The position numbers and the translations under genes are program-made. From assembly GCF_018310535.1 (NCBI RefSeq), contig NZ_CP074102.1:6510001-6574000 (forward strand): a stretch of DNA of 64,000 bases. The letters are read 5' to 3'. Positions 1-64,000 of this stretch are shown piece by piece. Every line of letters begins with the position of its first letter. The first letter of the stretch is position 1. Source of the DNA: Streptomyces mirabilis. GTDB taxonomy: Bacteria; Actinomycetota; Actinomycetes; Streptomycetales; Streptomycetaceae. The notes below the pieces were generated by a model. It was not told the DNA's origin, did not search any database, and worked only from the letters and a program-made list of their open reading frames with translations.

Positions 1-1176
1 GTCGCGCAGCACGGTGGCCAGCCGCTCGTACGGCTCCGGGCTGTACTCGGCGGTCGCCGCCGCCACCCACTCCAGGCGCCGGGTCAGCGGGAAGGCGCCC
101 TGCGGTACGAGGTTCTCGTAACTGAAGCCGCCCATGTGGAGGTTGCCGGGGCCCGGCCAGCTGTCCGCCCGGTCGACGAGATTGACGATCCGCGCGCCCG
201 ACAGGACCACCTTGCCCCGCTCGGGGCGCTCCCCGAGGAAGCGCAGCTCGGGCGTCTGCACCCGCAGCAGGGACAGCTCCTGGTCGTCGTCGAAGGTGAA
301 ACGGGCCCGCTCGAAGTCGAGGGCGTCCCCGAACCGTCCGTCGTCGAGGCGGATCCCGCCCTGGCACTCGAAGCGCTGCACCAGCGTCCCGCGCGCCGGG
401 GTGGTGCCGCTGGTCAGCAGGGGATTGCCGAGGCCCGCGGGGGTCATGTAGAGCGTGCGGTTGACGGTCAGCTGGGGAGCGTTCAGGGCGAGCCGCGAGT
501 ACGGGTTGTTCAGCTTGCTGCCGCGCAGGCTGAGCGATACGCCGACGGTGGCGCCGCGCAGGCTCAGCTCGCCGTGCGACTCCAGCATCTCGGCCTGCAA
601 ATCCTGTCCCACGGTCATCCCGTCGCCGGTGAGCGAGCGGCCACGCCGGTCCCGGTAGACCACGGCCTGGTTGAGCAGCAGATCCGTACCGATGTGCGCG
701 TCGGTCAGCCGCACCCCGTTGTGGAAGCGGCAGCGGGGCAGGTGCAGATCGCCCTCGGTGTGCACCCGGGCCGCCTCCAGGCGCGGCACCGAGCAGTTGA
801 CCAGGCGCACGGTCGTGAAGTGCGCCTCCGGCAGCAGGATCTCCTTCTCGAACCGGCAGCCCTTCAGCTCCACGTACGGCACCACCGTGCCGCCCGCGAG
901 GTCGAGGACGTCCGTGATCTGCACGCCGGTCAGCTTCAGGGAAGCGACCCGGCCCTGGAGGGCGGGCGGCCCGTCGAGCAGCAGCCACGCCACGATCCGG
1001 GCCCGGACACTGCGCTCGGGCCCCCAGGGATGGCCGCCGTGCGGATCGTCCACGGTCATGTCCCCGCCGCGCAGGTCGTACACGCTGCCGTTGCGGAAGG
1101 CCTGCCACATCCCGGCCTCGGCGGCGGTCAACTCGTCCGGCAGGTCCCCACTGCGAAGGCCGGCACCCTCGGTCAC
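1..1176 (-). CDS. beta-helix-like repeat protein, partial (C-terminus outside window)
   Basis: The first 392 codons are visible and the frame runs off the left edge. The GTG start at 1176 is preceded by a GGGAGGGA ribosome binding site. The sequence has many short, regularly spaced segments such as LKLTGVQITDVLDLAGG, VELKGCRFEKEILL and LSLRGATVGVSLSLRG, a pattern typical of a right-handed beta-helix or pentapeptide-like solenoid. I see no signal peptide and no cofactor motif. Streptomyces homologues are often labelled 'membrane-associated oxidoreductase', but nothing in the visible part supports an enzymatic role. It is transcribed divergently from hisD, so the two share a 174-bp promoter region. 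Confidence 0.8.
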   Translation of the reverse strand, partial: MTEGAGLRSGDLPDELTAAEAGMWQAFRNGSVYDLRGGDMTVDDPHGGHPWGPERSVRARIVAWLLLDGPPALQGRVASLKLTGVQITDVLDLAGGTVVPYVELKGCRFEKEILLPEAHFTTVRLVNCSVPRLEAARVHTEGDLHLPRCRFHNGVRLTDAHIGTDLLLNQAVVYRDRRGRSLTGDGMTVGQDLQAEMLESHGELSLRGATVGVSLSLRGSKLNNPYSRLALNAPQLTVNRTLYMTPAGLGNPLLTSGTTPARGTLVQRFECQGGIRLDDGRFGDALDFERARFTFDDDQELSLLRVQTPELRFLGERPERGKVVLSGARIVNLVDRADSWPGPGNLHMGGFSYENLVPQGAFPLTRRLEWVAAATAEYSPEPYERLATVLRD

Positions 1177-1291
1177 GTCACGTCCCTCCCTCCCCAGCTA
1201 CTCGCGGGTTTCGTACAGCCGTTCATGCCCGCTGTGTGACGGGCCGAACGCTACTGGTGACGGAGATCTCCGGGGGGAGCCTGGGACGGCT

Positions 1292-1310
1292 TGTATCAGC
1301 CATTGATACA
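1292..1310. promoter_or_regulatory. AT-rich perfect dyad upstream of hisD (operator candidate)
   Basis: TGTATCA (1292-1298) and TGATACA (1304-1310) are perfect inverted arms around a 5-nt spacer, 40 bp upstream of the hisD start and inside the divergent promoter region. Such AT-rich symmetry stands out in this GC-rich sequence. It looks like a dimeric repressor site, but I cannot name the regulator. Confidence 0.5.
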
Positions 1311-1350
1311 GGCGTCCGGCGTCTTATCGCCGTCTGAGAGAATTGGGACC

Positions 1351-2676
1351 GTGATCTCCCGAATCGATCTGCGCGGCGACGCCCTCCCCGAGGGCTCCGC
1401 CCTGCGCGACCTGCTGCCCCGAGCCGACTTCGACGTACAGGCCGCCCTGGAGAAGGTGCGTCCGATCTGCGAGGCCGTGCATCATCGTGGGGACGCGGCG
1501 CTGATCGACTACGCGGAGAAATTCGACGGGGTGCGGCTGGCATCCGTACGGGTTCCGGCCCAGGCGCTCACCGACGCCCTGGAACAGCTCGACCCGGCCG
1601 TGCGCGCGGCCCTGGAGGAGTCCGTCCGCCGCGCCCGCCTGGTCCACCGCGAGCAGCGCCGCGCCGCGCACACCACGCAGGTCGTGCCGGGCGGCTCGGT
1701 CACCGAGAAGTGGGTACCGGTCGAGCGCGTCGGCCTGTACGCGCCCGGCGGACGTTCGGTCTACCCCTCGTCAGTGATCATGAACGCGGTTCCGGCGCAG
1801 GAGGCCGGAGTCGCCTCCATGGCGCTCGCCTCCCCGCCGCAGAAGGAGTTCGGGGGTCTCCCGCACCCCACGATCCTCGCCGCCTGCGCCCTCCTCGGCA
1901 TCGACGAGGTGTACGCGGTCGGTGGTGCCCAGGCCGTCGCGATGTTCGCGCACGGAACCGAGTCCTGCGCCCCGGCCAACATGGTCACCGGGCCCGGCAA
2001 CATCTGGGTCGCCGCCGCCAAGCGCTACTTCACGGGCAAGATCGGCATCGACACCGAGGCCGGTCCCACCGAGATCGCGATCCTCGCGGACGAGACCGCC
2101 GACCCGGTGCACGTGGCCTCCGACCTGATCAGCCAGGCCGAGCACGACCCGCTCGCCGCCGCCGTCCTCGTCACGGACTCCGTCGAGCTGGCGGCGGCGG
2201 TGGAGAAGGAGCTGGAGCCGCAGGTCGCGGCCACCAAGCACATCGAGGACCGGATCGTCCCCGCGCTGCGCGGCAGGCAGTCCGCGATCGTCCTCGTCGA
2301 CGGCGTGGACGAGGGCCTGCGGGTCGTCGACGCGTACGGCGCCGAGCACCTGGAGATCCAGACGGCGGACGCTGCCGCCGTCGCCGACCGGGTGAAGAAC
2401 GCGGGCGCGATCTTCGTGGGCGCCTGGGCGCCGGTGTCGCTGGGCGACTACTGCGCGGGCTCCAACCACGTGCTGCCCACCGGCGGCTGCGCCTGCCACT
2501 CCTCGGGGCTGAGCGTCCAGTCCTTCCTGCGCGGGATCCACATCGTGGACTACACGCGCGACGCCCTCGCCGAGGTGGCCCACCACGTGGTGACGCTCGC
2601 GGAGGCGGAGGACCTGCCGGCCCACGGGGCGGCGATCAAGGCTCGTTTCGGGTGGAAGGTTCCAGAGAGCAAGTGA
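1351..2676 (+). CDS. hisD: histidinol dehydrogenase HisD
   Basis: This zinc enzyme performs the last two oxidations of histidine synthesis, L-histidinol to L-histidine, with NAD+. At 441 residues it has the family length. The active-site EH pair lies in GAEHLEI, zinc-ligand regions appear as SQAEHDP and [14 protein letters not shown], and [16 protein letters not shown] is the conserved substrate/NAD region. The GTG at 1351 was chosen because it gives the canonical N-terminus VISRIDLRG; longer upstream starts run through the promoter dyad. It heads the his operon, and its stop overlaps the hisC start by 4 bp (GTGA), implying translational coupling. Confidence 0.97.
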
Positions 2677-3788
2677 CCGGTATCGACGATCTTCCCGTAC
2701 GGGACGAGCTGCGCGGCAAGTCCCCCTACGGCGCGCCCCAACTCGACGTGCCCGTACGGCTGAACACCAACGAGAACCCGTACCCGCTGCCCGAACCGCT
2801 CGTCGAGCGGATCGCCGAGCGGGTCCGCGAGGCCGCCCGCAACCTCAACCGCTACCCCGACCGCGACGCGGTGGAGCTCCGTACCGAGCTGGCCAAGTAC
2901 CTGACGAGGACCGGCGGGCACCGGGTCGGCATCGAGAACGTCTGGGCGGCCAACGGCTCGAACGAGGTCATCCAGCAGCTGCTGCAGACCTTCGGCGGCC
3001 CCGGCCGTACGGCGATCGGCTTCGAACCCTCGTACTCGATGCACGCGCTCATCGCGCGCGGCACCGGCACGGCCTGGATCTCGGGCCCCAGGAACGAGGA
3101 CTTCACGATCGACCGGGCCGCCGCCGAGCGGGCCATCGCCGAGAGCCGCCCGGACGTCGTCTTCATCACCACCCCCAACAACCCCACGGGCAACGCGGTG
3201 CCGCGTGAGACGGTCCTCGCGCTGTACGAGGCGGCGCAGGCCGCCAGGCCGTCCATGGTCGTGGTCGACGAGGCGTACATCGAGTTCAGCCACGGCGACT
3301 CGCTGCTGCCGCTGATCGAAGGCCGGCCGAATCTCGTCGTGTCGCGGACGATGTCGAAGGCGTTCGGCGCGGCCGGGCTGCGCCTCGGCTATCTCGCCGC
3401 GCACCCCGCGGTCGTCGACGCGGTCCAGCTCGTACGGCTGCCCTACCACCTGTCGTCCGTCGCGCAGGCCACCGCCCTGGCCGCCCTGGAGCACACCGAC
3501 ACGCTGCTCGGGTACGTCGAGCAGCTGAAGGCCGAGCGGGACCGCCTGGTCGCCGAATTGCGTGCGATCGGGTACGAGGTGACCGAGTCCGACGCGAACT
3601 TCGTCCAGTTCGGGCGATTCGACGGCGAGGGCGGCTCCCACGAGGCCTGGCAGAAGATCCTCGACCGGGGCGTCCTGGTCCGGGACAACGGCGTACCGGG
3701 ATGGCTGCGGGTCTCCGCCGGCACCCCGGCCGAAAACGACGCGTTCCTGGACGCGGTCCGTGAGTTGAAGAAGGAGCAGAGCGCATGA
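2673..3788 (+). CDS. hisC: histidinol-phosphate aminotransferase HisC
   Basis: This PLP-dependent fold-type I aminotransferase makes histidinol phosphate from imidazole acetol phosphate and glutamate. The 371-residue protein shows [11 protein letters not shown] near the N-terminus, NNPTGN and DEAYIEF in the cofactor site, and the Schiff-base lysine at about residue 229 in [17 protein letters not shown]. The GTG start lies within the hisD stop (GTGA overlap). The frame is open far upstream, but that part is an out-of-register reading of hisD. Its stop overlaps the hisB ATG (ATGA). Confidence 0.97.
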
Positions 3789-4378
3789 GCCGCGTCGGAA
3801 GAGTGGAGCGGACGACCAAGGAGACGTCGGTCCTCGTCGAGATCGATCTCGACGGGTCCGGCAAGGTCGAGGTGTCGACGGGCGTCGGCTTCTACGACCA
3901 CATGCTCGACCAGCTCGGCCGGCACGGTCTGTTCGACCTGACCGTGAAGACCGAGGGCGACCTGCACATCGACTCGCACCACACCATCGAGGACACCGCC
4001 CTCGCGCTCGGCGCCGCCTTCAAGCAGGCACTCGGCGACAAGGTGGGCATCTACCGCTTCGGCAACTGCACGGTCCCGCTGGACGAGTCCCTCGCCCAGG
4101 TGACCGTCGACCTGTCGGGCCGCCCGTACCTCGTGCACACCGAGCCCGAGAACATGGCGCCGATGATCGGCGAGTACGACACGACGATGACCCGGCACAT
4201 CCTGGAGTCCTTCGTCGCCCAGGCCCAGATCGCACTGCACGTGCACGTGCCCTACGGGCGCAACGCGCACCACATCGTGGAGTGCCAGTTCAAGGCGCTC
4301 GCCCGGGCGCTGCGGTACGCCTCCGAGCGCGACCCGCGCGCCGCCGGCATCCTCCCCTCCACGAAGGGCGCGCTGTAA
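3785..4378 (+). CDS. hisB: imidazoleglycerol-phosphate dehydratase HisB
   Basis: This enzyme dehydrates imidazoleglycerol phosphate to imidazole acetol phosphate and depends on manganese. At 197 residues it is the monofunctional form, without the histidinol-phosphatase domain of enterobacterial HisB. The two-fold repeated metal-binding motifs are visible as [14 protein letters not shown] and [14 protein letters not shown], and [11 protein letters not shown] is conserved near the N-terminus. The ATG overlaps the hisC stop. Only 4 bp separate it from the following small membrane-protein gene. Confidence 0.97.
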
Positions 4379-4382
4379 AGCC

Positions 4383-4547
4383 ATGACAGGCCTCAACACC
4401 ATCCTCATCGTCGTCGGACTCTTCCTCCTGGGCGGCGTCTACTCCTTCGTCAAGCAGAAGATGCCCGCGAGTCTCATCGTGCTGCTCTCCATCGGCGCCG
4501 CGATGTGTCTGATCGCGGGCGTCATGAGGCTGGAGGTGTGGAATTGA
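4383..4547 (+). CDS. small membrane protein inside the his operon
   Basis: A 54-residue protein starts at ATG 4383 and ends in ...RLEVWN. It has two hydrophobic stretches, about residues 4-18 ([15 protein letters not shown]) and 28-47 ([19 protein letters not shown]), separated by a short basic turn with SFVKQKM, so it is probably a two-pass membrane hairpin. Its function is unknown. The operon is otherwise contiguous: hisB ends 4 bp upstream, and hisH starts on a TTG inside this gene's stop codon. Small ORFs at this position occur in other Streptomyces his operons as far as I know, which supports it being real. Confidence 0.75.
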
Positions 4548-5185
4548 CCGCTCCTAAGAAGGTCGTCGTTTTCGACTACGGCTTCGGGAACGTGCGTTCC
4601 GCCGAGCGTGCCCTCGCGCGCGCGGGCGCCGAGGTCGAGATAACGCGTGACTTCGACAAGGCCATGAACGCGGACGGGCTGCTGGTGCCCGGCGTCGGCG
4701 CCTTCGCCGCCTGCATGAAGGGCCTCAAGGACGCCCGCGGCGACTGGATCATCGGCCGCCGTCTGTCCGGCGGCCGCCCGGTGATGGGCATCTGCGTCGG
4801 TATGCAGATCCTCTTCGCGCGCGGCATCGAGCACGGTGTGGAGACCGAGGGCCTCGACGAGTGGCCCGGCACGGTCGAGCCGCTCCAGGCCGACATCGTG
4901 CCCCACATGGGCTGGAACACGGTCGACGCCCCGGCCGGCTCCCAGCTCTTCACGGGGCTCGACCCCGAGGCGCGCTTCTACTTCGTGCACTCCTACGCCG
5001 TCCACGACTGGTCCCTGGAAGTGGGCAACCCGGCGCTGCGCGCACCCCTGGTGACCTGGTCGACGCACGGCAAGCCCTTCGTGGCGGCCGTCGAGAACGG
5101 CCCCCTGTGGGCCACGCAGTTCCACCCCGAGAAGTCCGGCGACGCCGGAGCCCAGCTCCTCACCAACTGGATCGGAACACTGTGA
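4544..5185 (+). CDS. hisH: imidazole glycerol phosphate synthase glutaminase subunit HisH
   Basis: This class I glutamine amidotransferase supplies ammonia to HisF for imidazole ring formation. The 213-residue protein has the nucleophile Cys84 in [11 protein letters not shown] and the His194/Glu196 pair in QFHPEKSG. I chose TTG 4544 as the start: a GGAGG at 4532-4536 sits 7 nt upstream of it, whereas the in-frame GTG at 4538 is only 1 nt from that site. The TTG overlaps the stop of the preceding small gene (TTGA). HisF is encoded two genes downstream. Confidence 0.95.
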
Positions 5186-5907
5186 GCAAGCTCGAACTCC
5201 TCCCCGCCGTCGACGTCCGCGACGGCCAGGCCGTCCGGCTCGTGCACGGCGAGTCCGGGACGGAAACTTCTTACGGCTCCCCCCTCGAGGCCGCCCTCGC
5301 CTGGCAGAGCTCGGGCGCCGAGTGGCTGCACCTCGTCGACCTGGACGCCGCGTTCGGCACCGGCGACAACCGCAAGCTGATCGCCGAGGTCGCCGGCGCC
5401 ATGGACATCAAGGTCGAGCTGTCCGGCGGCATCCGCGACGACGACACGCTCGCCGCGGCCCTCGCCACCGGCTGCACCCGGGTCAACCTCGGCACCGCCG
5501 CCCTGGAGACCCCCGAGTGGGTCGCCAAGGTCATCGCCGAGCACGGCGACAAGATCGCGGTCGGTCTCGACGTACGCGGCACGACGCTGCGCGGCCGCGG
5601 CTGGACCCGCGACGGTGGCGACCTCTACGAGACGCTGGAGCGCCTCAACGCCGAGGGCTGCGCGCGCTATGTCGTCACGGACATCGCCAAGGACGGCACG
5701 CTGCAGGGCCCGAACCTGGAGCTGCTGCGCAATGTGTGCGCCGCGACGGACCGCCCGGTCGTCGCGTCGGGCGGGGTCTCCTCCCTGGACGACCTGCGCG
5801 CCATCGCCGAGCTCGTGCCGCTGGGCGTCGAGGGTTCCATCGTCGGCAAGGCCCTCTACGCCAAGGCGTTCACCCTGGAAGAGGCACTGGAGGCGGTAGC
5901 CAAGTGA
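5182..5907 (+). CDS. priA: bifunctional HisA/TrpF isomerase PriA
   Basis: This (beta-alpha)8 barrel isomerizes ProFAR to PRFAR in histidine synthesis and, in actinomycetes, also phosphoribosylanthranilate in tryptophan synthesis. The 241-residue protein has the catalytic Asp11 in [10 protein letters not shown], Asp130 in AVGLDVRG and Asp171 in [10 protein letters not shown], positions matching studied PriA enzymes. No separate trpF lies among the trp genes of this window, consistent with dual function. The GTG start overlaps the hisH stop by 4 bp. The barrel fold and local context fit hisA; the dual activity is inferred from the lineage. Confidence 0.95.
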
Positions 5908-6317
5908 GCGACGTACGACGTGTCACGACCGGCGCACCCTGGGAGGACGCCTTCGGCTACTCCCGCGCGGTGGAGCTGCCGAACGGCCTGGTGCTGGTCT
6001 CCGGCTGCACCTCCGTGATCGACGGAGCGATCGTCGACGGCGACCCGTACGAGCAGGCGGTCAACTCCTTCAACGTCGCGCTCGCCGCGTTGCGGGAGCT
6101 CGGCCTCGGCCGTGACGATGTCGTCCGTACGCGCATGTACATCACCCACGCCCGGGATGTGGATGAGGTCGGACGCGCCCACAAGGAGCTGTTCGACACC
6201 GTCCGCCCCGCCGCGTCCATGATCATCGTCTCCGGCTTCGTGGACTCGCGACTGGTCGTCGAGGTCGAGGTGGAGGCGTTCCGCTCCGGCGGAGAGGACG
6301 GAGTGTCCGCAGCATGA
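5904..6317 (+). CDS. RidA/YjgF-family protein in the his operon
   Basis: This 137-residue protein belongs to the RidA (YjgF/YER057c) family of trimeric enamine/imine hydrolases. Features are the early [16 protein letters not shown] segment, [12 protein letters not shown], and the [19 protein letters not shown] helix-strand region. A conserved C-terminal active-site segment appears as [24 protein letters not shown], although the usual catalytic arginine position is not obvious (VDSR may carry it). It is coupled on both sides: GTGA overlap with priA and ATGA overlap with hisF. It might detoxify reactive intermediates of the pathway; this is inference. Confidence 0.88.
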
Positions 6318-7069
6318 CCCTTGCCGTACGAGTCATCCCCTGCCTGGACGTGGACAACGGCCGGGTCGTCAAGGGGGTCAACTTCCAGAACCTGCGCGAC
6401 GCGGGCGACCCCGTCGAGATGGCCAAGGTGTACGACGCCGAGGGCGCCGACGAGCTGACGTTCCTGGACATCACCGCGTCCTCGGGCAACCGCGAGACCA
6501 CCTACGACGTGGTGCGCCGTACGGCCGAGCAGGTCTTCATCCCGCTCACCGTGGGCGGCGGCGTACGCACCGCCGAGGACGTCGACAAGCTGCTGCGGGC
6601 GGGTGCCGACAAGGTCGGGGTCAACACGGCGGCGATCGCGCGGCCCGAACTCATCCGGGAGATCGCGGAGCGGTTCGGGCGGCAGGTGCTGGTGCTGTCG
6701 GTGGACGCCCGGCGCACTCCCGGGGGGACCTTCGAGGTCACCACCCACGGCGGGCGCAAGGGCACCGGCATCGACGCGGTCGAGTGGGCACACCAGGCCG
6801 CCGAGCTGGGCGCGGGCGAGATCCTGCTCAACTCGATGGACGCGGACGGCACGAAGGACGGCTACGACATCGAGATGATCGAGGCCGTCCGGAAGCACGT
6901 CACCGTGCCGCTCATCGCCAGCGGCGGCGCGGGCCGGCTCGCCGACTTCCCGCCCGCCATCGCCGCGGGCGCCGACGCGGTGCTCGCCGCGTCCGTCTTC
7001 CACTTCGGGGATCTGCGGATCGGTCAGGTGAAGGAGGCGCTGCACGGGGCGGGGCACCCCGTTCGCTGA
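6314..7069 (+). CDS. hisF: imidazole glycerol phosphate synthase cyclase subunit HisF
   Basis: HisF uses ammonia from HisH to convert PRFAR into imidazoleglycerol phosphate and AICAR. The 251-residue barrel has the catalytic Asp12 in [14 protein letters not shown], the second catalytic region in VLSVDARR, and phosphate-binding loops VGGGVRT and ASGGAG. The start overlaps the stop of the RidA-like gene. It is the last gene of the operon; a strong hairpin terminator follows 24 bp downstream. Confidence 0.97.
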
Positions 7070-7092
7070 CGTCGGCGGTGCAGGCAGTGCGC

Positions 7093-7123
7093 TGAGCCCC
7101 GGTCACTGGGTGGCCGGGGCTCA
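7093..7123 (+). terminator. his operon terminator hairpin
   Basis: A 14-bp stem (TGAGCCCCGGTCAC with GTGGCCGGGGCTCA, one G-U pair) closes a 3-nt TGG loop. There is no U-tract, as is usual in Streptomyces. It ends the his transcript before the ArsR-type regulator. Confidence 0.8.
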
Positions 7124-7132
7124 CTTGTGGCC

Positions 7133-7186
7133 AGATACGAAAGACAAGTTGCGCAAAATATGTTGTGCAATTTTTCTTTCGTATCT
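7133..7186. promoter_or_regulatory. 54-bp nested dyad upstream of ArsR-type gene (autoregulatory operator candidate)
   Basis: A perfect 12-bp inverted repeat (AGATACGAAAGA at 7133-7144, TCTTTCGTATCT at 7175-7186) surrounds a second symmetric pair, TTGCGCAA (7149-7156) and TTGTGCAA (7163-7170), on the same centre. A plausible promoter overlaps it: TTGTGC (7163-7168), 17 nt, TACGGT (7186-7191). Its -10 ends 7 nt before the ATG at 7199, which suggests a leaderless transcript that a bound repressor would block. Confidence 0.65.
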
Positions 7187-7198
7187 ACGGTTGGGGAC

Positions 7199-7786
7199 AT
7201 GGCAAGCAAGGAGAACCGCCGGATCACGGACATGGGCACGCTCAAGGCGCTGGCCCATCCGTTGCGGATGAAGCTCTACCGGGGGCTCATCGTGGCCCGG
7301 GTCGCCACCGCCTCCCAGCTGGCGGAACAGGTCGACGAGGCCGTCTCACTGGTCAGCTACCACCTGCGCAAGCTGGCCGAGCACGGCGTGATCGAGGAGG
7401 CGCCGGCACAGAGCGCCGACGGCCGGGAGCGCTGGTGGCAGCCCGCCTCGGACGGGGTCAGCATCCACGACGAGGACTTCCGCGGCGCGCCCGAGAAGGC
7501 CGCTGTGTACACCGCGGCCAGTCGGCTCTTCTCCGAGCAGCGCACCGACCTGTACCGCCGTTACCTCGACGAACGCGCTCACTGGACGCCCAAGTGGAAC
7601 CGCGCCGCAGAGTCCTCCGAGTCCGCGATGCGGCTGACGGCCGGTGAGCTGTCCGAGCTGGTCGCGGACATGCAGGCCCTGCTCAAGGCCTACACGGAAC
7701 GGGGCCGGGCCGCCGAGGAGGCCGGTGAGACCGAAGGCCGCGAGAACGTCGCGGTGCACACGTACGCCTTCCCGTTCCGCGTCTGA
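7199..7786 (+). CDS. ArsR/HTH_20-type winged-helix transcriptional regulator
   Basis: The 195-residue protein has an N-terminal winged helix: LKALAHPLRMKLYRGLIVARVATASQLAEQVDEAVSLV then SYHLRKLAEHGVIEEA, with the recognition helix around residues 50-64. The rest is a helical effector or dimerization region including WWQPASDGV. I chose ATG 7199 (MASKENRR) because the longer frame would place the operator dyad inside the gene. It probably represses itself and the downstream MFS exporter gene, 90 bp away. No metal-ligand cysteine motif is visible, so the inducer is more likely an organic compound; that is inference. Confidence 0.88.
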   Translation: MASKENRRITDMGTLKALAHPLRMKLYRGLIVARVATASQLAEQVDEAVSLVSYHLRKLAEHGVIEEAPAQSADGRERWWQPASDGVSIHDEDFRGAPEKAAVYTAASRLFSEQRTDLYRRYLDERAHWTPKWNRAAESSESAMRLTAGELSELVADMQALLKAYTERGRAAEEAGETEGRENVAVHTYAFPFRV

Positions 7787-7867
7787 GACGCATCTCGGCC
7801 GCATCTCGGCCGCGTCTGATCCAGGTCTGATCCAGGACTGATCCGCGTCTGATCCAGGTCTGAGAGG
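7780..7867 (+). repeat. eight 11-bp tandem units between regulator and exporter genes
   Basis: From 7780 to 7867 the sequence falls into eight consecutive 11-bp units: CGTCTGAGACG, CATCTCGGCCG twice, CGTCTGATCCA, GGTCTGATCCA, GGACTGATCCG, CGTCTGATCCA and GGTCTGAGAGG. The first unit includes the stop codon of the regulator and the last forms the ribosome binding site of the MFS gene. The period is close to one helical turn. Confidence 0.85.
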
Positions 7868-7876
7868 ACACACCCC

Positions 7877-9121
7877 ATGAGCGTCACCGCGCTGCGGTCG
7901 GGCGCGGCCGGCGAACGGCCCGCCCACCGTGACTCCAACGTGCTGCGCTGGCTCGGCGCGTACGCCTCGTCGGCGATCGGCGACAACGTCTACTACATCG
8001 CCCTGTCCTGGGCCGCCGTCCAGGCCGGGACGCCCGCACAGGCCGGGCTCGTGTCGGCCGCCAGTGCCGTGCCCCGCGCCCTGCTGATGCTCGGTGGGGG
8101 AGTGGTCGCCGACCGGTTCGGGCCGCGTCGCGTGGTCGTCGGCAGCAGCGCGGTGCGCTGTGCCCTCGTCCTGACCGCCGCCGGGCTGCTCCTCGCGACC
8201 AGTCCCGGCCTCTGGGCGCTGGGCACGGTGGCCGTGCTCTTCGGGGTCGTGGACGCCGTCTTCCTGCCCGCCGCGGGCGCTCTCCCCGCCCTGCTCGCCC
8301 CTCGGAGCCAGCTCGCCCGGGTCCAGGGCATGCGGGGCCTCGCGACCCGGCTCGCCACCGTCCTCGGCGGTCCGCTCGGCGGCCTGGGCGTGGCCCTCGG
8401 CGGTACCGCCGGAGCGTTCGGACTGGCCGCGCTGCTGATCGGGGTGTCCCTGCCGATGCTGCTGACCATACGGGTCGGGCAGTTGCCCGTGGACGACGAG
8501 AAGGCGCGCGGAGCGGTCATGGCCGAACTCCGGGACGGGCTCCGGCGCATCCGCCGACACCCGGTGCTCCGCCCTTTGGTGCTCGCCATCGCCCTCTCCG
8601 ACCTGGGGTTCGTCGGACCGATGAACCTCGGCCTGACCCTGCTCTCGCAGCAGCGCGGATGGGGGTCGTCCGGAATGGGCTGGGTGCTCGCCGGGTTCGG
8701 GACCGGCGCCGGTGCCGCGTCCCTGCTGCTCGCCCTGCGGGGGCGGGTGCCCCGCGCCGGACTCGTGATGGCGGTGACGACCGTCGCGGGTTCGGTGGCC
8801 ATCGGGGGGCTCGCACACGTGGTGTCCGTCGCCGCCGGGGCGTGTGTGGCGCTGCTCATCGGACTGCTGGCCGGGCTGGGCGGGGCCCTGAGCGGTGCGC
8901 TGGTGCAGGCGCAGACCGAACCCGCCTACGCCGGTCGGGTCATCTCGGTCTCGACCCTGGTCAGCTTCGGCGTCGCGCCGCTCACCTTCCCGGTGGTCGG
9001 CTGGGCCGTCGACCGGTGGGGCACCGGCCCGGTCTTCACGGCCTGCGCCGCGATCTGCGCCCTGAGCGGGATCATCGCCCTCTGCTCCCGTCCCCTGCGC
9101 CGCGCCGAGCTGCCGCGCTGA
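7877..9121 (+). CDS. MFS transporter (drug/metabolite efflux type)
   Basis: A 414-residue protein with about twelve hydrophobic segments, starting LRWLGAYASSAIGDNVYYIALSWAAVQAG. The conserved loop after TM2 reads GGGVVADRFGPRRVVVGSS. The cytoplasmic central loop carries ELRDGLRRIRRHPVLRPL, typical of the enterobactin-exporter-like MFS subfamily. The ATG at 7877 follows a GAGAGGA site. Location next to an ArsR-type repressor with a large operator suggests regulated export of a toxic or signalling compound. The substrate cannot be deduced. Confidence 0.9.
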   Translation: MSVTALRSGAAGERPAHRDSNVLRWLGAYASSAIGDNVYYIALSWAAVQAGTPAQAGLVSAASAVPRALLMLGGGVVADRFGPRRVVVGSSAVRCALVLTAAGLLLATSPGLWALGTVAVLFGVVDAVFLPAAGALPALLAPRSQLARVQGMRGLATRLATVLGGPLGGLGVALGGTAGAFGLAALLIGVSLPMLLTIRVGQLPVDDEKARGAVMAELRDGLRRIRRHPVLRPLVLAIALSDLGFVGPMNLGLTLLSQQRGWGSSGMGWVLAGFGTGAGAASLLLALRGRVPRAGLVMAVTTVAGSVAIGGLAHVVSVAAGACVALLIGLLAGLGGALSGALVQAQTEPAYAGRVISVSTLVSFGVAPLTFPVVGWAVDRWGTGPVFTACAAICALSGIIALCSRPLRRAELPR

Positions 9122-9185
9122 GCGGGCCGCTCGGATGCCTGGCAGGTCCGGCGGTTCGGAGCTGCTCCCGCTTCGATGAGGCCGC

Positions 9186-9821
9186 TCAGAGACCCAGCTG
9201 CTTCGTCTCGCTCAGTTTCGCGATCGCGTCCTTGTCGCCCTCCAGCTCCACGTCGGCCGTCTTCTGCCGACCGAGGGCGAACATCAGCAGCTCCGAGGGC
9301 TCGCCGGTCACCGTCACGACCGGTGTGCCCCGGTGGGCGACCGCCGTCTGGCCGTCCGGGCGGCGCAGCACCAGGCCGGTCGGGGCGCCGCGGCCGGCGA
9401 GGCGGGCGGTGCGCTCCAGGCGGGACCACAGGGCGTCCTGGAAGACCGGGTCCAGCGGGCGCGGCGTCCAGTCCGGCTGGGCCCGCCGCACGTCCTCGGT
9501 GTGGACGTAGAACTCGACCGTGTTCGACGCCTCGTCGATCTGCTTCAGCGCGAAGGGCGAGAAGCGCGGCGGGCCCGTACGGATCAGCTGGATCAGCTCC
9601 TCGTACGGCTTCTCGGCGAACTCCGCCTGCACCCGCTCCAGACGCGGCGCGAGCTGTTTGACCAGCAGCCCGCCCGCGGCGTCCGCGCGGCGCTCGCGCA
9701 CCACCACGTGCGCGGCGAGTTCACGGGTGTTCCAGCCCTCGCACAGGGTCGGGGCGTCCGGGCCCTCGGCCTCCAAAAGGTCGGCGAGGAGAAGTCGTTC
9801 ACGCTTGGCATGGGTCGACAT
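9186..9821 (-). CDS. TIGR03085-type metal-binding protein (DinB/maleylpyruvate isomerase-like)
   Basis: This 211-residue protein begins [30 protein letters not shown] and matches the actinobacterial TIGR03085 family, related to mycothiol-dependent maleylpyruvate isomerases and DinB four-helix proteins. Candidate metal-binding histidines are in [12 protein letters not shown] and [11 protein letters not shown]. The C-terminal part ([28 protein letters not shown]) resembles the SCP2-like tail of such proteins. It may bind a divalent metal and use a low-molecular-weight thiol, but no substrate is known. It converges with the MFS gene and diverges from hisI. A longer upstream frame exists, but family N-termini fit ATG 9821. 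Confidence 0.85.
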
Positions 9822-9927
9822 GCCAGCAAGCCTACGACCGCCCCGGGACCGCGCACAGTGGACACCGGCGGGCGGGGGAGCACGGTCCGGCCTGTGGACA
9901 ACCGGCGGGTGCGTCCCACGGGCGCGG

Positions 9928-9941
9928 CACAATGGTCGGCA
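9928..9941 (+). promoter_or_regulatory. -10 box with leaderless start of hisI
   Basis: CACAAT (9928-9933) lies 7 nt before the ATG at 9941, and no Shine-Dalgarno sequence precedes that ATG. This spacing places transcription initiation at or next to the A of the start codon. The -35 region is not recognisable. Confidence 0.5.
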
Positions 9942-10366
9942 TGACCAGCACGCCCCCGCCCAGCAGCCCCAGCGGCCTGGATCCCGAGATCGCCGCGCGT
10001 CTCAAGCGCAGCGCCGACGGACTCGTCCCCGCCATCGCCCAGCAGTACGACACCGGTGAGGTGCTGATGCTCGGCTGGATGGACGACGAGGCGCTGCACC
10101 GCACCCTCACCACGGGCCGCTGCACGTACTGGTCGCGCAGCCGCCGGGAGTACTGGGTCAAGGGCGACACCTCCGGCCACTTCCAGTGGGTGAAGTCCGT
10201 GGCCCTCGACTGCGACGCCGACACCCTCCTGGTCCAGGTCGACCAGGTGGGCGCCGCCTGCCACACGGGCGCCCGCACCTGCTTCGACGAGGACGTGCTC
10301 CTCAAGGAGGCGGCCTCCGTGGACACCCAGGGCGCCGATTCCGGCGTACCGTCACTGGATCAGTAA
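9941..10366 (+). CDS. hisI: phosphoribosyl-AMP cyclohydrolase HisI
   Basis: This enzyme opens the purine ring of PR-AMP, the third step of histidine synthesis. The 141-residue protein has the family hallmarks [48 protein letters not shown] and the zinc-ligand region [12 protein letters not shown]. It is monofunctional, lacking a HisE domain. A second ATG at 9932 is possible, but ATG 9941 fits the -10 box spacing for a leaderless mRNA. It lies 11 bp upstream of trpE, so the two pathways are co-transcribed here, away from the main his operon. Confidence 0.95.
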
Positions 10367-10377
10367 GGTCAGCCGCC

Positions 10378-11856
10378 ATGGACCTCGAGACGTTCCGCAA
10401 GCTGGCCACCGACCGCCGTGTCATTCCCGTCAGCCGCAAGCTCCTCGCCGACGGCGACACGCCGGTCGCGCTCTACCGCAAGCTGGCCGCCGAGCGCCCC
10501 GGCACCTTCCTGCTGGAATCCGCCGAGAACGGCCGCTCCTGGTCCAGGTACTCCTTCATCGGCGTCAGCAGCCAAGCCACCCTGACCGAGCGCGACGGGC
10601 AGGCCCACTGGCTCGGCACCCCGCCCGTCGGCGTCCCCGTCGACGGGGACCCGCTGGCCGCCCTGCGCGCCACCATCGAGGCCCTGCACACACCGCACGG
10701 AGAGGGCCTGCCCCCGTTCACCGGCGGCATGGTCGGCTACCTCGGCTACGACATCGTGCGCCGCCTGGAGAAGATCGGCCCCGGCGAGCGGGACGACCTG
10801 AAGCTGCCCGAGCTGACCATGCTGCTCACCAGCGACCTCGCCGTCATGGACCACTGGGACGGCTCGGTCCAGCTGATCGCCAACGCCATCAACCACAACG
10901 ACCTCGACACGGGCGTCGACGAGGCCTACGCGGACGCGGTCGCCCGCCTCGACGCCATGGAGGCCGACCTCTCCCGCGCGGTCTCCCAGCCGCCCGCCGC
11001 GCTCCCGCCCTCCGAGCTGCCCGAGTACACCGCCCTGTGGGGCGGCCCGGACTTCCAGGACGCCGTCGAGGACATCAAGGAGCGCATCCGGGCGGGTGAG
11101 GCCTTCCAGGTCGTCCCCTCCCAGCGCTTCGAAACGCCGTGCACGGCAAGCGCGTTGGACGTCTATCGCGTACTGAGGGCGACCAACCCCTCCCCGTACA
11201 TGTACCTCTTCCGCTTCGACGGCTTCGACGTCGTCGGCTCGTCTCCCGAGGCCCTGGTCAAGGTCGAGGACGGGCAGGCGATGGTGCACCCCATCGCGGG
11301 CACCCGGCCGCGCGGCGCCACCGTCCAGGAGGACCAGGCCCTCGCCGACGAGCTGATCGCCGACCCCAAGGAGCGCGCCGAGCACCTGATGCTCGTCGAC
11401 CTGGGGCGCAACGACCTGGGGCGGGTCTGCGAGCCCGGCTCCGTCGAGGTCGTCGACTTCATGTCCATCGAGCGCTACTCGCACGTGATGCACATCGTGT
11501 CCACCGTGACCGGACGTGTCGCGGCGGGCCGTACGGCCTTCGACGTGCTCACCGCCTGCTTCCCGGCCGGCACCCTCTCCGGCGCCCCCAAGCCGCGCGC
11601 GATGCAGATCATCGACGAACTCGAACCGTCCCGGCGGGGACTGTACGGCGGTTGCGTCGGCTACCTCGACTTCGCCGGCGACTCCGACACCGCCATCGCC
11701 ATCCGTACGGCCCTGCTGCGCGACGGCACCGCGTACGTCCAGGCGGGCGCCGGAATCGTCGCCGACTCGGACCCCGTCGCCGAGGACGACGAGTGCCGCA
11801 ACAAGGCCGCCGCGGTCCTGCGCGCGGTGCACACCGCCAACCGGCTCGACCGGTAG
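10378..11856 (+). CDS. trpE: anthranilate synthase component I TrpE
   Basis: TrpE makes anthranilate from chorismate and ammonia or glutamine (with TrpG), the committed step to tryptophan. The 492-residue protein has the tryptophan feedback-site motif [17 protein letters not shown] near residue 45 and the chorismate-binding core with [38 protein letters not shown] and [13 protein letters not shown]. It is not fused to a glutaminase and no trpG is nearby. It follows hisI by 11 bp and has no room for a leader peptide or attenuator of its own. Confidence 0.96.
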
Positions 11857-11914
11857 AAGGCGGCAAAACCCGGGTCCTGCCGTACGAGTTCGGGCAATAG
11901 GACGAGGCTCACGT

Positions 11915-11944
11915 GAACCCCGGGTGACGGTTCGCCCGGGGTTC
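11915..11944 (+). terminator. hairpin after trpE, overlapping the next promoter
   Basis: GAACCCCGGGTGA (11915-11927) pairs with TCGCCCGGGGTTC (11932-11944) around a CGGT loop, a 13-bp stem with one mismatch or G-U. It is probably the hisI-trpE terminator. It ends 5 bp before the GATAGT -10 box of the next gene, so the -35 region lies within the hairpin DNA. Confidence 0.65.
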
Positions 11945-11948
11945 AGGC

Positions 11949-11962
11949 GATAGTGGAGTACG
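11949..11962 (+). promoter_or_regulatory. -10 box with leaderless start of Trp-associated membrane protein
   Basis: GATAGT (11949-11954) is 7 nt upstream of the GTG at 11962. A GTGACG (11924-11929) about 19 nt further upstream may act as the -35. The arrangement is the same as at hisI and implies a leaderless mRNA. Confidence 0.5.
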
Positions 11963-12606
11963 TGACAGCTGTACCTCCCCCCCGATCCGAAGCCGCAGGA
12001 CCCGCCCGGTCCGGCCGCCGCAGCCTCGCCGTCGCCCTGCTCAGCGGCGCCCTCGGCGCGGCCGTGGCGCTGCTCTCCACCCGGCAGAGCTGGTCGGAGG
12101 GCACCGCGACGGTGGCCGGCGGCGCCTTCCCGCTGACCGCCAAGGGCAGCGACGTCACGGGCGTGCCCGCGGCGCTCGCCATAGTGGGCCTCGCCGCACT
12201 CGTCGCCGTCTTCGCCGTCCGCAGCTCCGGGCGCTTCCTCGTCTCCGCCCTGCTCGCGCTCTCCGGCGCGGGCACGGTCGTGGCGGCGGTGCTCGGCGCG
12301 AGCGACAACTCCGCCCTCGACGAGAAGGCCGCGGCCGCCTCCGGCGACACCGCCGCCACCGCGAGCGCCCTCAGCCACACCGCCTGGCCCTACGCGGCCG
12401 CGGCGGGCGGCGCGCTCATCCTCCTCGCGGGGCTGCTCGCGCTGCGCTACGGACGGCTGTGGCCCGCGATGTCCGGCCGCTACGAGCGCGACGGGACGCC
12501 CCGGCCGCGCAAGGCCAAGCCGGTCGACCCCGACCGGCCCGAGGACATCTGGAAGGCGCTCGACCGGGGCGAGGACCCGACGGGACCGGATCCGGCCGGG
12601 ACCTAG
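11962..12606 (+). CDS. Trp biosynthesis-associated membrane protein (TIGR02234 type)
   Basis: This 214-residue protein has four likely transmembrane segments: about residues 21-39 (LAVALLSGALGAAVALLS), 72-92, 97-117 and 142-164. The loop after the first segment contains TRQSW, characteristic of the family found beside actinobacterial trp genes. The C-terminus is basic and hydrophilic (RPRKAKPVDPDRPEDIWKALDRGEDP). Its biochemical role is unknown. GTG 11962 was preferred over GTG 11953 because it is positioned for leaderless initiation behind the -10 hexamer. Confidence 0.85.
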   Translation: MTAVPPPRSEAAGPARSGRRSLAVALLSGALGAAVALLSTRQSWSEGTATVAGGAFPLTAKGSDVTGVPAALAIVGLAALVAVFAVRSSGRFLVSALLALSGAGTVVAAVLGASDNSALDEKAAAASGDTAATASALSHTAWPYAAAAGGALILLAGLLALRYGRLWPAMSGRYERDGTPRPRKAKPVDPDRPEDIWKALDRGEDPTGPDPAGT

Positions 12607-12628
12607 GACCCGGAATCGGGCGGACCGG

Positions 12629-12646
12629 CCGGGCCCTACGGCCCGG
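12629..12646 (+). terminator. short GC hairpin after the TIGR02234-type gene
   Basis: CCGGGCC (12629-12635) and GGCCCGG (12640-12646) form a 7-bp stem with a 4-nt loop, 22 bp past the stop codon. It is a weak terminator candidate. Confidence 0.4.
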
Positions 12647-12775
12647 GACATCGGTCGTGACATGCAGAATGTGACGTGCCAGTCGCCACCCCGCGCTCCC
12701 GCCGCAGGCGTGCGTACGGGACAATGGACGACGAGTGTCCGACTCACACACGCAAACAGCAACGAGGAGCAAGTC

Positions 12776-13024
12776 ATGGCGGGCAGCAGCCACGGTCACA
12801 CCCCGGCCGCCTGGACCGGTGTCATCATCGCCTTCATCGGTTTCTGCGTCGCGGGTGCCTTCATGGTGATGGCCAATCCGCTGGGCTTCTGGGCCGGCAT
12901 GGTCATCGTCGTCCTCGGCGGTGTCGTCGGCATGGCCATGCGCGCGGCGGGCCTCGGCCAGCCGAAGAAGACCGCGCACTCGGTCGCGCACCCGGTCCGC
13001 GAGGCCGTCGGCGCCGAGAGCTGA
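12776..13024 (+). CDS. HGxxPAW-type small membrane protein
   Basis: An 82-residue protein starts MAGSSHGHTPAAWTG, with the HGxTPAAW signature that names this actinobacterial family. Two hydrophobic segments follow (about residues 12-34 and 40-62, VIIAFIGFCVAGAFMVMAN and FWAGMVIVVLGGVVGMAM), then a hydrophilic tail with HSVAHPVREAVGAES. The ATG at 12776 has a GAGGAG site 7 nt upstream; the frame is open further upstream but without supporting signals. It is conserved next to trp genes in Streptomyces. Its function is unknown. Confidence 0.85.
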   Translation: MAGSSHGHTPAAWTGVIIAFIGFCVAGAFMVMANPLGFWAGMVIVVLGGVVGMAMRAAGLGQPKKTAHSVAHPVREAVGAES

Positions 13025-13040
13025 CCCCGTAGGGCTTCTC

Positions 13041-13078
13041 GAGAGGCGGTCCCGGCACTCCTGCCGGGACCGCCTCTC
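13041..13078. terminator. perfect 17-bp terminator hairpin
   Basis: GAGAGGCGGTCCCGGCA (13041-13057) pairs perfectly with 13062-13078 around a CTCC loop. It ends the HGxxPAW transcript. Confidence 0.88.
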
Positions 13079-13134
13079 GCGCGTCCGGCCCGGGCGTGCC
13101 ACGCCCGCGACGAGCGCGCCACGCCCGGGACGGG

Positions 13135-13148
13135 CAGAATGCGACGGG
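13135..13148 (+). promoter_or_regulatory. -10 box with leaderless start of DUF2752 gene
   Basis: CAGAAT (13135-13140) lies 7 nt before the GTG at 13148, repeating the hisI and TIGR02234 arrangement. No ribosome binding site is visible. Confidence 0.45.
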
Positions 13149-13591
13149 TGAACGCCGAAACCCGGAGGGTGACGCCGCCCCGCCCCGCTGAGCGGGTCGT
13201 GCCGCGGCGGCTCGTCGTCCCCGCGGGGGCGCTCGCGGCCGTCGTCGGCGCCTTCGCCTACGTCGGGGCCGTGGACCCCAACCAGCCCGGGCACTACCCC
13301 GTCTGCCCGCTGCAGCGCTACACGGGCGTGTACTGCCCCGGCTGCGGCGGTCTGCGCAGCGCCCACGCCTTCGTGCACGGGGACTTCGCGACGGCGCTCA
13401 CGGACAACGCGCTCGCCGTCATGGGCTACTTCGTCTTCGCGGTGGTGTGGACCGTCTGGGCGGTCCGCTCGGCGCGCGGACGGCCGTTGCGGATCGACCT
13501 CGGGCCCGTGCACCTGTGGAGCGCGGGCGTGGTGCTCCTGGTCTTCACCGTTGTCCGGAACCTGCCCTTCGGTGGCTGGCTGCACCCTTGA
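13148..13591 (+). CDS. DUF2752 family membrane protein
   Basis: The 147-residue protein carries the DUF2752 hallmark CPLQRYTGVYCPGCGGLRSAHAFVHGDF, with the CPGCG cysteine pair after the first membrane segment (VVPAGALAAVVGAFAYVG). Two further hydrophobic segments lie around residues 93-112 and 124-139. The CPGCG motif suggests metal binding or redox activity at the membrane. Its function is unknown. GTG 13148 was chosen over ATG 13139 because the ATG is part of the -10 box region and GTG has the leaderless spacing. Confidence 0.85.
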   Translation: MNAETRRVTPPRPAERVVPRRLVVPAGALAAVVGAFAYVGAVDPNQPGHYPVCPLQRYTGVYCPGCGGLRSAHAFVHGDFATALTDNALAVMGYFVFAVVWTVWAVRSARGRPLRIDLGPVHLWSAGVVLLVFTVVRNLPFGGWLHP

Positions 13592-13617
13592 TCAAATGAC
13601 AAATGTCCAGGTAGTGG
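13588..13617 (+). promoter_or_regulatory. candidate trpC promoter
   Basis: TTGATC (13588-13593) and TAGTGG (13612-13617), 18 nt apart, resemble a vegetative sigma-factor promoter and would give a leader of about 125 nt. The -35 overlaps the stop codon of the DUF2752 gene and is part of a TTGATCAA palindrome. Confidence 0.45.
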
Positions 13618-13749
13618 GACCGGCGTCAACCGGATGTGATGCCTAGCCCTTCCTCCGGATACCATCGGAGTGACCCATCATGACCGTCGCGACGGCGGTC
13701 TGGGGTCGACAGGCTCAACCGTTCACCGTCAGGGAAGGGGGCCGCTCGC

Positions 13750-14559
13750 GTGAGTGTGCTCGACGAGATCATCGACGGAGTCCGTGCCGACCTCGCGGAG
13801 CGGCAGGCGCGCGTCAGCCTCGACGAGCTCAAGGAGCGCGCGGCGAAGGCTCCCGCGGCCAAGGACGGCGTGGCCGCCCTGCGTGGCGACGGCGTCAAGG
13901 TCATCTGTGAGGTCAAGCGCTCCAGCCCGTCCAAGGGCGCGCTCGCCGCGATCGCCGACCCCGCGGCCCTGGCCGCGGACTACGAGGCGGGCGGCGCGGC
14001 CGTCATCTCGGTCCTGACCGAGCAGCGCCGCTTCGGCGGCTCGCTGGCCGACCTGGAGGCCGTCCGCGCCCGGGTCGACATCCCCGTGCTCCGCAAGGAC
14101 TTCATCGTCACGTCGTACCAGCTGTGGGAGGCCCGCGCGTACGGCGCCGACCTCGCGCTGCTGATCGTGGCCGCCCTCGACCAGGCCGCCCTGGAGTCCC
14201 TCATCGAGCGCGCCGAGTCCATCGGACTCACGCCGCTCGTCGAGGTGCACGACGAGGACGAGGTCGAGCGGGCGGTGGACGCCGGCGCGAAGGTCATCGG
14301 CGTCAACGCGCGCAACCTCAAGACCCTCAAGGTGGACCGCACCACCTTCGAGCGGGTCGCTCCCGAGATCCCGTCCGGCCTCGTCAAGGTCGCCGAGTCC
14401 GGCGTCCGCGGGCCGCACGACCTCATCGCGTACGCCAACGCCGGCGCCGACGCGGTCCTGGTGGGCGAGTCCCTCGTCACCGGCCGCGACCCGAAGACGG
14501 CGGTCGCCGACCTCGTCGCGGCCGGGGCCCACCCCGCGCTGCGCCACGGACGGAGCTGA
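13750..14559 (+). CDS. trpC: indole-3-glycerol phosphate synthase TrpC
   Basis: TrpC closes the indole ring, converting CdRP to indole-3-glycerol phosphate. The 269-residue barrel shows [13 protein letters not shown] with the catalytic lysine, the second lysine in [35 protein letters not shown] [13 protein letters not shown] and the phosphate loop SGVRG. The GTG at 13750 has a GGAAGGGGG site upstream. It begins the trpC-trpM-trpB-trpA group. The trpD and trpF genes seen between trpE and trpC in other bacteria are missing; PriA probably replaces TrpF. Confidence 0.96.
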
Positions 14560-14635
14560 CACCCCGGTGCACAGCGCGCTCCACGCCACCGCCGTCACCC
14601 GTCCGGGCTCGCGCCCCGACGGGGGAGTGGCGTGC

Positions 14636-14845
14636 GTGCGGGCGGCTGCCGCCGGGGTGCGCGATCCCTACGCCCGCCTCGCCCGCGGCTGTCGGCCGCG
14701 CGGCTGCCGGGCACCGGCCCGCCGCGTCCACGGGCGCCGCGTGCGGTATGTCATCGGTGACGAACCGGGCCAGGTCAACGGCATGCGATGGCCCGCCGGC
14801 GCACGCGTACAGGCGCCGCTCCGGGCCCGCCGCACCCCGCGGTGA
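14636..14845 (+). CDS. trpM: small basic protein TrpM (TrpX) between trpC and trpB
   Basis: A 69-residue, very arginine-rich protein ends ...RYVIGDEPGQVNGMRWPAGARVQAPLRARRTPR. The position between trpC and trpB, size and character match TrpM (formerly TrpX, 63 residues) of S. coelicolor, reported to modulate tryptophan synthesis and differentiation. GTG 14636 was chosen because a GGGGGAG at 14621-14627 lies 8 nt upstream. Alternative in-frame GTG starts at 14567 and 14627 would give 92 or 72 residues. I see no known domain. The identification rests on context and size. Confidence 0.65.
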   Translation: MRAAAAGVRDPYARLARGCRPRGCRAPARRVHGRRVRYVIGDEPGQVNGMRWPAGARVQAPLRARRTPR

Positions 14846-15030
14846 GCTGACAGCTCCGACTCCCTCGTGCCACGTCGTGGCGGCCGCTCGCCGTCGCGAC
14901 GGGAACTTCGTCTTCGGTACGGGCGGGTGGCGGGAAGCGAACGGTGTCGTCCGGGCGACCTGTGCGTGCGCGACTGACGTGACCCCTGTCCGACCTGTAA
15001 CCGGGGCTGTCGCCCCTGCGAGGTATCCGC

Positions 15031-16323
15031 ATGCCCAGCGAGTTCTTCATTCCCGACCCCGAGGGTCAAGTCCCCACCGCCGAGGGGTACTTCGGCGCGT
15101 TCGGCGGCAAGTTCATCCCGGAGGCGCTGGTCGCCGCCGTGGACGAGGTCGCCGTCGAGTACGACAAGGCGAAGGCGGACCCCGAGTTCGCCCGCGAGCT
15201 CGACGACCTGCTCGTCAACTACACCGGGCGCCCGAGCTCACTCACCGAGGTGTCCCGCTTCGCCGAACACGCCGGTGGCGCGCGCGTCTTCCTCAAGCGT
15301 GAGGACCTCAACCACACCGGGTCCCACAAGATCAACAACGTGCTCGGTCAGGCCCTCCTCACCAAGAGGATGGGCAAGACCCGCGTCATCGCCGAGACCG
15401 GCGCCGGTCAGCACGGCGTGGCCACCGCCACCGCCTGCGCGCTCTTCGGCCTCGAGTGCACGATCTACATGGGTGAGATCGACACCCGGCGGCAGGCACT
15501 CAACGTGGCCCGCATGCGCATGCTCGGCGCCGAGGTCATCGCCGTGAAGTCCGGCTCCCGCACCCTCAAGGACGCCATCAACGAGGCCTTCCGGGACTGG
15601 GTCGCCAACGTCGACCACACGCACTACCTCTTCGGGACCGTCGCGGGGCCGCACCCCTTCCCCGCCATGGTCCGCGACTTCCACCGCGTCATCGGCGTCG
15701 AGGCCCGGCGGCAGATCCTGGAGCGTGCCGGACGGCTCCCCGACGCGGCCATCGCCTGCGTCGGCGGCGGCTCCAACGCCATCGGCCTCTTCCACGCCTT
15801 CATCCCGGACGCGGACGTACGCCTCATCGGCTGCGAGCCCGCCGGGCACGGTGTGGAGACCGGGGAGCACGCCGCGACCCTGACCGCCGGTGAACCCGGC
15901 ATTCTGCACGGGTCGCGGTCGTACGTCCTCCAGGACGAGGAAGGGCAGATCACCGAGCCCTACTCCATCTCGGCGGGCCTCGACTACCCGGGCATCGGAC
16001 CCGAGCACTCGTACCTCAAGGACAGCGGCCGCGGCGAGTACCGCGCGGTCACCGACGACGCGGCCATGCAGGCCCTGCGCCTGCTCTCCCGCACCGAGGG
16101 CATCATCCCGGCGATCGAGAGCGCCCACGCGCTCGCCGGGGCCCTGGAGGTCGGCAAGGAGCTGGGCAAGGACGGGCTGATCATCGTCAACCTGTCCGGG
16201 CGCGGCGACAAGGACATGGACACGGCCGCCCGCTACTTCGGCCTGTACGACACCGCCGCCGACGCCGTCGTCGAGCCGGACGCCGACGGTGACATCGCCG
16301 AGATCGAGGGGGACGCCAAGTGA
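15031..16323 (+). CDS. trpB: tryptophan synthase beta chain TrpB
   Basis: TrpB condenses indole with serine using PLP. The 430-residue protein has the PLP lysine at about residue 100 in [17 protein letters not shown], the catalytic glutamate in [15 protein letters not shown], and the phosphate loop [13 protein letters not shown]. Monovalent-cation and communication-domain segments are intact. The ATG lies 185 bp after trpM, a gap in which I see no further gene, so an internal promoter is possible. It overlaps trpA by 4 bp. Confidence 0.97.
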
Positions 16324-17135
16324 GCGGCAACATCCAGCTGTTGAGCGACACCCTCGCCGCCGCGAAGGCGGAGGGGCGTTCCGCCCTCATCGCGTACCTC
16401 CCGGCCGGGTTCCCGACGGTCGACGGCGGGATCGCGGCCGTCAAGGCCGTCTTCGAGGGCGGTGCGGACATCGTCGAGATCGGTCTGCCGCACAGCGACC
16501 CCGTCCTCGACGGGCCCGTCATCCAGACCGCCGACGACATCGCCCTCAAGGGCGGCGTCAAGATCGCCGACGTCATGCGCACGGTCCGCGAGGCGCACGG
16601 GGCCACCGGGAAGCCGGTGCTCGTCATGACGTACTGGAACCCCATCGACCGCTACGGCGTCGAGCGCTTCACCGCGGAGCTGGCGGAGGCGGGCGGAGCG
16701 GGCTGCATCCTGCCCGACCTGCCCGTCCAGGAGTCGGCGCTGTGGAGGGAGCACGCGGAGAAGCACGGCCTCGCGACCGTGTTCGTCGTCGCGCCCAGCA
16801 GCAAGGACGCCCGGCTCGCCGAGATCACCGCGGCGGGCAGCGGCTTCGTGTACGCGGCCTCGCTGATGGGGGTCACGGGCACGCGGGAGTCCGTGGGGGC
16901 CCAGGCCCAGGACCTGGTGCGGCGCACCAAGGCCACCACCGAGCTGCCGGTCTGTGTCGGCCTCGGTGTCTCCAACGCCACCCAGGCCGCCGAGGTGGCC
17001 GGCTTCGCCGACGGCGTGATCGTCGGCTCGGCCTTCGTCAAGCGGATGCTGGACGCGGAGGACGAGGCCGCGGGCCTCGACGCGGTCCGCGCCCTCGCGG
17101 GCGATCTGGCGAAGGGCGTGCGCGGCACGGCCTGA
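16320..17135 (+). CDS. trpA: tryptophan synthase alpha chain TrpA
   Basis: TrpA cleaves indole-3-glycerol phosphate and channels indole to TrpB. The 271-residue barrel has the catalytic acids in [20 protein letters not shown] and the loop-6 and phosphate regions [10 protein letters not shown] and [26 protein letters not shown]. The GTG start lies inside the trpB stop (GTGA), fitting the obligate alpha-beta complex. A strong hairpin follows 72 bp downstream. Confidence 0.97.
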
Positions 17136-17207
17136 GACACCTTCCGCCGCGTACGCGTCCTGTTGCGTACGTAACGGACAATCCACTCACTCGAACGGGT
17201 GGACCTG

Positions 17208-17240
17208 GGACCGGGGAGGCGCGCTGCGCCTCCCCGGTTC
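17208..17240 (+). terminator. trp group terminator hairpin just upstream of the DsbA-like gene
   Basis: A 15-bp stem (17208-17222 with 17226-17240; core CCGGGGAGGCGC and GCGCCTCCCCGG) has a 3-nt GCT loop. It probably ends trpBA transcription. It stops 12 bp before the GTG of the next gene, so in read-through mRNA it would sit in the ribosome loading region. Confidence 0.75.
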
Positions 17241-17252
17241 GTTCTGCCGGTT

Positions 17253-18029
17253 GTGAGCGAGAAGAACCGTGACGGAAAGCGCACCGCCCGCGAGCGGATG
17301 GCGGTCGAGCGAGAGAAGCAGAAGGCCGCGGACAAGCGCCGGCGGGCGCTGATCGTGGGCGCGTCGGTGGTGTGTGTCCTGGCTCTTGCCGGGGTGGTGG
17401 GCGTTTTGGCCGCCAACTCGGGCAAGGACAAGAAGAGCGCCGCGTCGGGCCCGGCCGTGTCGCCCTCGGGTGCGATCGGCAAGGACGGCCTCGCGATCCC
17501 CGTCGGCAAGGACGGCGCCAAGTCGGCCCTCACGGTCTGGGAGGACTTCCGCTGCCCGGCCTGCCAGGCCTTCGAGACGGTGTACCGGCCGACGATCCAC
17601 GAGCTGGTGGACGCCGGAAAGCTCAGGGTCGAATACCACCTGGTCACGCTCATCGACGACGGCAGGGGAGGCAGCGGATCCCGGCACGCGGCCAATGCCG
17701 CGGCCTGTGCCCAGGACGCCGGAAAGTTCACGCAGTACCACGACGTGCTGTACGAGAACCAGCCCAACGAGGCCAGCGACGACTTCTCGAGCGACGGCAA
17801 GCTCATCGAGCTGGCGGGCAAGGTCGACGGGCTGAATACCCCGGCCTTCCAGAAGTGCGTGAAGGACGGCACGCACAACAGTTGGGTCGTGAAGTCGAAC
17901 GCGGCCTTCCAGAGCGGCGGTTTCAGGGGCACGCCGACCGTGCTGCTGGGCGGCAAGAGCATCTACGGGGACTCGACGATGACCCCCGCGAAGCTCAAGC
18001 AGATGGTGGAGGCGGAGAACAAGGCCTGA
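17253..18029 (+). CDS. membrane-anchored DsbA-family thioredoxin-like oxidoreductase
   Basis: The 258-residue protein has a basic cytoplasmic N-terminus (RTARERMAVEREKQKAADKRRR), one transmembrane anchor at about residues 33-55 (ALIVGASVVCVLALAGVVGVLAA), then an extracytoplasmic thioredoxin fold with CPAC in WEDFRCPACQAFE and the cis-proline loop FRGTPTVLLGG. An inserted helical domain lies between them. It probably catalyses disulfide exchange on exported proteins. GTG 17253 gives the family N-terminus VSEKNRDGKR; extending upstream would translate the terminator hairpin. It precedes lgt, another envelope-maturation gene. Confidence 0.9.
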   Translation: MSEKNRDGKRTARERMAVEREKQKAADKRRRALIVGASVVCVLALAGVVGVLAANSGKDKKSAASGPAVSPSGAIGKDGLAIPVGKDGAKSALTVWEDFRCPACQAFETVYRPTIHELVDAGKLRVEYHLVTLIDDGRGGSGSRHAANAAACAQDAGKFTQYHDVLYENQPNEASDDFSSDGKLIELAGKVDGLNTPAFQKCVKDGTHNSWVVKSNAAFQSGGFRGTPTVLLGGKSIYGDSTMTPAKLKQMVEAENKA

Positions 18030-18046
18030 GCCCCGCGTCTGCCCTG

Positions 18047-18076
18047 CGCCCCCGGCTCGGACACGGGCCGGGGGCG
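18047..18076 (+). terminator. terminator hairpin after the DsbA-like gene
   Basis: CGCCCCCGGCTCG (18047-18059) pairs with 18064-18076 around a GACA loop, a 13-bp stem including one T-G pair, 18 bp after the stop codon. Confidence 0.75.
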
Positions 18077-18109
18077 GCTCATGTCGTGGCTCACGTCCTG
18101 ACCCGAGGT

Positions 18110-18181
18110 GTGGCCTCCGTCACGGCCTTTGTCACGGCCTCTGGCACGGCCTTTGTCGCGGCCTCCGTCAGGGCCCCTGTT
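18110..18181. repeat. six 12-bp tandem units upstream of lgt
   Basis: The units are GTGGCCTCCGTC, ACGGCCTTTGTC, ACGGCCTCTGGC, ACGGCCTTTGTC, GCGGCCTCCGTC and AGGGCCCCTGTT. All share the core GGCC(T/C)(T/C)(T/C)(G/C)T at the same phase. The block lies between the DsbA-like gene's terminator and the lgt promoter, with no gene in it. Confidence 0.75.
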
Positions 18182-18202
18182 ATGGACCCGTAGCCGGGCT
18201 GC

Positions 18203-18243
18203 TTGCCGTGGGTCCGGTCCGGCAGGGTAGCGTCGACCCTGCC
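18203..18243 (+). promoter_or_regulatory. lgt promoter with start-proximal inverted repeat
   Basis: TTGCCG (18203-18208) and TAGCGT (18228-18233) are 19 nt apart. A perfect 8-bp inverted repeat, GGCAGGGT (18221-18228) and ACCCTGCC (18236-18243), spans the -10 and ends exactly at the ATG. It could be an operator. The very short predicted leader makes an RNA hairpin unlikely. Confidence 0.45.
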
Positions 18244-19347
18244 ATGGAACTTGCCTACATTCCCAGCCCGTCGCACGGTGTGGTGCACCTCGGCCCCATT
18301 CCGCTGCGCGGCTACGCGTTCTGCATCATCATCGGCGTCTTCGTAGCCGTCTGGCTCGGCAACAAACGCTGGATCGCCCGAGGCGGGCGGCCCGGCACGG
18401 TGGCCGACATCGCGGTGTGGGCCGTCCCGTTCGGCCTTGTCGGCGGCCGGCTCTATCACGTGATCACGGACTACGAGCTGTACTTCAGCGACGGCCGTGA
18501 CTGGGTGGACGCCTTCAAGGTGTGGCAGGGCGGCCTCGGCATCTGGGGCGCGATCGCGCTCGGTGCGGTGGGCGCGTGGATCGGCTGCCGCCGACGCGGC
18601 ATCCCGCTCCCCGCCTGGGCCGACGCCCTCGCCCCCGGCATCGTCTTCGCCCAGGCCATCGGGCGCTGGGGCAACTGGTTCAACCAGGAGCTGTACGGCA
18701 AGGCGACGGACGTGCCGTGGGCGCTGCACATCACGTCCTCCACGGACGGGCGCGTGCCGGGGTACTACCACCCGACGTTCCTGTACGAGTCCCTGTGGTG
18801 CGTCGGTGTCGGCTTCCTCGTCATCTGGGCGGACCGCCGCTTCAAGCTGGGCCACGGGCGGGCGTTCGCGCTGTACGTAGCCGCGTACTGCGTCGGCCGC
18901 GGCTGGATCGAGTACATGCGCGTCGACGACGCCCACCACATCCTGGGCCTGCGTCTCAACGACTGGACCGCGATGGTGGTCTTCCTCCTCGCGGTGACCT
19001 ACATCGTGGTGTCGGCGCGGCTGCGGCCGGGACGCGAGGAGGTCGTCGAGCCGGACGGGGACACTCCCGACGGAGATGCCGTCGCCCTCGACAAGAAGGC
19101 CGACGACAAGGCCGACAGCAAGGCTGACGACGACAAGGCCGACGACAAGGCTGACGACGACAAGGCCGACGAGACGACCGACAAGAAGTCCGACGGCAAG
19201 AAGCCCGGCGCGAAGACGGACACCGAGTCCGACGAGACCGCGCTGTCCAAGGAGCCCGTGGAGTCCCCGGAATCCGAGGAGCTCGTGGAGTCCGAGGAGT
19301 CCGAGGACGCGGCGAGGGGCGAGGCCGAGTCGGCCAAGAAGGTCTGA
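18244..19347 (+). CDS. lgt: prolipoprotein diacylglyceryl transferase Lgt with charged C-terminal tail
   Basis: Lgt transfers diacylglycerol from phosphatidylglycerol to the lipobox cysteine of prolipoproteins. The first 270 or so residues hold about seven membrane segments and the motifs VWQGGLGIWGA and GRWGNWFNQELYG (Arg141 and Asn144 correspond to E. coli Arg143 and Asn146). The C-terminal 95 residues are a low-complexity charged extension: K/A/D repeats (KADDKADSKADDDKADDKAD) followed by E/S repeats. Such tails are known in actinobacterial Lgt but vary widely. The ATG at 18244 directly follows an inverted repeat. Confidence 0.95.
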   Translation: MELAYIPSPSHGVVHLGPIPLRGYAFCIIIGVFVAVWLGNKRWIARGGRPGTVADIAVWAVPFGLVGGRLYHVITDYELYFSDGRDWVDAFKVWQGGLGIWGAIALGAVGAWIGCRRRGIPLPAWADALAPGIVFAQAIGRWGNWFNQELYGKATDVPWALHITSSTDGRVPGYYHPTFLYESLWCVGVGFLVIWADRRFKLGHGRAFALYVAAYCVGRGWIEYMRVDDAHHILGLRLNDWTAMVVFLLAVTYIVVSARLRPGREEVVEPDGDTPDGDAVALDKKADDKADSKADDDKADDKADDDKADETTDKKSDGKKPGAKTDTESDETALSKEPVESPESEELVESEESEDAARGEAESAKKV

Positions 19348-19363
19348 GTTCCTCCGGTACGTC

Positions 19364-19401
19364 GAAGGGGGCGCCGCGTCTGAGGACGCGGCGCCCCCTT
19401 C
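19364..19401. terminator. bidirectional terminator between lgt and the CitE-like gene
   Basis: A perfect 17-bp stem (GAAGGGGGCGCCGCGTC at 19364-19380, complement at 19385-19401) has a TGAG loop. The stem is flanked by AAG and CTT, so it can serve both converging genes. Confidence 0.88.
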
Positions 19402-19403
19402 GC

Positions 19404-20240
19404 TCATTTCCGGCGGGACAGCGCCAGCGTGCGGCGGGCGCCCGCCACGACCGCCGCGTCCACGAACCGGCCGTCGGGCAGGGCCTGGGCACCCGGCTCG
19501 GTGGCGGCGGCCTTGACGATGAGCTCGGCGGTCTCGACCTCGGCCGGGGTCGGGAGATAGGCGTGTTCGATCACCGGGAGCTGGCGGGGGTGGATGGCCG
19601 CGCGGCCGAGGAAGCCCAGGGTGCGCCCGTGGGCGCAGGAGGCGGCCAGGCCTTCGAGGTCCCGGATGTCCGGGTAGATCGACTGTGTGGGTGGCGCGAG
19701 GCCGGCGGCCCGGGCGGCGACCACGATCCGGGCACGGGCCCAGTCCAGGCCCGCGTCCTCCCGTACGCCCAGGTCGGCCCGTAGATCCGCCTCCCCCAGT
19801 CCGATGCCGCGCACCGCCGGGTGGGCCGCCGCGATGGTGAAGGCGTGTTCGACACCGAGGGCGGTTTCCAGGAGGGCGTACAGGGGGATCGCGCCTCCCT
19901 CGGAGGGGGCCGAGTGTTCCGCGACCCGGACGACATCGGCGGGGGAGGTCACTTTGGGCAGCCGGAGGCCGGAGAGGCCGGGGAGCGGGGCGAGCGTGCT
20001 CAGGTCCGCCTCGGCGAGGGGACCGTCCAGCGCGTTCACGCGGACGTGGACCGGGACCGGGGGAGGGTCCGAGAGCAACTCGGCGGTGGCGGCGCGGGCG
20101 TACTTCTTGCGGTGCGGGGCGACCGCGTCCTCCAGGTCGATCAGGACGACGTCCGCGCCGGAGACGAGGGCCTTGGCCACCACCTCCGGGTGGTCTCCGG
20201 GGGCGTAGAGCCAGGTGAGCGGGAGGGCCGGGATCCTCAT
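19404..20240 (-). CDS. HpcH/HpaI-CitE family CoA ester lyase-like protein
   Basis: This 278-residue barrel protein matches CitE-like enzymes, which cleave or hydrolyse malyl-, citramalyl- or citryl-CoA. Visible motifs are LTWLYAPGDHPEVVAKALVSGADVVLIDLEDAVAPHRK with the substrate/Mg-binding LEDAV, RVNALDGP, LRLPKVTSPADV, and GLGEADLRADLG. The C-terminal lid has AAIHPRQLPVIEHAYLP. It is the last gene of a seven-gene minus-strand run, its ATG overlapping the stop of the CaiB-type transferase gene. Together they suggest handling of an organic-acid CoA ester. The exact substrate is unknown. Confidence 0.88.
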   Translation of the reverse strand: MRIPALPLTWLYAPGDHPEVVAKALVSGADVVLIDLEDAVAPHRKKYARAATAELLSDPPPVPVHVRVNALDGPLAEADLSTLAPLPGLSGLRLPKVTSPADVVRVAEHSAPSEGGAIPLYALLETALGVEHAFTIAAAHPAVRGIGLGEADLRADLGVREDAGLDWARARIVVAARAAGLAPPTQSIYPDIRDLEGLAASCAHGRTLGFLGRAAIHPRQLPVIEHAYLPTPAEVETAELIVKAAATEPGAQALPDGRFVDAAVVAGARRTLALSRRK

Positions 20241-21487
20241 AGGGCGCCTTCCGATCTGAGAGTGGTGATCTCGGCCTCGGACAGGCCGAGTTCGGTGAGG
20301 ACGGCGTCCGTGTCGGCGCCGTGGGGGCGGCCCGCCCAGCGGATCGCGCCGGGGGTGGCGGAGAGCCTGAAGAGCACGTTCTGCATGCGCAGGGGGCCGA
20401 GTTCGGGGTCTGCGACGGTGGTGATCGTGTCCAGGGCCGCGTACTGCGGGTCCTCCATCACATCCCGTACGTCCTGGATCGGGGCCACCGCCGCCTCCGC
20501 CTTCTCGAAGGCGTCCAGGACCTCCTCGCGGCGGTGGCGGGCGATCCAGGTGCCCACCGCCTCGTCCAGGACGTCCGCGTGGCGGGCCCGGTCGGCGCCC
20601 GTCGCGAACCACGGTTCCTCGATCAGCTCCGGGCGTCCGACCAGCCGCATCAGCCGCTCGGCGATCGACTGGGCGGAGGTCGAGACGGCGACCCAGGAGC
20701 CGTCCGCCGTGCGGTAGGTGTTGCGGGGCGCGTTGTTCGCGGAGCGGTTGCCGGTGCGGGGCTGGACGTGGCCCAACTGGTCGTACCAGAGCGGCTGTGG
20801 GCCGAGCACGGTGAGGATCGGCTCGATGATCGCCATGTCGACCACCTGGCCGCGGCCCGAAGCGTCGCGGGCGCGGAGCGCGGCCATGACGGCGTACGCC
20901 GTCGCCAGGCCCGCGATCGAGTCGGCCAGGCCGAAGGGCGGGAGGGTCGGCGGGGAGTCCGGTTCGCCGGTGATCGCCGCGAAGCCGCTCATCGCCTCGG
21001 CGAGCGTGCCGAAGCCGGGGCGGTGCGCGTACGGGCCGAACTGGCCGAAGGCGGTCACACGGGCGAGGACGAGGCGGGGGTTGGCGGCCGACAGCTCCGC
21101 CCAGCCCAGGTCCCACTTCTCCAGGGTGCCGGGCCGGAAGTTCTCGATGATCACGTCGGCGGTGGCGGCGAGGCGCAGGAGGGTGGCGCGGCCGCCGGGC
21201 CTGGACAGGTCGAGGGTGATGGTGCGTTTGTTGCGGCCGAGGAGCTTCCACCACAGGCCGATGCCGTCCTTCGACGGGCCGTGGCCCCGGGAGGGGTCGG
21301 GCTTGGCCGGGTGCTCGACCTTGACGACCTCCGCGCCGAAGTCGCCGAGCATGGTGGCGGCGAGCGGTCCGGCGAACAGGGTGGCGAGGTCGAGGACGCG
21401 CAGCCCGGTGAGCGGGCCACGACTCGTCCCCGACTCGGTGAGCGGACCGCGATCCGTCCCCGCCTCGTGATCCGTATGCCCGCTCAT
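20237..21487 (-). CDS. CaiB/BaiF-type (class III) CoA-transferase
   Basis: The 416-residue protein has the family start GLRVLDLATLFAGPLAATMLGDFGAEVVKVEHP, the NKRTITLDL segment, and ADVIIENFRPGTLEKWDLGW. The catalytic aspartate expected in this family fits the PFGLADSIAGLATAYAVMAAL region. The C-terminal part contains GRPHGADTDAVLTELGLSEAEI, typical of family III. It would move CoA between carboxylic acids. The ATG overlaps the stop of the degenerate ribokinase gene and its own stop overlaps the CitE-like gene, so the three are translationally coupled. Confidence 0.9.
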   Translation of the reverse strand: MSGHTDHEAGTDRGPLTESGTSRGPLTGLRVLDLATLFAGPLAATMLGDFGAEVVKVEHPAKPDPSRGHGPSKDGIGLWWKLLGRNKRTITLDLSRPGGRATLLRLAATADVIIENFRPGTLEKWDLGWAELSAANPRLVLARVTAFGQFGPYAHRPGFGTLAEAMSGFAAITGEPDSPPTLPPFGLADSIAGLATAYAVMAALRARDASGRGQVVDMAIIEPILTVLGPQPLWYDQLGHVQPRTGNRSANNAPRNTYRTADGSWVAVSTSAQSIAERLMRLVGRPELIEEPWFATGADRARHADVLDEAVGTWIARHRREEVLDAFEKAEAAVAPIQDVRDVMEDPQYAALDTITTVADPELGPLRMQNVLFRLSATPGAIRWAGRPHGADTDAVLTELGLSEAEITTLRSEGAL

Positions 21488-22329
21488 GAGGTGTGCCGGG
21501 TGTTCGAGGCGGCCTGGGCGTCGATCTCGGAGCGGTACGGCATCGAGGACGAGGCGCCGGCGCGCTGCACCGACGGGGACGTGGTCGTCGACGCCCACGC
21601 GAGGGAGGCGCGCATCGGCCGGCCCTCCGCCGGCGCGACCGCGAGGATGCCACCCGCGCCGGTCGAGTCCACGGCGGTGATCCGGGGCGCGGGCACGGTG
21701 AGGGGTTCGGCGCCGCGGGCCGCGTACGGACTGCCCGCCGCGCCCAGGGTGACGACGACTTCGGGTACCTGGTCGAGCAGGGCGATGGAGGCGAGGAGTT
21801 CGGGCGGCAGGGACTGTACGGGGGAGGGGGTCAGGATGGTCCGGACGTCGTGGCGGCGCGCGGCCTCGGCGCCCGTGAGGACGGCGGCCGGCGGGATCTC
21901 GGGCTGGAGCAGCAGCGCGTCGGCGCCGGGGGCGAGGTGGTCGACGGTGGCGTCGGCACCGGGGACGACGACGATCGCGTTGCCGCCCTCGTCGTCCACG
22001 ACGATGTGCGCCGTGCCGGACGGGCCCTCGGTGGTGCGCAGGTGGTCGGTGTCCACGCCCATGGGGGTCCCCCCTGCTCGAGCGAAGCCGAGAGCTTGGG
22101 GGAGCTCCGGGGTCGTACGGAGCTGGGAGCCGAAGGCGTCGGCGCCCACCGCGCCGATCATCGAGACGTCGGAGCCCGCGTGGGCCGCGGCCACCGCCTG
22201 GCCCGCGCCCTTGCCGCCGGGGATCGTACGGAACTCCCGTCCCGTCACGGTCTCTCCGCGCTGCGGGGCCTTCGCGACGTACGCGACGAGGTCCATGTTC
22301 GTGCTGCCGAGCACGGCGATTTGGGTCAT
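21484..22329 (-). CDS. degenerate PfkB/ribokinase-like protein
   Basis: The frame is intact (281 residues) and clearly ribokinase-derived: MTQIAVLGSTNMDLVAYV, IPGGKGAGQAVAAAHAG, TILTPSPVQSLPPELL, VVVTLGAAGSPYAARG. Functional sites are damaged. The motif GGKGANQA reads GGKGAGQA; the NEHE region that should follow the LPPELL helix is missing (LLASIA runs directly into LLDQVPEVV); and the catalytic-base motif GAGD reads GAGG. About 17 residues (PELPQALGFARAGGTPM) derive from a Streptomyces-type dispersed repeat inserted in frame. It is probably inactive as a kinase, though translation coupling is preserved (ATGA overlaps on both sides). Confidence 0.8.
   Translation of the reverse strand: MTQIAVLGSTNMDLVAYVAKAPQRGETVTGREFRTIPGGKGAGQAVAAAHAGSDVSMIGAVGADAFGSQLRTTPELPQALGFARAGGTPMGVDTDHLRTTEGPSGTAHIVVDDEGGNAIVVVPGADATVDHLAPGADALLLQPEIPPAAVLTGAEAARRHDVRTILTPSPVQSLPPELLASIALLDQVPEVVVTLGAAGSPYAARGAEPLTVPAPRITAVDSTGAGGILAVAPAEGRPMRASLAWASTTTSPSVQRAGASSSMPYRSEIDAQAASNTRHTS
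22061..22105. repeat. Streptomyces-type dispersed repeat inside the ribokinase-like gene
   Basis: This roughly 45-bp stretch contains GGGGGTCCCCCCTGCTCGAG followed by CGAAGCCGAGAGCTTGGGGG. From memory it matches a short palindromic element common between Streptomyces genes. The ends CTCCCCC and GGGGGGAC (minus strand) can pair. Here it lies within a reading frame and keeps it open. I saw only one copy in this window. Confidence 0.65.
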
Positions 22330-23699
22330 GGGTGACGGGTCTCCCGGTGCGTGAGCTGGTGGGTCAGCTGGGCGAGGGTGTCGAAGCCGATGCCGTCGAA
22401 GTCGGCGACGGAGGTGGCGAGGCGGTTCTTGAGGGGGGTGGTCCAGCGGTCGGGGAGCGCGGCGGGGGTGCCGGTGAGGAGGCCCGCGACGCTGCCCGTC
22501 GTCGCGCCGTTGGAGTCGGTGTCCCAGCCGCCGGACACCGCGCGGCAGATGGAGCCGGAGAAGTCGCCGTCCGCGTGGGTGAGGGCGGCGGCGATCAGGG
22601 CGGTGTTGGGGAGGGCGTGGACCCAGTGGTAGGCGCGGTGGGTGGCGTGCAGGGCGTCGACGACCGTGTCGAAGTCCTCGGTGGTGCGGGCGAGGTGGAC
22701 GGCGTGGCGGATCGCCTCGGCCAGCCGGGAGGCGGGGGGCACGACGGTGAGGCCGGTGCGCAGGCAGGCGTGGATGTCGCCGCGGCCGGTGGCCGCCTCG
22801 GCGATGGTGGCCGCCGTGAACATCGCCGCGTACACGCCGTTCGCGGTGTGGGTGAGGGTGGCGTCCCGGTGGGCCGCTTCCGCGGCGGCGGCCGGATCGC
22901 CCGGGTTCGTCCAGCCGTGGACGTCGGCGCGGATCAGGGCGCCGATCCATTCGCGGAAGGGGTTGCGGTGGCGGGCCGTGTGCGGGGGTTCGATGCCGGT
23001 GAGGAGGTTGCGGTAGGCGACGCGTTCGGCGGTGAACGTGCGGCCGGCGGGGAGTTCGTCCAGCCAGAGGCGGCCCACGTCGGCGGTCGTGAAGTCCCTG
23101 CCGTATCGCTGGAGCAACAGGAGGTTCAGGAGGGGGTAGTTGAGGTCGTCGTCCTCGGGCATGCCGTCGATGTTCTCGGCGAGGGAGGTGGGGGCGGAGC
23201 GTCTGTTCCAGGGGTGGGCCCGGAGGAGGTCGTCGGGTACGTCCCGGGCGGTGAACCAAGTGTGCAGGGGCCAGTTTCCGGCGGCCCGGGCCAGTTGGCG
23301 GATGCCGTCGAGGGGGAGCTTTTCCACCGGTTTGCCAAGGAGGCAGCCGACCGCTCTGCCCAGCCAGGCGGTTTCCAGGTGGGCCTGGGTGGGGGCTGGG
23401 GTGGGCACGGGTCGGGCGGGCCAGTTCGGGCAGTGGGCCCTGATCCGGCCGAGGTCTGTCGGCTCTGTGTCCGCCAACTCACCGGGCAGCTCCGCCAGTT
23501 CGTCCAGGAGGTCTTCCGCCAGTGCGTGTAGGTACCGCGAGGCCGGAGTCGGGGACGCGCCCGCGCGCGGTGGGGCCTTTGGGCCGCCCGCCGCGTGCCA
23601 GCGGGCGGCGATCGCCTCCGGTGCGCGGCCGTCCTGATACGCCTGGGCGAGCTCGTGGCCGAGGAGGTCCTCCGGTTGGACCCAGGTCAGTCGGAGCAT
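22326..23699 (-). CDS. ADP-ribosylglycohydrolase (DraG/ARH) family protein, EDDD variant
   Basis: This 457-residue protein has an N-terminal helical extension of about 110 residues before the DraG-like core. The first motif is altered (RAVGCLLGKPVEKLPL), the metal-binding acidic motif reads MPEDDDLNYPLLNLLLL instead of TDDT, and the C-terminal metal motif is intact as AVSGGWDTDSNGATTGSVAGLL. The family hydrolyses ADP-ribose from proteins or small molecules, or other N-glycosides. The start is ATG 23699, with GTG 23702 one codon upstream; it overlaps the preceding DraG-like stop. Its stop overlaps the ribokinase-like ATG. Confidence 0.87.
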   Translation of the reverse strand: MLRLTWVQPEDLLGHELAQAYQDGRAPEAIAARWHAAGGPKAPPRAGASPTPASRYLHALAEDLLDELAELPGELADTEPTDLGRIRAHCPNWPARPVPTPAPTQAHLETAWLGRAVGCLLGKPVEKLPLDGIRQLARAAGNWPLHTWFTARDVPDDLLRAHPWNRRSAPTSLAENIDGMPEDDDLNYPLLNLLLLQRYGRDFTTADVGRLWLDELPAGRTFTAERVAYRNLLTGIEPPHTARHRNPFREWIGALIRADVHGWTNPGDPAAAAEAAHRDATLTHTANGVYAAMFTAATIAEAATGRGDIHACLRTGLTVVPPASRLAEAIRHAVHLARTTEDFDTVVDALHATHRAYHWVHALPNTALIAAALTHADGDFSGSICRAVSGGWDTDSNGATTGSVAGLLTGTPAALPDRWTTPLKNRLATSVADFDGIGFDTLAQLTHQLTHRETRHP

Positions 23700-24859
23700 C
23701 ACGGGGTCCCCGTCAGCTCGGCGTACGCCGACTCGTGGGCGCGGCGACGGCCCACGTCACGAGCGAAGATCTCGCGGGTCACCCCGGTGAGGGTGGTCGC
23801 CGGGGCGTGCAGGTCCAGGCGGCTGGCCTCGGCGACCGTCTTGGCCCAGTCGTGGGGGACCTCGGAGCCGAGGGCACCGGCGAGGGCGCCGGACATGGTG
23901 GCGATGGAGTCGCAGTCGCGGCCGTAGTTCACCGAGCCGAGGACCGCGTGCCGGTAGTCGCCCCCGGACACCACCAACATGCCCAGGGCGACGGGGAGTT
24001 CCTCGATCGCGTGGAGACGGGAGGGGCGGCGGGCGGCGAGGGAGGGGGAACGGTAGTCGGGGCCGACCGTGTCGTAGGGGATCACCGCCTCGCGGAGCGG
24101 GATCAGCGCCGACTCGAAGTCCGTGTGGCGGGCGGCGACTTCGCAGACCGCCTCGATCGCCGACCGGGTGCCGTCCTTCGCCAGGGACAGGCAGGCCGCG
24201 ACGACCGAGTCCGGGCTCGCCCCGGGCGCGCACGCCGCCGCCACCCCCGCCGCGAAGACGCCCGCCGCCTCCCGCCCGTACGACGACTGGTGGGCGCCCG
24301 CGATGTCGAGCGCCTCGGCGTACGCGCCCGCCGGGTTGGCCGCGTTGACCAGGCCGGCCGGCGCCATGTACATCGCGGCGCCGCAGTTGACGATGTTGCC
24401 GGTACCGGCCTCCCGGGGGTCCACATGGCCGTAGTGGAGGCGGGCCACCAGCCACTTCTCCGCGAGGAAGATCCGCTGGAGGGGGATGGCCTCGGCCTCC
24501 AGTTCCGGGATCCAGCGCGGGCCCGTCATGAGGTCGGGGACCAGGTGCTCGGCGACGGCGTACGCGTCGAGGTGGTCGCGGACGGTGGCGTACACGCGTA
24601 CCAGCGCATGGGTCATCAGGGTGTCGTCGGTGACGTGTCCGTCGCCCTTGTGGTACGGGGCGATGGGGCGGGCGGTGCGCCAGGCGTCGCCGTTCCAGGG
24701 GCCGACGATGCCGTGGATCCGGCCGCCGTGCCGTTCGACGATCTGCTCGGGGGTGTAGCCCTCGACGGGGCCGCCGAGCGCGTCGCCGACGGCGGCTCCG
24801 ACGAGGGCTCCGGTGATGCGTTCGTCGAGGGTTCCCGTTCCTTCTCCTTTGGGCGTCAT
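23699..24859 (-). CDS. ADP-ribosylglycohydrolase family protein with complete metal motifs
   Basis: A 386-residue DraG/ARH-type protein. All three signature regions look intact: GALVGAAVGDALGGPVEGY at residues 17-35, VTDDTLMTHALVR near 75 with the Mg-ligand acidic cluster, and the C-terminal SVNYGRDCDSIATMSGALAGALGS, with D-C-D in place of D-T-D. It also has the GNIVNCGAAMYMAPAGLVNAANP loop. It is probably an active hydrolase of an ADP-ribosyl or related N-glycosidic bond. It lies 7 bp after the preceding paralogue and overlaps the next. Confidence 0.9.
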   Translation of the reverse strand: MTPKGEGTGTLDERITGALVGAAVGDALGGPVEGYTPEQIVERHGGRIHGIVGPWNGDAWRTARPIAPYHKGDGHVTDDTLMTHALVRVYATVRDHLDAYAVAEHLVPDLMTGPRWIPELEAEAIPLQRIFLAEKWLVARLHYGHVDPREAGTGNIVNCGAAMYMAPAGLVNAANPAGAYAEALDIAGAHQSSYGREAAGVFAAGVAAACAPGASPDSVVAACLSLAKDGTRSAIEAVCEVAARHTDFESALIPLREAVIPYDTVGPDYRSPSLAARRPSRLHAIEELPVALGMLVVSGGDYRHAVLGSVNYGRDCDSIATMSGALAGALGSEVPHDWAKTVAEASRLDLHAPATTLTGVTREIFARDVGRRRAHESAYAELTGTP

Positions 24860-24866
24860 GCCCGAA

Positions 24867-26162
24867 TCATCCCTCTGGGGTGGCCAGTTCCGTCGCTTCC
24901 AGGAGGTCGGCGAGTCCGATCAGGTCCGTGCCCGTGAGCCGGGGCAGCGCGCAGCCGGACAGGATGCGGCAGGCGTCGCGCCAGGAGGCAGGGATCGCGC
25001 CGCCGCCGCCCAGCGCGCCGGTGAGCGCGCCCGCGAGGGCCGGGGCCGAGTCCGCGACCCGGGACAGACAGGCGGCGGCGGGCACCGCCTCCGCGATCCG
25101 GCCGCGTGCGGCGGTGGCCAGGGCGAGGGCGACCGGCACGGTCTCCGCCGCCGCGATGCCGTAGCTGTAGACGTGGTCGACGATCTGGTGTTCCAGGAGG
25201 GGGACCAGGGCGAAGGTGTCCTCGCTGGCGCGGGCGAGCCGCAGTGCGTGCCGGGCGTTGCGGCCGATCTCCGTCGACTCGGGGAGCTCGGCGAGGGCGG
25301 CGTCCGCGCAGGCGTCGACGTCGGCCCCGGCGAGGGCGAGCGCGAGGGCCGCGGCCATCGCGCGGGCGCCGTGCACCCCGTCGCCGTCCTGGGTGTAGCG
25401 GGCGTCGAACTCGGCGAGTTCCGCGGCGAGTCGGGGGTCGCCCGGGTGCGCCACGGCGAGCACACAGGCCCGTACACAGGCCGCGTCGTCGAAGTAGTGC
25501 GGGTTGTCGTGGCCGGTGGCGGGCGGGCGCAGCCCGGTGGCGAGGTTGCCCAGGCCCGCCCGTACGGAGATCCGGGCGCGCAGGGGGAGCAGCGCGGACT
25601 CGACCTCGGGGGCGCGCTCGGCGGCCGCGGCGACCTCGCTGGCGACGGCGTTCCAGGACAGGTCGATGGATGCCCGCATCCGGCGTTCCCGGCTCAGGTC
25701 GCCGAGCGCGCTGCGGTCCCCGGCGCGCAGCACGGCCTCCGCCGCGAACGCCGCCCACTCCGCGTCGTCCGACGGGCCGAGCCGCAGGGGTTCCGGCGGC
25801 TGATTGAGCGCGATGGGCACGGGCAGGGTCGTCGTCGCGTTCTGCTCCGCGAAGGTGTCCAGCTCGCGGGTCAGCCGCCGGGTCCACTCGGGCATCCGGG
25901 CCGCGCGGTGCCGGCCGGCGGGCCAGCCGGCGGCGTCGCCCGCGGCGAGCCCGAGCAGGAGGCCCTCGATCCGGCGGGGGTGCGGGGCGGGTACGGGGGC
26001 GGCGCCCCGCTCCGTACGGGGGTCCGCATCCGTCGAGGGGGAGTCCCCGGTGTCGGACGTCGAGGGTGGGTCCCCGATGTCGGAGATCGAGATCGATCCC
26101 CCGGTCCCCGGTGCCGAGGCCGATCCCGTGCCGGGTTCGTCGCCCACCAGGCCGGGTCTCAT
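24867..26162 (-). CDS. ADP-ribosylglycohydrolase-like protein, degenerate metal site
   Basis: This 431-residue paralogue begins with a low-complexity Ser/Asp/Gly-rich segment of about 60 residues (SISISDIGDPPSTSDTGDSP). The fold is recognisable from IEGLLLGLAAGDAAGWPAG and ALAGALTGALGGGGAIPASW. The TDDT motif is not found, and the C-terminal DxD motif is replaced by RVADSAPALAGAL. A YFDDAACVRACVLA segment keeps one acidic pair. It may have lost hydrolase activity and act as a binding partner of its neighbours; this is inference. The ATG overlaps the stop of the upstream paralogue. Confidence 0.78.
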   Translation of the reverse strand: MRPGLVGDEPGTGSASAPGTGGSISISDIGDPPSTSDTGDSPSTDADPRTERGAAPVPAPHPRRIEGLLLGLAAGDAAGWPAGRHRAARMPEWTRRLTRELDTFAEQNATTTLPVPIALNQPPEPLRLGPSDDAEWAAFAAEAVLRAGDRSALGDLSRERRMRASIDLSWNAVASEVAAAAERAPEVESALLPLRARISVRAGLGNLATGLRPPATGHDNPHYFDDAACVRACVLAVAHPGDPRLAAELAEFDARYTQDGDGVHGARAMAAALALALAGADVDACADAALAELPESTEIGRNARHALRLARASEDTFALVPLLEHQIVDHVYSYGIAAAETVPVALALATAARGRIAEAVPAAACLSRVADSAPALAGALTGALGGGGAIPASWRDACRILSGCALPRLTGTDLIGLADLLEATELATPEG

Positions 26163-27259
26163 GGCTGCACCTCGTCATCTTCGTCGGCAAGGATGTAATC
26201 GCTGGTGAGGGCGTACGGGTCGGGGGGCGGAGGCGCCGTGCTCCCGGTCCCCCACTTCCCGTCGTCCCCCGGTGTGAGCAGTTCCGCCACGTCCAGTACG
26301 TGGTGGCCCGCCATGGAGGGCAGGCAGCTGCCGCGTGCCGGGCCGATCGCCGCCGCCCAGTCCGCCGGGATCGCGGCGGCGCCCCGGGTCGCCCCGGCCA
26401 GCGCGCCCGCCACCGCGGCCGTGGTGTCGGCGTCGCGGCCCATGTTGACGGCGGTGAGGACGGACTCGGTGAAGTCGCCGTCGGCGGCGGCGTACGCGCC
26501 GAAGGCGAGGGCGACGGCCTCCGGGGCCAGGTCCGTCCAGGGGTAGCCGCCGATGACGACCGCCGAGCGGACCGCCCGTTCCCCGCGGTGGGCGACGGCC
26601 ACCGCCCGGCGCAGGGAGCGGGCCGTCCAGGAGTCGTCCGGGATCACGGCGAGCGCGGAGGCGACCACCGCGATCGTGGCCGCGCCCGCCATCGCCGCCG
26701 CGACCCCCGCCGCGACCGCCTGGCCGCCGTAGATGCCCTCGCCTTCGTGGCTCACCGAGCCGTCGATCGCCACCAGCCGGGCCGCCTCCGCCGGGCGCCC
26801 GGCCGCGAAGACGCCGAAGGGGGCCGCGCGCATCGCCAGACCGTCGCTCCAGGCGTGCCGGTGCTGGGCCGAGATGGGGGCCGCGAGTCCCCGGCGCAGG
26901 TTCTCCAGGGTGCCGCGCTCGCTGAAGCCGGCGCCCCGGAACGGCCCCTCGTCACGGTCGGCGATCCACTGGTGCCAGGCCGCCTCGACATGCGTCACGG
27001 TCAGCGCCGAACCGTGCCGGGCCAGCAGCAGCCCCGAGAAGATCGCGTACTCCGTGTCGTCCGTCCCGGCCGGTTGATCGGCGACGTACCCCGTGATCCG
27101 TCCCCACTTCGCGCGGATCTGCGACGGCCTCATGTTCTCGGCGGGCGCGCCCAGCGCGTCCCCGACGGCGAGGCCGAGCAGCGCGCCGCGGGCCCGCTCG
27201 CGCAGAGCGGCCGAGTCCCCGGGTGCCGGGACGGAGGGAATGCAGGCGATGGAAGCCAT
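26159..27259 (-). CDS. ADP-ribosylglycohydrolase family protein, first gene of cluster
   Basis: The 366-residue protein has all DraG/ARH signatures: ARGALLGLAVGDALGAPAENM at residues 24-44, AGTDDTEYAIFSGLLLARHG at about 64-83, GSVSHEGEGIYGGQAVAAGVAAAMAG, and VNMGRDADTTAAVAGALAGATRG carrying the second acidic metal ligands. It is the most canonical of the four paralogues. A GGAGAGG sequence precedes the ATG at 27259. It starts the minus-strand operon, divergent from the VIT-type gene, so its promoter lies in 27260-27508. Confidence 0.92.
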   Translation of the reverse strand: MASIACIPSVPAPGDSAALRERARGALLGLAVGDALGAPAENMRPSQIRAKWGRITGYVADQPAGTDDTEYAIFSGLLLARHGSALTVTHVEAAWHQWIADRDEGPFRGAGFSERGTLENLRRGLAAPISAQHRHAWSDGLAMRAAPFGVFAAGRPAEAARLVAIDGSVSHEGEGIYGGQAVAAGVAAAMAGAATIAVVASALAVIPDDSWTARSLRRAVAVAHRGERAVRSAVVIGGYPWTDLAPEAVALAFGAYAAADGDFTESVLTAVNMGRDADTTAAVAGALAGATRGAAAIPADWAAAIGPARGSCLPSMAGHHVLDVAELLTPGDDGKWGTGSTAPPPPDPYALTSDYILADEDDEVQP

Positions 27260-27401
27260 ACGGTGCCTCTCCTCTCAGGGCGCAGAGCCCTTTGGGGATG
27301 TGTCCCACGGGAGGGGGCGGGGAGAGCCGTCCGCGGCTCCTCATTCACCCGGTCGACATCTGTGCATGATCCATCACGGATGAGCGGCTGAGCGTAAAAC
27401 C

Positions 27402-27420
27402 GCAGGTTAGCCCAGCCTTT
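27402..27420 (+). promoter_or_regulatory. possible iron box (DmdR/IdeR-like) upstream of the VIT gene
   Basis: GCAGGTTAGCCCAGCCTTT matches the actinobacterial iron-box consensus TTAGGTTAGGCTCACCTAA at 11 of 19 positions, including the AGGTTAG half. It lies about 90 bp upstream of a metal transporter gene. The second half is poor, so this is tentative. Confidence 0.3.
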
Positions 27421-27508
27421 CCTTGCTGGCGGAGAAGAAATTACCGGCGTACTTTCGTGGTTGTCGAAAAGTAGAAACAGTCCAATCGAAGGATCCTGGG
27501 GGACCGGT

Positions 27509-28240
27509 ATGTCCATCATCGAGACCGAAGCGACCCTGCACGAGGCGCACCGCGACAACCACACCCACCGGGACGTGAACGGCGGATGGCTGCGCCCGGC
27601 CGTGTTCGGCGCGATGGACGGGCTCGTGTCCAACCTCGCCCTGATGACCGGCGTCGCCGGCGGGTCCGTCTCCCACCAGACGATCGTCATCACCGGGCTC
27701 GCGGGCCTGGCCGCCGGCGCCTTCTCCATGGCCGCCGGCGAGTACACCTCCGTCGCCTCGCAGCGCGAACTCGTCCAGGCCGAACTCGACGTCGAGCGCC
27801 GTGAGTTGAGAAAGCATCCGCAGGACGAGGAGCGCGAGCTCGCCGCGCTGTACGAGTCGCGCGGCGTCGATTCCGCACTCGCCAGCGAAGTGGCCAAGCA
27901 GCTCTCGCGCGACCCCGAGCAGGCCCTGGAGATACACGCCCGCGAAGAGCTCGGCATCGACCCGGGCGACCTGCCCTCCCCGGCCGTCGCCGCCGTGTCG
28001 AGCTTCGGCTCCTTCGCCCTGGGTGCCCTGCTCCCCGTACTGCCGTATCTGCTCGGCGCGACCGTCCTGTGGCCCGCGCTGCTGCTCGCGCTGATCGGGC
28101 TCTTCGCGTGCGGCGCGATCGTGGCCCGGGTGACGGCTCGAACCTGGTGGTACAGCGGAATCCGGCAGCTCGCGCTCGGGGGTGCCGCGGCGGGTGTGAC
28201 GTACGTCCTGGGCAGCCTGTTCGGTACCGCCGTAGGATGA
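27509..28240 (+). CDS. VIT1/CCC1 family iron/manganese transporter
   Basis: This 243-residue protein belongs to the VIT family that moves Fe2+ or Mn2+ across membranes. The N-terminal metal-binding helix is GGWLRPAVFGAMDGLVSNLALMTGVAGG, followed by AGLAAGAFSMAAGEYTSVASQREL. A hydrophilic cytoplasmic domain with the glutamate-rich helix HPQDEERELAALYESRG sits at residues 95-150, and three C-terminal membrane segments end at GSLFGTAVG. The ATG at 27509 has a TGGGGGA site. It is divergent from the ADP-ribosylglycohydrolase cluster; a possible iron box is upstream. Confidence 0.9.
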   Translation: MSIIETEATLHEAHRDNHTHRDVNGGWLRPAVFGAMDGLVSNLALMTGVAGGSVSHQTIVITGLAGLAAGAFSMAAGEYTSVASQRELVQAELDVERRELRKHPQDEERELAALYESRGVDSALASEVAKQLSRDPEQALEIHAREELGIDPGDLPSPAVAAVSSFGSFALGALLPVLPYLLGATVLWPALLLALIGLFACGAIVARVTARTWWYSGIRQLALGGAAAGVTYVLGSLFGTAVG

Positions 28241-28604
28241 GTTCTCGCGCACTTATGCAAGGGACTGCATAAGTAGCCGTTACTCCCTGGTTTCGATCGC
28301 TTAACCACTGGGAATGAGCCGTAAGCGCTGCGGGCAATGAGGCCTGCGCCGCTTCAGTGCGGTGGGTGACGTTGCCCGCCGTACCCCGGACCCGCGGACA
28401 CTGATCTGTCCGCTTAGGTCCCCTTAACTCCACCGTCGTGCGCGGTACCCCCACGCCACCCACCGGTGTCCGCATGTTGGAACGGAGTATCCGGTTCCCG
28501 AGAACCATTCCATCATGTAACCTGCACGAAATTTTGCACCCCCAGCAGAGGGCCAACGTCGTCCCTCGGCACATGCATATGCCACGACGACGACGGGAGA
28601 GCCG
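28241..28604 (+). promoter_or_regulatory. structured 364-bp intergenic region upstream of gltB
   Basis: No gene is evident here. Three inverted repeats follow each other: ACTTATGCA (28251-28259) with TGCATAAGT (28266-28274); GCGGGCAA (28330-28337) with TTGCCCGC (28372-28379), enclosing CCGC/GCGG; and GCGGACA (28394-28400) with TGTCCGC (28407-28413), flanked by GGACC/GGTCC. The first or second may terminate the VIT transcript. The gltB promoter candidate TTCCCG (28495-28500), 17 nt, TAACCT (28518-28523) lies further on, then an untranslated leader of about 75 nt. Confidence 0.6.
28517..28532 (+). promoter_or_regulatory. GlnR-box-like site at the gltB promoter
   Basis: GTAAC-N6-GAAAT matches one a-site/b-site pair of the actinomycete GlnR consensus gTnAC-N6-GaAAc. 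A second adjacent pair is not found. It overlaps the proposed gltB -10 (28518-28523), which fits nitrogen-responsive repression rather than activation. Confidence 0.45.
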
Positions 28605-33189
<4,585 letters not shown>

Positions 33190-33197
<8 letters not shown>

Positions 33198-34650
33198 TCC
33201 CAAGGGCTTTCTGAACCACGGCCGCGAGGTCGCCAGGACCCGCCCCGTCGAGGAGCGCGTCAAGGACTGGAACGAGGTCTACGTTCCGGGCTCACTGCTC
33301 CCGATCATCTCCAAGCAGGCCAGCCGTTGCATGGACTGCGGGATCCCGTTCTGCCACAACGGCTGTCCGCTGGGGAACCTGATCCCCGAGTGGAACGACT
33401 ACGCCTACCGCGAGGACTGGTCCGCCGCGTCCGAGCGTCTGCACGCCACGAACAACTTCCCGGAGTTCACGGGCCGCCTGTGCCCCGCTCCCTGCGAGTC
33501 GGCGTGTGTGCTCGGCATCAACCAGCCCGCCGTGACCATCAAGAACGTCGAGGTCTCGATCATCGACAAGGCGTGGGACACGGGCGATGTCGCCCCGCGG
33601 ATCCCCGAGCGCCTGTCGGGCAAGACCGTCGCGGTCATCGGCTCGGGCCCGGCGGGCCTGGCCGCCGCCCAGCAGCTCACCCGGGCGGGCCACACGGTCG
33701 CCGTGTACGAGCGTGCCGACCGCGTCGGCGGCCTGCTGCGCTACGGCATCCCCGAGTTCAAGATGGAGAAGCGGCACATCAACCGCCGCATCGAGCAGAT
33801 GCGCGCGGAGGGCACCCGCTTCCGCACCGGCATCGAGATCGGCCGCGACCTCAAGGCGACGGACCTGCGCAAGCGGTACGACGCCGTGGTCATCGCCGCC
33901 GGTGCGACGACCGCGCGTGACCTCCCGGTCCCCGGCCGCGAGCTCAAGGGCATCCACCAGGCCATGGAGTACCTGCCGCTGGCCAACAAGGTCCAGGAGG
34001 GCGACTACGTGGCGCCCCCGATCACGGCCGAGGGCAAGCACGTCGTGGTCATCGGCGGCGGCGACACCGGCGCGGACTGCGTGGGCACCGCCCACCGCCA
34101 GGGCGCTGCCTCGGTCACGCAGCTGGAGATCATGCCGCGACCGGGCGAGGAGCGGAACCCGGGCCAGCCCTGGCCGACGTTCCCGATGCTCTACAAGGTC
34201 ACCTCCGCGCACGAGGAGGGCGGCGACCGCGTCTACTCGGTCTCCACCACCCACTTCGAGGGCGACGAGGACGGCAACGTCCAGTGGCTGCACCTCGCCG
34301 AGGTCGAGTTCGTCGACGGCAAGCTGAACCAGAAGCCGGGCACGGAGCGCAAGATCCCCGCCCAGCTGGTCACACTGGCCATGGGCTTCACCGGCACCGA
34401 CGTCGAGAACGGCGTGGTCTCCCAGTTCGGCCTGGAGCTCGACGCGCGCGGCAACATCGCCCGCGACGCCGAGTTCGCGACGAACGTGCCCGGCGTGTAC
34501 GTCGCCGGTGACGCCGGCCGCGGCCAGTCGTTGATCGTGTGGGCCATCGCGGAGGGCCGCTCGGCCGCCCGCGGGGTCGACCGCTTCCTGACCGGGGCCA
34601 GCGATCTGCCGGCCCCGATCCGCCCGACGGACCGCTCGCTGATGGTCTGA
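33190..34650 (+). CDS. gltD: glutamate synthase small (beta) subunit GltD
   Basis: GltD passes electrons from NADPH through FAD to GltB. The 486-residue protein has N-terminal 4Fe-4S cysteines in [17 protein letters not shown] and [12 protein letters not shown], the FAD-binding [15 protein letters not shown] near residue 150, the NADPH-binding [12 protein letters not shown] near 285, and the C-terminal [23 protein letters not shown]. The ATG overlaps the end of gltB by 8 bp. Downstream, weak hairpins (34672-34689 and 34699-34739) could end the transcript. Confidence 0.97.
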
Positions 34651-34785
34651 CGCTCCACCCCAACAAACGTCCCGTACAACGGCGTACGGAACTGAACGCG
34701 GCGCCTGCCTTGTCCCCGACCGGACGGTGGTGGGCGCCGTGGTGCGTCGTCAGCAGGTCGGGCGGTGGGGCGCCTGGTGGCGGTA

Positions 34786-35796
34786 TCAGTCGGCCGGGCG
34801 CCCGGTGTCGTCCGGCCACACCCCGATGTGGTCCTGCTCCAGTTCCAGCATCACCCGGTCCTCCATGCCGAGGGCCGCGGTGTACTCGGCGGGCAGCTGG
34901 AGCCGGCCGGCCCGGTCCAGGGTCGCGAACTCCCGTGCCACCAGGGACTCCTGGCCCTCCGCGTCGACCTCCGTGCGGCGCAGCACCTCCGTCGAGGTGC
35001 GGCCGTCACGGATCGCGACCGCGCGCCGGACCTCCCCGGCGACCGCCTGGTCGTGCGTGACGATCACGATCGTCGTGCCCAGCTCCTCGTTGGCCCGGCG
35101 GAACGCCGCGAAGACCTCCGCGCCCGTCGCCGAGTCCAGCTCGCCGGTCGGCTCGTCGGCGAGCAGCACGGACGGCGAGTTGGCGAGGGCCACGGCGATA
35201 GCGACCCGCTGCTGCTGCCCGCCGGACATCTGCGGCGGACGGCGGCCGTGGCAGTCGGCGACGCCGAGCATCGCGAGCAGTTCCCGCGCCCGCTCGGCCC
35301 GCCGCTCACCGCGGCCCCGCCCGCCCTTCAACTGCATGGGCAGCGCCACGTTCTGGGCCGCCGTCAGATAGGGGAGGAGATTGCGGGCCGTCTGCTGCCA
35401 GACGAAACCGACCACCTCACGGCGGTAGCGCAGCCGGTCCTTCGCGTTCATGGTGAGCAGATCGCGGCCCGCGACCCGCGCGGCGCCCGCGGTGGGCACG
35501 TCGAGGCCGGCGAGGATGTTCATCAGGGTCGACTTGCCGCTTCCCGAGGCGCCGACCAGGGCCATCAACTCGCCCTCCTGGACCAGCAGATCGAGTCCCT
35601 GGAGCGCCTGTACCTCCACCCCGGCGGAGCCGCCGCGCCCAGGGGAGTCGCCCCCGGCCGCCCGGCCGGAGAAGATGCGGACCAGCCGGTCGCAGGCGAT
35701 CAGGGCGTCCCGACCGTACGCGGGCCGGTCGCGGCGTGCCGCCGCCCGATGCTCCAGCTCCGCCAGGCTCGTCCGCGAGGTCGTCGCACGGGTCAT
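34786..35796 (-). CDS. ABC transporter ATPase with AbrB-like C-terminal tail
   Basis: This 336-residue MacB/LolD-type ATPase has Walker A GASGSGKST at residues 82-90, Q-loop VGFVWQQTARNLLPYLTAAQNV, signature MSGGQQQRVAIAVAL, Walker B VLLADEPTGELD and H-loop VTHD. A Gly-rich insert lies just before Walker A. After the ATPase core, about 50 extra residues read LDRAGRLQLPAEYTAALGM then EDRVMLELEQDHIGVWP, resembling a swapped-hairpin AbrB domain. It overlaps the stop of the 925-residue permease gene (ATGA), so it powers that permease. Confidence 0.9.
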   Translation of the reverse strand: MTRATTSRTSLAELEHRAAARRDRPAYGRDALIACDRLVRIFSGRAAGGDSPGRGGSAGVEVQALQGLDLLVQEGELMALVGASGSGKSTLMNILAGLDVPTAGAARVAGRDLLTMNAKDRLRYRREVVGFVWQQTARNLLPYLTAAQNVALPMQLKGGRGRGERRAERARELLAMLGVADCHGRRPPQMSGGQQQRVAIAVALANSPSVLLADEPTGELDSATGAEVFAAFRRANEELGTTIVIVTHDQAVAGEVRRAVAIRDGRTSTEVLRRTEVDAEGQESLVAREFATLDRAGRLQLPAEYTAALGMEDRVMLELEQDHIGVWPDDTGRPAD

Positions 35797-38570
35797 CGCA
35801 TGTCTCCTGTCCTGAGTTCGCTGATCGTCGTACGGCGCCCGGCCCACCAGGCCTGCGCGACGGCCACCGCCCACGCCAGCAGCACCGTGCCCGCCGCGGG
35901 CAGGAGCAGCGACCACATGTCGGTACGCAGCGACGCGCCGACCACCGGCACGCGGCCCGCCGCGCCGGCCAGCGCGAGACGTTCCAGGTCGATGCCGGGA
36001 GCGAGCAGCCGGACCGTGGCCCAGCCGGCGAGCATCCCGCCCGAGGCCGCGAGCAGCGCCTGGGGCAGCGCGTCCAGGCTGAGCAGCCGACGGCCCTGGC
36101 GGGGCGTGAGGCCCATGGTGCGCAGCCGGGCCAGCAGCGCGGCCCGCTCCGGCGCGGACTGAAGGAGGGAGAGCAGCAGGGCGAGTACGGCGTACCCCGC
36201 ACCGGCCAGGGCGGCCGTGGTGTAGATCCGCTCGGCGCCCGCCTGCAACGGCGCATCGGAGAGCGCCACCCGTTGCTCGTCGCGCAACGTCACGGAGAGG
36301 CCCTTCCCGGCGCCGCGCACGGCCGTCCGCAGTGCCGGTGCGTCGAGTGTGGCACCGGTCGCCAGCAGCGTCGTCGGATCGGAGTGTTCGAGGCCCGCGG
36401 CGTCGACCAGCAGGAAGTCGGCGCCGGGGGCGGCGGGCGTGCGGGAGCGTACGGCGGCGATCCGGACGGTGATGTCACCGGCGAGGGACGTGATCCGGCG
36501 CGGTGCGCGGCCCAGGCGCTCGGCGAGACCGGGGGAGGCGACGGCGTTCAGGACACTCCCCGTCCCGGCACCCTCCGTCCTCTTCGGCGTCAACACGTCG
36601 GCGGAGAAGGCCCCGAGGCCCGTCTGCCGGGCCAGCCGGGCGTACGACGCCGGCTCGACCCCGATCAGCGTCAGGCCCTCCTTCGCCCCTGCCCCGCGGG
36701 AGGCGAGCTCGGCCGTGCGCTCGATCCGCACGGCCGTCACCCCACGTACGCCCGCGACCTTCCGTACCGCCCCTGCCACGCCCGCCGGGAGCGGCGTCGC
36801 CTCGCCCGGCCCCGCGATCCGCGCGTCCGCGCCGGTCGCCAGCAGCGCGGCCCGGTCCCGGGCGTCGGACACCCCGGCGAGCACGGAACCCCCGAACGCC
36901 GCCGTCGTCAGGGCCAGCAACAGTGCCAGCAGCGGCAACGCGACGCCCACCGTCGAGGAGCGGCCCGCGCGGGCCAGCGACAGGAAACCGACCACCCCGC
37001 GCCCTCGCGCGGCCGGGCGCGCGGCCCACCGCAGCGGCAGCGGATACAGCCGTACGAGCACCAGCGCCGCGATCAGCCCGACCAGGACCGGAGCGGCGCT
37101 CACCAGGAGGTCGCCCGAGCTGGACGCGCCGCGCCGCCGCAGCGCCACGACCGAGCCGACGGCCAGCACCAGCACGGTGAGTTCGGCGACCGTGCGGCGC
37201 CTGCCGGGCCTGGCGTGGGCGAGATCGTCGCGCTCCGCGTGCGCCCGCGGCCTGCGGTGCGCCACGACCGCCCGCACCGGCAGTACGGCACAGGCGAGGA
37301 GCGCGACGCCGGACGCCCCGAGCACGGCGGGCAGGAGCCGGGCCTCGTCGACGGTGAGCACGGCGAGCAGCAGACCGGCGGCGGCCGAGGGCACCGCCAC
37401 GACCGCTGTCTCGGCGAGGAGCCGTCCGGCGATCCCGCGCAGTGAGCCGCCCCGCGCGCGCAGCAGGGCGAGTTCGGTGGCCCGGCGGACGGCGACCAGG
37501 CCGCCGGCCATCGCCAGGACGACGGCGGCGACCGCGCCGATCCCGAACGCCCCGACCGCCACGACGGGCGTGATCGCCGCGCGGGTCGTCGTGTAGGAGC
37601 CGACGACCGTCTCCAGGTCGGTGGCGACGGCCGCGGTGCTCCCGGCCACCTCGCGCATCCGCAGCAGCTCGGGCCCGCCTTCGAGGGAGGCGATCCGGGA
37701 AACGAGCCCCGGAACGTCCTGTGCGGTGAGCCGGTCGGTGGCGGGGGCGAACCGCCAGTACAGCTCCGGCTGTCCCTGGCTGCCGAGGAGCACCGGGGCG
37801 GCGCCGGGCGCCAGCAGGAGGCCCGCGTCCCAGTAGAACTGCGGCGGGACCGGGGCGTCCGCGGCCACGCCCGGGGTGCGCAGGACCGGCTCCGCGGACC
37901 AGTAACCGCCCTGCGGATGCCGGGGCTCCACGATCCCGGTGATCCGCACGACGAGCGGCGCGCCCCCGAAGCCGTCCACGTCGATGACGGAACCGACCCG
38001 CAGCCGCAGCGTCCGGGCGGTCGCCTCGGTCACGGCGGCCTCGACCTTCCTGGTGTCCGCCGTCACCTTCCCGGCGGCGGTGGGGAGCCGTCCGCCGCGC
38101 ACGATGGAATGGGCGGCGAGTTCCGACTGCGCGACCAGAGTGAAACGGGGCGGCGCGTCGATCACCGGCAGCCAGTGATTCAGTCCGACGAGGCTCTTGG
38201 AGGTCCGCACCCCGTAGGCCGACTCCGTGGTGTCCGCCCGCAGCGGCGCGGGCAGCCTGGCCAGCGCCGCGCGTCGGACGGCCGAGAGTGCCGCGGGCCG
38301 CACCGCCTTCTCCCGGGTGGACTGCGCGATCTCCAACCCCGGCTGCGGCGCGCTCAGTTCCACCGAGGTGGCGGCCGGGGGCGCCCCGGCGATCTCCTGC
38401 CGCAGCCCTTTCGTCTCGTACGCGTCGAGGGCCCGCGGCAGCGCCGCCGCGAGGAACGCCGTGACCAGCACGAGCACTCCGAACGCGACGGCCGCCCCGG
38501 GGGCGGTCCGCAGCCGCGTACGCACCCAGGGCGCCACACCGCGCTCCGTGCGCTGTCTCCACCACGCCAT
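35793..38570 (-). CDS. FtsX/MacB-type ABC transporter permease (925 aa)
   Basis: A large permease with a first membrane segment at about residues 24-46 (AAVAFGVLVLVTAFLAAALP), a long extracytoplasmic domain, then clusters of membrane helices near residues 335-365, 395-440, 475-520 and 555-580, a second extracytoplasmic domain, and three C-terminal helices. This is the duplicated FtsX-like layout of actinobacterial exporters or mechanotransmission complexes. The conserved cytoplasmic loop RRATELALLRARGGS precedes a helix. It is coupled to the ATPase gene downstream and 1 bp from the other permease gene upstream. The substrate is unknown. Confidence 0.9.
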   Translation of the reverse strand: MAWWRQRTERGVAPWVRTRLRTAPGAAVAFGVLVLVTAFLAAALPRALDAYETKGLRQEIAGAPPAATSVELSAPQPGLEIAQSTREKAVRPAALSAVRRAALARLPAPLRADTTESAYGVRTSKSLVGLNHWLPVIDAPPRFTLVAQSELAAHSIVRGGRLPTAAGKVTADTRKVEAAVTEATARTLRLRVGSVIDVDGFGGAPLVVRITGIVEPRHPQGGYWSAEPVLRTPGVAADAPVPPQFYWDAGLLLAPGAAPVLLGSQGQPELYWRFAPATDRLTAQDVPGLVSRIASLEGGPELLRMREVAGSTAAVATDLETVVGSYTTTRAAITPVVAVGAFGIGAVAAVVLAMAGGLVAVRRATELALLRARGGSLRGIAGRLLAETAVVAVPSAAAGLLLAVLTVDEARLLPAVLGASGVALLACAVLPVRAVVAHRRPRAHAERDDLAHARPGRRRTVAELTVLVLAVGSVVALRRRGASSSGDLLVSAAPVLVGLIAALVLVRLYPLPLRWAARPAARGRGVVGFLSLARAGRSSTVGVALPLLALLLALTTAAFGGSVLAGVSDARDRAALLATGADARIAGPGEATPLPAGVAGAVRKVAGVRGVTAVRIERTAELASRGAGAKEGLTLIGVEPASYARLARQTGLGAFSADVLTPKRTEGAGTGSVLNAVASPGLAERLGRAPRRITSLAGDITVRIAAVRSRTPAAPGADFLLVDAAGLEHSDPTTLLATGATLDAPALRTAVRGAGKGLSVTLRDEQRVALSDAPLQAGAERIYTTAALAGAGYAVLALLLSLLQSAPERAALLARLRTMGLTPRQGRRLLSLDALPQALLAASGGMLAGWATVRLLAPGIDLERLALAGAAGRVPVVGASLRTDMWSLLLPAAGTVLLAWAVAVAQAWWAGRRTTISELRTGDMR

Positions 38571-38571
38571 C

Positions 38572-41500
38572 TCAGCTGTCCCCCTGGTGGCGGAGCGCGA
38601 CCGCCGGGTCGGCGCGGCGCACCGCCGTCGCGGCGCTGATCAGCAGGGGCAGGGCCGCGACGCCCACGAGGAGCAGCGCCACCTGGGACACCGGGAGTTC
38701 GACGAGGACGCGGGGGACCGGCCGGGCGGCCCCCGGGGTCAGCACGATCAGGGGGACGACGGCCCGGGTCAGGACGGTGCCGAGGCCGAGACCGGCGAGC
38801 AGACCGGCCCCGATCAGCAGGCCCTGCTCCACGGCGACCAGCCGGGCGAGTTCCCGGCGGCCCGCGCCCAGGGCCCGGAGCACGGCGAACTCCGCGGACC
38901 GCTCGCGCCGGGAGCCTGCGGTGCTCACCGCGAAGCCGCCCGCGGCGAGGGCCGCGGCGGCCACCGCCACCGCCATCAGCGCCGCGCGGGGCCCGGCGCC
39001 GAGCGGGTCGCCCAGCAGTCGGTCCGCGGCCTCGTCCCGTACGAGCACCTGGTCCGGCTCGACGTCGGGGCGGGCCCGCAGCGCGGCCGCGACCTTCCCG
39101 GCCCTGCCGGGGGCGGTGCTCAGCCACCATTCGGCGGGTGCGAGCGGAGCGCGTGCGCGCTGCGCGAACACGGCGTTCACGGCGCGCAGATCCAGCAACA
39201 GCGCGCCGCCGTCCGCCGCTTCCGCCCCGCCCTCGTCCGACGCTCCCGCTGCGCCCCCGTCCGCCGCTGCGTCCGCGGTGACCCCGGCCCAGGCCGTGCC
39301 CGATCCGGTCGTCGGCAGCTCGCTCACCGACCGCACGATCGTCACCCGCAGCCGCTCCCCGTCCAGCGTCACGTCGACGCTCTCGCCCGGCTCGGTCCCG
39401 GCCGCCCGCAGAAACGCCCGGGTGGCGACGGCCGCGATCCGTGCCGGGGGCGTGGCTCGCGCGGCGTCGAGGCGGACGGTGAACTCCGGCGGACCGGAGG
39501 GCGATTCGTCGCTCCCGGGCGCGGCGCCCGTCCCGTACGTGACCGTCAACGGCGCCGTCTTCGACGCGGCCGGACGCAGGGCCGTCGACGGGTACGCCGC
39601 TCCGTCCGCCGTCTCGGTCCTGCTGCCCCGCCAGCGCACCCCGGCGGGCACCGCGACCGCGCGGGCGGTCCCGTCGGGGCCCGTGGACAGCATCCGTACG
39701 ACGGTGAGCCGGTGCTGTTCGGGCTCGCCCGCGGGAACCGTGCCGTCGAGCTGCAGCCCGGTCAGCCGCAGCGGCCCGGCCGGCGTGGCGCGGGCGCCCG
39801 AGGCCGACACATCCAGGTCGAGGGTGACCCGGTGGACCCGGCCGTCGACGGGTATCTTCCCGGTGCTCAGCCGGTACGCGATGCCGTAGCCGTCCTCGAC
39901 GACGACGGTGACCAGGGGCGCGAGTCCGGAAGGGGAACGCCCCGTCTTCGTCCCCTCACCCGCCTTCGTTCCCTCGCCCGTTGCCGCCGTCTCGTCGGTG
40001 ATCCGCAGATCCAGCGCGAGCCGCCGGGTGCCCTCGGGCAGCGACACCGAGGGCCCGGCCGCCTTCTCCCGAGGCGCGAGACCCCGCAGCAGCCGCTCCA
40101 CGGGCTCGTCGGCGAGATCGCCGCGCATCAGCATCCCCTCCCCGGCATGCGCCGTGTCCAGAGCGAGCACCGTCGCCCTCCGGCCGCCGGAGAGGTCCGT
40201 GGTGGCGCGGTAGGCGGGAGCGGCGTCCCGTACCCCGGGCAGCGCGGCGTACAGACCGGTCTGGCCCGGGCCGCCCGGCCTGCCGTCCAGGACCCGTACG
40301 GAAGCACCCGTCCCGAAGTCCGCCTGGTCGCCCTGCGACCGCTGCCACGAAGCGCTCTGCCCGATCGCCAGCATCCCGGTCGTCACCGCGAGGACCAGCA
40401 GCAGCACCGGCCCCGCCCCGCGCAGCGGACGCCGGCTGAACTGCCAGCCCGCCAGCGCCGCGGGAAGGCCCCGCCCGCCGGCGGCGCGCCGCTCCGCGAG
40501 CCGCGCCCCCAGGGGCAGCAGCCGCAGTGTCAGCACCGTGCCGGCCAGCAGTGCCAGTGCGGGCGCCGCGACCAGCAGCGGATCGACGCCCAGATCGCCC
40601 GCCCGGTCACGGCTGAGCGCGCCGCCGCCGAACGAGCCGGTCTGCCGGTCGAGTTGCCAGTACGCCACCGCCGCGATCAACAGCAGCCCCACGTCGGCAC
40701 CCGCCCGAACCGGCGCCGCGCCCGCCGCGGCCCGCACCCGCCGCAGCCGCGCCGGCGCACCCGCCGTGGCGGCCAGCGCGGGCGCCACGACCGCCGCCGC
40801 GCAGCACACCGCGACCCCGGCCGCGACCAGCCACACCTGGAGCACCGGAGCGTCCCCGAGCCGTACCCCGGTCCGGTCGAGGGACGACCACCGGGCGAGC
40901 AGCCGCACCAGCGGGCCGGACAACAGCGCGGCACCCACCGCCGCCGGTACGGCCAGCAGCAGCGCCTCCAGCGCGGCGAGGCCCGTGATCCGGCGGCGCG
41001 AGGCACCCCGCGCCTTCAGCAGATCGGTCTCGCCCGCCCGCTCGGTGTCGAGCAGCCGGGCCACCAGCAGCAGCGCGTACCCGGCGAGCAGCACCAGCTG
41101 GACGGAGACGATCATCAGCGTGGACCGGGACACGAGCAGCGCCCGCCCGGTCCGGTCGAGCACGGCGGGCAACGCCGTCCGCACGGTCGCGCCCGCTCCG
41201 AACGCCGGGTTCTTGCCCAGTGCTTCGGGTTCACGCGCCGAGGCCTCGCGCAGCGCGTCGATCCCGTCGGTGGTCAGGCTCCGGTAGTCGGCCGTCGCCA
41301 CCCACCCGGTGGTGCCCGCGGAGGTGCGGGAGGCGAGGACGGACGGGTCGGCGAGCAGCGGGCCGTAGGTGGTGAAGTCGACGGTGCGCACCCCGTGACC
41401 GCCGACGGTGTCCAGCTGCCAGTACGGATCCGTGCTGTCGGCGACCCGGTACACGCCGGTGACCCGGACCGTCAGGGGCGCGCCGCCCAGCCGGTCGGTG

Positions 41501-42012
41501 AGCGCGATCCGCGCTCCGGGCCGCACCTTCAGCCGGTCGGCGGCGACTTCGGGCAGCGCGACGGGCACGGGAGCGGTGCGCGCCGCCGGGGCAGGGCCGG
41601 GCAGTGTGCCCGAGACCAGCCTGATCCGCGACCGGTCAAGAGCGGCGAAGTGGGTGAGGTCCGGTTGCCCCGCGCGGGCATCGGTGCCCTGGAGAGACCG
41701 GGGCAGCGCGTACGGCCCCGAGCTGCGCAACGTCCGTACGGTCACCGGAAGCCCGGCGAAGGTCCGGCGCGCGCCGCCGACCGCCGCGTCCTGGGCCTCC
41801 TCCTCCCGGCCGCGGGGCACGTCGGCACCGATGACGAGCGAGGCGGAGGTCGCGGCCGGGCCGCTCAGGTTCTGTCGGAGCGCCGCGTCCCCGACCGAGG
41901 CGGAGAACGCGGCGAGGGCGGCGAGCACCGAGGTGGTCAGCAGCACCGCGAGCAGGGCAGCACCGAGCAGCAGCCGATGCGCCCGAACGCGCAGCAACAA
42001 GAAGCCCGTCAC
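38572..42012 (-). CDS. FtsX/MacB-type ABC transporter permease (1146 aa)
   Basis: This permease has an N-terminal membrane segment (LLLGAALLAVLLTTSVLAALAAFS), a large extracytoplasmic domain, a central block of helices around residues 360-560, another extracytoplasmic domain of about 400 residues, and a C-terminal FtsX domain with ERSAEFAVLRALGAGRREL and the last helices ending at QVALLLVGVAALPLLI. The GTG at 42012 is chosen for its upstream GGTGGGGGA; an in-frame GTG at 42039 lacks usable spacing. It is divergent from a second ATPase gene, and the four genes probably form one system. Confidence 0.88.
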   Translation of the reverse strand: MTGFLLLRVRAHRLLLGAALLAVLLTTSVLAALAAFSASVGDAALRQNLSGPAATSASLVIGADVPRGREEEAQDAAVGGARRTFAGLPVTVRTLRSSGPYALPRSLQGTDARAGQPDLTHFAALDRSRIRLVSGTLPGPAPAARTAPVPVALPEVAADRLKVRPGARIALTDRLGGAPLTVRVTGVYRVADSTDPYWQLDTVGGHGVRTVDFTTYGPLLADPSVLASRTSAGTTGWVATADYRSLTTDGIDALREASAREPEALGKNPAFGAGATVRTALPAVLDRTGRALLVSRSTLMIVSVQLVLLAGYALLLVARLLDTERAGETDLLKARGASRRRITGLAALEALLLAVPAAVGAALLSGPLVRLLARWSSLDRTGVRLGDAPVLQVWLVAAGVAVCCAAAVVAPALAATAGAPARLRRVRAAAGAAPVRAGADVGLLLIAAVAYWQLDRQTGSFGGGALSRDRAGDLGVDPLLVAAPALALLAGTVLTLRLLPLGARLAERRAAGGRGLPAALAGWQFSRRPLRGAGPVLLLVLAVTTGMLAIGQSASWQRSQGDQADFGTGASVRVLDGRPGGPGQTGLYAALPGVRDAAPAYRATTDLSGGRRATVLALDTAHAGEGMLMRGDLADEPVERLLRGLAPREKAAGPSVSLPEGTRRLALDLRITDETAATGEGTKAGEGTKTGRSPSGLAPLVTVVVEDGYGIAYRLSTGKIPVDGRVHRVTLDLDVSASGARATPAGPLRLTGLQLDGTVPAGEPEQHRLTVVRMLSTGPDGTARAVAVPAGVRWRGSRTETADGAAYPSTALRPAASKTAPLTVTYGTGAAPGSDESPSGPPEFTVRLDAARATPPARIAAVATRAFLRAAGTEPGESVDVTLDGERLRVTIVRSVSELPTTGSGTAWAGVTADAAADGGAAGASDEGGAEAADGGALLLDLRAVNAVFAQRARAPLAPAEWWLSTAPGRAGKVAAALRARPDVEPDQVLVRDEAADRLLGDPLGAGPRAALMAVAVAAAALAAGGFAVSTAGSRRERSAEFAVLRALGAGRRELARLVAVEQGLLIGAGLLAGLGLGTVLTRAVVPLIVLTPGAARPVPRVLVELPVSQVALLLVGVAALPLLISAATAVRRADPAVALRHQGDS

Positions 42013-42055
42013 TCGTCCCCCACCCGATTGCCGAGCCACCCCCTCGCCAACCCGA

Positions 42056-42068
42056 CATGAATATCATG
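42056..42068. promoter_or_regulatory. dyad in the divergent permease/ATPase promoter
   Basis: CATGA (42056-42060) and TCATG (42064-42068) flank ATA, an AT-rich symmetric element in the 104-bp divergent region. TATCAT (42062-42067) could be a -10 for the plus-strand ATPase gene. Evidence is limited to symmetry and position. Confidence 0.3.
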
Positions 42069-42116
42069 GGGTTCCCACTCTGGGCACATGAGTTCCATTC
42101 CGTAGGGGGTGCGTCG

Positions 42117-42848
42117 ATGACGGAGAACACCGGCACGCGGTCCGGTGCCGCCCTCGTGGGCGAATCCGCCGACGAGCCGATGGTGCGGGTGGAGAACCTG
42201 CACCACTCCTACGGCACGGGCGCCGTGGCCGTGCACGCGCTGCGCGGGGCCTCCTTCGAGCTGCGGCGCGGCGAACTCGTCGCCCTCAAGGGCCGGTCGG
42301 GCTCCGGCAAGACGACCCTGCTCCATCTGATCGGCGGCCTCGACCGCCCGGACCGCGGCCGCGTCGTCATCGACGGCACCGACCTGTCCGCACTCGGCGA
42401 GAACGAGCTGCTGGAACTGCGCCGCGACCGGATCGGCTACATCTTCCAGTCCTTCGGACTCATCCCCATCCTCACCGCGGCCGAGAACGTGGGAGTGCCG
42501 CTGCGGCTGCGCAGAGCCGACACCCGCGAACGCGAGGAGCGCGTGGCCCTGCTGCTCGCCCTCGTGGGGCTCGCCGACCACAGGGACCAGCGCCCGGCGG
42601 AACTCTCCGGCGGGCAGCAGCAGCGGGTGTCCATCGCCCGCGCCCTCGCCAACCACCCGGCCCTGCTGCTCGCCGACGAGCCGACCGGACAGCTGGACGC
42701 GCAGACCGGCCTGGCGGTGATGGAACTGCTGAGGGCGGTGGTCGCCAGTGAGGGCGTCACGGCCCTGGTCGCCACGCACGACCCCCAACTCCTGGGCCTG
42801 GCCGACCGCGTACTGGAACTGGGCGACGGCGAGGTCGTCGAGCACTGA
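42117..42848 (+). CDS. ABC transporter ATPase (MacB/LolD type)
   Basis: The 243-residue protein has Walker A GRSGSGKTT at residues 59-67, the Q-loop YIFQSFGLIPILTAAENVG, signature LSGGQQQRVSIARAL, Walker B LLLADEPTGQLD, and H-loop THDPQ. It lacks the AbrB-like tail of the other ATPase. ATG 42117 follows an AGGGGGT site; longer starts would read through the divergent promoter. It is divergent from the 1146-residue permease gene and probably serves it. Confidence 0.92.
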   Translation: MTENTGTRSGAALVGESADEPMVRVENLHHSYGTGAVAVHALRGASFELRRGELVALKGRSGSGKTTLLHLIGGLDRPDRGRVVIDGTDLSALGENELLELRRDRIGYIFQSFGLIPILTAAENVGVPLRLRRADTREREERVALLLALVGLADHRDQRPAELSGGQQQRVSIARALANHPALLLADEPTGQLDAQTGLAVMELLRAVVASEGVTALVATHDPQLLGLADRVLELGDGEVVEH

Positions 42849-42871
42849 GGGCGCCCGACCGACCGGGCGCA

Positions 42872-42965
42872 GGCACCTCGGCGGAGGGGCCCCGGCACCT
42901 CGGCGGAGGGGCCCCGGCACCTCGGCGGAGGGGCCCCGGCACTGTGGCGGAGGGGCTACGGCACC
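42872..42965. repeat. four 22-bp tandem repeats between convergent genes
   Basis: Units begin GGCACCTCGGCGGAGGGG and end in CCCC. Three copies are identical (42872-42893, 42894-42915, 42916-42937). The fourth (42938-42959) has GGCACTGTGGCGGAGGGG and ends CTAC, and a further GGCACC starts a fifth. The fourth copy includes the chitosanase stop codon at 42956. Each unit contains GGGGCCCC, so the array can form stacked hairpins and may act as a bidirectional terminator. Confidence 0.9.
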
Positions 42966-43804
42966 TTGTACGTCTCCCCGTACACCTTCCACTCCAGCGG
43001 CGTGCGCAGGTCCAGGTTCCCGTCGTACAGGAACATCCGCTGGGCCGTGTCGACGCGGGTCGTGTCGCGGTGGGCGCTCTCGGCCTTCATCGCCGCGCGA
43101 CGGACGTCGAGGAAGATGTCGAGGTAGGCCTTCTCGGAGCCGCCCTCGGCGGGGGTGTCGGCCTGGGCCATGGCACGGGCGCGCAGGTCGTAGAAGCCGC
43201 CCGCGCCGGTGCCGGGCCCGTGCATGACCATGGCGTCGTAGTAGATGAACTGGCCCAGCGTGCCGAGGCCGTCGAGTTTGGCGCGGCGCACCGCGGGGTC
43301 GAAGTAGACGCGGTCCCGCTCGGCGTCCTGCGCCCTGCGGAAGGCGGCCACCGAGGCCTCCTTGCGCCAGGCCGCCGCAAAGCCCGGGTCGAGACCCTTG
43401 TGCGAGTCCGTCCCGTCGACCTTGCGCAGGGCGGGGAGGTAGCGGGCGAGGCCGTTGCCCGGGTGGTCCTTCGTGTAGCCCTCGACCAGGACGAGCAGAT
43501 CGTGGGTGCCGGTGCAGAAGCCGATGAGGCCCGCCGTGTAGCCCTGGCCGTCGCCGATGTCCTCGATGTAGGCGTACGCGCTGCGCCAGTCGAGCGTGGA
43601 GTTCTCCGCGCTCGCCACGAGCTTCTGCGCCAACTCCTTCTTGTCCGGGGCGGCGAGGCCCGCGCCCGCCGGTCGCTCGGCGTCCTGGCGGGCCTGCGCG
43701 TGCCCGGCCGCCCCGCTCGCGTCCGTGAGTCCCGGGGCGAGGAAGTAGACCGCCGCCGCGACCAGGGGGAGCACCGTGAGCAGGAGGAGCCGAGCACGTT
43801 TCAT
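42956..43804 (-). CDS. secreted chitosanase, glycoside hydrolase family 46
   Basis: This GH46 endo-chitosanase hydrolyses beta-1,4 links of chitosan by inversion. The 282-residue preprotein has an N-terminal signal or anchor (MKRARLLLLTVLPLVAAAVYF) and an Ala/Gly-rich linker. The catalytic Glu67 is in VASAENSTLDW and Asp85 in YIEDIGDGQGYTAG, the 18-residue spacing of Glu22 and Asp40 in the Streptomyces N174 enzyme. Other conserved segments are IGFCTGTHDLL, ERDRVYFDPAV and YYDAMVMHGPG. Only 20 bp separate it from the rhomboid gene, so no separate CsnR-type operator is visible. Its C-terminus runs into tandem repeats. Confidence 0.94.
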   Translation of the reverse strand: MKRARLLLLTVLPLVAAAVYFLAPGLTDASGAAGHAQARQDAERPAGAGLAAPDKKELAQKLVASAENSTLDWRSAYAYIEDIGDGQGYTAGLIGFCTGTHDLLVLVEGYTKDHPGNGLARYLPALRKVDGTDSHKGLDPGFAAAWRKEASVAAFRRAQDAERDRVYFDPAVRRAKLDGLGTLGQFIYYDAMVMHGPGTGAGGFYDLRARAMAQADTPAEGGSEKAYLDIFLDVRRAAMKAESAHRDTTRVDTAQRMFLYDGNLDLRTPLEWKVYGETYKVP

Positions 43805-43824
43805 GGGCTCAGCCTAGGGAGCGC

Positions 43825-44754
43825 TCAGGCCGCTCCGCTCGTCAGCTCGGACACCTTGCCGACGGCCGTGATCACCAGCAGTGCCAACAGCGCGGCGCAC
43901 GCGGCCGCTTGGACCAGGGCCCGGTGGCGGTGCCGGGGCGCGTACGCGTAGGCGAGCGTGACCACACCGCCCGCCAGCAGTCCGCCGAGGTGGCCCTGCC
44001 AGGAGGTGAGTCCCGCCGAGATGAGCAGCCACAGCAGCAGGCCCGCCATGAAGCGGTTGACGGCGCTCATGTCGGCGCCCAGCCGACGGGCCATGACGTA
44101 GTACGCGGCTCCCAGCCCGAAGATGGCACCCGACGCACCGAGCGTGGGCGTGTACGGCGCGATCACCAGCACGAGGACCGAGCCGCCGAGCGCCGAGAGC
44201 AGATAGAGCGTGACGAAGCGGATCCGGCCGAGCTGGGCCTCCACCACCCGGCCCAGGTTCCACAGCGAGACCATGTTCATCACGATGTGCAGAATCCCGA
44301 ACGTGCCCTCGGTGGGCGGCAGATGGAGGAACGCGCCGGTCAGCATCCGGTACCACTCCCCGTCGACCACGCCCTCCGGGTGGAAGTCGTAGGGGTACTG
44401 GGCCTGCCAGACGTAGTGCCCGCCGTCGGGCCCCGTCAGCGCCGCGCCCAGCATCTCGAACCGGTCCACGATCGCCGGGCGCACCACCTCGCCCACATAG
44501 GCCAGCACGTTGAGCGCGATCAGGACGTACGTCACCACGGGCACGGTCGAGATACGGCCGCCGAACGCCGTACGGGCCTGCCGGATCGTCCTGGCGCCCT
44601 CCTTCACGCACTCCACGCACTGGTGACCGACGGCCGCCTCGCGCATGCAGTCCGGGCAGATGTAGCGGTCGCACCGTGTGCAGCGCACATGGGACTCCAC
44701 CTTGGGATGGCGGTAGCAGGTGGTGACGGCGGATTCGGTGGATTCGGATTCCAC
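43825..44754 (-). CDS. rhomboid-family intramembrane serine protease with N-terminal zinc ribbon
   Basis: The 309-residue protein starts with a B-box-like zinc-binding module at residues 9-46: CYRHPKVESHVRCTRCDRY then ICPDCMREAAVGHQCVEC. Six membrane segments follow. The catalytic serine is in LGASGAIFGLGAAYYVMA and the catalytic histidine in WQGHLGGLLAGG; HIVMNMVSLWNLG supplies the conserved HxxxN. It probably cleaves membrane proteins within the bilayer. The GTG at 44754 has a GAGGAG site 8 nt upstream. It is transcribed before the chitosanase gene and divergently from the VWA gene. Confidence 0.93.
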   Translation of the reverse strand: MESESTESAVTTCYRHPKVESHVRCTRCDRYICPDCMREAAVGHQCVECVKEGARTIRQARTAFGGRISTVPVVTYVLIALNVLAYVGEVVRPAIVDRFEMLGAALTGPDGGHYVWQAQYPYDFHPEGVVDGEWYRMLTGAFLHLPPTEGTFGILHIVMNMVSLWNLGRVVEAQLGRIRFVTLYLLSALGGSVLVLVIAPYTPTLGASGAIFGLGAAYYVMARRLGADMSAVNRFMAGLLLWLLISAGLTSWQGHLGGLLAGGVVTLAYAYAPRHRHRALVQAAACAALLALLVITAVGKVSELTSGAA

Positions 44755-44910
44755 GACCGGCTCCTCGCGGGTACGGAGATCAGGGGGACGATGAGCCGGT
44801 GGGGTCGGCGGCGAACAAAATAGCGAACGCCCATGTGAGAGGGGGACAGCAGGGGCTGGCGGTGCCGTAATCTCGGCGTTTCCGCAACCCTCGCGCGATG
44901 GGAGCCCCGC

Positions 44911-45630
44911 ATGGCCGGAATCAGCCTCACCAAGGTGGAGGAGACCGCACCCGCGCTGGTCAGCCTGTACAAGAGCGCCGGTGTCTCCCTCACCAAGCAC
45001 GGGCTGAGCGGACAGCGGGCCGCGGTGTACCTGGTCGTCGACTACTCCGGGTCGATGAAGCCGTACTACAAGGACGGCAGTGTGCAGGCGCTGGCGGACC
45101 GGGTGCTCGGCCTGTCGGCGCACCTCGACGACGACGGCACCGTCCCCGTCGTCTTCTTCTCCACGGACATCGACGCGGTCACGGACATCGCGCTCGACAA
45201 CCACCAGGGCCGGGTGGAGGAGATCGTCGCCGGGCTCGGCCACATGGGGAAGACCAGTTACCACCTGGCCATGGACGCGGTCATCGACCACTATCTCGAC
45301 AGCGGCTCCAAGGACCCCGCCCTGGTCGTCTTCCAGACCGACGGCGGCCCCATCAACAAGCTCGCCGCCGAACGGTACTTGTGCAAGGCGGCGAAGCTTC
45401 CGCTGTTCTGGCAGTTCATAGGGTTCGGTGACCCGGACAGCAAGCAGTTCGAGTTCCTGCGCAAACTCGACGAGCTGCCGATGCCGCAGAAGCGGGTCGT
45501 CGACAACGCCGGTTTCTTCCACGCCGGTTCGCAGCCTCGGAAGGTCTCCGACGCCGAGCTGTACGACCGGATCGTGGGCGACTTCCCCCAGTGGCTGACG
45601 GCCGCGCGCGAGCGGGGGATCGTCCAGTGA
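44911..45630 (+). CDS. VWA domain protein, TerF/TerY-like
   Basis: The 239-residue protein opens with GISLTKVEETAPALVSLYKS then AGVSLTKHGL, a pattern resembling TerD-type repeats, and continues into a von Willebrand A domain. The metal-ion-dependent adhesion site is VVDYSGSMKPYY (Asp44, Ser46, Ser48), with GKTSYH and VFQTDGGP as further ligand regions. Related proteins occur with tellurium-resistance genes and are thought to be cytoplasmic adaptors. A TAATCT -10 (44868-44873) precedes the gene. Its stop overlaps the hutD-type start. Confidence 0.9.
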   Translation: MAGISLTKVEETAPALVSLYKSAGVSLTKHGLSGQRAAVYLVVDYSGSMKPYYKDGSVQALADRVLGLSAHLDDDGTVPVVFFSTDIDAVTDIALDNHQGRVEEIVAGLGHMGKTSYHLAMDAVIDHYLDSGSKDPALVVFQTDGGPINKLAAERYLCKAAKLPLFWQFIGFGDPDSKQFEFLRKLDELPMPQKRVVDNAGFFHAGSQPRKVSDAELYDRIVGDFPQWLTAARERGIVQ

Positions 45631-46187
45631 CCGTGCGTGTCCTGCCGGCCGCCGGGCGGGTCGGTGTGCCCTGGAAGAACGGTGGCGGGGTGACGCGCGA
45701 GATCGCCGCCCGGCCCGAGGGCGCGGACATGGGGGACTTCGAGTGGCGGGTGAGCCTGGCCGACGTCGGCGGCGACGGGCCGTTCTCGGCGTTCGCCGAC
45801 GTGGACCGGATCCTCACCATGGTCGAGGGGGAGGGGATGGACCTGACCGTCGGCGGCGAACACCGCCGGGTCGACACGCGGTTCGACCCACAACGCTTCC
45901 CCGGTGACCTGCCGACCGACTGCCGGCTGATCGGCGGCCCGGTCGTCAACCTCAACGTCATGTGGCACCGGGGCGCCGCCGCGACCCCCACCGTCAAGGT
46001 CGCCGCCCCCCGCCTATCCCTCGCCCTTCCGGCGGGCCCGGCCGTCCTTGTCGTCGCCCTCGACGGCACGGCCGAGGTGGCCGGGGTGACTCTCGGGCGC
46101 TACGACGCCGTGCTCCTGACCAACGAGAAATCAACCCTCCACGCAACCGCCCACACCGCCGTGATCACCCTCACGCCGAGCGGCTGA
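45627..46187 (+). CDS. HutD-family cupin-like protein
   Basis: This 186-residue protein shows the HutD hallmarks VPWKNGGGVTREIAARPEG, DFEWRVSLADVGGDGPFSAFADVDRILTMVEGEGM and CRLIGGPVVNLNVMWHRG. HutD proteins accompany histidine-utilization genes in proteobacteria and are proposed to bind a pathway metabolite. No hut gene is present here. The GTG at 45627 lies in the stop of the VWA gene (GTGA), so the two are coupled. Confidence 0.88.
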   Translation: MTVRVLPAAGRVGVPWKNGGGVTREIAARPEGADMGDFEWRVSLADVGGDGPFSAFADVDRILTMVEGEGMDLTVGGEHRRVDTRFDPQRFPGDLPTDCRLIGGPVVNLNVMWHRGAAATPTVKVAAPRLSLALPAGPAVLVVALDGTAEVAGVTLGRYDAVLLTNEKSTLHATAHTAVITLTPSG

Positions 46188-46571
46188 GCCCCCGCCCGGT
46201 TTCTCGCCCCCGCCGCCCCTACCCGTCCCATCCCGTTCCTGGGGGCTCCGCCCCCAGCCCCCCGATCGGCCTGAACGGCCTCGTCCTCAAACGCCGGACG
46301 GGCTGAACATGTGAACCAGCGCCGACAAGAGCGCCCCGTCAGGGGCGCGGGGAACTGCGAGCCCGGCGCCCACCGGCCGACAGTCGAACGGATCGGGCGG
46401 GCGGGGGATGCGGGGCGCAGCCCCGTCTTAGGGGCGCGGGGAACTGCGCGCTCGGCCCCCACCCACCCGCAGCGAACGAAACCCGCGCGGGGGCGAGGGA
46501 CAGGTGGGGGGTGACGCGCCGTTGGCTTCGGGGTGGTGTCGTGCCACCCTGGTGGGCCGAGGGGGTGGCCC
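46188..46571. repeat. 384-bp intergenic block built of Streptomyces dispersed repeats
   Basis: No gene is supported here. Elements seen: a hairpin CTGGGGGC/GCCCCCAG (46239-46257); a segment ending in a 22-bp core at 46285-46306 that recurs exactly, inverted, at 61446-61467; two copies of GGGGCGCGGGGAACTGCG (46342-46359 and 46431-46448). The second copy continues into a 41-bp element (46431-46471) matching 61345-61385 inverted at 37 of 41 positions. The cytochrome b promoter must lie in the last 100 bp; I cannot place it. Confidence 0.85.
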
Positions 46572-48233
46572 ATGGACGCGGGAGAGATCAACTCCGGTCA
46601 GGGGCAAGGGATTTCACGTGCGGGGCGGCGGGGCGAGACGCCGGGGGGTGAGCGGCTGGCGGACTGGGCCGACGGCCGGCTCGGCCTCTACGCGCTGGCC
46701 AAGGCCAACATGCGCAAGGTCTTCCCGGACCACTGGTCCTTCATGCTCGGCGAGGTCTGCCTCTACAGCTTCCTGATCCTGATCCTGACCGGCGTCTACC
46801 TCACGCTCTTCTTCGAGCCGAGCGCCTCCGAGGTCGTCTACCACGGCCCGTACGAGCCGCTCAACGGCATCCTCATGACCCGCGCCTACGAGTCCACCCT
46901 CCACATCAGCTTCGAGGTCCGCGGCGGACTCCTGGTCCGGCAGATCCACCATTGGGCGGCGATCGTCTTCCTCGCCGGCATGCTCGTGCACATGATGCGC
47001 GTCTTCTTCACCGGCGCGTTCCGCAAGCCCCGCGAGGTCAACTGGCTGTTCGGCTGGACCCTGTTGATGCTCGGCCTGATCACCGGCCTGACCGGCTACT
47101 CGCTCCCCGACGACCTGCTCTCCGGCACCGGCGTCCGCTTCGCCCAGGGCGCGATCCTGTCGGTCCCGATCGTGGGAACGTACCTCTCCTTCTTCCTCTT
47201 CGGAGGCGAGTTCCCGGGTCACGACATCATTCCGCGCTTCTTCCCGATCCACGTCCTCCTGCTGCCGGGCATCATGCTGGGCCTGGTGGTCGCCCATCTG
47301 ATCCTGGTCTTCTACCACAAGCACACGCAGTACCCGGGACCCGGACGCGACCAGAAGTCCGTCGTCGGGATGCCGTTCATGCCGGTCTACATGGCCAAGG
47401 CGGGCGGGTTCTTCTTCCTCGTCTTCGGGGTGCTGTCGCTGATGGGGGCGATCGCGACCATCAACCCCGTCTGGGCCTTCGGCCCCTACCGGCCGGACCT
47501 GGTGACGACCGGCGCACAGCCCGACTGGTACCTCGGCTTCTCCGAGGGGCTCATCCGGGTGATGCCGGGATGGGAGATCAACGCCTGGGGCCATACCCTC
47601 CAACTGGGTGTGTTCATCCCCTTCTCCCTCTTCCCGCTGATCATGACCGCCATCGCCGTCTACCCGTTCATCGAGGCGTGGATCACCGGGGACAGACGGG
47701 AACACCACATCCTGGACCGGCCGCGCAACGTGCCCACCCGCACCGGGCTCGGCGTCGCCTGGCTGACGCTGTACGGAGTGCTGCTGGTCGGCGGCGGCAA
47801 CGACCTGTGGGCCACCCACTTCCACCTCTCCATCAACGCCATCACCTGGTTCGTACGGGTCTCCTTCTTCGTCGCCCCGGCCCTCGCCTTCGTCGTCACG
47901 CGCCGGATCTGTATGGGACTCCAGCGACGGGACCGCGACAAGGTGCTGCACGGAAGGGAGTCCGGGATCATCCGGATGCTTCCGCACGGCGAGTACGTCG
48001 AGGTGCACGAACCGCTCTCACCGGCGCAGCGGTTCACGCTCACCCAGCACGAGCAGCCTCCGCCCTACGAGGTGGGACCGCTCGTGGACGCGAACGGCGT
48101 CGCCCGCCGGGTCGGCGCCGGCCGCAGACTGCGCGCCCGGCTCGCCCGCGCCATGTACGGGCCCGACACCCAGATTCCGAAGCCGACGCCGGAGGAGTAC
48201 CGGGAACTCACCAGCGGCGATCACCACCACTGA
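46572..48233 (+). CDS. orphan QcrB-like cytochrome b subunit
   Basis: This 553-residue protein matches the cytochrome b subunit of actinobacterial menaquinol:cytochrome c reductase. Haem-ligand histidines are His126 and His140 in QIHHWAAIVFLAGMLVHMM, and His227 and His242 in PIHVLLLPGIMLGLVVAHL (spacing 14 and 15). The quinol-site motif is PDWYLGFSEG. About eight membrane segments and a hydrophilic C-terminal tail are visible. No qcrA, qcrC or oxidase gene adjoins it, so it is probably a second copy. ATG 46572 was chosen behind GGGGGTGG. Its end overlaps the convergent dehydrogenase gene by 26 bp. Confidence 0.9.
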   Translation: MDAGEINSGQGQGISRAGRRGETPGGERLADWADGRLGLYALAKANMRKVFPDHWSFMLGEVCLYSFLILILTGVYLTLFFEPSASEVVYHGPYEPLNGILMTRAYESTLHISFEVRGGLLVRQIHHWAAIVFLAGMLVHMMRVFFTGAFRKPREVNWLFGWTLLMLGLITGLTGYSLPDDLLSGTGVRFAQGAILSVPIVGTYLSFFLFGGEFPGHDIIPRFFPIHVLLLPGIMLGLVVAHLILVFYHKHTQYPGPGRDQKSVVGMPFMPVYMAKAGGFFFLVFGVLSLMGAIATINPVWAFGPYRPDLVTTGAQPDWYLGFSEGLIRVMPGWEINAWGHTLQLGVFIPFSLFPLIMTAIAVYPFIEAWITGDRREHHILDRPRNVPTRTGLGVAWLTLYGVLLVGGGNDLWATHFHLSINAITWFVRVSFFVAPALAFVVTRRICMGLQRRDRDKVLHGRESGIIRMLPHGEYVEVHEPLSPAQRFTLTQHEQPPPYEVGPLVDANGVARRVGAGRRLRARLARAMYGPDTQIPKPTPEEYRELTSGDHHH

Positions 48234-49176
48234 GCACCTCGGCCCGGCACTCGGCCGGGGTGCCCCACGCGGTACGCAGGGCACGGGCCTTGGCCAGCCA
48301 CAGGGACAGGTCGTACTCCGCGGTGTAGCCGATCGCGCCGTGCAGCTGGAGCGCCGTGCGCGCGGTGACGTACGCGGCCTCGCAGGCCGTGACCTTGGCG
48401 GCGGCCACGTCGGCGGGCGCCATCGTCAGAGCCGCGCCGAACAGCAGCGGTCGCGCGAACTCCAGGGCGATCTTCGCGTCGGCGAGGCGATGCTTGACCG
48501 CCTGGAACGAGCCGACGGGGACGCCGAACTGGGTGCGCTGCTTGACGTAGGCGACGGTCCGGTCGAGGAGTGCGAGGCCGACGCCGAGGGCCTGGGCGGC
48601 GGTGGCGAGCCGGGCCCAGCCGAGGGCATGGGCGACGGGAGGGGCGGTGGAGAGCAGTTCACCGCCTGGTGACAGGGGCGTGAGGTGGCGGGCGGGGTCC
48701 AGGGAGGCGCGTACCGGGCCGTGGCCGGGCGCCAGACGCAGTCCGTCGGCGGCCAGGGCGAGGCGGGTGGTCGCCGCGTCGCCGTCCAGCGCGTACGCCC
48801 CGTCGAGGGCCAGCGTGGCCGACGCCTCGCCCGAGGCCAGCGACGGGAGCAGCCGCCCGGCGGGAAGGGGGTCCGCCAGCTCGGCCAGCAGGGCGGCCGC
48901 CGCGACCGTCTCCACCAGCGGCCCGGGCACCGCGTGCCGGCCCAACTCGATGAAGCCCACGGCCAGTTCCACCGGACGCGGGCCCATCCCCTCGTACGCC
49001 TCCGGCACCGCGAGCGCGAACACGCCCGCCTTGGCGATACGGGACCACAGCGCGCGGCCGCCGCCGTGGTCGCCGCGGCTCCAGTCCCGTACGACCGACG
49101 GGGTGTCCGCGGCCGTCAGCATCGCGTCCAGCGAGTCGGCGAACGCCCGCTGCTCGGCGTCGAGGAGGAAGCGCAT
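48208..49176 (-). CDS. acyl-CoA dehydrogenase, short subunit (FadE32/33-like)
   Basis: The 322-residue protein has the ACAD fold: MRFLLDAEQRAFADSLDAML at the N-terminus, GVFALAVPEAYEGMG, and the C-terminal helical domain with KQRTQFGVPVGSFQAVKHRLADAKI and LQLHGAIGYTAEYDLSLWLAKA. The length equals mycobacterial FadE32 (322) and approaches FadE33, short subunits of alpha2-beta2 dehydrogenases in steroid side-chain and ring catabolism. Its ATG overlaps the stop of the 381-residue partner by 1 nt. The 3' end overlaps the cytochrome b gene. The steroid role is inferred from context. Confidence 0.88.
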   Translation of the reverse strand: MRFLLDAEQRAFADSLDAMLTAADTPSVVRDWSRGDHGGGRALWSRIAKAGVFALAVPEAYEGMGPRPVELAVGFIELGRHAVPGPLVETVAAAALLAELADPLPAGRLLPSLASGEASATLALDGAYALDGDAATTRLALAADGLRLAPGHGPVRASLDPARHLTPLSPGGELLSTAPPVAHALGWARLATAAQALGVGLALLDRTVAYVKQRTQFGVPVGSFQAVKHRLADAKIALEFARPLLFGAALTMAPADVAAAKVTACEAAYVTARTALQLHGAIGYTAEYDLSLWLAKARALRTAWGTPAECRAEVLSGGDRRW

Positions 49177-50321
49177 CAGCGGCGGCCCTTCGGGAGGCCG
49201 AGCAGGCGCTCGGCGATGATGTCGCGCTGGATCTCGTTGGTGCCGGCGTAGATCGGACCGGCGAGCGAGAAGACGTACCCCTCGGACCAGTCCGTGTCCG
49301 CCGACTCCCCGTCCGGGCCGAGGAGATCGAGGGCCGTCTCGTGCAGCGCGATGTCGTACTCGGACCAGAAGACCTTGTTCAGGCTGGACTCCGGGCCCAT
49401 GGTCGCGCCGTCGAGGAAGCGGGAGGCATGGGCGTAGGTGAAGAGCTGGTAGGCGCGGGCGCCGATCACCGCGTCGGCCACCCGGTCCCGCAGCGCCGTG
49501 TCCGAGGGGTCGGCGCGGCCGCGCCACAGGGCCACCAGACGGTCCGAGGCGGCGAGGAATCGGCCCGGTGAACGCAGCGTCAGCCCTCGCTCGTTGCCCG
49601 CCGTCGACATGGCGACCCGCCAGCCCCCGCCCGGCTCGCCGATCACGTCCTCGTCCGGGACGAAGACCTCGTCGAGGAAGACCTCGGCGAAGGCCGGTCT
49701 GCCGTCGAGGCGGCCGATGGGGCGCACGGTGACCCCGGGCGCGCGCAGGTCGAACATCAGGTAGGTCAGGCCCTGATGAGGCCTCGGCGTGTCCGGCTCG
49801 CTGCGGAAGAGGCCGAACGCGCGGTCGGCGAAGGCGGCCCGTGACGACCAGGTCTTCTGCCCGCTCAGCAGCCAGCCCCCGTTCGTACGCACCGCACGCG
49901 AGGTGAGCGAGGCCAGGTCGGACCCCGCCTCCGGCTCGGACCACGCCTGCGCCCAGACGACCTCCCCGGTGGCCATGGAGGGCAGGATCCGGGCGCGCTG
50001 TTCCTCCGTGCCGTGGTCGAACAGGGTGGGCGCGAGGAGGTTGATGCCGTTCTGGCCGACCCGGCCCGGCGCGCCCGCCGCGTAGTACTCCTCCTCGAAC
50101 ACCAGCCAGCGCACGATGCCCGCGCCCCGGCCGCCGTACACCTCCGGCCAGGACACCACCGACCAGCGGTCGGCGGCGAGTTCGGCCTCCCACACGCGGT
50201 GTGCCGCGAAGCCCTCCTCGGTCTCCAGGGACCGGAGGGGCGTTTGTGGCACATGGGCGGCGAGCCAGGTCCGGGCCTCGGCGCGGAAGGCCTCGTCGGC
50301 GGGGGAGAGGGTCAGATCCAT
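49176..50321 (-). CDS. acyl-CoA dehydrogenase, long subunit (FadE31-like)
   Basis: The 381-residue ACAD has WAQAWSEPEAGSDLASLTSRAVRTNGGWLLSGQKTWSS (FAD and substrate region) and the C-terminal IYAGTNEIQRDIIAERLLGLP. It begins MDLTLSPADEAFRAEARTWLAAHVP. The length is close to mycobacterial FadE31 (377). With the adjacent short subunit it probably forms a heterotetramer acting on a steroid-derived CoA thioester. The ATG at 50321 follows GGGAAGG. It is divergent from ipdF, with a KstR2-like operator between them. Confidence 0.88.
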   Translation of the reverse strand: MDLTLSPADEAFRAEARTWLAAHVPQTPLRSLETEEGFAAHRVWEAELAADRWSVVSWPEVYGGRGAGIVRWLVFEEEYYAAGAPGRVGQNGINLLAPTLFDHGTEEQRARILPSMATGEVVWAQAWSEPEAGSDLASLTSRAVRTNGGWLLSGQKTWSSRAAFADRAFGLFRSEPDTPRPHQGLTYLMFDLRAPGVTVRPIGRLDGRPAFAEVFLDEVFVPDEDVIGEPGGGWRVAMSTAGNERGLTLRSPGRFLAASDRLVALWRGRADPSDTALRDRVADAVIGARAYQLFTYAHASRFLDGATMGPESSLNKVFWSEYDIALHETALDLLGPDGESADTDWSEGYVFSLAGPIYAGTNEIQRDIIAERLLGLPKGRR

Positions 50322-50334
50322 CGGCAGCACCTTC

Positions 50335-50354
50335 CCTAACAAGTGTTTGGTAGG
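50335..50354. promoter_or_regulatory. KstR2-like operator, ipdF/fadE divergent promoter
   Basis: On the minus strand this reads CCTACCAAACACTTGTTAGG. Its centre matches the mycobacterial KstR2 consensus AnCAAGnnCTTGnT except for one G to A change. It shares 16 of 20 positions with the site at 56472-56491. A TAGCGT -10 (50356-50361) follows immediately and lies 6 nt before the ipdF ATG, so binding would block initiation. Confidence 0.75.
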
Positions 50355-50367
50355 TTAGCGTGGAGGT

Positions 50368-51159
50368 ATGAGCGACGTCGAGAGTCCGGCGTACGTCACC
50401 GGGCACGGGCTGCTGACCGGGCGCACCGCCGTCATCACCGCCGCCGCGGGCGCGGGCATCGGCGGGGCGACGGCGCGCAGGTTCCTGGAGGAGGGGGCGC
50501 GGGTGGTCATCAGTGACGCCCACGTCCGCCGCCTCAAGGAGAGCGAAGAGGCCCTCGCCGCGGAGTTCGGCGCGGCGAACGTCGCCTCGCTGCCGTGCGA
50601 CGTGACGGACGAGCAGCAGGTGGAAGCCCTGTTCACGCTGGCGGGAGACCTTCACGACGGCCTGGACATCGTCGTCAACAACGCGGGCCTCGGTGGCACT
50701 TGTGCCCTCGTCGACATGACCGACGAGCAGTGGTCGCGGGTGCTGGACGTGACGCTGAACGGCACGTTCCGGTGCACCCGGGCCGCCCTGCGCCGTTTCC
50801 GGGACCAGGGCGGCGGCGGAGTCGTCGTCAACAACGCCTCCGTCATCGGCTGGCGCGCCCAGACCGGTCAGGCGCACTACGCCGCCGCCAAGGCGGGGGT
50901 CATGGCGCTCACCCGGTGCGCGGCCGTCGAGGCCGCCGAGTACGGGGTGCGCGTCAACGCGGTCTCACCGAGTCTCGCCATGCACCCGCACCTGGTGAAG
51001 GTGACCACGCCCGAGCTGCTGGAGGAACTGACGGGCCGCGAGGCCTTCGGCCGCTACGCCGAGCCCTGGGAGGTGGCCAACGTGATCGTGTTCCTGGCGT
51101 CCGGCTACTCCTCGTACATGACCGGCGAAGTCGTCTCCGTCAGCAGCCAACATGCGTAG
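50368..51159 (+). CDS. ipdF: IpdF-like short-chain dehydrogenase (steroid C/D ring catabolism)
   Basis: The 263-residue SDR has the cofactor motif VITAAAGAGIGGATARRF, LDIVVNNAGLGG, and the catalytic Ser and Tyr-Lys in VVVNNASVIGWRAQ and HYAAAKAGVMALTRCAAVEAAEYGVRVNAVSPS. It closely resembles mycobacterial IpdF (Rv3559c, 262 residues), including AEPWEVANVIVFLAS and the C-terminal TGEVVSVSSQHA. IpdF oxidizes the 5-hydroxyl of the HIP-CoA-derived intermediate. GGAGG is only 1 nt from the ATG, and the -10 lies 6 nt upstream, so a leaderless start is likely. kstR2 follows in the same direction. Confidence 0.88.
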   Translation: MSDVESPAYVTGHGLLTGRTAVITAAAGAGIGGATARRFLEEGARVVISDAHVRRLKESEEALAAEFGAANVASLPCDVTDEQQVEALFTLAGDLHDGLDIVVNNAGLGGTCALVDMTDEQWSRVLDVTLNGTFRCTRAALRRFRDQGGGGVVVNNASVIGWRAQTGQAHYAAAKAGVMALTRCAAVEAAEYGVRVNAVSPSLAMHPHLVKVTTPELLEELTGREAFGRYAEPWEVANVIVFLASGYSSYMTGEVVSVSSQHA

Positions 51160-51186
51160 GGCGCCGTCGGCCGGCACCCCTGGGAC

Positions 51187-51199
51187 CACAATGGAACCG
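51187..51199 (+). promoter_or_regulatory. -10 box with leaderless start of kstR2
   Basis: CACAAT (51187-51192) lies 6 nt before the GTG at 51199, identical in sequence to the hisI -10. No ribosome binding site is visible, and no KstR2-like operator overlaps it, so kstR2 may be read from its own promoter besides that of ipdF. Confidence 0.45.
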
Positions 51200-51810
51200 T
51201 GCCTACCAAGAAGAAGCCCCAGGTGACCGCCACCCCCGAGCGGCGCCGCGAACTCCTCGACACCGCCGCGGAGGTCTTCGCCGAGCAGGGCTACAACGCC
51301 ACCACCGTACGCAAGATCGCGGACGAGGCCGGGATGCTCGCGGGCAGCCTCTACTACCACTTCGACTCCAAGGAATCGATGCTGGAGGAGATCCTGCGGA
51401 CCTTCCTCGACGAGCTCTGGGAGGGCTACGACGCCGTCCTGGACGCCGAACTCGATCCGCGCCGGACGCTGGAGGCCCTGGTCACCGAGTCCTTCCGGGA
51501 GATCGACCGGCACCGTGCCGCCGTCGCCATCTACCAGAAGGAGTCCCGGCACCTCGCCGCCCAGCAGCGCTTCGCCTTCCTCGCCGACTCGCAGCGCAAC
51601 TTCGAGAAGGCGTGGCTGAGCACGCTGGAGCGCGGCGTGGCCGCCGAGGTCTTCCGGGCCGACCTCGACATCCGGCTCACCTACCGCTTCGTGCGCGACA
51701 CGGTGTGGGTCGCCGCGTCCTGGTACCGGCCCGGCGGACAGCACAGCCCCGAGGAGATCGCCCGGCAGTACCTGTCGATGGTGCTGGACGGCATCTCCGT
51801 ACGCGAATAG
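51199..51810 (+). CDS. kstR2: TetR-family repressor KstR2
   Basis: The 203-residue protein has a TetR DNA-binding domain (RRRELLDTAAEVFAEQGYNATTVRKIADEAGMLAGSLYYHFDSKESMLEEIL, recognition helix about residues 46-66) and a ligand domain strongly resembling mycobacterial KstR2 (Rv3557c), notably FRADLDIRLTYRFVRDTVWVAASWYRPGG near the C-terminus. KstR2 represses the HIP regulon and is relieved by HIP-CoA. The gene sits between ipdF and fadA6 as in Mycobacterium, and matching operators exist in the cluster. Confidence 0.9.
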   Translation: MPTKKKPQVTATPERRRELLDTAAEVFAEQGYNATTVRKIADEAGMLAGSLYYHFDSKESMLEEILRTFLDELWEGYDAVLDAELDPRRTLEALVTESFREIDRHRAAVAIYQKESRHLAAQQRFAFLADSQRNFEKAWLSTLERGVAAEVFRADLDIRLTYRFVRDTVWVAASWYRPGGQHSPEEIARQYLSMVLDGISVRE

Positions 51811-51838
51811 CCCATGTCTGCGATAGCCCATGTCTGTG
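51807..51838 (+). repeat. 16-bp tandem duplication between kstR2 and fadA6
   Basis: ATAGCCCATGTCTGCG (51807-51822) is repeated as ATAGCCCATGTCTGTG (51823-51838). The first copy includes the kstR2 stop codon. It looks like a simple slippage duplication that lengthened the spacer to 39 bp. Confidence 0.8.
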
Positions 51839-51849
51839 AGGGAGTTGTC

Positions 51850-53007
51850 ATGGCCGAGGCCTACATCGTCGAAGCGGTCCGTACGCCCGTCGGGCGGCGC
51901 GGGGGAGGTCTGAGCGGCGTCCACCCGGCCGACCTCGGCGCGCATGTCCTCAAGGCGCTGGTCGAGCGCTCCGGAGTGGACCCGGCCGCCGTCGAGGACG
52001 TCGTCTTCGGCTGCCTGGACACCGTGGGACCGCAGGCCGGGGACATCGCCCGCACCTGCTGGCTGGCGGCAGGGCTCCCCGAGGAGGTGCCGGGCGTCAC
52101 CGTCGACCGGCAGTGCGGCTCCTCCCAGCAGGCCGTGCACTTCGCCGCCCAGGGCGTCCTGTCCGGCACCCAGGACCTGGTGGTCGCGGGCGGCGTGCAG
52201 AACATGAGCCAGATTCCCATCGCCTTCGCCTCCCGCCAGGCCGCCGAACCCCTCGGCCTCACCGAAGGCCCCTTCGCCGGCAGCGAGGGCTGGCGGGCGC
52301 GCTACGGCGACCGGCCCGTCAACCAGTTCGCCGGCGCCGAGATGATCGCCGCCAAGTGGGGCATCAGCCGCCCCGACCAGGAGGAGTTCGCCCTCCGCTC
52401 GCACCGGCGGGCGATCCGCGCCATCGACGAGGGCCGCTTCGCCCGCGAGACCGTGGCCTACGGCGAGGTCACCGTCGACGAGGGCCCGCGCCGGGACACC
52501 TCACTGGAGAAGATGGCGGGCCTGAAGCCGGTCGTCGAGGGCGGCACCATCACCGCCGCCTGCTCCTCCCAGGTCTCCGACGGCGCCGCCGCGATGCTGC
52601 TCGCCTCCGAGCGGGCGGTACGGGAGCACGGGCTGACCCCGCGCGCCCGCGTGCACCACCTCTCCGTACGCGGCGAGGACCCCATCCGCATGCTGTCCGC
52701 GCCCATCCCGGCCACCGCGTACGCCCTGAAGAAGACCGGCATGTCCCTCGACGCCATCGACCTCGTCGAGATCAACGAGGCCTTCGCCCCGGTCGTCCTC
52801 GCCTGGCTCAAGGAGACCGGCGCCGACCCGGAGAAGGTCAACGTCAACGGCGGCGCCATCGCTCTGGGGCATCCGCTGGGGGCGACGGGCGTGAAACTGA
52901 TGACGACGCTCCTGCACGAACTGGAGCGCACCGGCGGCCGGTTCGGCCTCCAGACGATGTGCGAGGGCGGCGGCCAGGCGAACGTGACGATCATCGAACG
53001 GCTCTGA
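51850..53007 (+). CDS. fadA6: acetyl-CoA acetyltransferase FadA6-like thiolase
   Basis: The 385-residue thiolase starts MAEAYIVEAVRTPVGRRGGGLSGVHPADLGAHVL. The nucleophile is Cys89 in VTVDRQCGSSQQAVH; His341 in GGAIALGHPLGATG and Cys371 in QTMCEGGGQANV complete the active site. In Mycobacterium FadA6 cleaves the beta-keto product of C/D ring degradation (MOODA-CoA). The ATG at 51850 has GAGGGAG upstream. Its 3' end overlaps the convergent ipdC gene by 17 bp. Confidence 0.92.
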   Translation: MAEAYIVEAVRTPVGRRGGGLSGVHPADLGAHVLKALVERSGVDPAAVEDVVFGCLDTVGPQAGDIARTCWLAAGLPEEVPGVTVDRQCGSSQQAVHFAAQGVLSGTQDLVVAGGVQNMSQIPIAFASRQAAEPLGLTEGPFAGSEGWRARYGDRPVNQFAGAEMIAAKWGISRPDQEEFALRSHRRAIRAIDEGRFARETVAYGEVTVDEGPRRDTSLEKMAGLKPVVEGGTITAACSSQVSDGAAAMLLASERAVREHGLTPRARVHHLSVRGEDPIRMLSAPIPATAYALKKTGMSLDAIDLVEINEAFAPVVLAWLKETGADPEKVNVNGGAIALGHPLGATGVKLMTTLLHELERTGGRFGLQTMCEGGGQANVTIIERL

Positions 53008-54046
53008 GACCCAGCGCGCCGAGAGTCTCGTCCGCCTGTGCCATCACCCGCTCCACCAGCTCCTTGCACGACGGCAGATCCTCGATCACCCCCGCGACCT
53101 GCCCCGACGCCATCACCCCCAGGTCCGTACGCCCGTCCACCATCGACGCCTTCAGGAGCATCGGAGTGTTCGCGGCGAGCAGCACCTGGCTCCAGGTCAG
53201 CTCCTTGCCGTGCCTCATGGCGAGACCGTCGCGGACCATCCGCGGCCAGGAGAGCCCGGACATCCTCCGGAACCGGGCGGCCCGGCGGACGGCCCCTGCG
53301 AGGGCCCTCGCACGGCCGGACCTCTCCAAGAAGTCGACGAAGTCCGTGCGCAGCATGCGATGGGGGAGGCCGTCCACGGCCGAGGTGACCGTGACGTCCC
53401 TGACCGTGGCCGCCAGGTACTTCGCCTTCACCGCGGACGGGACCGTCGAGTCCGAGGTGAGCAGGAAACGGGTGCCCATGGCGATGCCCGCCGCCCCGTA
53501 CGCCAGCGCCGCGACCAGCCCCCGCCCGTCGTGGAAACCGCCCGCCGCGACCACCGGGATGTCCACCGCGTCCACCACCTGCGGCAGCAGCACCGTCGTC
53601 GCGACCTCGCCGGTGTGGCCGCCGCCCTCTCCGCCCTGCACGATCACCGCGTCCGCGCCCCAGGCGGCCACCTTCTCGGCGTGCCGGCGTGCCCCGACGG
53701 AGGGGACGACGACCACGCCCGCCTCCTTCAGCTCGGCGATCAGCTCGCGGGAGGGCGCGAGGGCGAAGGACGCGACCCGCACCCCCTCCTCGACGATGAT
53801 CCGCACCCGCTCGCCCGCGTCCCCGGCGTCGGCACGCAGATTCACGCCGAACGGCGCGTCCGTACGGGACTTGACCTCGCGTATGGCCTCTCTCAGATGG
53901 TCGAGGGTCATCGTCGCGGAGGCCAGGATGCCCAGCGCCCCCGCGTTCGCCGTGGCGGAGACCAGGCGGGGTCCGGCCACCCACCCCATACCGGTCTGCA
54001 CGATGGGGTGACGGACACCTACGAGGCGGGTGAGCGCGGTCTCCAT
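52991..54046 (-). CDS. ipdC: IpdC-like FMN-dependent nitronate monooxygenase-family protein
   Basis: The 351-residue barrel belongs to the 2-nitropropane dioxygenase/NMO family: LVGVRHPIVQTGMGWVAGPRLVSATANAGALGILAS at the N-terminus, GADAVIVQGGEGGGHTG with the FMN-phosphate and histidine region, and AGGFHDGRGLVAALAYGAAGIAMGTRFL. The position next to ipdB and ipdA matches IpdC (Rv3553), an NMO-like reductase required for C/D ring catabolism. The ATG overlaps the ipdB stop by 1 nt. Confidence 0.9.
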   Translation of the reverse strand: METALTRLVGVRHPIVQTGMGWVAGPRLVSATANAGALGILASATMTLDHLREAIREVKSRTDAPFGVNLRADAGDAGERVRIIVEEGVRVASFALAPSRELIAELKEAGVVVVPSVGARRHAEKVAAWGADAVIVQGGEGGGHTGEVATTVLLPQVVDAVDIPVVAAGGFHDGRGLVAALAYGAAGIAMGTRFLLTSDSTVPSAVKAKYLAATVRDVTVTSAVDGLPHRMLRTDFVDFLERSGRARALAGAVRRAARFRRMSGLSWPRMVRDGLAMRHGKELTWSQVLLAANTPMLLKASMVDGRTDLGVMASGQVAGVIEDLPSCKELVERVMAQADETLGALGLRAVR

Positions 54047-54816
54047 CAGCTCCTGACCTCTCGGTCCCGGGTGCCGCCCGGATCGATGACTTCGCGGATC
54101 AGTCCCAGCTCCTGGGGCGTCGGTTCACGGGTGCGGGGCACCTCGTCGGGGACCGACAGCCGAAAGCCCGTCGCCTCCCGCACCTGCTCCACCGTGACGC
54201 CCGGGTGCAGCGAGGCGAGGCGCATCGAGTGGTCGGGGGTGGCGAAGTCGAAGACGCCGAGGTCGCTCACCACGCGCGGCACGCGGTGGAAGCGGGTGGC
54301 GCTCGGGCCCGCGGCGGCGGCACGGTCGTACCCCACCCCGCACACCATGTCGACCCGCTCGACGAAGACGCGCGGCGAGTGCCTGGGAACCCAGTAACTG
54401 GTCGGGTTGTTCAGGGTGTTGACCGGCGCGCCGCGCACGCCGAGGAGCTGACGCGTGGGCCTGGACCAGTCACCGATGCAGGAGATGTTCTGGTTGCCGA
54501 AGCGGTCGAGCTGGCTCGCGCCCATCATCACGTGCCGACGTCCGCCGGTGACCATGGTCAGGTGCTGCCGGTACGGCAGCCAGCCCTCCGGGGTGCCGTC
54601 GAGACCGACGAGCATCGCCTCGCCGTCGGTCAGCAGCAGATCGGGGGAGAAGGTGCGCTTGGCGAGACGGGCGCCGATGGAGGGGATGGGGCCCATGGGG
54701 CTGGCGAGCACCTCGCCGTTGTCCCGCCAGGCCTCGGCGCAGGCGATCACGCAGTACTCGGCGCGGGTGACCCCGGGCGCGGGGGCGCCGGGGGCGGGTA
54801 CGGATGCGGGGTTCAT
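54046..54816 (-). CDS. ipdB: IpdB, beta subunit of the COCHEA-CoA ring-C hydrolase
   Basis: The 256-residue class I CoA-transferase-like subunit has RAEYCVIACAEAWRDNGEVLASPMGPIPSIGARLAKRTFSPDLLLTDGEA, VMMGASQLDRFGNQNISCIGDW and the C-terminus TPQELGLIREVIDPGGTRDREVRS, very like mycobacterial IpdB (Rv3552). IpdAB opens the last steroid ring hydrolytically and is not a true CoA-transferase. The ATG overlaps the ipdA stop by 4 bp. A short Pro/Ala-rich N-terminal segment (NPASVPAPGAPAPG) is extra. Confidence 0.92.
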   Translation of the reverse strand: MNPASVPAPGAPAPGVTRAEYCVIACAEAWRDNGEVLASPMGPIPSIGARLAKRTFSPDLLLTDGEAMLVGLDGTPEGWLPYRQHLTMVTGGRRHVMMGASQLDRFGNQNISCIGDWSRPTRQLLGVRGAPVNTLNNPTSYWVPRHSPRVFVERVDMVCGVGYDRAAAAGPSATRFHRVPRVVSDLGVFDFATPDHSMRLASLHPGVTVEQVREATGFRLSVPDEVPRTREPTPQELGLIREVIDPGGTRDREVRS

Positions 54817-55676
54817 CGCTGCTCCTCGTGCCAGGCCCGTACGGCGGACTGGTAGGCCCGCTCGTCGCCGGCGAGGAAGCGCGCGGCGAACTCGGCGTAC
54901 GGCGTGGTGGCGTACAGCTTCTGGAAGGGCTCGTCGCGTCCGTGGTCGGGGGCGCAGGACGTGAAGTGCGCGCCGTTCGGAGTCTCGACGACGCCCGTCA
55001 CGCTCGACCGCTTGAGCAGCAGGGTCTGCGGGGCGGCCTCCTTGGTGAGCTCCGCCGTGTCGACCACACGCTCGCACGAGACGTACGCGGCGTCGGCCGC
55101 CTCGCAGAACAGGTCGTCGAAGTACGGGTCCGGGCCCAGATACTGGCCGTTGCCCAGGCGGTCGGCGCGGTTCATGTGGACCAGGGCCGCGTCCAGGCGC
55201 AGGGCGGGCATGGCGACGAGCTCCTCCCGTACCCCCGAGGAGGCATCGGCGTACGGCGAAGTGACCGTGCGCAGGCCGGGGTTGACCCGCATCACGTCCG
55301 AGCCGAGCCCGGCCCGGACAGGGAGGAAGGGCAGGCGGTTCGCGGCGGCGTGCAGCCCCCACATGAACATCGCCTCGTCGACCTCCATCAGCTCGAACGC
55401 CCCGCGCTCGCGCGCCGCCCGGTAGTGCGGTTCGAGCGGGATCGAGTCGAGGGTGGTGAAGGCGGTGACGAGCCTTCGGATCCGGCCCGCGGCGGCGAGC
55501 AGGCCGACGTCCGGGCCGCCGTACGACACCACGGTGAGATCGGTGATCTTGGTGTGGAGCAGTGCTCTCACCAGGGCCATCGGCTTGCGGCGCGAGCCCC
55601 AGCCGCCGATGCCGAGAGTCATCCCGCTGCGGAGCCGGGAGACCACCTCGTCGGTGGTCATCGTCTTGTCGCTCAC
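54813..55676 (-). CDS. ipdA: IpdA, alpha subunit of the COCHEA-CoA ring-C hydrolase
   Basis: The 287-residue protein contains RSGMTLGIGGWGSRRKPMALVRALL (CoA-binding glycine region), LTVVSYGGPDVGLLAAAGRI, EVDEAMFMWGLHAAANRLPFLPVRAGLGSDV and DPYFDDLFCEAADAAYVSCERVV, matching mycobacterial IpdA (Rv3551) over its full length. With IpdB it forms the heterotetramer that cleaves ring C. The GTG start overlaps the echA20 stop by 4 bp, and its own stop overlaps ipdB. Confidence 0.92.
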   Translation of the reverse strand: MSDKTMTTDEVVSRLRSGMTLGIGGWGSRRKPMALVRALLHTKITDLTVVSYGGPDVGLLAAAGRIRRLVTAFTTLDSIPLEPHYRAARERGAFELMEVDEAMFMWGLHAAANRLPFLPVRAGLGSDVMRVNPGLRTVTSPYADASSGVREELVAMPALRLDAALVHMNRADRLGNGQYLGPDPYFDDLFCEAADAAYVSCERVVDTAELTKEAAPQTLLLKRSSVTGVVETPNGAHFTSCAPDHGRDEPFQKLYATTPYAEFAARFLAGDERAYQSAVRAWHEEQR

Positions 55677-56437
55677 CTGTCGACCCCCTCCTTCCCGAAG
55701 GTGTCGCGGACACGGTCGGCGACCCCGCCGAGGTTCGCCTCGAAGGTGAAGCCCTGCTCGAATCGGTAGCTGCGGCGCACGTCCACGGGGTCGATGCCGT
55801 TCAGCGCGGCCTTCGCGAGCCGGATCAGCTCGCCGTCCTTGGCGGCGATCTCACGCGCCAGCTCCAGCGCGGCGCCCAGGAGTTCCCCGCGCGGCACGAC
55901 CCGCCACACCGAGCCGTGCGCGTGCAGCTCGGCGGCGGTCGCCGTGCGCGAGGTGTAGTACAGCGCGCGCACCAGGTGGCCCGGGACCAGGCGGGCCAGA
56001 TGCGTGGCCGCGCCGAGGGCGCCGCGGTCCAGCTCGGGCAGGCCGAAGGTGGCGTCCTCGCTCGCCACGATCGCGTCCGCGTTCCCCACCAGCCCGATCC
56101 CGCCGCCCAGACAGAAGCCGTGCACCGCCGCGACGACGGGGACCTCGCACTCGTAGACCGCGGCGAAGGCCTCGAAACAGCCGCGGTTCGCCCCTATGAG
56201 CGCGCGATGTCCTCCGCTGTCCCTGGTCTCGCGCTGCATCTCCTTGATGTCCACGCCCGCGTTGAAACCGCGCCCCTCGGCCGTCAGCACGACGCACCGG
56301 ACACCGGGATCGCGGCCCGCCGCGCGCAGGGCGCCGGCCAGGTCGAACCAGCCGCGCACCGGCAGCGCGTTCACCGGCGGGAAGTCGACCGTGACGACGG
56401 AAATCCCCTTTTCCGGGGACGAGGTGGAGACACCCAT
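55673..56437 (-). CDS. echA20: EchA20-like crotonase (ring-D hydrolase)
   Basis: The 254-residue crotonase-fold protein has the oxyanion-hole segments CVVLTAEGRGFNAGVDIKEM and AAVHGFCLGGGIGLVGNADAIVAS, then FGLPELDRGALGAATHLARLVP. In Mycobacterium EchA20 (Rv3550) hydrolyses the D ring before IpdAB acts. It is the first gene of the echA20-ipdA-ipdB-ipdC operon, all linked by 1-4 bp overlaps. It is divergent from an SDR gene across a KstR2-like operator. Confidence 0.9.
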   Translation of the reverse strand: MGVSTSSPEKGISVVTVDFPPVNALPVRGWFDLAGALRAAGRDPGVRCVVLTAEGRGFNAGVDIKEMQRETRDSGGHRALIGANRGCFEAFAAVYECEVPVVAAVHGFCLGGGIGLVGNADAIVASEDATFGLPELDRGALGAATHLARLVPGHLVRALYYTSRTATAAELHAHGSVWRVVPRGELLGAALELAREIAAKDGELIRLAKAALNGIDPVDVRRSYRFEQGFTFEANLGGVADRVRDTFGKEGVDR

Positions 56438-56471
56438 GGACGCATCAGCTACCTTTCCACCTCAGGACCAT

Positions 56472-56491
56472 TCCACCAAACGTTTGTTAGG
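56472..56491. promoter_or_regulatory. KstR2-like operator, echA20/SDR divergent promoter
   Basis: TCCACCAAACGTTTGTTAGG contains the perfect palindrome CAAACGTTTG. Compared with the KstR2 consensus AnCAAGnnCTTGnT it has two symmetric changes (AnCAAAnnTTTGnT). It matches the 50335-50354 site at 16 of 20 positions and lies in the 99-bp region between the two operons. Confidence 0.75.
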
Positions 56492-56536
56492 CGCACTCTC
56501 GAAGCTAGCAGTGAATGCATCCGGGCGGGAGGCCCT

Positions 56537-57301
56537 GTGGACAACCTGGATCTCGGCGGCAGGACCGTCGTCGTCACGGGCGGCACCCGTGGGGTGGGGG
56601 CCGGGATAGCGCGGGCGTTCGTCGAGGCGGGCGCGGACGTGGTGGTCTGTGCCCGCAGACCCCCCGACGTGCCGCTGGAGGGAACGGAGTTCGTGTCCGT
56701 GGACCTCCGCGACCCGGCCGCCGTGCACGCCTTCTTCGCCGCGCTGCCCCGGCTGGACGTGCTGGTGAACAACGCGGGCGGCGCGCCCTACCGTCCACTG
56801 ACGGAGGCGGACGCCGAGCGCCACGCGCGCGTGATCGAGCTGAACCTCATCGTGCCGCTGACCGCCTCGCTCGCCGCGTACGAGCACCTCAGACGGGCGC
56901 GGGGATCGATCGTGATGATCGGCAGCGTGAGCGGGGCGCGGCCGTCGCCCGGGTCGGCGGCGTACGGGGCGGCCAAGGCGGGCCTTGCGAACCTGGCCCG
57001 TTCGATGGCCGTCGAATGGGCTCCCGACGTCCGGGTCAACACCCTCGTCGTCGGCATGGTCCGCACCGAACTCTCCCATCTGCACTACGGCGGCGAGGAC
57101 GGCATCGCCGCCGTCTCCCGCACCGTCCCGCTGGGCCGCCTCGCCGACCCGTCCGACATCGGCGGGGCCGCGGTCTTCCTCGCCTCGGACGCGGCGAGGT
57201 ACATCAGCGGGGCCTCGCTGCTCGTCCACGGCGGCGGCGAGCGGCCCGCCTTCCTGGACGCGGCGACCGCCAACAAGGCCGACACGTCGGACAGGCCCTA
57301 G
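56537..57301 (+). CDS. short-chain dehydrogenase (Rv3549c-like)
   Basis: The 254-residue SDR has VVVTGGTRGVGAGIARAF, LDVLVNNAGGAPYRPL, the catalytic SIVMIGSVSG serine and YGAAKAGLANLARSMAVEWAPDVRVNTLVVGMV with Tyr-X3-Lys. The length is close to Rv3549c (259), the SDR divergent from echA20 in Mycobacterium, whose substrate is not established. The GTG at 56537 follows GGGAGG. It is 10 bp upstream of a second SDR gene. Confidence 0.87.
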   Translation: MDNLDLGGRTVVVTGGTRGVGAGIARAFVEAGADVVVCARRPPDVPLEGTEFVSVDLRDPAAVHAFFAALPRLDVLVNNAGGAPYRPLTEADAERHARVIELNLIVPLTASLAAYEHLRRARGSIVMIGSVSGARPSPGSAAYGAAKAGLANLARSMAVEWAPDVRVNTLVVGMVRTELSHLHYGGEDGIAAVSRTVPLGRLADPSDIGGAAVFLASDAARYISGASLLVHGGGERPAFLDAATANKADTSDRP

Positions 57302-57311
57302 GAGGACTGAG

Positions 57312-58229
57312 ATGAGTGGACCGCTGCTGTGCGAGGGGCGGGTCGTGATCGTCACGGGCGCCGGGCGCGGACTCGGCCGCGCGCACGCGCTCGCGTACGC
57401 CGCCGAGGGGGCGCGGGTCGTCGTGAACGACCTCGGGGTGGGCCTCGACGGCACGCCCGGCCCGGACAGCCCGGCCGCGCGGGTCGTGGAGGAGATCCGG
57501 GCGGCGGGCGGGCAAGCGGTGGCCCACGGTGGCGACATCGCCACCACCGACGGCGCCGCCTCCCTCGTACGTACTGCGCTGGAGACCTACGGGCGCCTGG
57601 ACACCCTGGTCAACAACGCGGGGTTCCTGCGCGACCGGATGCTCGTCAATCTCGACGAGGACGACTGGGACGCTGTACTGCGCGTCCACCTCAAGGGCCA
57701 CTTCCTGCCGCTGAAGCACGCCGCGGCGCACTGGCGGTCGCAGGCGAAGGAAGGCCGCACACCCCGGGCCAGGGTCGTCAACACCAGTAGCGGGGCAGGC
57801 CTGTTGGGTTCGGTCGGACAGGGCAACTACAGTGCCGCCAAGGCCGGGATCATCGGGCTGACCCTGGTCGCCGCGGCCGAACTGGGCCGCTACGGCGTCC
57901 AGGTCAACGCGATCGCCCCCGCGGCCCGCACCCGGATGACCGAACGCACCTTCGCGGACACCATGGCGGCTCCCGGCGCCGACTCCTTCGACGCGATGGC
58001 CCCCGAGAACGTCTCCCCCCTCGTCGTCTGGCTCGGCGCGAGCGCGAGCACCGGAGTCACGGGCCGCGTCTTCGAGACCGAGGGGGGCCGCATCACCGTC
58101 ATGGAGGGCTGGCGCCCGGGCCCCACCGCGGACAAGGGCGCCCGCTGGACCCCGTCCGAGGCCGGCGACACGGCCCTGAAACTGTTGGCGGAGGCGGAGG
58201 TTCCGGGGGCGGTGTACGGGGCGGAGTAG
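57312..58229 (+). CDS. short-chain dehydrogenase, HSD17B4-like (Rv3548c-like)
   Basis: The 305-residue SDR shows VVIVTGAGRGLGRAHALAYAAEGARVVVNDLGVGLDG, typical of the 17-beta-HSD4/multifunctional-enzyme type SDRs, then LDTLVNNAGFLRDRMLVNL, VVNTSSGAGLLGSVGQGNYSAAKAGIIGLTLVAAAELGRYGVQVNAIAPAARTRM, and a C-terminal EGWRPGPTADKGARWTPSE segment. The length equals that of Rv3548c (304) within one residue. The ATG at 57312 follows GGAGGA. It closes the KstR2-type cluster. Confidence 0.87.
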   Translation: MSGPLLCEGRVVIVTGAGRGLGRAHALAYAAEGARVVVNDLGVGLDGTPGPDSPAARVVEEIRAAGGQAVAHGGDIATTDGAASLVRTALETYGRLDTLVNNAGFLRDRMLVNLDEDDWDAVLRVHLKGHFLPLKHAAAHWRSQAKEGRTPRARVVNTSSGAGLLGSVGQGNYSAAKAGIIGLTLVAAAELGRYGVQVNAIAPAARTRMTERTFADTMAAPGADSFDAMAPENVSPLVVWLGASASTGVTGRVFETEGGRITVMEGWRPGPTADKGARWTPSEAGDTALKLLAEAEVPGAVYGAE

Positions 58230-58296
58230 GAGGGCGGAGCAGGGGGCGCGTCTCTCCTTGGAGGCGCCTCGGTCAAGGTTTCAAGGGTCGGACGGG

Positions 58297-59331
58297 CTAC
58301 GGGCCGGCGGAGTCCAGCCGCGCCAGCGCGCTCGTGGCCCGGTCGCGGATCACGGGGTCGGTCGCGCGGGTGAGGGTGTGCAGGATCGGCAGGCCGTGGG
58401 GGTTGCCGAGGCGGCCCAGTACGTCCGCGCCGAAGGCCTGGCGGAGGGGGTCGGGGACGGCGCACCACTGGACCGCCGCCCGGAACGTCTCCTCGTCGCC
58501 GCGCAGGCCCAGTGCCGTCGCCGCCTCGGTCCAGTCGTCGTTGTCGGGGTCGGCGGGGCGCAGGGCGCGGGCGGCCAGTTCGGCGGCGGGCGCGGCGATG
58601 CCGAGGGCGGATTCGAGGAGGGTCGCTATCGCGGCGTGGCCCGTCTGCTGGTCGTCGCTCGCGACGGGATCCCCGGCCGGGCCGAGGAGTTGGACCTCGA
58701 CGGTGATGCCGCCGTCCTCCGGGTAGCGGTGGGTGACGGAGGGATGGCCCGGGCCCCAGGTCTCTTCCAGGCCCGCGCGCACTTCGGTCTCCACGTCGAC
58801 GGTGAGCCGGCGGTGGGCCTCGGCGAGCGCCGCCGACCGCGCCCGCGCTCCGCGCCGCAGGAGGGCGCGTACACAGCCGGGCGAGCCACGGCGGGCGGCC
58901 GCGACGAGCGGGGGCTCACCGGTCGGGCCCGGGCGGTCGGGGTCCGCGCCCGCCGCGAGGAGCTCCGTCACCACCGCGACCCGTCCCAGCCGCACCGCCC
59001 ACGTCAGCGCCGTGAACCCGAACTCCTCCACCGTGTCCGGCGCGGCCCCGGCCGCCAGCAGGGCACGTACGACCTCCGTGTGCCCACCGCACGCCGCCCC
59101 GCACAGCGGCGCGTCCGTGCCCTGGCTGAGCCGGTCGGGCGCGGCCCCGGTCGCCAGCAGCAGTCGTACGACGCCGGGGCGGTCGCTCACCGCCGCCAGA
59201 TACAGCGCCGTCTGGCCGTCCTCGTCCACCGCGTCCGGGCTCACACCGGAGCGCAGCAGCCGTACCACCGCGTCCTCGTCACCCTCGTGCACAGCCGTGA
59301 AGAGGTGTGCCGCGGGGTCGTTCGTGCTCAT
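58297..59331 (-). CDS. ankyrin-repeat protein with HEAT-like C-terminus
   Basis: The 344-residue protein has about four ankyrin repeats at residues 6-150, for example HLFTAVHEGDEDAVVRLLRSGVSPDAVDEDGQTALYLAA, VVRLLLATGAAPDRLSQGTDAPLCGAACGG and VVRALLAAGAAPDTVEEFGFTALTWAV. The second half has an unassigned segment followed by PILHTLTRATDPVIRDRATSALARLD, resembling one HEAT repeat. No catalytic motif or signal peptide is seen, so it is probably a cytoplasmic protein-binding scaffold. Confidence 0.88.
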   Translation of the reverse strand: MSTNDPAAHLFTAVHEGDEDAVVRLLRSGVSPDAVDEDGQTALYLAAVSDRPGVVRLLLATGAAPDRLSQGTDAPLCGAACGGHTEVVRALLAAGAAPDTVEEFGFTALTWAVRLGRVAVVTELLAAGADPDRPGPTGEPPLVAAARRGSPGCVRALLRRGARARSAALAEAHRRLTVDVETEVRAGLEETWGPGHPSVTHRYPEDGGITVEVQLLGPAGDPVASDDQQTGHAAIATLLESALGIAAPAAELAARALRPADPDNDDWTEAATALGLRGDEETFRAAVQWCAVPDPLRQAFGADVLGRLGNPHGLPILHTLTRATDPVIRDRATSALARLDSAGP

Positions 59332-59393
59332 CCTTCGACCCTCGCTCGCCAAGGACACGAGAGGCAAAGTCTTTTGGGGTGTTGTGTCTCACC

Positions 59394-60290
59394 TCATGTG
59401 TCGCACTCCAGCACCGTCCTGCACAGTGTGCAGCGCGCCCGTACCCGGCCCCGGACCGGTACCCGGATCCGCTGGTGGCAGGTCGGGCAGGGGAAGGAGA
59501 CGCGCAGGGGGCCGCGGCTGTCGGGGCTGAACGCGTAGGGGACGCCGGGGTGCGAGCCCGGGGGGTGCTGGTCCTGGGCGTGCCGTCGGTCCTTCGCGTA
59601 GCGGCGGCGGCCCGCCCAGCCGGCCGCGGTCAGCGGGGGCTGCTGCTCGTCACGGCGGGCCTGCGCCATGCCCTGCGTGTACGCCGTGTACGCCTGCGGG
59701 CTGGTGAACCAGATCGAGGGGTCCTCGCCGAAGACCAGGGCGCGTTTGGCGAGGACGTAGCCGAACTCCTCCGGGGTGAGGTAGCCGAGCTTCTGCGAGG
59801 AGTCCGCGTCCTCCCGGTAGGCGTCGAGAAGCAGCCAGCCCGCGCCGAGGTAGGTCGCCGCGGTGTCCGTGAGGATCTCGTTGTCGCGCGTGCCGGGGAA
59901 GTAGAGGTCGAGGCGGTGCAGATAGACGTGCATCACCTCGTGGGCGAGGGCGGCGCCGATGTCCTGGCGGTGGGAGCGGAAGCGGTCGTTCAGTTCGACG
60001 AAGTACTCGGGGCCCGCCGTGAGTTCGACGTTGGCCGCCTGGGTCATCTCGCGGAAGCCGATGATCAGCCGGGCGTCCGGGAGGTGGTAGTGGTGCACCA
60101 TCTCGCGGGCCACGCGCTGCGCGCCCAGATGCAGGTCGTCGATGTCGCCGAAGGCCACGTCGGCGGGGGCCACGCTGGTCGCGAAGGTGTGGATGGTGTC
60201 GTACGAGAGCCGCTTGTAGAGCGCGGTGATCGATGCCCGCACCGTGTCCAGATGCGGGAAGCCGTGCTCGACGGGTCCGCCGTTCGCCAC
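59394..60290 (-). CDS. putative HExxH metalloprotease-like protein with C-terminal zinc ribbon
   Basis: The 298-residue protein of unknown function has HEVMHVYLHRLDLYFPG, with HExxH at His117-His121, and a downstream acidic/helical segment NEILTDTAATYLGAGWLLLDAY that may give the third ligand. The C-terminus has a CPTC...CTLC zinc ribbon (VSFPCPTCHQRIRVPVRG, RARCTLCRTVLECDT). It has no signal peptide. The GTG at 60290 lies 3 nt after GGGGTAGGGA. It may be an intracellular zinc peptidase similar in style to M48/M78 proteins, but I cannot assign a family. Confidence 0.75.
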   Translation of the reverse strand: MANGGPVEHGFPHLDTVRASITALYKRLSYDTIHTFATSVAPADVAFGDIDDLHLGAQRVAREMVHHYHLPDARLIIGFREMTQAANVELTAGPEYFVELNDRFRSHRQDIGAALAHEVMHVYLHRLDLYFPGTRDNEILTDTAATYLGAGWLLLDAYREDADSSQKLGYLTPEEFGYVLAKRALVFGEDPSIWFTSPQAYTAYTQGMAQARRDEQQPPLTAAGWAGRRRYAKDRRHAQDQHPPGSHPGVPYAFSPDSRGPLRVSFPCPTCHQRIRVPVRGRVRARCTLCRTVLECDT

Positions 60291-60406
60291 GTCCCTACCC
60301 CCTGAAGACGCCGGGCCTCCTGCACTCCACTCTAAGCGCGGTTCCCGTGGGCGGCGGGGTGCGGCTGGCCGAAACGGGGTCCTTGTCGGAGCGCTCCCCT
60401 GTCTAA

Positions 60407-61303
<897 letters not shown>

Positions 61304-61317
61304 GGGCCGCGCCCCGA

Positions 61318-61467
61318 TTCCCCGTCCGGCAGCAGTCGTTCGGGTGCGGGTGGGTGGGGGCTGGTCGCACAGTTCCCCGCGCCCCCAAGAGCCTCGGTCG
61401 TCCGGGGTTCGAGGGGCGCGGGTCCTGCCCCACCCACCCGCGTCCTCAGCCCGTCCGGCGTTTGAGG
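61318..61467. repeat. dispersed repeat block between trypsin and GH35 genes
   Basis: This convergent spacer contains inverted copies of elements also at 46.2-46.5 kb: 61345-61385 matches 46431-46471 (37 of 41), and 61446-61467 matches 46285-46306 exactly (22 of 22). The latter forms the last codons and stop of the GH35 gene. The copies probably also serve as terminators. Confidence 0.85.
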
Positions 61468-63194
61468 GCCGGCGCCGTCGGCGACGCCTCCTGGAGCTCC
61501 AGGACCCACACCTCGTTGGCACCCTCGCGCAGCACCGGCCCGGGAACGTACAACGACCGCTGCGGCCCCACCGACCAGTACCGCCCGAGATCGAACCCGT
61601 TGACCCACACGAACCCCCGCGTCCAGCCGGGAAGTTCGAGGAAGGCGTCCCCGGCGCCACGCACCTCCACGGTGCCCCGGTACAGCCCGCGACCACCCTT
61701 CGCCGGCAACCCCCCGAACGGCACCCGCCCCACACCCTCACCGTCGAACGCGTCAAGACGCAGCCCCCGCGCCCGCACCCCGTGCAGATACTGCCGCTCG
61801 TGCAGAATCCCCCCGGTGATGCCCTTCGGCTCACCCGAACGCGGACCGTAGTTGACCCTCCCCAGGGACTCCACCCACGCCTCCACGCGCGCGTGCCCCG
61901 CGACAGGCTCCTTGAGCCCCGGGTCCTCCTCGGTGAGCACCCCGGCCGCCTCGCCGTCGACGTACACCACCGCCAGGTCCCGCAGCCCGCGCAGCAGGAG
62001 GGGGTACGGCCCCCGCGGGCCTGGGACGGTCACCTCGTACTTCACCAGGCCCCGGTCGACGTCCAGTTCCTCGAAGGTGGGCGGGACGGGGTACTCGGCG
62101 TCCCGGCCGCCCAGTGTCTCCAGCACGGCGTCCAGGGCGGCCCACTCCCGAAGGTCCACGGTCGCGTCCGCACCGAGCGGCGCGGGCGCGGGCGGCAGCT
62201 CCGGCAGCGGCCCGTCCGCGTACGCTGCCAGGATCTCCCTGAAGCGCCAGAACTTCTCGGTGGGGCGCCCCAGTTCGTCGATGGGCGCGTCGTAGTCGTA
62301 GGAGGTGACGTCCGGCTCCAAGGGGCCCTCGTGCAGCGCGCCCCCGCCGCGGTTCGCCCCCGCCCAGCCCGCGAAGTTGGTACCCCCGTGCGCCATGTAC
62401 AGGTTGACCGAAGCCCCGCACTCCAGGATCTCGCGCAGCGCCTGTGCCGCGTCCCCCGCATCCCGTACGACATGCTCGCCGCCCCAGTGGTCGAACCAGC
62501 CGCACCAGAACTCCATGCACATCAGCGGCCCTTCGGACCGGTGCCGGCGCAGCACCTCGAAGGCCGCGCGTGCGCGGGAGCCGAAGTTGACGGTCGCGAG
62601 GACACCGGGGATCGAACCGCCGCCCAGCATGTGGTCCTCGGGACCGTCCGAGGTGACCAGCGGAACGCTCACGCCCTTGGCCCGCAGCACGTCCGCCAGG
62701 CGCTGCAGATACACCTGGTCGGAGCCGTAACTGCCGTACTCGTTCTCCACCTGCACCATCAGCACCGGCCCGCCGCGGTCGATCTGCCGCGGCACGATCT
62801 CGTGCAGCACCTGGTGGAACCAGTGCTCCACGTGCCCCATGTACTCCTCGTCCCTGGTGCGGAGCCTCCCCGTCAGCCAGTGCGGCAGCCCCCCGTTCTC
62901 CCACTCCGCGCAGATGTACGGGCCGGGGCGCACGATCGCCCACAGGCCCGCCTCCCGTACGGTGTCCAGGAACCGGCCCAGCGCCTGGACGTCCCGGTAC
63001 TCGCCCGGGCGCGGCTCGTGCAGATTCCACGGGACGTACGTCTCCACACAGTTGAGCCCCATCGCCCGCAGCATCCCCAGCCGATGCCCCCACTGCTCCT
63101 CGTGCACCCGGAAGTAGTGCAACGCGCCGGACAGCAGCCGCACCGGGCGCCCGTCCAGCAGAAAATCCGTGTCCCCCACCGTGAACTCGCTCAT
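61446..63194 (-). CDS. glycoside hydrolase family 35 beta-galactosidase
   Basis: The 582-residue GH35 enzyme has an N-terminal barrel (LLSGALHYFRVHEEQWGHRLGMLRAMGLNCVETYVPWNLHEP), with acid/base Glu152 in VQVENEYGSYG and nucleophile Glu228 in MCMEFWCGWFDHWGG. C-terminal jelly-roll domains include RGLYRGTVEV and GFVWVNGFDLGRYWSVGPQ. No signal peptide is seen, so it acts on imported galactosides. Its last residues, LKRRTG, are encoded by a dispersed repeat. It is divergent from an AraC-type regulator gene that probably controls it. Confidence 0.93.
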   Translation of the reverse strand: MSEFTVGDTDFLLDGRPVRLLSGALHYFRVHEEQWGHRLGMLRAMGLNCVETYVPWNLHEPRPGEYRDVQALGRFLDTVREAGLWAIVRPGPYICAEWENGGLPHWLTGRLRTRDEEYMGHVEHWFHQVLHEIVPRQIDRGGPVLMVQVENEYGSYGSDQVYLQRLADVLRAKGVSVPLVTSDGPEDHMLGGGSIPGVLATVNFGSRARAAFEVLRRHRSEGPLMCMEFWCGWFDHWGGEHVVRDAGDAAQALREILECGASVNLYMAHGGTNFAGWAGANRGGGALHEGPLEPDVTSYDYDAPIDELGRPTEKFWRFREILAAYADGPLPELPPAPAPLGADATVDLREWAALDAVLETLGGRDAEYPVPPTFEELDVDRGLVKYEVTVPGPRGPYPLLLRGLRDLAVVYVDGEAAGVLTEEDPGLKEPVAGHARVEAWVESLGRVNYGPRSGEPKGITGGILHERQYLHGVRARGLRLDAFDGEGVGRVPFGGLPAKGGRGLYRGTVEVRGAGDAFLELPGWTRGFVWVNGFDLGRYWSVGPQRSLYVPGPVLREGANEVWVLELQEASPTAPALKRRTG

Positions 63195-63230
63195 GCGCTC
63201 ACCCTCACCCCTGGCGGCGGGCCGCGTCCA

Positions 63231-63262
63231 TGGACAAAGATCAGCTCTGGTTGGACCAAAGA
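63231..63262. promoter_or_regulatory. direct-repeat operator between GH35 and AraC-type genes
   Basis: TGGACAAAGA (63231-63240) and TGGACCAAAGA (63252-63262) start 21 bp apart, two helical turns, in the 110-bp divergent region. Direct repeats on one face of DNA are typical AraC/XylS sites. The second copy overlaps the dyad TTGGACCAA. Confidence 0.5.
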
Positions 63263-63304
63263 GTGACGCCGGTGGCAAAGACGCGGAGGAGGGGAGGAGC
63301 GCGG

Positions 63305-64000
63305 ATGTACCACACCTGGATGCGCTATTTCTCCCCCGCTCCCGTCCACCACCGGCTCGGCCTCGCCTGCCTCGGCGTGGGCCTCCAGCACGGCGAACTG
63401 CCCACCGTCGGGCCCCGCACCCTCGACCACCACGTGGCCGTCGTCGTCAGCGCGGGCGGCGGCTGGTTCCGGGGCCCCGACGGACACCACCACACCGTCA
63501 CCGCGCCCGCCCTGCTCTGGCTCACCCCCGGCGTACCCCACCACTACGGGCCCGACCCCAGCTGGGACGAGTGCTTCGTCGACTTCACCGGGCCCGCCAC
63601 CGCCACGTACACCGAACTCGGCTACATCGAACCCGACCGCCCCGTCGTGCCGCTCTCCGACGCCACCGGCGCCCGCGCCACCGTCGGCCGCATCGCCCGC
63701 GCCGCCCGCCGCGGCAACCCCCTCCTCGAAGTCGAGACCGGCGCCGCCGTCCACGAACTCCTCGTCGCACTGCGCCGTGCCCGCGCCGACCTCGCCCCCG
63801 ACGGCGACCCCGTCCTGCACGCCCTCGCCCGTGACGCGTTCCAGCCACTGTCCGTCGCCGAGCACGCGGCCCGCCACGGCATGACCCCCGCCGAACTGCG
63901 CGCCGCCGTCCGCCGCGGCGCCGGCCGCAGCCCCAAGGACTACCTCCTCGGTATCCGCCTGGGCCGCGCCAAGGAACTCCTCGCCGCCACCGAACTCCCC
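63305..64000 (+). CDS. AraC-family transcriptional regulator (partial, C-terminus outside window)
   Basis: The first 232 codons are visible. Residues 1-130 form an AraC-type cupin sensor domain (VAVVVSAGGGWFRGPDGHHHTVTAPALLWLTPGVPHHYGPDPSWDECFVDFTG). From about residue 175 the helix-turn-helix domain begins (PLSVAEHAARHGMTPAELRAAVRRGAGRSPKDYLLGIRLGRAKELLAATELP), with the second helix-turn-helix cut off at the edge. The ATG at 63305 has a GGGAGGAG site. Placement and the nearby direct repeats suggest sugar-responsive control of the GH35 gene. Confidence 0.88.
   Translation, partial: MYHTWMRYFSPAPVHHRLGLACLGVGLQHGELPTVGPRTLDHHVAVVVSAGGGWFRGPDGHHHTVTAPALLWLTPGVPHHYGPDPSWDECFVDFTGPATATYTELGYIEPDRPVVPLSDATGARATVGRIARAARRGNPLLEVETGAAVHELLVALRRARADLAPDGDPVLHALARDAFQPLSVAEHAARHGMTPAELRAAVRRGAGRSPKDYLLGIRLGRAKELLAATELP

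Follow-up and report, generated by a model that had tools for sequence, protein, structure and literature searches.

A KstR2-type cluster with a predicted role in steroid C/D-ring degradation in Streptomyces mirabilis, with candidate HIP-activation and side-chain genes elsewhere in the genome

The stretch of DNA analysed here (the window; 64,000 nucleotides from Streptomyces mirabilis) carries, between positions 48208 and 58229, eleven intact genes whose order and orientation are those of the mycobacterial KstR2 cluster for degradation of the steroid C and D rings via hexahydroindane-propionate (HIP) (Table 1). All genes named in the original prediction, which was made from the letters alone, were recovered as intact open reading frames. 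That the genes reproduce, inverted, the order and orientation of Rv3559c-Rv3548c, as was also predicted, agrees with the KstR2 regulon table in the accessible part of Crowe 2017 (PMC5380842), minus fadE30, fadD3, fadE33 and fdxB. In common with the KstR2 regulon or HIP cluster described there for Mycobacterium tuberculosis (Rv3548c-Rv3564) and Rhodococcus jostii RHA1, the window holds ipdA, ipdB, ipdC, echA20, fadA6, kstR2, ipdF, two SDR genes and FadE31/32-like genes in the same arrangement, as well as KstR2-type palindromes in the divergent promoters. Of 80 named loci, 79 show this order for those genes that were detected, and the exception, L115, has a displaced kstR2. All eleven genes are present at an identity of at least 50% in 51 of the 80, and the other loci are truncated at the end of the contig or locus or are without a gene, with kstR2 missing from L113 and L119 and SDR1 from L088, L092, L095, L108 and L120.

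Table 1. Genes and candidate operators of the window cluster, with the match or observation behind each assignment.
Feature	Position	Strand	Evidence
FadE32-like acyl-CoA dehydrogenase, beta-type subunit	48208..49176	-	46% to G108 FadE32
FadE31-like acyl-CoA dehydrogenase	49176..50321	-	61% to G108 FadE31; 38% to FadE30
Candidate KstR2 operator I, TAACAAGTGTTTGGT	50337..50351	+	between FadE31-like gene and ipdF
ipdF, short-chain dehydrogenase	50368..51159	+	NF005880 452 bits (cut-off 336)
kstR2, TetR-family repressor	51199..51810	+	PDB 2ibd 6e-66; 4w97 1.6e-57
fadA6, thiolase	51850..53007	+	NF005865 706 bits (cut-off 591)
ipdC, FMN reductase, NMO/FabK-like fold	52991..54046	-	PF03060 2.9e-88
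ipdB, ring-cleaving hydrolase beta subunit	54046..54816	-	PDB 6co6_B 7.3e-87
ipdA, ring-cleaving hydrolase alpha subunit	54813..55676	-	PDB match; Glu replaced in 6coj kept
echA20, crotonase for ring D	55673..56437	-	NF005925 407 bits (cut-off 260)
Candidate KstR2 operator II, TAACAAACGTTTGGT	56475..56489	-	between echA20 and SDR1
SDR1 (Rv3549c position)	56537..57301	+	PF13561 5.9e-47; position conserved
SDR2 (Rv3548c position)	57312..58229	+	PF00106 5.1e-43; position conserved

Both IpdA and IpdB of the window matched the PDB entry group 6co6/6coj/6con (best E 1.8e-99 and 7.3e-87, respectively), while KstR2 matched 2ibd (6e-66) and 4w97/4w1u, the entries named KstR2 (about 1.7e-57). Over the region of alignment, 6coj has A where 6co6 has E, and at this position the window IpdA has the E of its VDEAMF segment, a residue which we take to be the catalytic glutamate. 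The result named beforehand as speaking against the prediction, best hits of IpdA, IpdB or KstR2 outside the HIP families, did not occur, since the best hits of all three are HIP families. These HIP-specific hits also exclude chance open reading frames and ordinary CoA-transferases, and the remaining CoA-transferase matches of the genome map outside the cluster. EchA20, FadA6 and IpdF all lie above the equivalog cut-offs of NCBIfam models with generic names, which presumably correspond to the M. tuberculosis genes; among PDB structures, EchA20 matched general crotonases, which was uninformative. IpdC shares 64-70% identity with IpdC of non-Streptomyces clusters (L125, L129-L131, L133, L135, L137, L138 and L141). 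The FadE31/FadE32-sized pair predicted at the cluster end was borne out by comparison with G108, a genome with a full cluster that served as the FadE reference (Table 1), and the FadE31-like dehydrogenase was placed with FadE31s in a tree. Its FadE32-like neighbour reached 152 bits with the IpdE2 model NF050027, under the cut-off of 450.

The KstR2-type palindrome has two perfect matches in the whole genome, both in the divergent promoters of the window cluster, and this pairing of a kstR2 gene with candidate palindromic operators is what a KstR2-type cluster would be expected to contain. Among the 100 loci L042-L141, 66 could be examined for site I and 86 for site II (some overlapping), the others having one flanking gene absent, the same gene orientation or a gap of >1500 bases; the palindrome was present at site I in 66/66 and at site II in 70/86, with 16/86 lacking it. 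KstR2-type sites were seen at the two equivalent promoters of G108 and of G148 and at a single one in G135, where the echA20/SDR promoter gave no match to the pattern; the clusters of G092 and G102 gave none either. Scanning the window loosely for CAAGNNCTTG was uninformative.

The original prediction had correctly listed fadD3, fadE30, fadE33 and fdxB as missing from the window and had proposed that the pathway might be completed elsewhere. By homology, this holds for two of the genes: a FadD3-family ligase (G000:C1:4788731-4790326) and a FadE30-like dehydrogenase (4755349-4756533) lie 33 kb apart at a second locus, 1.8 Mb from the window cluster. Unlike in the KstR2 regulon, fadD3 and fadE30 are thus not inside the cluster, their homologues being at 4.75-4.79 Mb, and a pathway that is simply incomplete is excluded by their presence in the genome. 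In the trees, the locus-2 FadE30 falls into a single clade with FadE30s encoded within clusters (support 0.97), and the locus-2 FadD3 shares a clade with its counterparts from two full-pathway Streptomyces (support 1.0), the deeper nodes of the FadD3 tree having weak support (0.19-0.24). Further differences from the KstR2 regulon are that fdxB was not seen in the window and that IpdE2/FadE33 gave no match at E<=1e-50 in the genome; the IpdE2 model is narrow, since only 1/80 genomes reaches its cut-off, and the locus-2 beta subunit scored 153 bits against that cut-off of 450. A second Ltp2/DUF35 pair adjoins FadD3.

Locus 2 is rich in a palindrome of another kind. Of 19 exact CTRACGGNNNGTCAG sites, 9 fall in a stretch of about 72 kb at locus 2, where these candidate operators lie over SDR, acyl-CoA dehydrogenase and thiolase genes and three amidohydrolase-family genes. 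The TetR protein of locus 2 gave only weak PDB matches, with EthR as the best. The window shows no enrichment of the CTRACGGNNNGTCAG palindrome, and the operator of the window cluster was found neither at locus 2 nor at a third locus; because these two loci bear a palindrome different from the window operator, the parts do not form one regulon.

The igr operon comprises ChsE1-ChsE2, ChsH1-ChsH2 and Ltp2. An igr-like side-chain operon, with two acyl-CoA dehydrogenases, ChsH2 and a lipid-transfer-protein thiolase, makes up the third locus (4338138-4342914), and a CTRACGGNNNGTCAG palindrome begins 53 bp before its first open reading frame. ChsH2 is full-length, with a dehydratase region, zinc ribbon and OB domain, and the thiolase scores above the PRK07855 cut-off. 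A ChsH1 at this locus was recognised by eye only. The operon differs from the igr operon in its gene order and in residing in a genome without KshA or HsaC matches.

For these two hallmarks of A/B-ring degradation, the S. mirabilis genome gave no match to KshA (PF19298) at E<=1e-10 and none to the extradiol dioxygenase HsaC at E<=1e-20, which is another difference from the KstR2 regulon. Judged on these two hallmarks, S. mirabilis does not have the complete 9,10-seco pathway. The prediction of a KstR2-type C/D-ring (HIP) cluster stands, but given the lack of a match to KshA and HsaC it is narrower than the term steroid degradation implies. KshA matches of >250 bits occur in 3/74 Streptomyces genomes.

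These 74 genomes (G000-G072 plus G089, leaving out relatives within G073-G088, and G090) were also the basis for analysing co-occurrence, while six non-Streptomyces genomes were searched outside this count (G092, G108, G116, G118, G135 and G148). According to presence lists compiled by hand from the search results, IpdA is found in 55/74, with the less complete G001 (79%; rpoB piece short, 939 bases) and G050 (82%) kept and scored as IpdA-negative. The genes of the other loci closely follow IpdA: FadD3 is present in 52/55 IpdA-positive vs 1/19 IpdA-negative genomes, FadE30 in 54/55 vs 1/19, the locus-2 Ltp2 in 53/55 vs 0/19 and ChsH2 in 54/55 vs 1/19. Control families showed no association with IpdA (HsaC-like 12/55 vs 2/19, IpdE2-like 26/55 vs 10/19, any KshA_C 12/55 vs 4/19). 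Discordant cases include G020, which has IpdA without FadD3, Ltp2 and ChsH2, G008 without FadD3 and Ltp2, G012 with FadD3 just below the cut-off, and G032 without FadE30; the FadE30 match is partial in G020, G024, G046 and G055. FadE30 lies only near ipdA in 7 of the 55, only elsewhere or on another contig in 45, in both places in 2, and is absent from 1. On the rpoB tree, IpdA, FadE30 and FadD3 required 13, 13 and 14 Fitch changes, mostly on the same branches. Concordance with IpdA, in 72 (FadE30), 70 (FadD3), 72 (Ltp2) and 72 (ChsH2) of the 74 genomes, was never reached in simulations (maxima 62, 59, 58 and 58, respectively), where the tree represents one gene and a richer shared-history model could weaken the test.

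This concerted presence and absence bears on the idea that the genes are what is left, with no present function, of a steroid pathway that was formerly complete and is eroding. The finding that only 3/55 IpdA-positive Streptomyces combine a strong KshA with an HsaC-like match (46-50%), and the varying gene content of the cluster, are compatible with erosion, but with intact open reading frames, conserved candidate operators and changes that are not piecemeal we consider it very improbable. The natural substrate could instead be a non-steroid hydrindane acid, such as a bicyclic terpenoid or polyketide, with the C/D-ring enzymes shared because the bicycle is alike. The gene set in 55/74 sampled Streptomyces despite no KshA/HsaC match would suit such a substrate, yet the cluster travels with an aldolase system for C17-type side chains and with a ligase that groups with in-cluster FadD3s, as would be expected of steroid skeletons, which makes a non-steroid acid unlikely. 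Coronafacic-acid-like and vitamin D-like substrates were considered and left unsupported, as were HIP derivatives retaining the C17 side chain (HIDP), a term with no occurrence in the accessible parts of the 10 papers searched for it.

It is also conceivable, with tentative confidence, that the side-chain, HIP-activation and C/D-ring loci form, across most of the sampled genus members, a three-module steroid-like catabolic route which, as it runs without KshA and HsaC, would involve A/B-ring chemistry other than 9,10-seco, or feeding on secosteroids or other hydrindanes that do not need it. A complete degradation of steroids or secosteroids reaching HIP without 9,10-seco chemistry, by A/B-ring enzymes non-homologous to KshA and HsaC and possibly from the locus-2 set, appears rather doubtful. 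The almost perfect co-occurrence of side-chain and C/D-ring modules, which would be superfluous for a scavenger of plain HIP, argues for such a degradation, as do the density of candidate operators at locus 2 and the recurrence of their palindrome ahead of the igr-like operon; against it, no ring-A/B enzyme was identified, and the amidohydrolase-family genes have no assigned steroid role in our results.

The explanation that we prefer, with a probability of about one half, is that the genes form a split pathway, its front end encoded in trans, whose substrates are HIP-type acids and probably come from scavenging of steroid fragments. It builds on the observed gene content, gene order, candidate operators and co-occurrence, from which we infer enzyme activities, repressor binding, substrate and uptake. 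With no KshA or HsaC match in the genome, the most likely source of the acids would be uptake of ready-made fragments that other steroid degraders release, and we assume that free HIP is a nutrient for Streptomyces. The locus-2 ligase would then activate the HIP-type acid and the FadE30-like dehydrogenase begin to take off the C4 propionyl chain, while any C17-type side chain would be removed by the igr-like operon and the second Ltp2/DUF35 pair. In the window, IpdF/IpdC, EchA20 (ring D), IpdAB (ring C), FadA6 and FadE31/32 would finish the degradation, and KstR2 would keep both divergent promoters repressed for as long as no CoA-activated intermediate is made. The original interpretation of the window cluster itself is supported.

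A separate fadD3 has a precedent in Saccharopolyspora hirsuta, where it lies outside the C/D-ring cluster according to the accessible part of PMC8708139; that organism is described there as degrading cholesterol fully, whereas here the two A/B-ring hallmarks were not found. HIP metabolism was reported for Streptomyces rubescens in 1977, going by a reference title in PMC5380842, and the accessible parts of the literature searched gave no gene assignment for it. A genome survey, as far as its accessible text goes, had 55/57 Streptomyces without steroid pathways (PMC4810484), and surveys that look for the pathway as a whole could miss a C/D-ring gene with co-varying side-chain and HIP-activation genes. 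Our results suggest that most of the Streptomyces sampled either eat steroid leftovers or reach the last two rings by an unknown route. If functional, the system would make Streptomyces a large hidden soil sink for steroid fragments, or the holder of such a route.

The Streptomyces gene set is of a known pathway kind, that for steroid C/D rings via hexahydroindane-propionate (HIP), but it is split, with its front end in trans. All genes originally predicted for the cluster in the window are present with intact open reading frames, and, as predicted, their order is the inverse of that in the KstR2 regulon table of Crowe 2017 (PMC5380842), relative to which fadE30, fadD3, fadE33 and fdxB are absent. 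The best PDB matches of IpdA, IpdB and KstR2 are HIP-pathway proteins (for KstR2, 4w97 and 4w1u are named KstR2 and 2ibd only a possible regulator). Within the aligned region, the sole change from 6co6 to 6coj is glutamate to alanine, and the window IpdA has glutamate at this position, which we take to be the catalytic residue. A cytochrome b gene adjoining the cluster has homologues in 29 of 80 named loci, with no evident functional link, and an ankyrin-repeat protein gene follows the cluster.

Features in and around the cluster (window numbering; the window spans C1:6510001-6574000) and elsewhere in the same genome (genome numbering; C1 and C2, contigs)
Feature	Position	Strand	Content
Cytochrome b gene	46533-48233	+	PF13631/PF00033
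Cluster	48208-58229		FadE32-like(-), FadE31-like(-), ipdF(+), kstR2(+), fadA6(+), ipdC(-), ipdB(-), ipdA(-), echA20(-), SDR1(+), SDR2(+)
Candidate operator, site I	50337		Divergent promoter FadE31/ipdF
Candidate operator, site II	56475		Divergent promoter echA20/SDR1
Ankyrin-repeat protein gene	58297-59367	-
Locus 3	4338138-4342914		Acyl-CoA dehydrogenase pair, full-length ChsH2, ChsH1-like stretch, second lipid-transfer-protein thiolase
Palindrome-rich region	C1:4748557-4820355		Nine exact CTRACGGNNNGTCAG over SDR, acyl-CoA dehydrogenase, thiolase and amidohydrolase-family genes
FadE30 homologue, locus 2	C1:4755478-4756530
FadD3-family ligase, locus 2	4788755-4790311
TAACAARYGTTTGKT with two mismatches	C1:5710037; C2:484577

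The cluster is widely conserved. A pattern scan of genome contigs gave at least 594 matches, at least 572 of them encoding a relative, and all 80 retained loci were examined, 79 recorded under the name Streptomyces and one under 'Actinobacteria bacterium'. The genes found follow the window order in 79 of 80, the exception being L115 with a displaced kstR2, and all eleven genes occur at 50% identity or more in 51 of 80, contig or locus ends cutting many others. L113 and L119 lack kstR2, and L088, L092, L095, L108 and L120 lack SDR1; some loci carry insertions between ipdC and fadA6, and FadE30 adjoins ipdF in L075, L096, L101 and L114. Among the matches listed, the closest named records by IpdA (97% each) are Streptomyces olivochromogenes, S. 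diastatochromogenes and Streptomyces sp. NBC_01549; IpdA was present in 84 of 150 genomes in the relatives search.

The two candidate operators are the only perfect genome matches of TAACAARYGTTTGKT; allowing two mismatches adds the second site's other strand and two further positions. AnCAAGnnCTTGnT is the mycobacterial KstR2 consensus. In the loci that could be examined, the CAA-N4-TTG palindrome is conserved in 66/66 for site I and 70/86 for site II; these are the sites that the repressor would bind. In clusters containing FadE30, KstR2-type sites (e.g. AGCAAGTGCTTGCT) occur at both corresponding promoters in the non-Streptomyces genomes G108 and G148 and at one of two in G135, while the pattern had no match in those of G092 and G102.

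The suggestion that the pathway is completed elsewhere held, at the level of homology, in the 9.62 Mb genome for FadE30 and FadD3, whose homologues lie 33 kb apart in locus 2. FadE33 had no match in this genome at E<=1e-50, with a model so narrow that only 1 of 80 genomes reached its cut-off. The FadE30 homologue matches the G108 query at 62% over query residues 42-386 (57% over 391 positions), other family members among the compared loci reaching about 42% or less, and in the tree it and the in-cluster FadE30s make up a single clade (support 0.97). The ligase scores 797 bits against the FadD3-family model (cut-off 657) and groups with the in-cluster FadD3 of Streptomyces G012 and G023 (support 1.0; deeper FadD3 nodes only 0.19-0.24). 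Beside it lies a lipid-transfer-protein family thiolase (PDB 6ok1, 1.5e-100), presumably Ltp2. Additionally, locus 2 includes an alpha/beta acyl-CoA dehydrogenase pair (beta subunit versus PDB 6wy8, Tcur3481, 3.4e-25), an SDR, an alcohol dehydrogenase and a DUF35/ChsH2-C protein.

Among 74 Streptomyces genomes, 55 with and 19 without IpdA, these genes co-occur with IpdA: FadD3 over cut-off in 52/55 versus 1/19, FadE30 (E<=1e-80) in 54/55 versus 1/19, locus-2 Ltp2 in 53/55 versus 0/19 and locus-3 ChsH2 in 54/55 versus 1/19. The sole positive among IpdA-negatives is G001, a draft 79% complete. Among IpdA-positives, FadD3 is below cut-off in G008, G012 (649.6 of 657) and G020, FadE30 is lacking in G032, Ltp2 in G008 and G020 and ChsH2 in G020, and the FadE30 match is incomplete in G020, G024, G046 and G055. 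When mapped to an rpoB tree of 75 tips, including G092, Fitch changes, each either a loss or a gain, number 13 for IpdA, 14 for FadD3 and 13 for FadE30, mostly on shared branches. Concordance with IpdA exceeds the maxima in sets of 3000 two-state simulations: of 74, 72 versus 62 for FadE30, 70 versus 59 for FadD3, and 72 each versus 58 for Ltp2 and ChsH2 (one set, FadE30 rates). Control families showed no association (HsaC-like 12/55 versus 2/19; IpdE2-like 26/55 versus 10/19; any KshA_C 12/55 versus 4/19). By coordinates, FadE30 in the 55 IpdA-positive genomes is only near ipdA in 7 (in G023, 'near' being 52 kb) and only at a distance or on a different contig in 45, while 2 genomes have copies in both settings and 1 has none; G040, G066, G057 and G005 were the genomes in which the distant copy was checked for synteny with locus 2. 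In G092, of another family in the same order, FadE30 lies inside the ipd cluster and an Ltp2/FadD3 pair lies apart from it at 10.16 Mb, thus Streptomyces is not alone in having a split arrangement.

Locus 3 is an igr-like operon whose thiolase scores 672 bits (cut-off 469); its ChsH1-like stretch was recognised by eye, Pfam giving nothing on that ORF. The palindrome CTRACGGNNNGTCAG has 19 exact occurrences genome-wide: nine in an approximately 72 kb region around locus 2, possibly a large separate regulon, one beginning 53 bp ahead of the first locus-3 ORF, one 22 bp ahead of another DUF35/thiolase pair at 7.474 Mb, and eight scattered. This distribution suggests shared regulation of loci 2 and 3, distinct from that of the window cluster.

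Bergstrand 2016 (PMC4810484) recorded steroid pathways as lacking in 55 of 57 Streptomyces, and no ipd genes assigned to Streptomyces were found in the consulted sections of that paper, PMC5380842, PMC6678751, PMC8708139, PMC8399759, PMC9782250, PMC3161971 or PMC7807495. We infer all enzyme activities in Streptomyces mirabilis, and take the order of steps from Crowe 2017 (PMC5380842) and PMC8708139. FadD3 would activate the acid, FadE30 with a beta partner would start beta-oxidation of the C4 chain, the igr-like system would remove a C17-type chain where present, and IpdF/IpdC, EchA20, IpdAB, FadA6 and FadE31/32 would serve to open rings D and C and to complete degradation.

Neither of two A/B-ring hallmarks, KshA (PF19298, E<=1e-10) and HsaC (E<=1e-20), was found in this genome. 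Among the 74 Streptomyces, KshA exceeds 250 bits in just three, G012, G023 and G070, all of which have HsaC-like matches too (46-50% identity); nine more IpdA-positive genomes have weaker ones (31-45%) without such KshA. HsaA- or KshB-like genes lie near the cluster in Streptomyces loci L096, L111 and L114, so the steroid pathway may be complete in a minority. Plain HIP would not call for all the side-chain modules, so a route other than 9,10-seco, or feeding on secosteroids, may apply instead. As neither of the two hallmarks turned up, the simplest explanation is that HIP-type acids are taken up preformed; for bile-acid degraders, transient build-up of steroid intermediates outside the cell and possible cross-feeding are described (PMC8399759).
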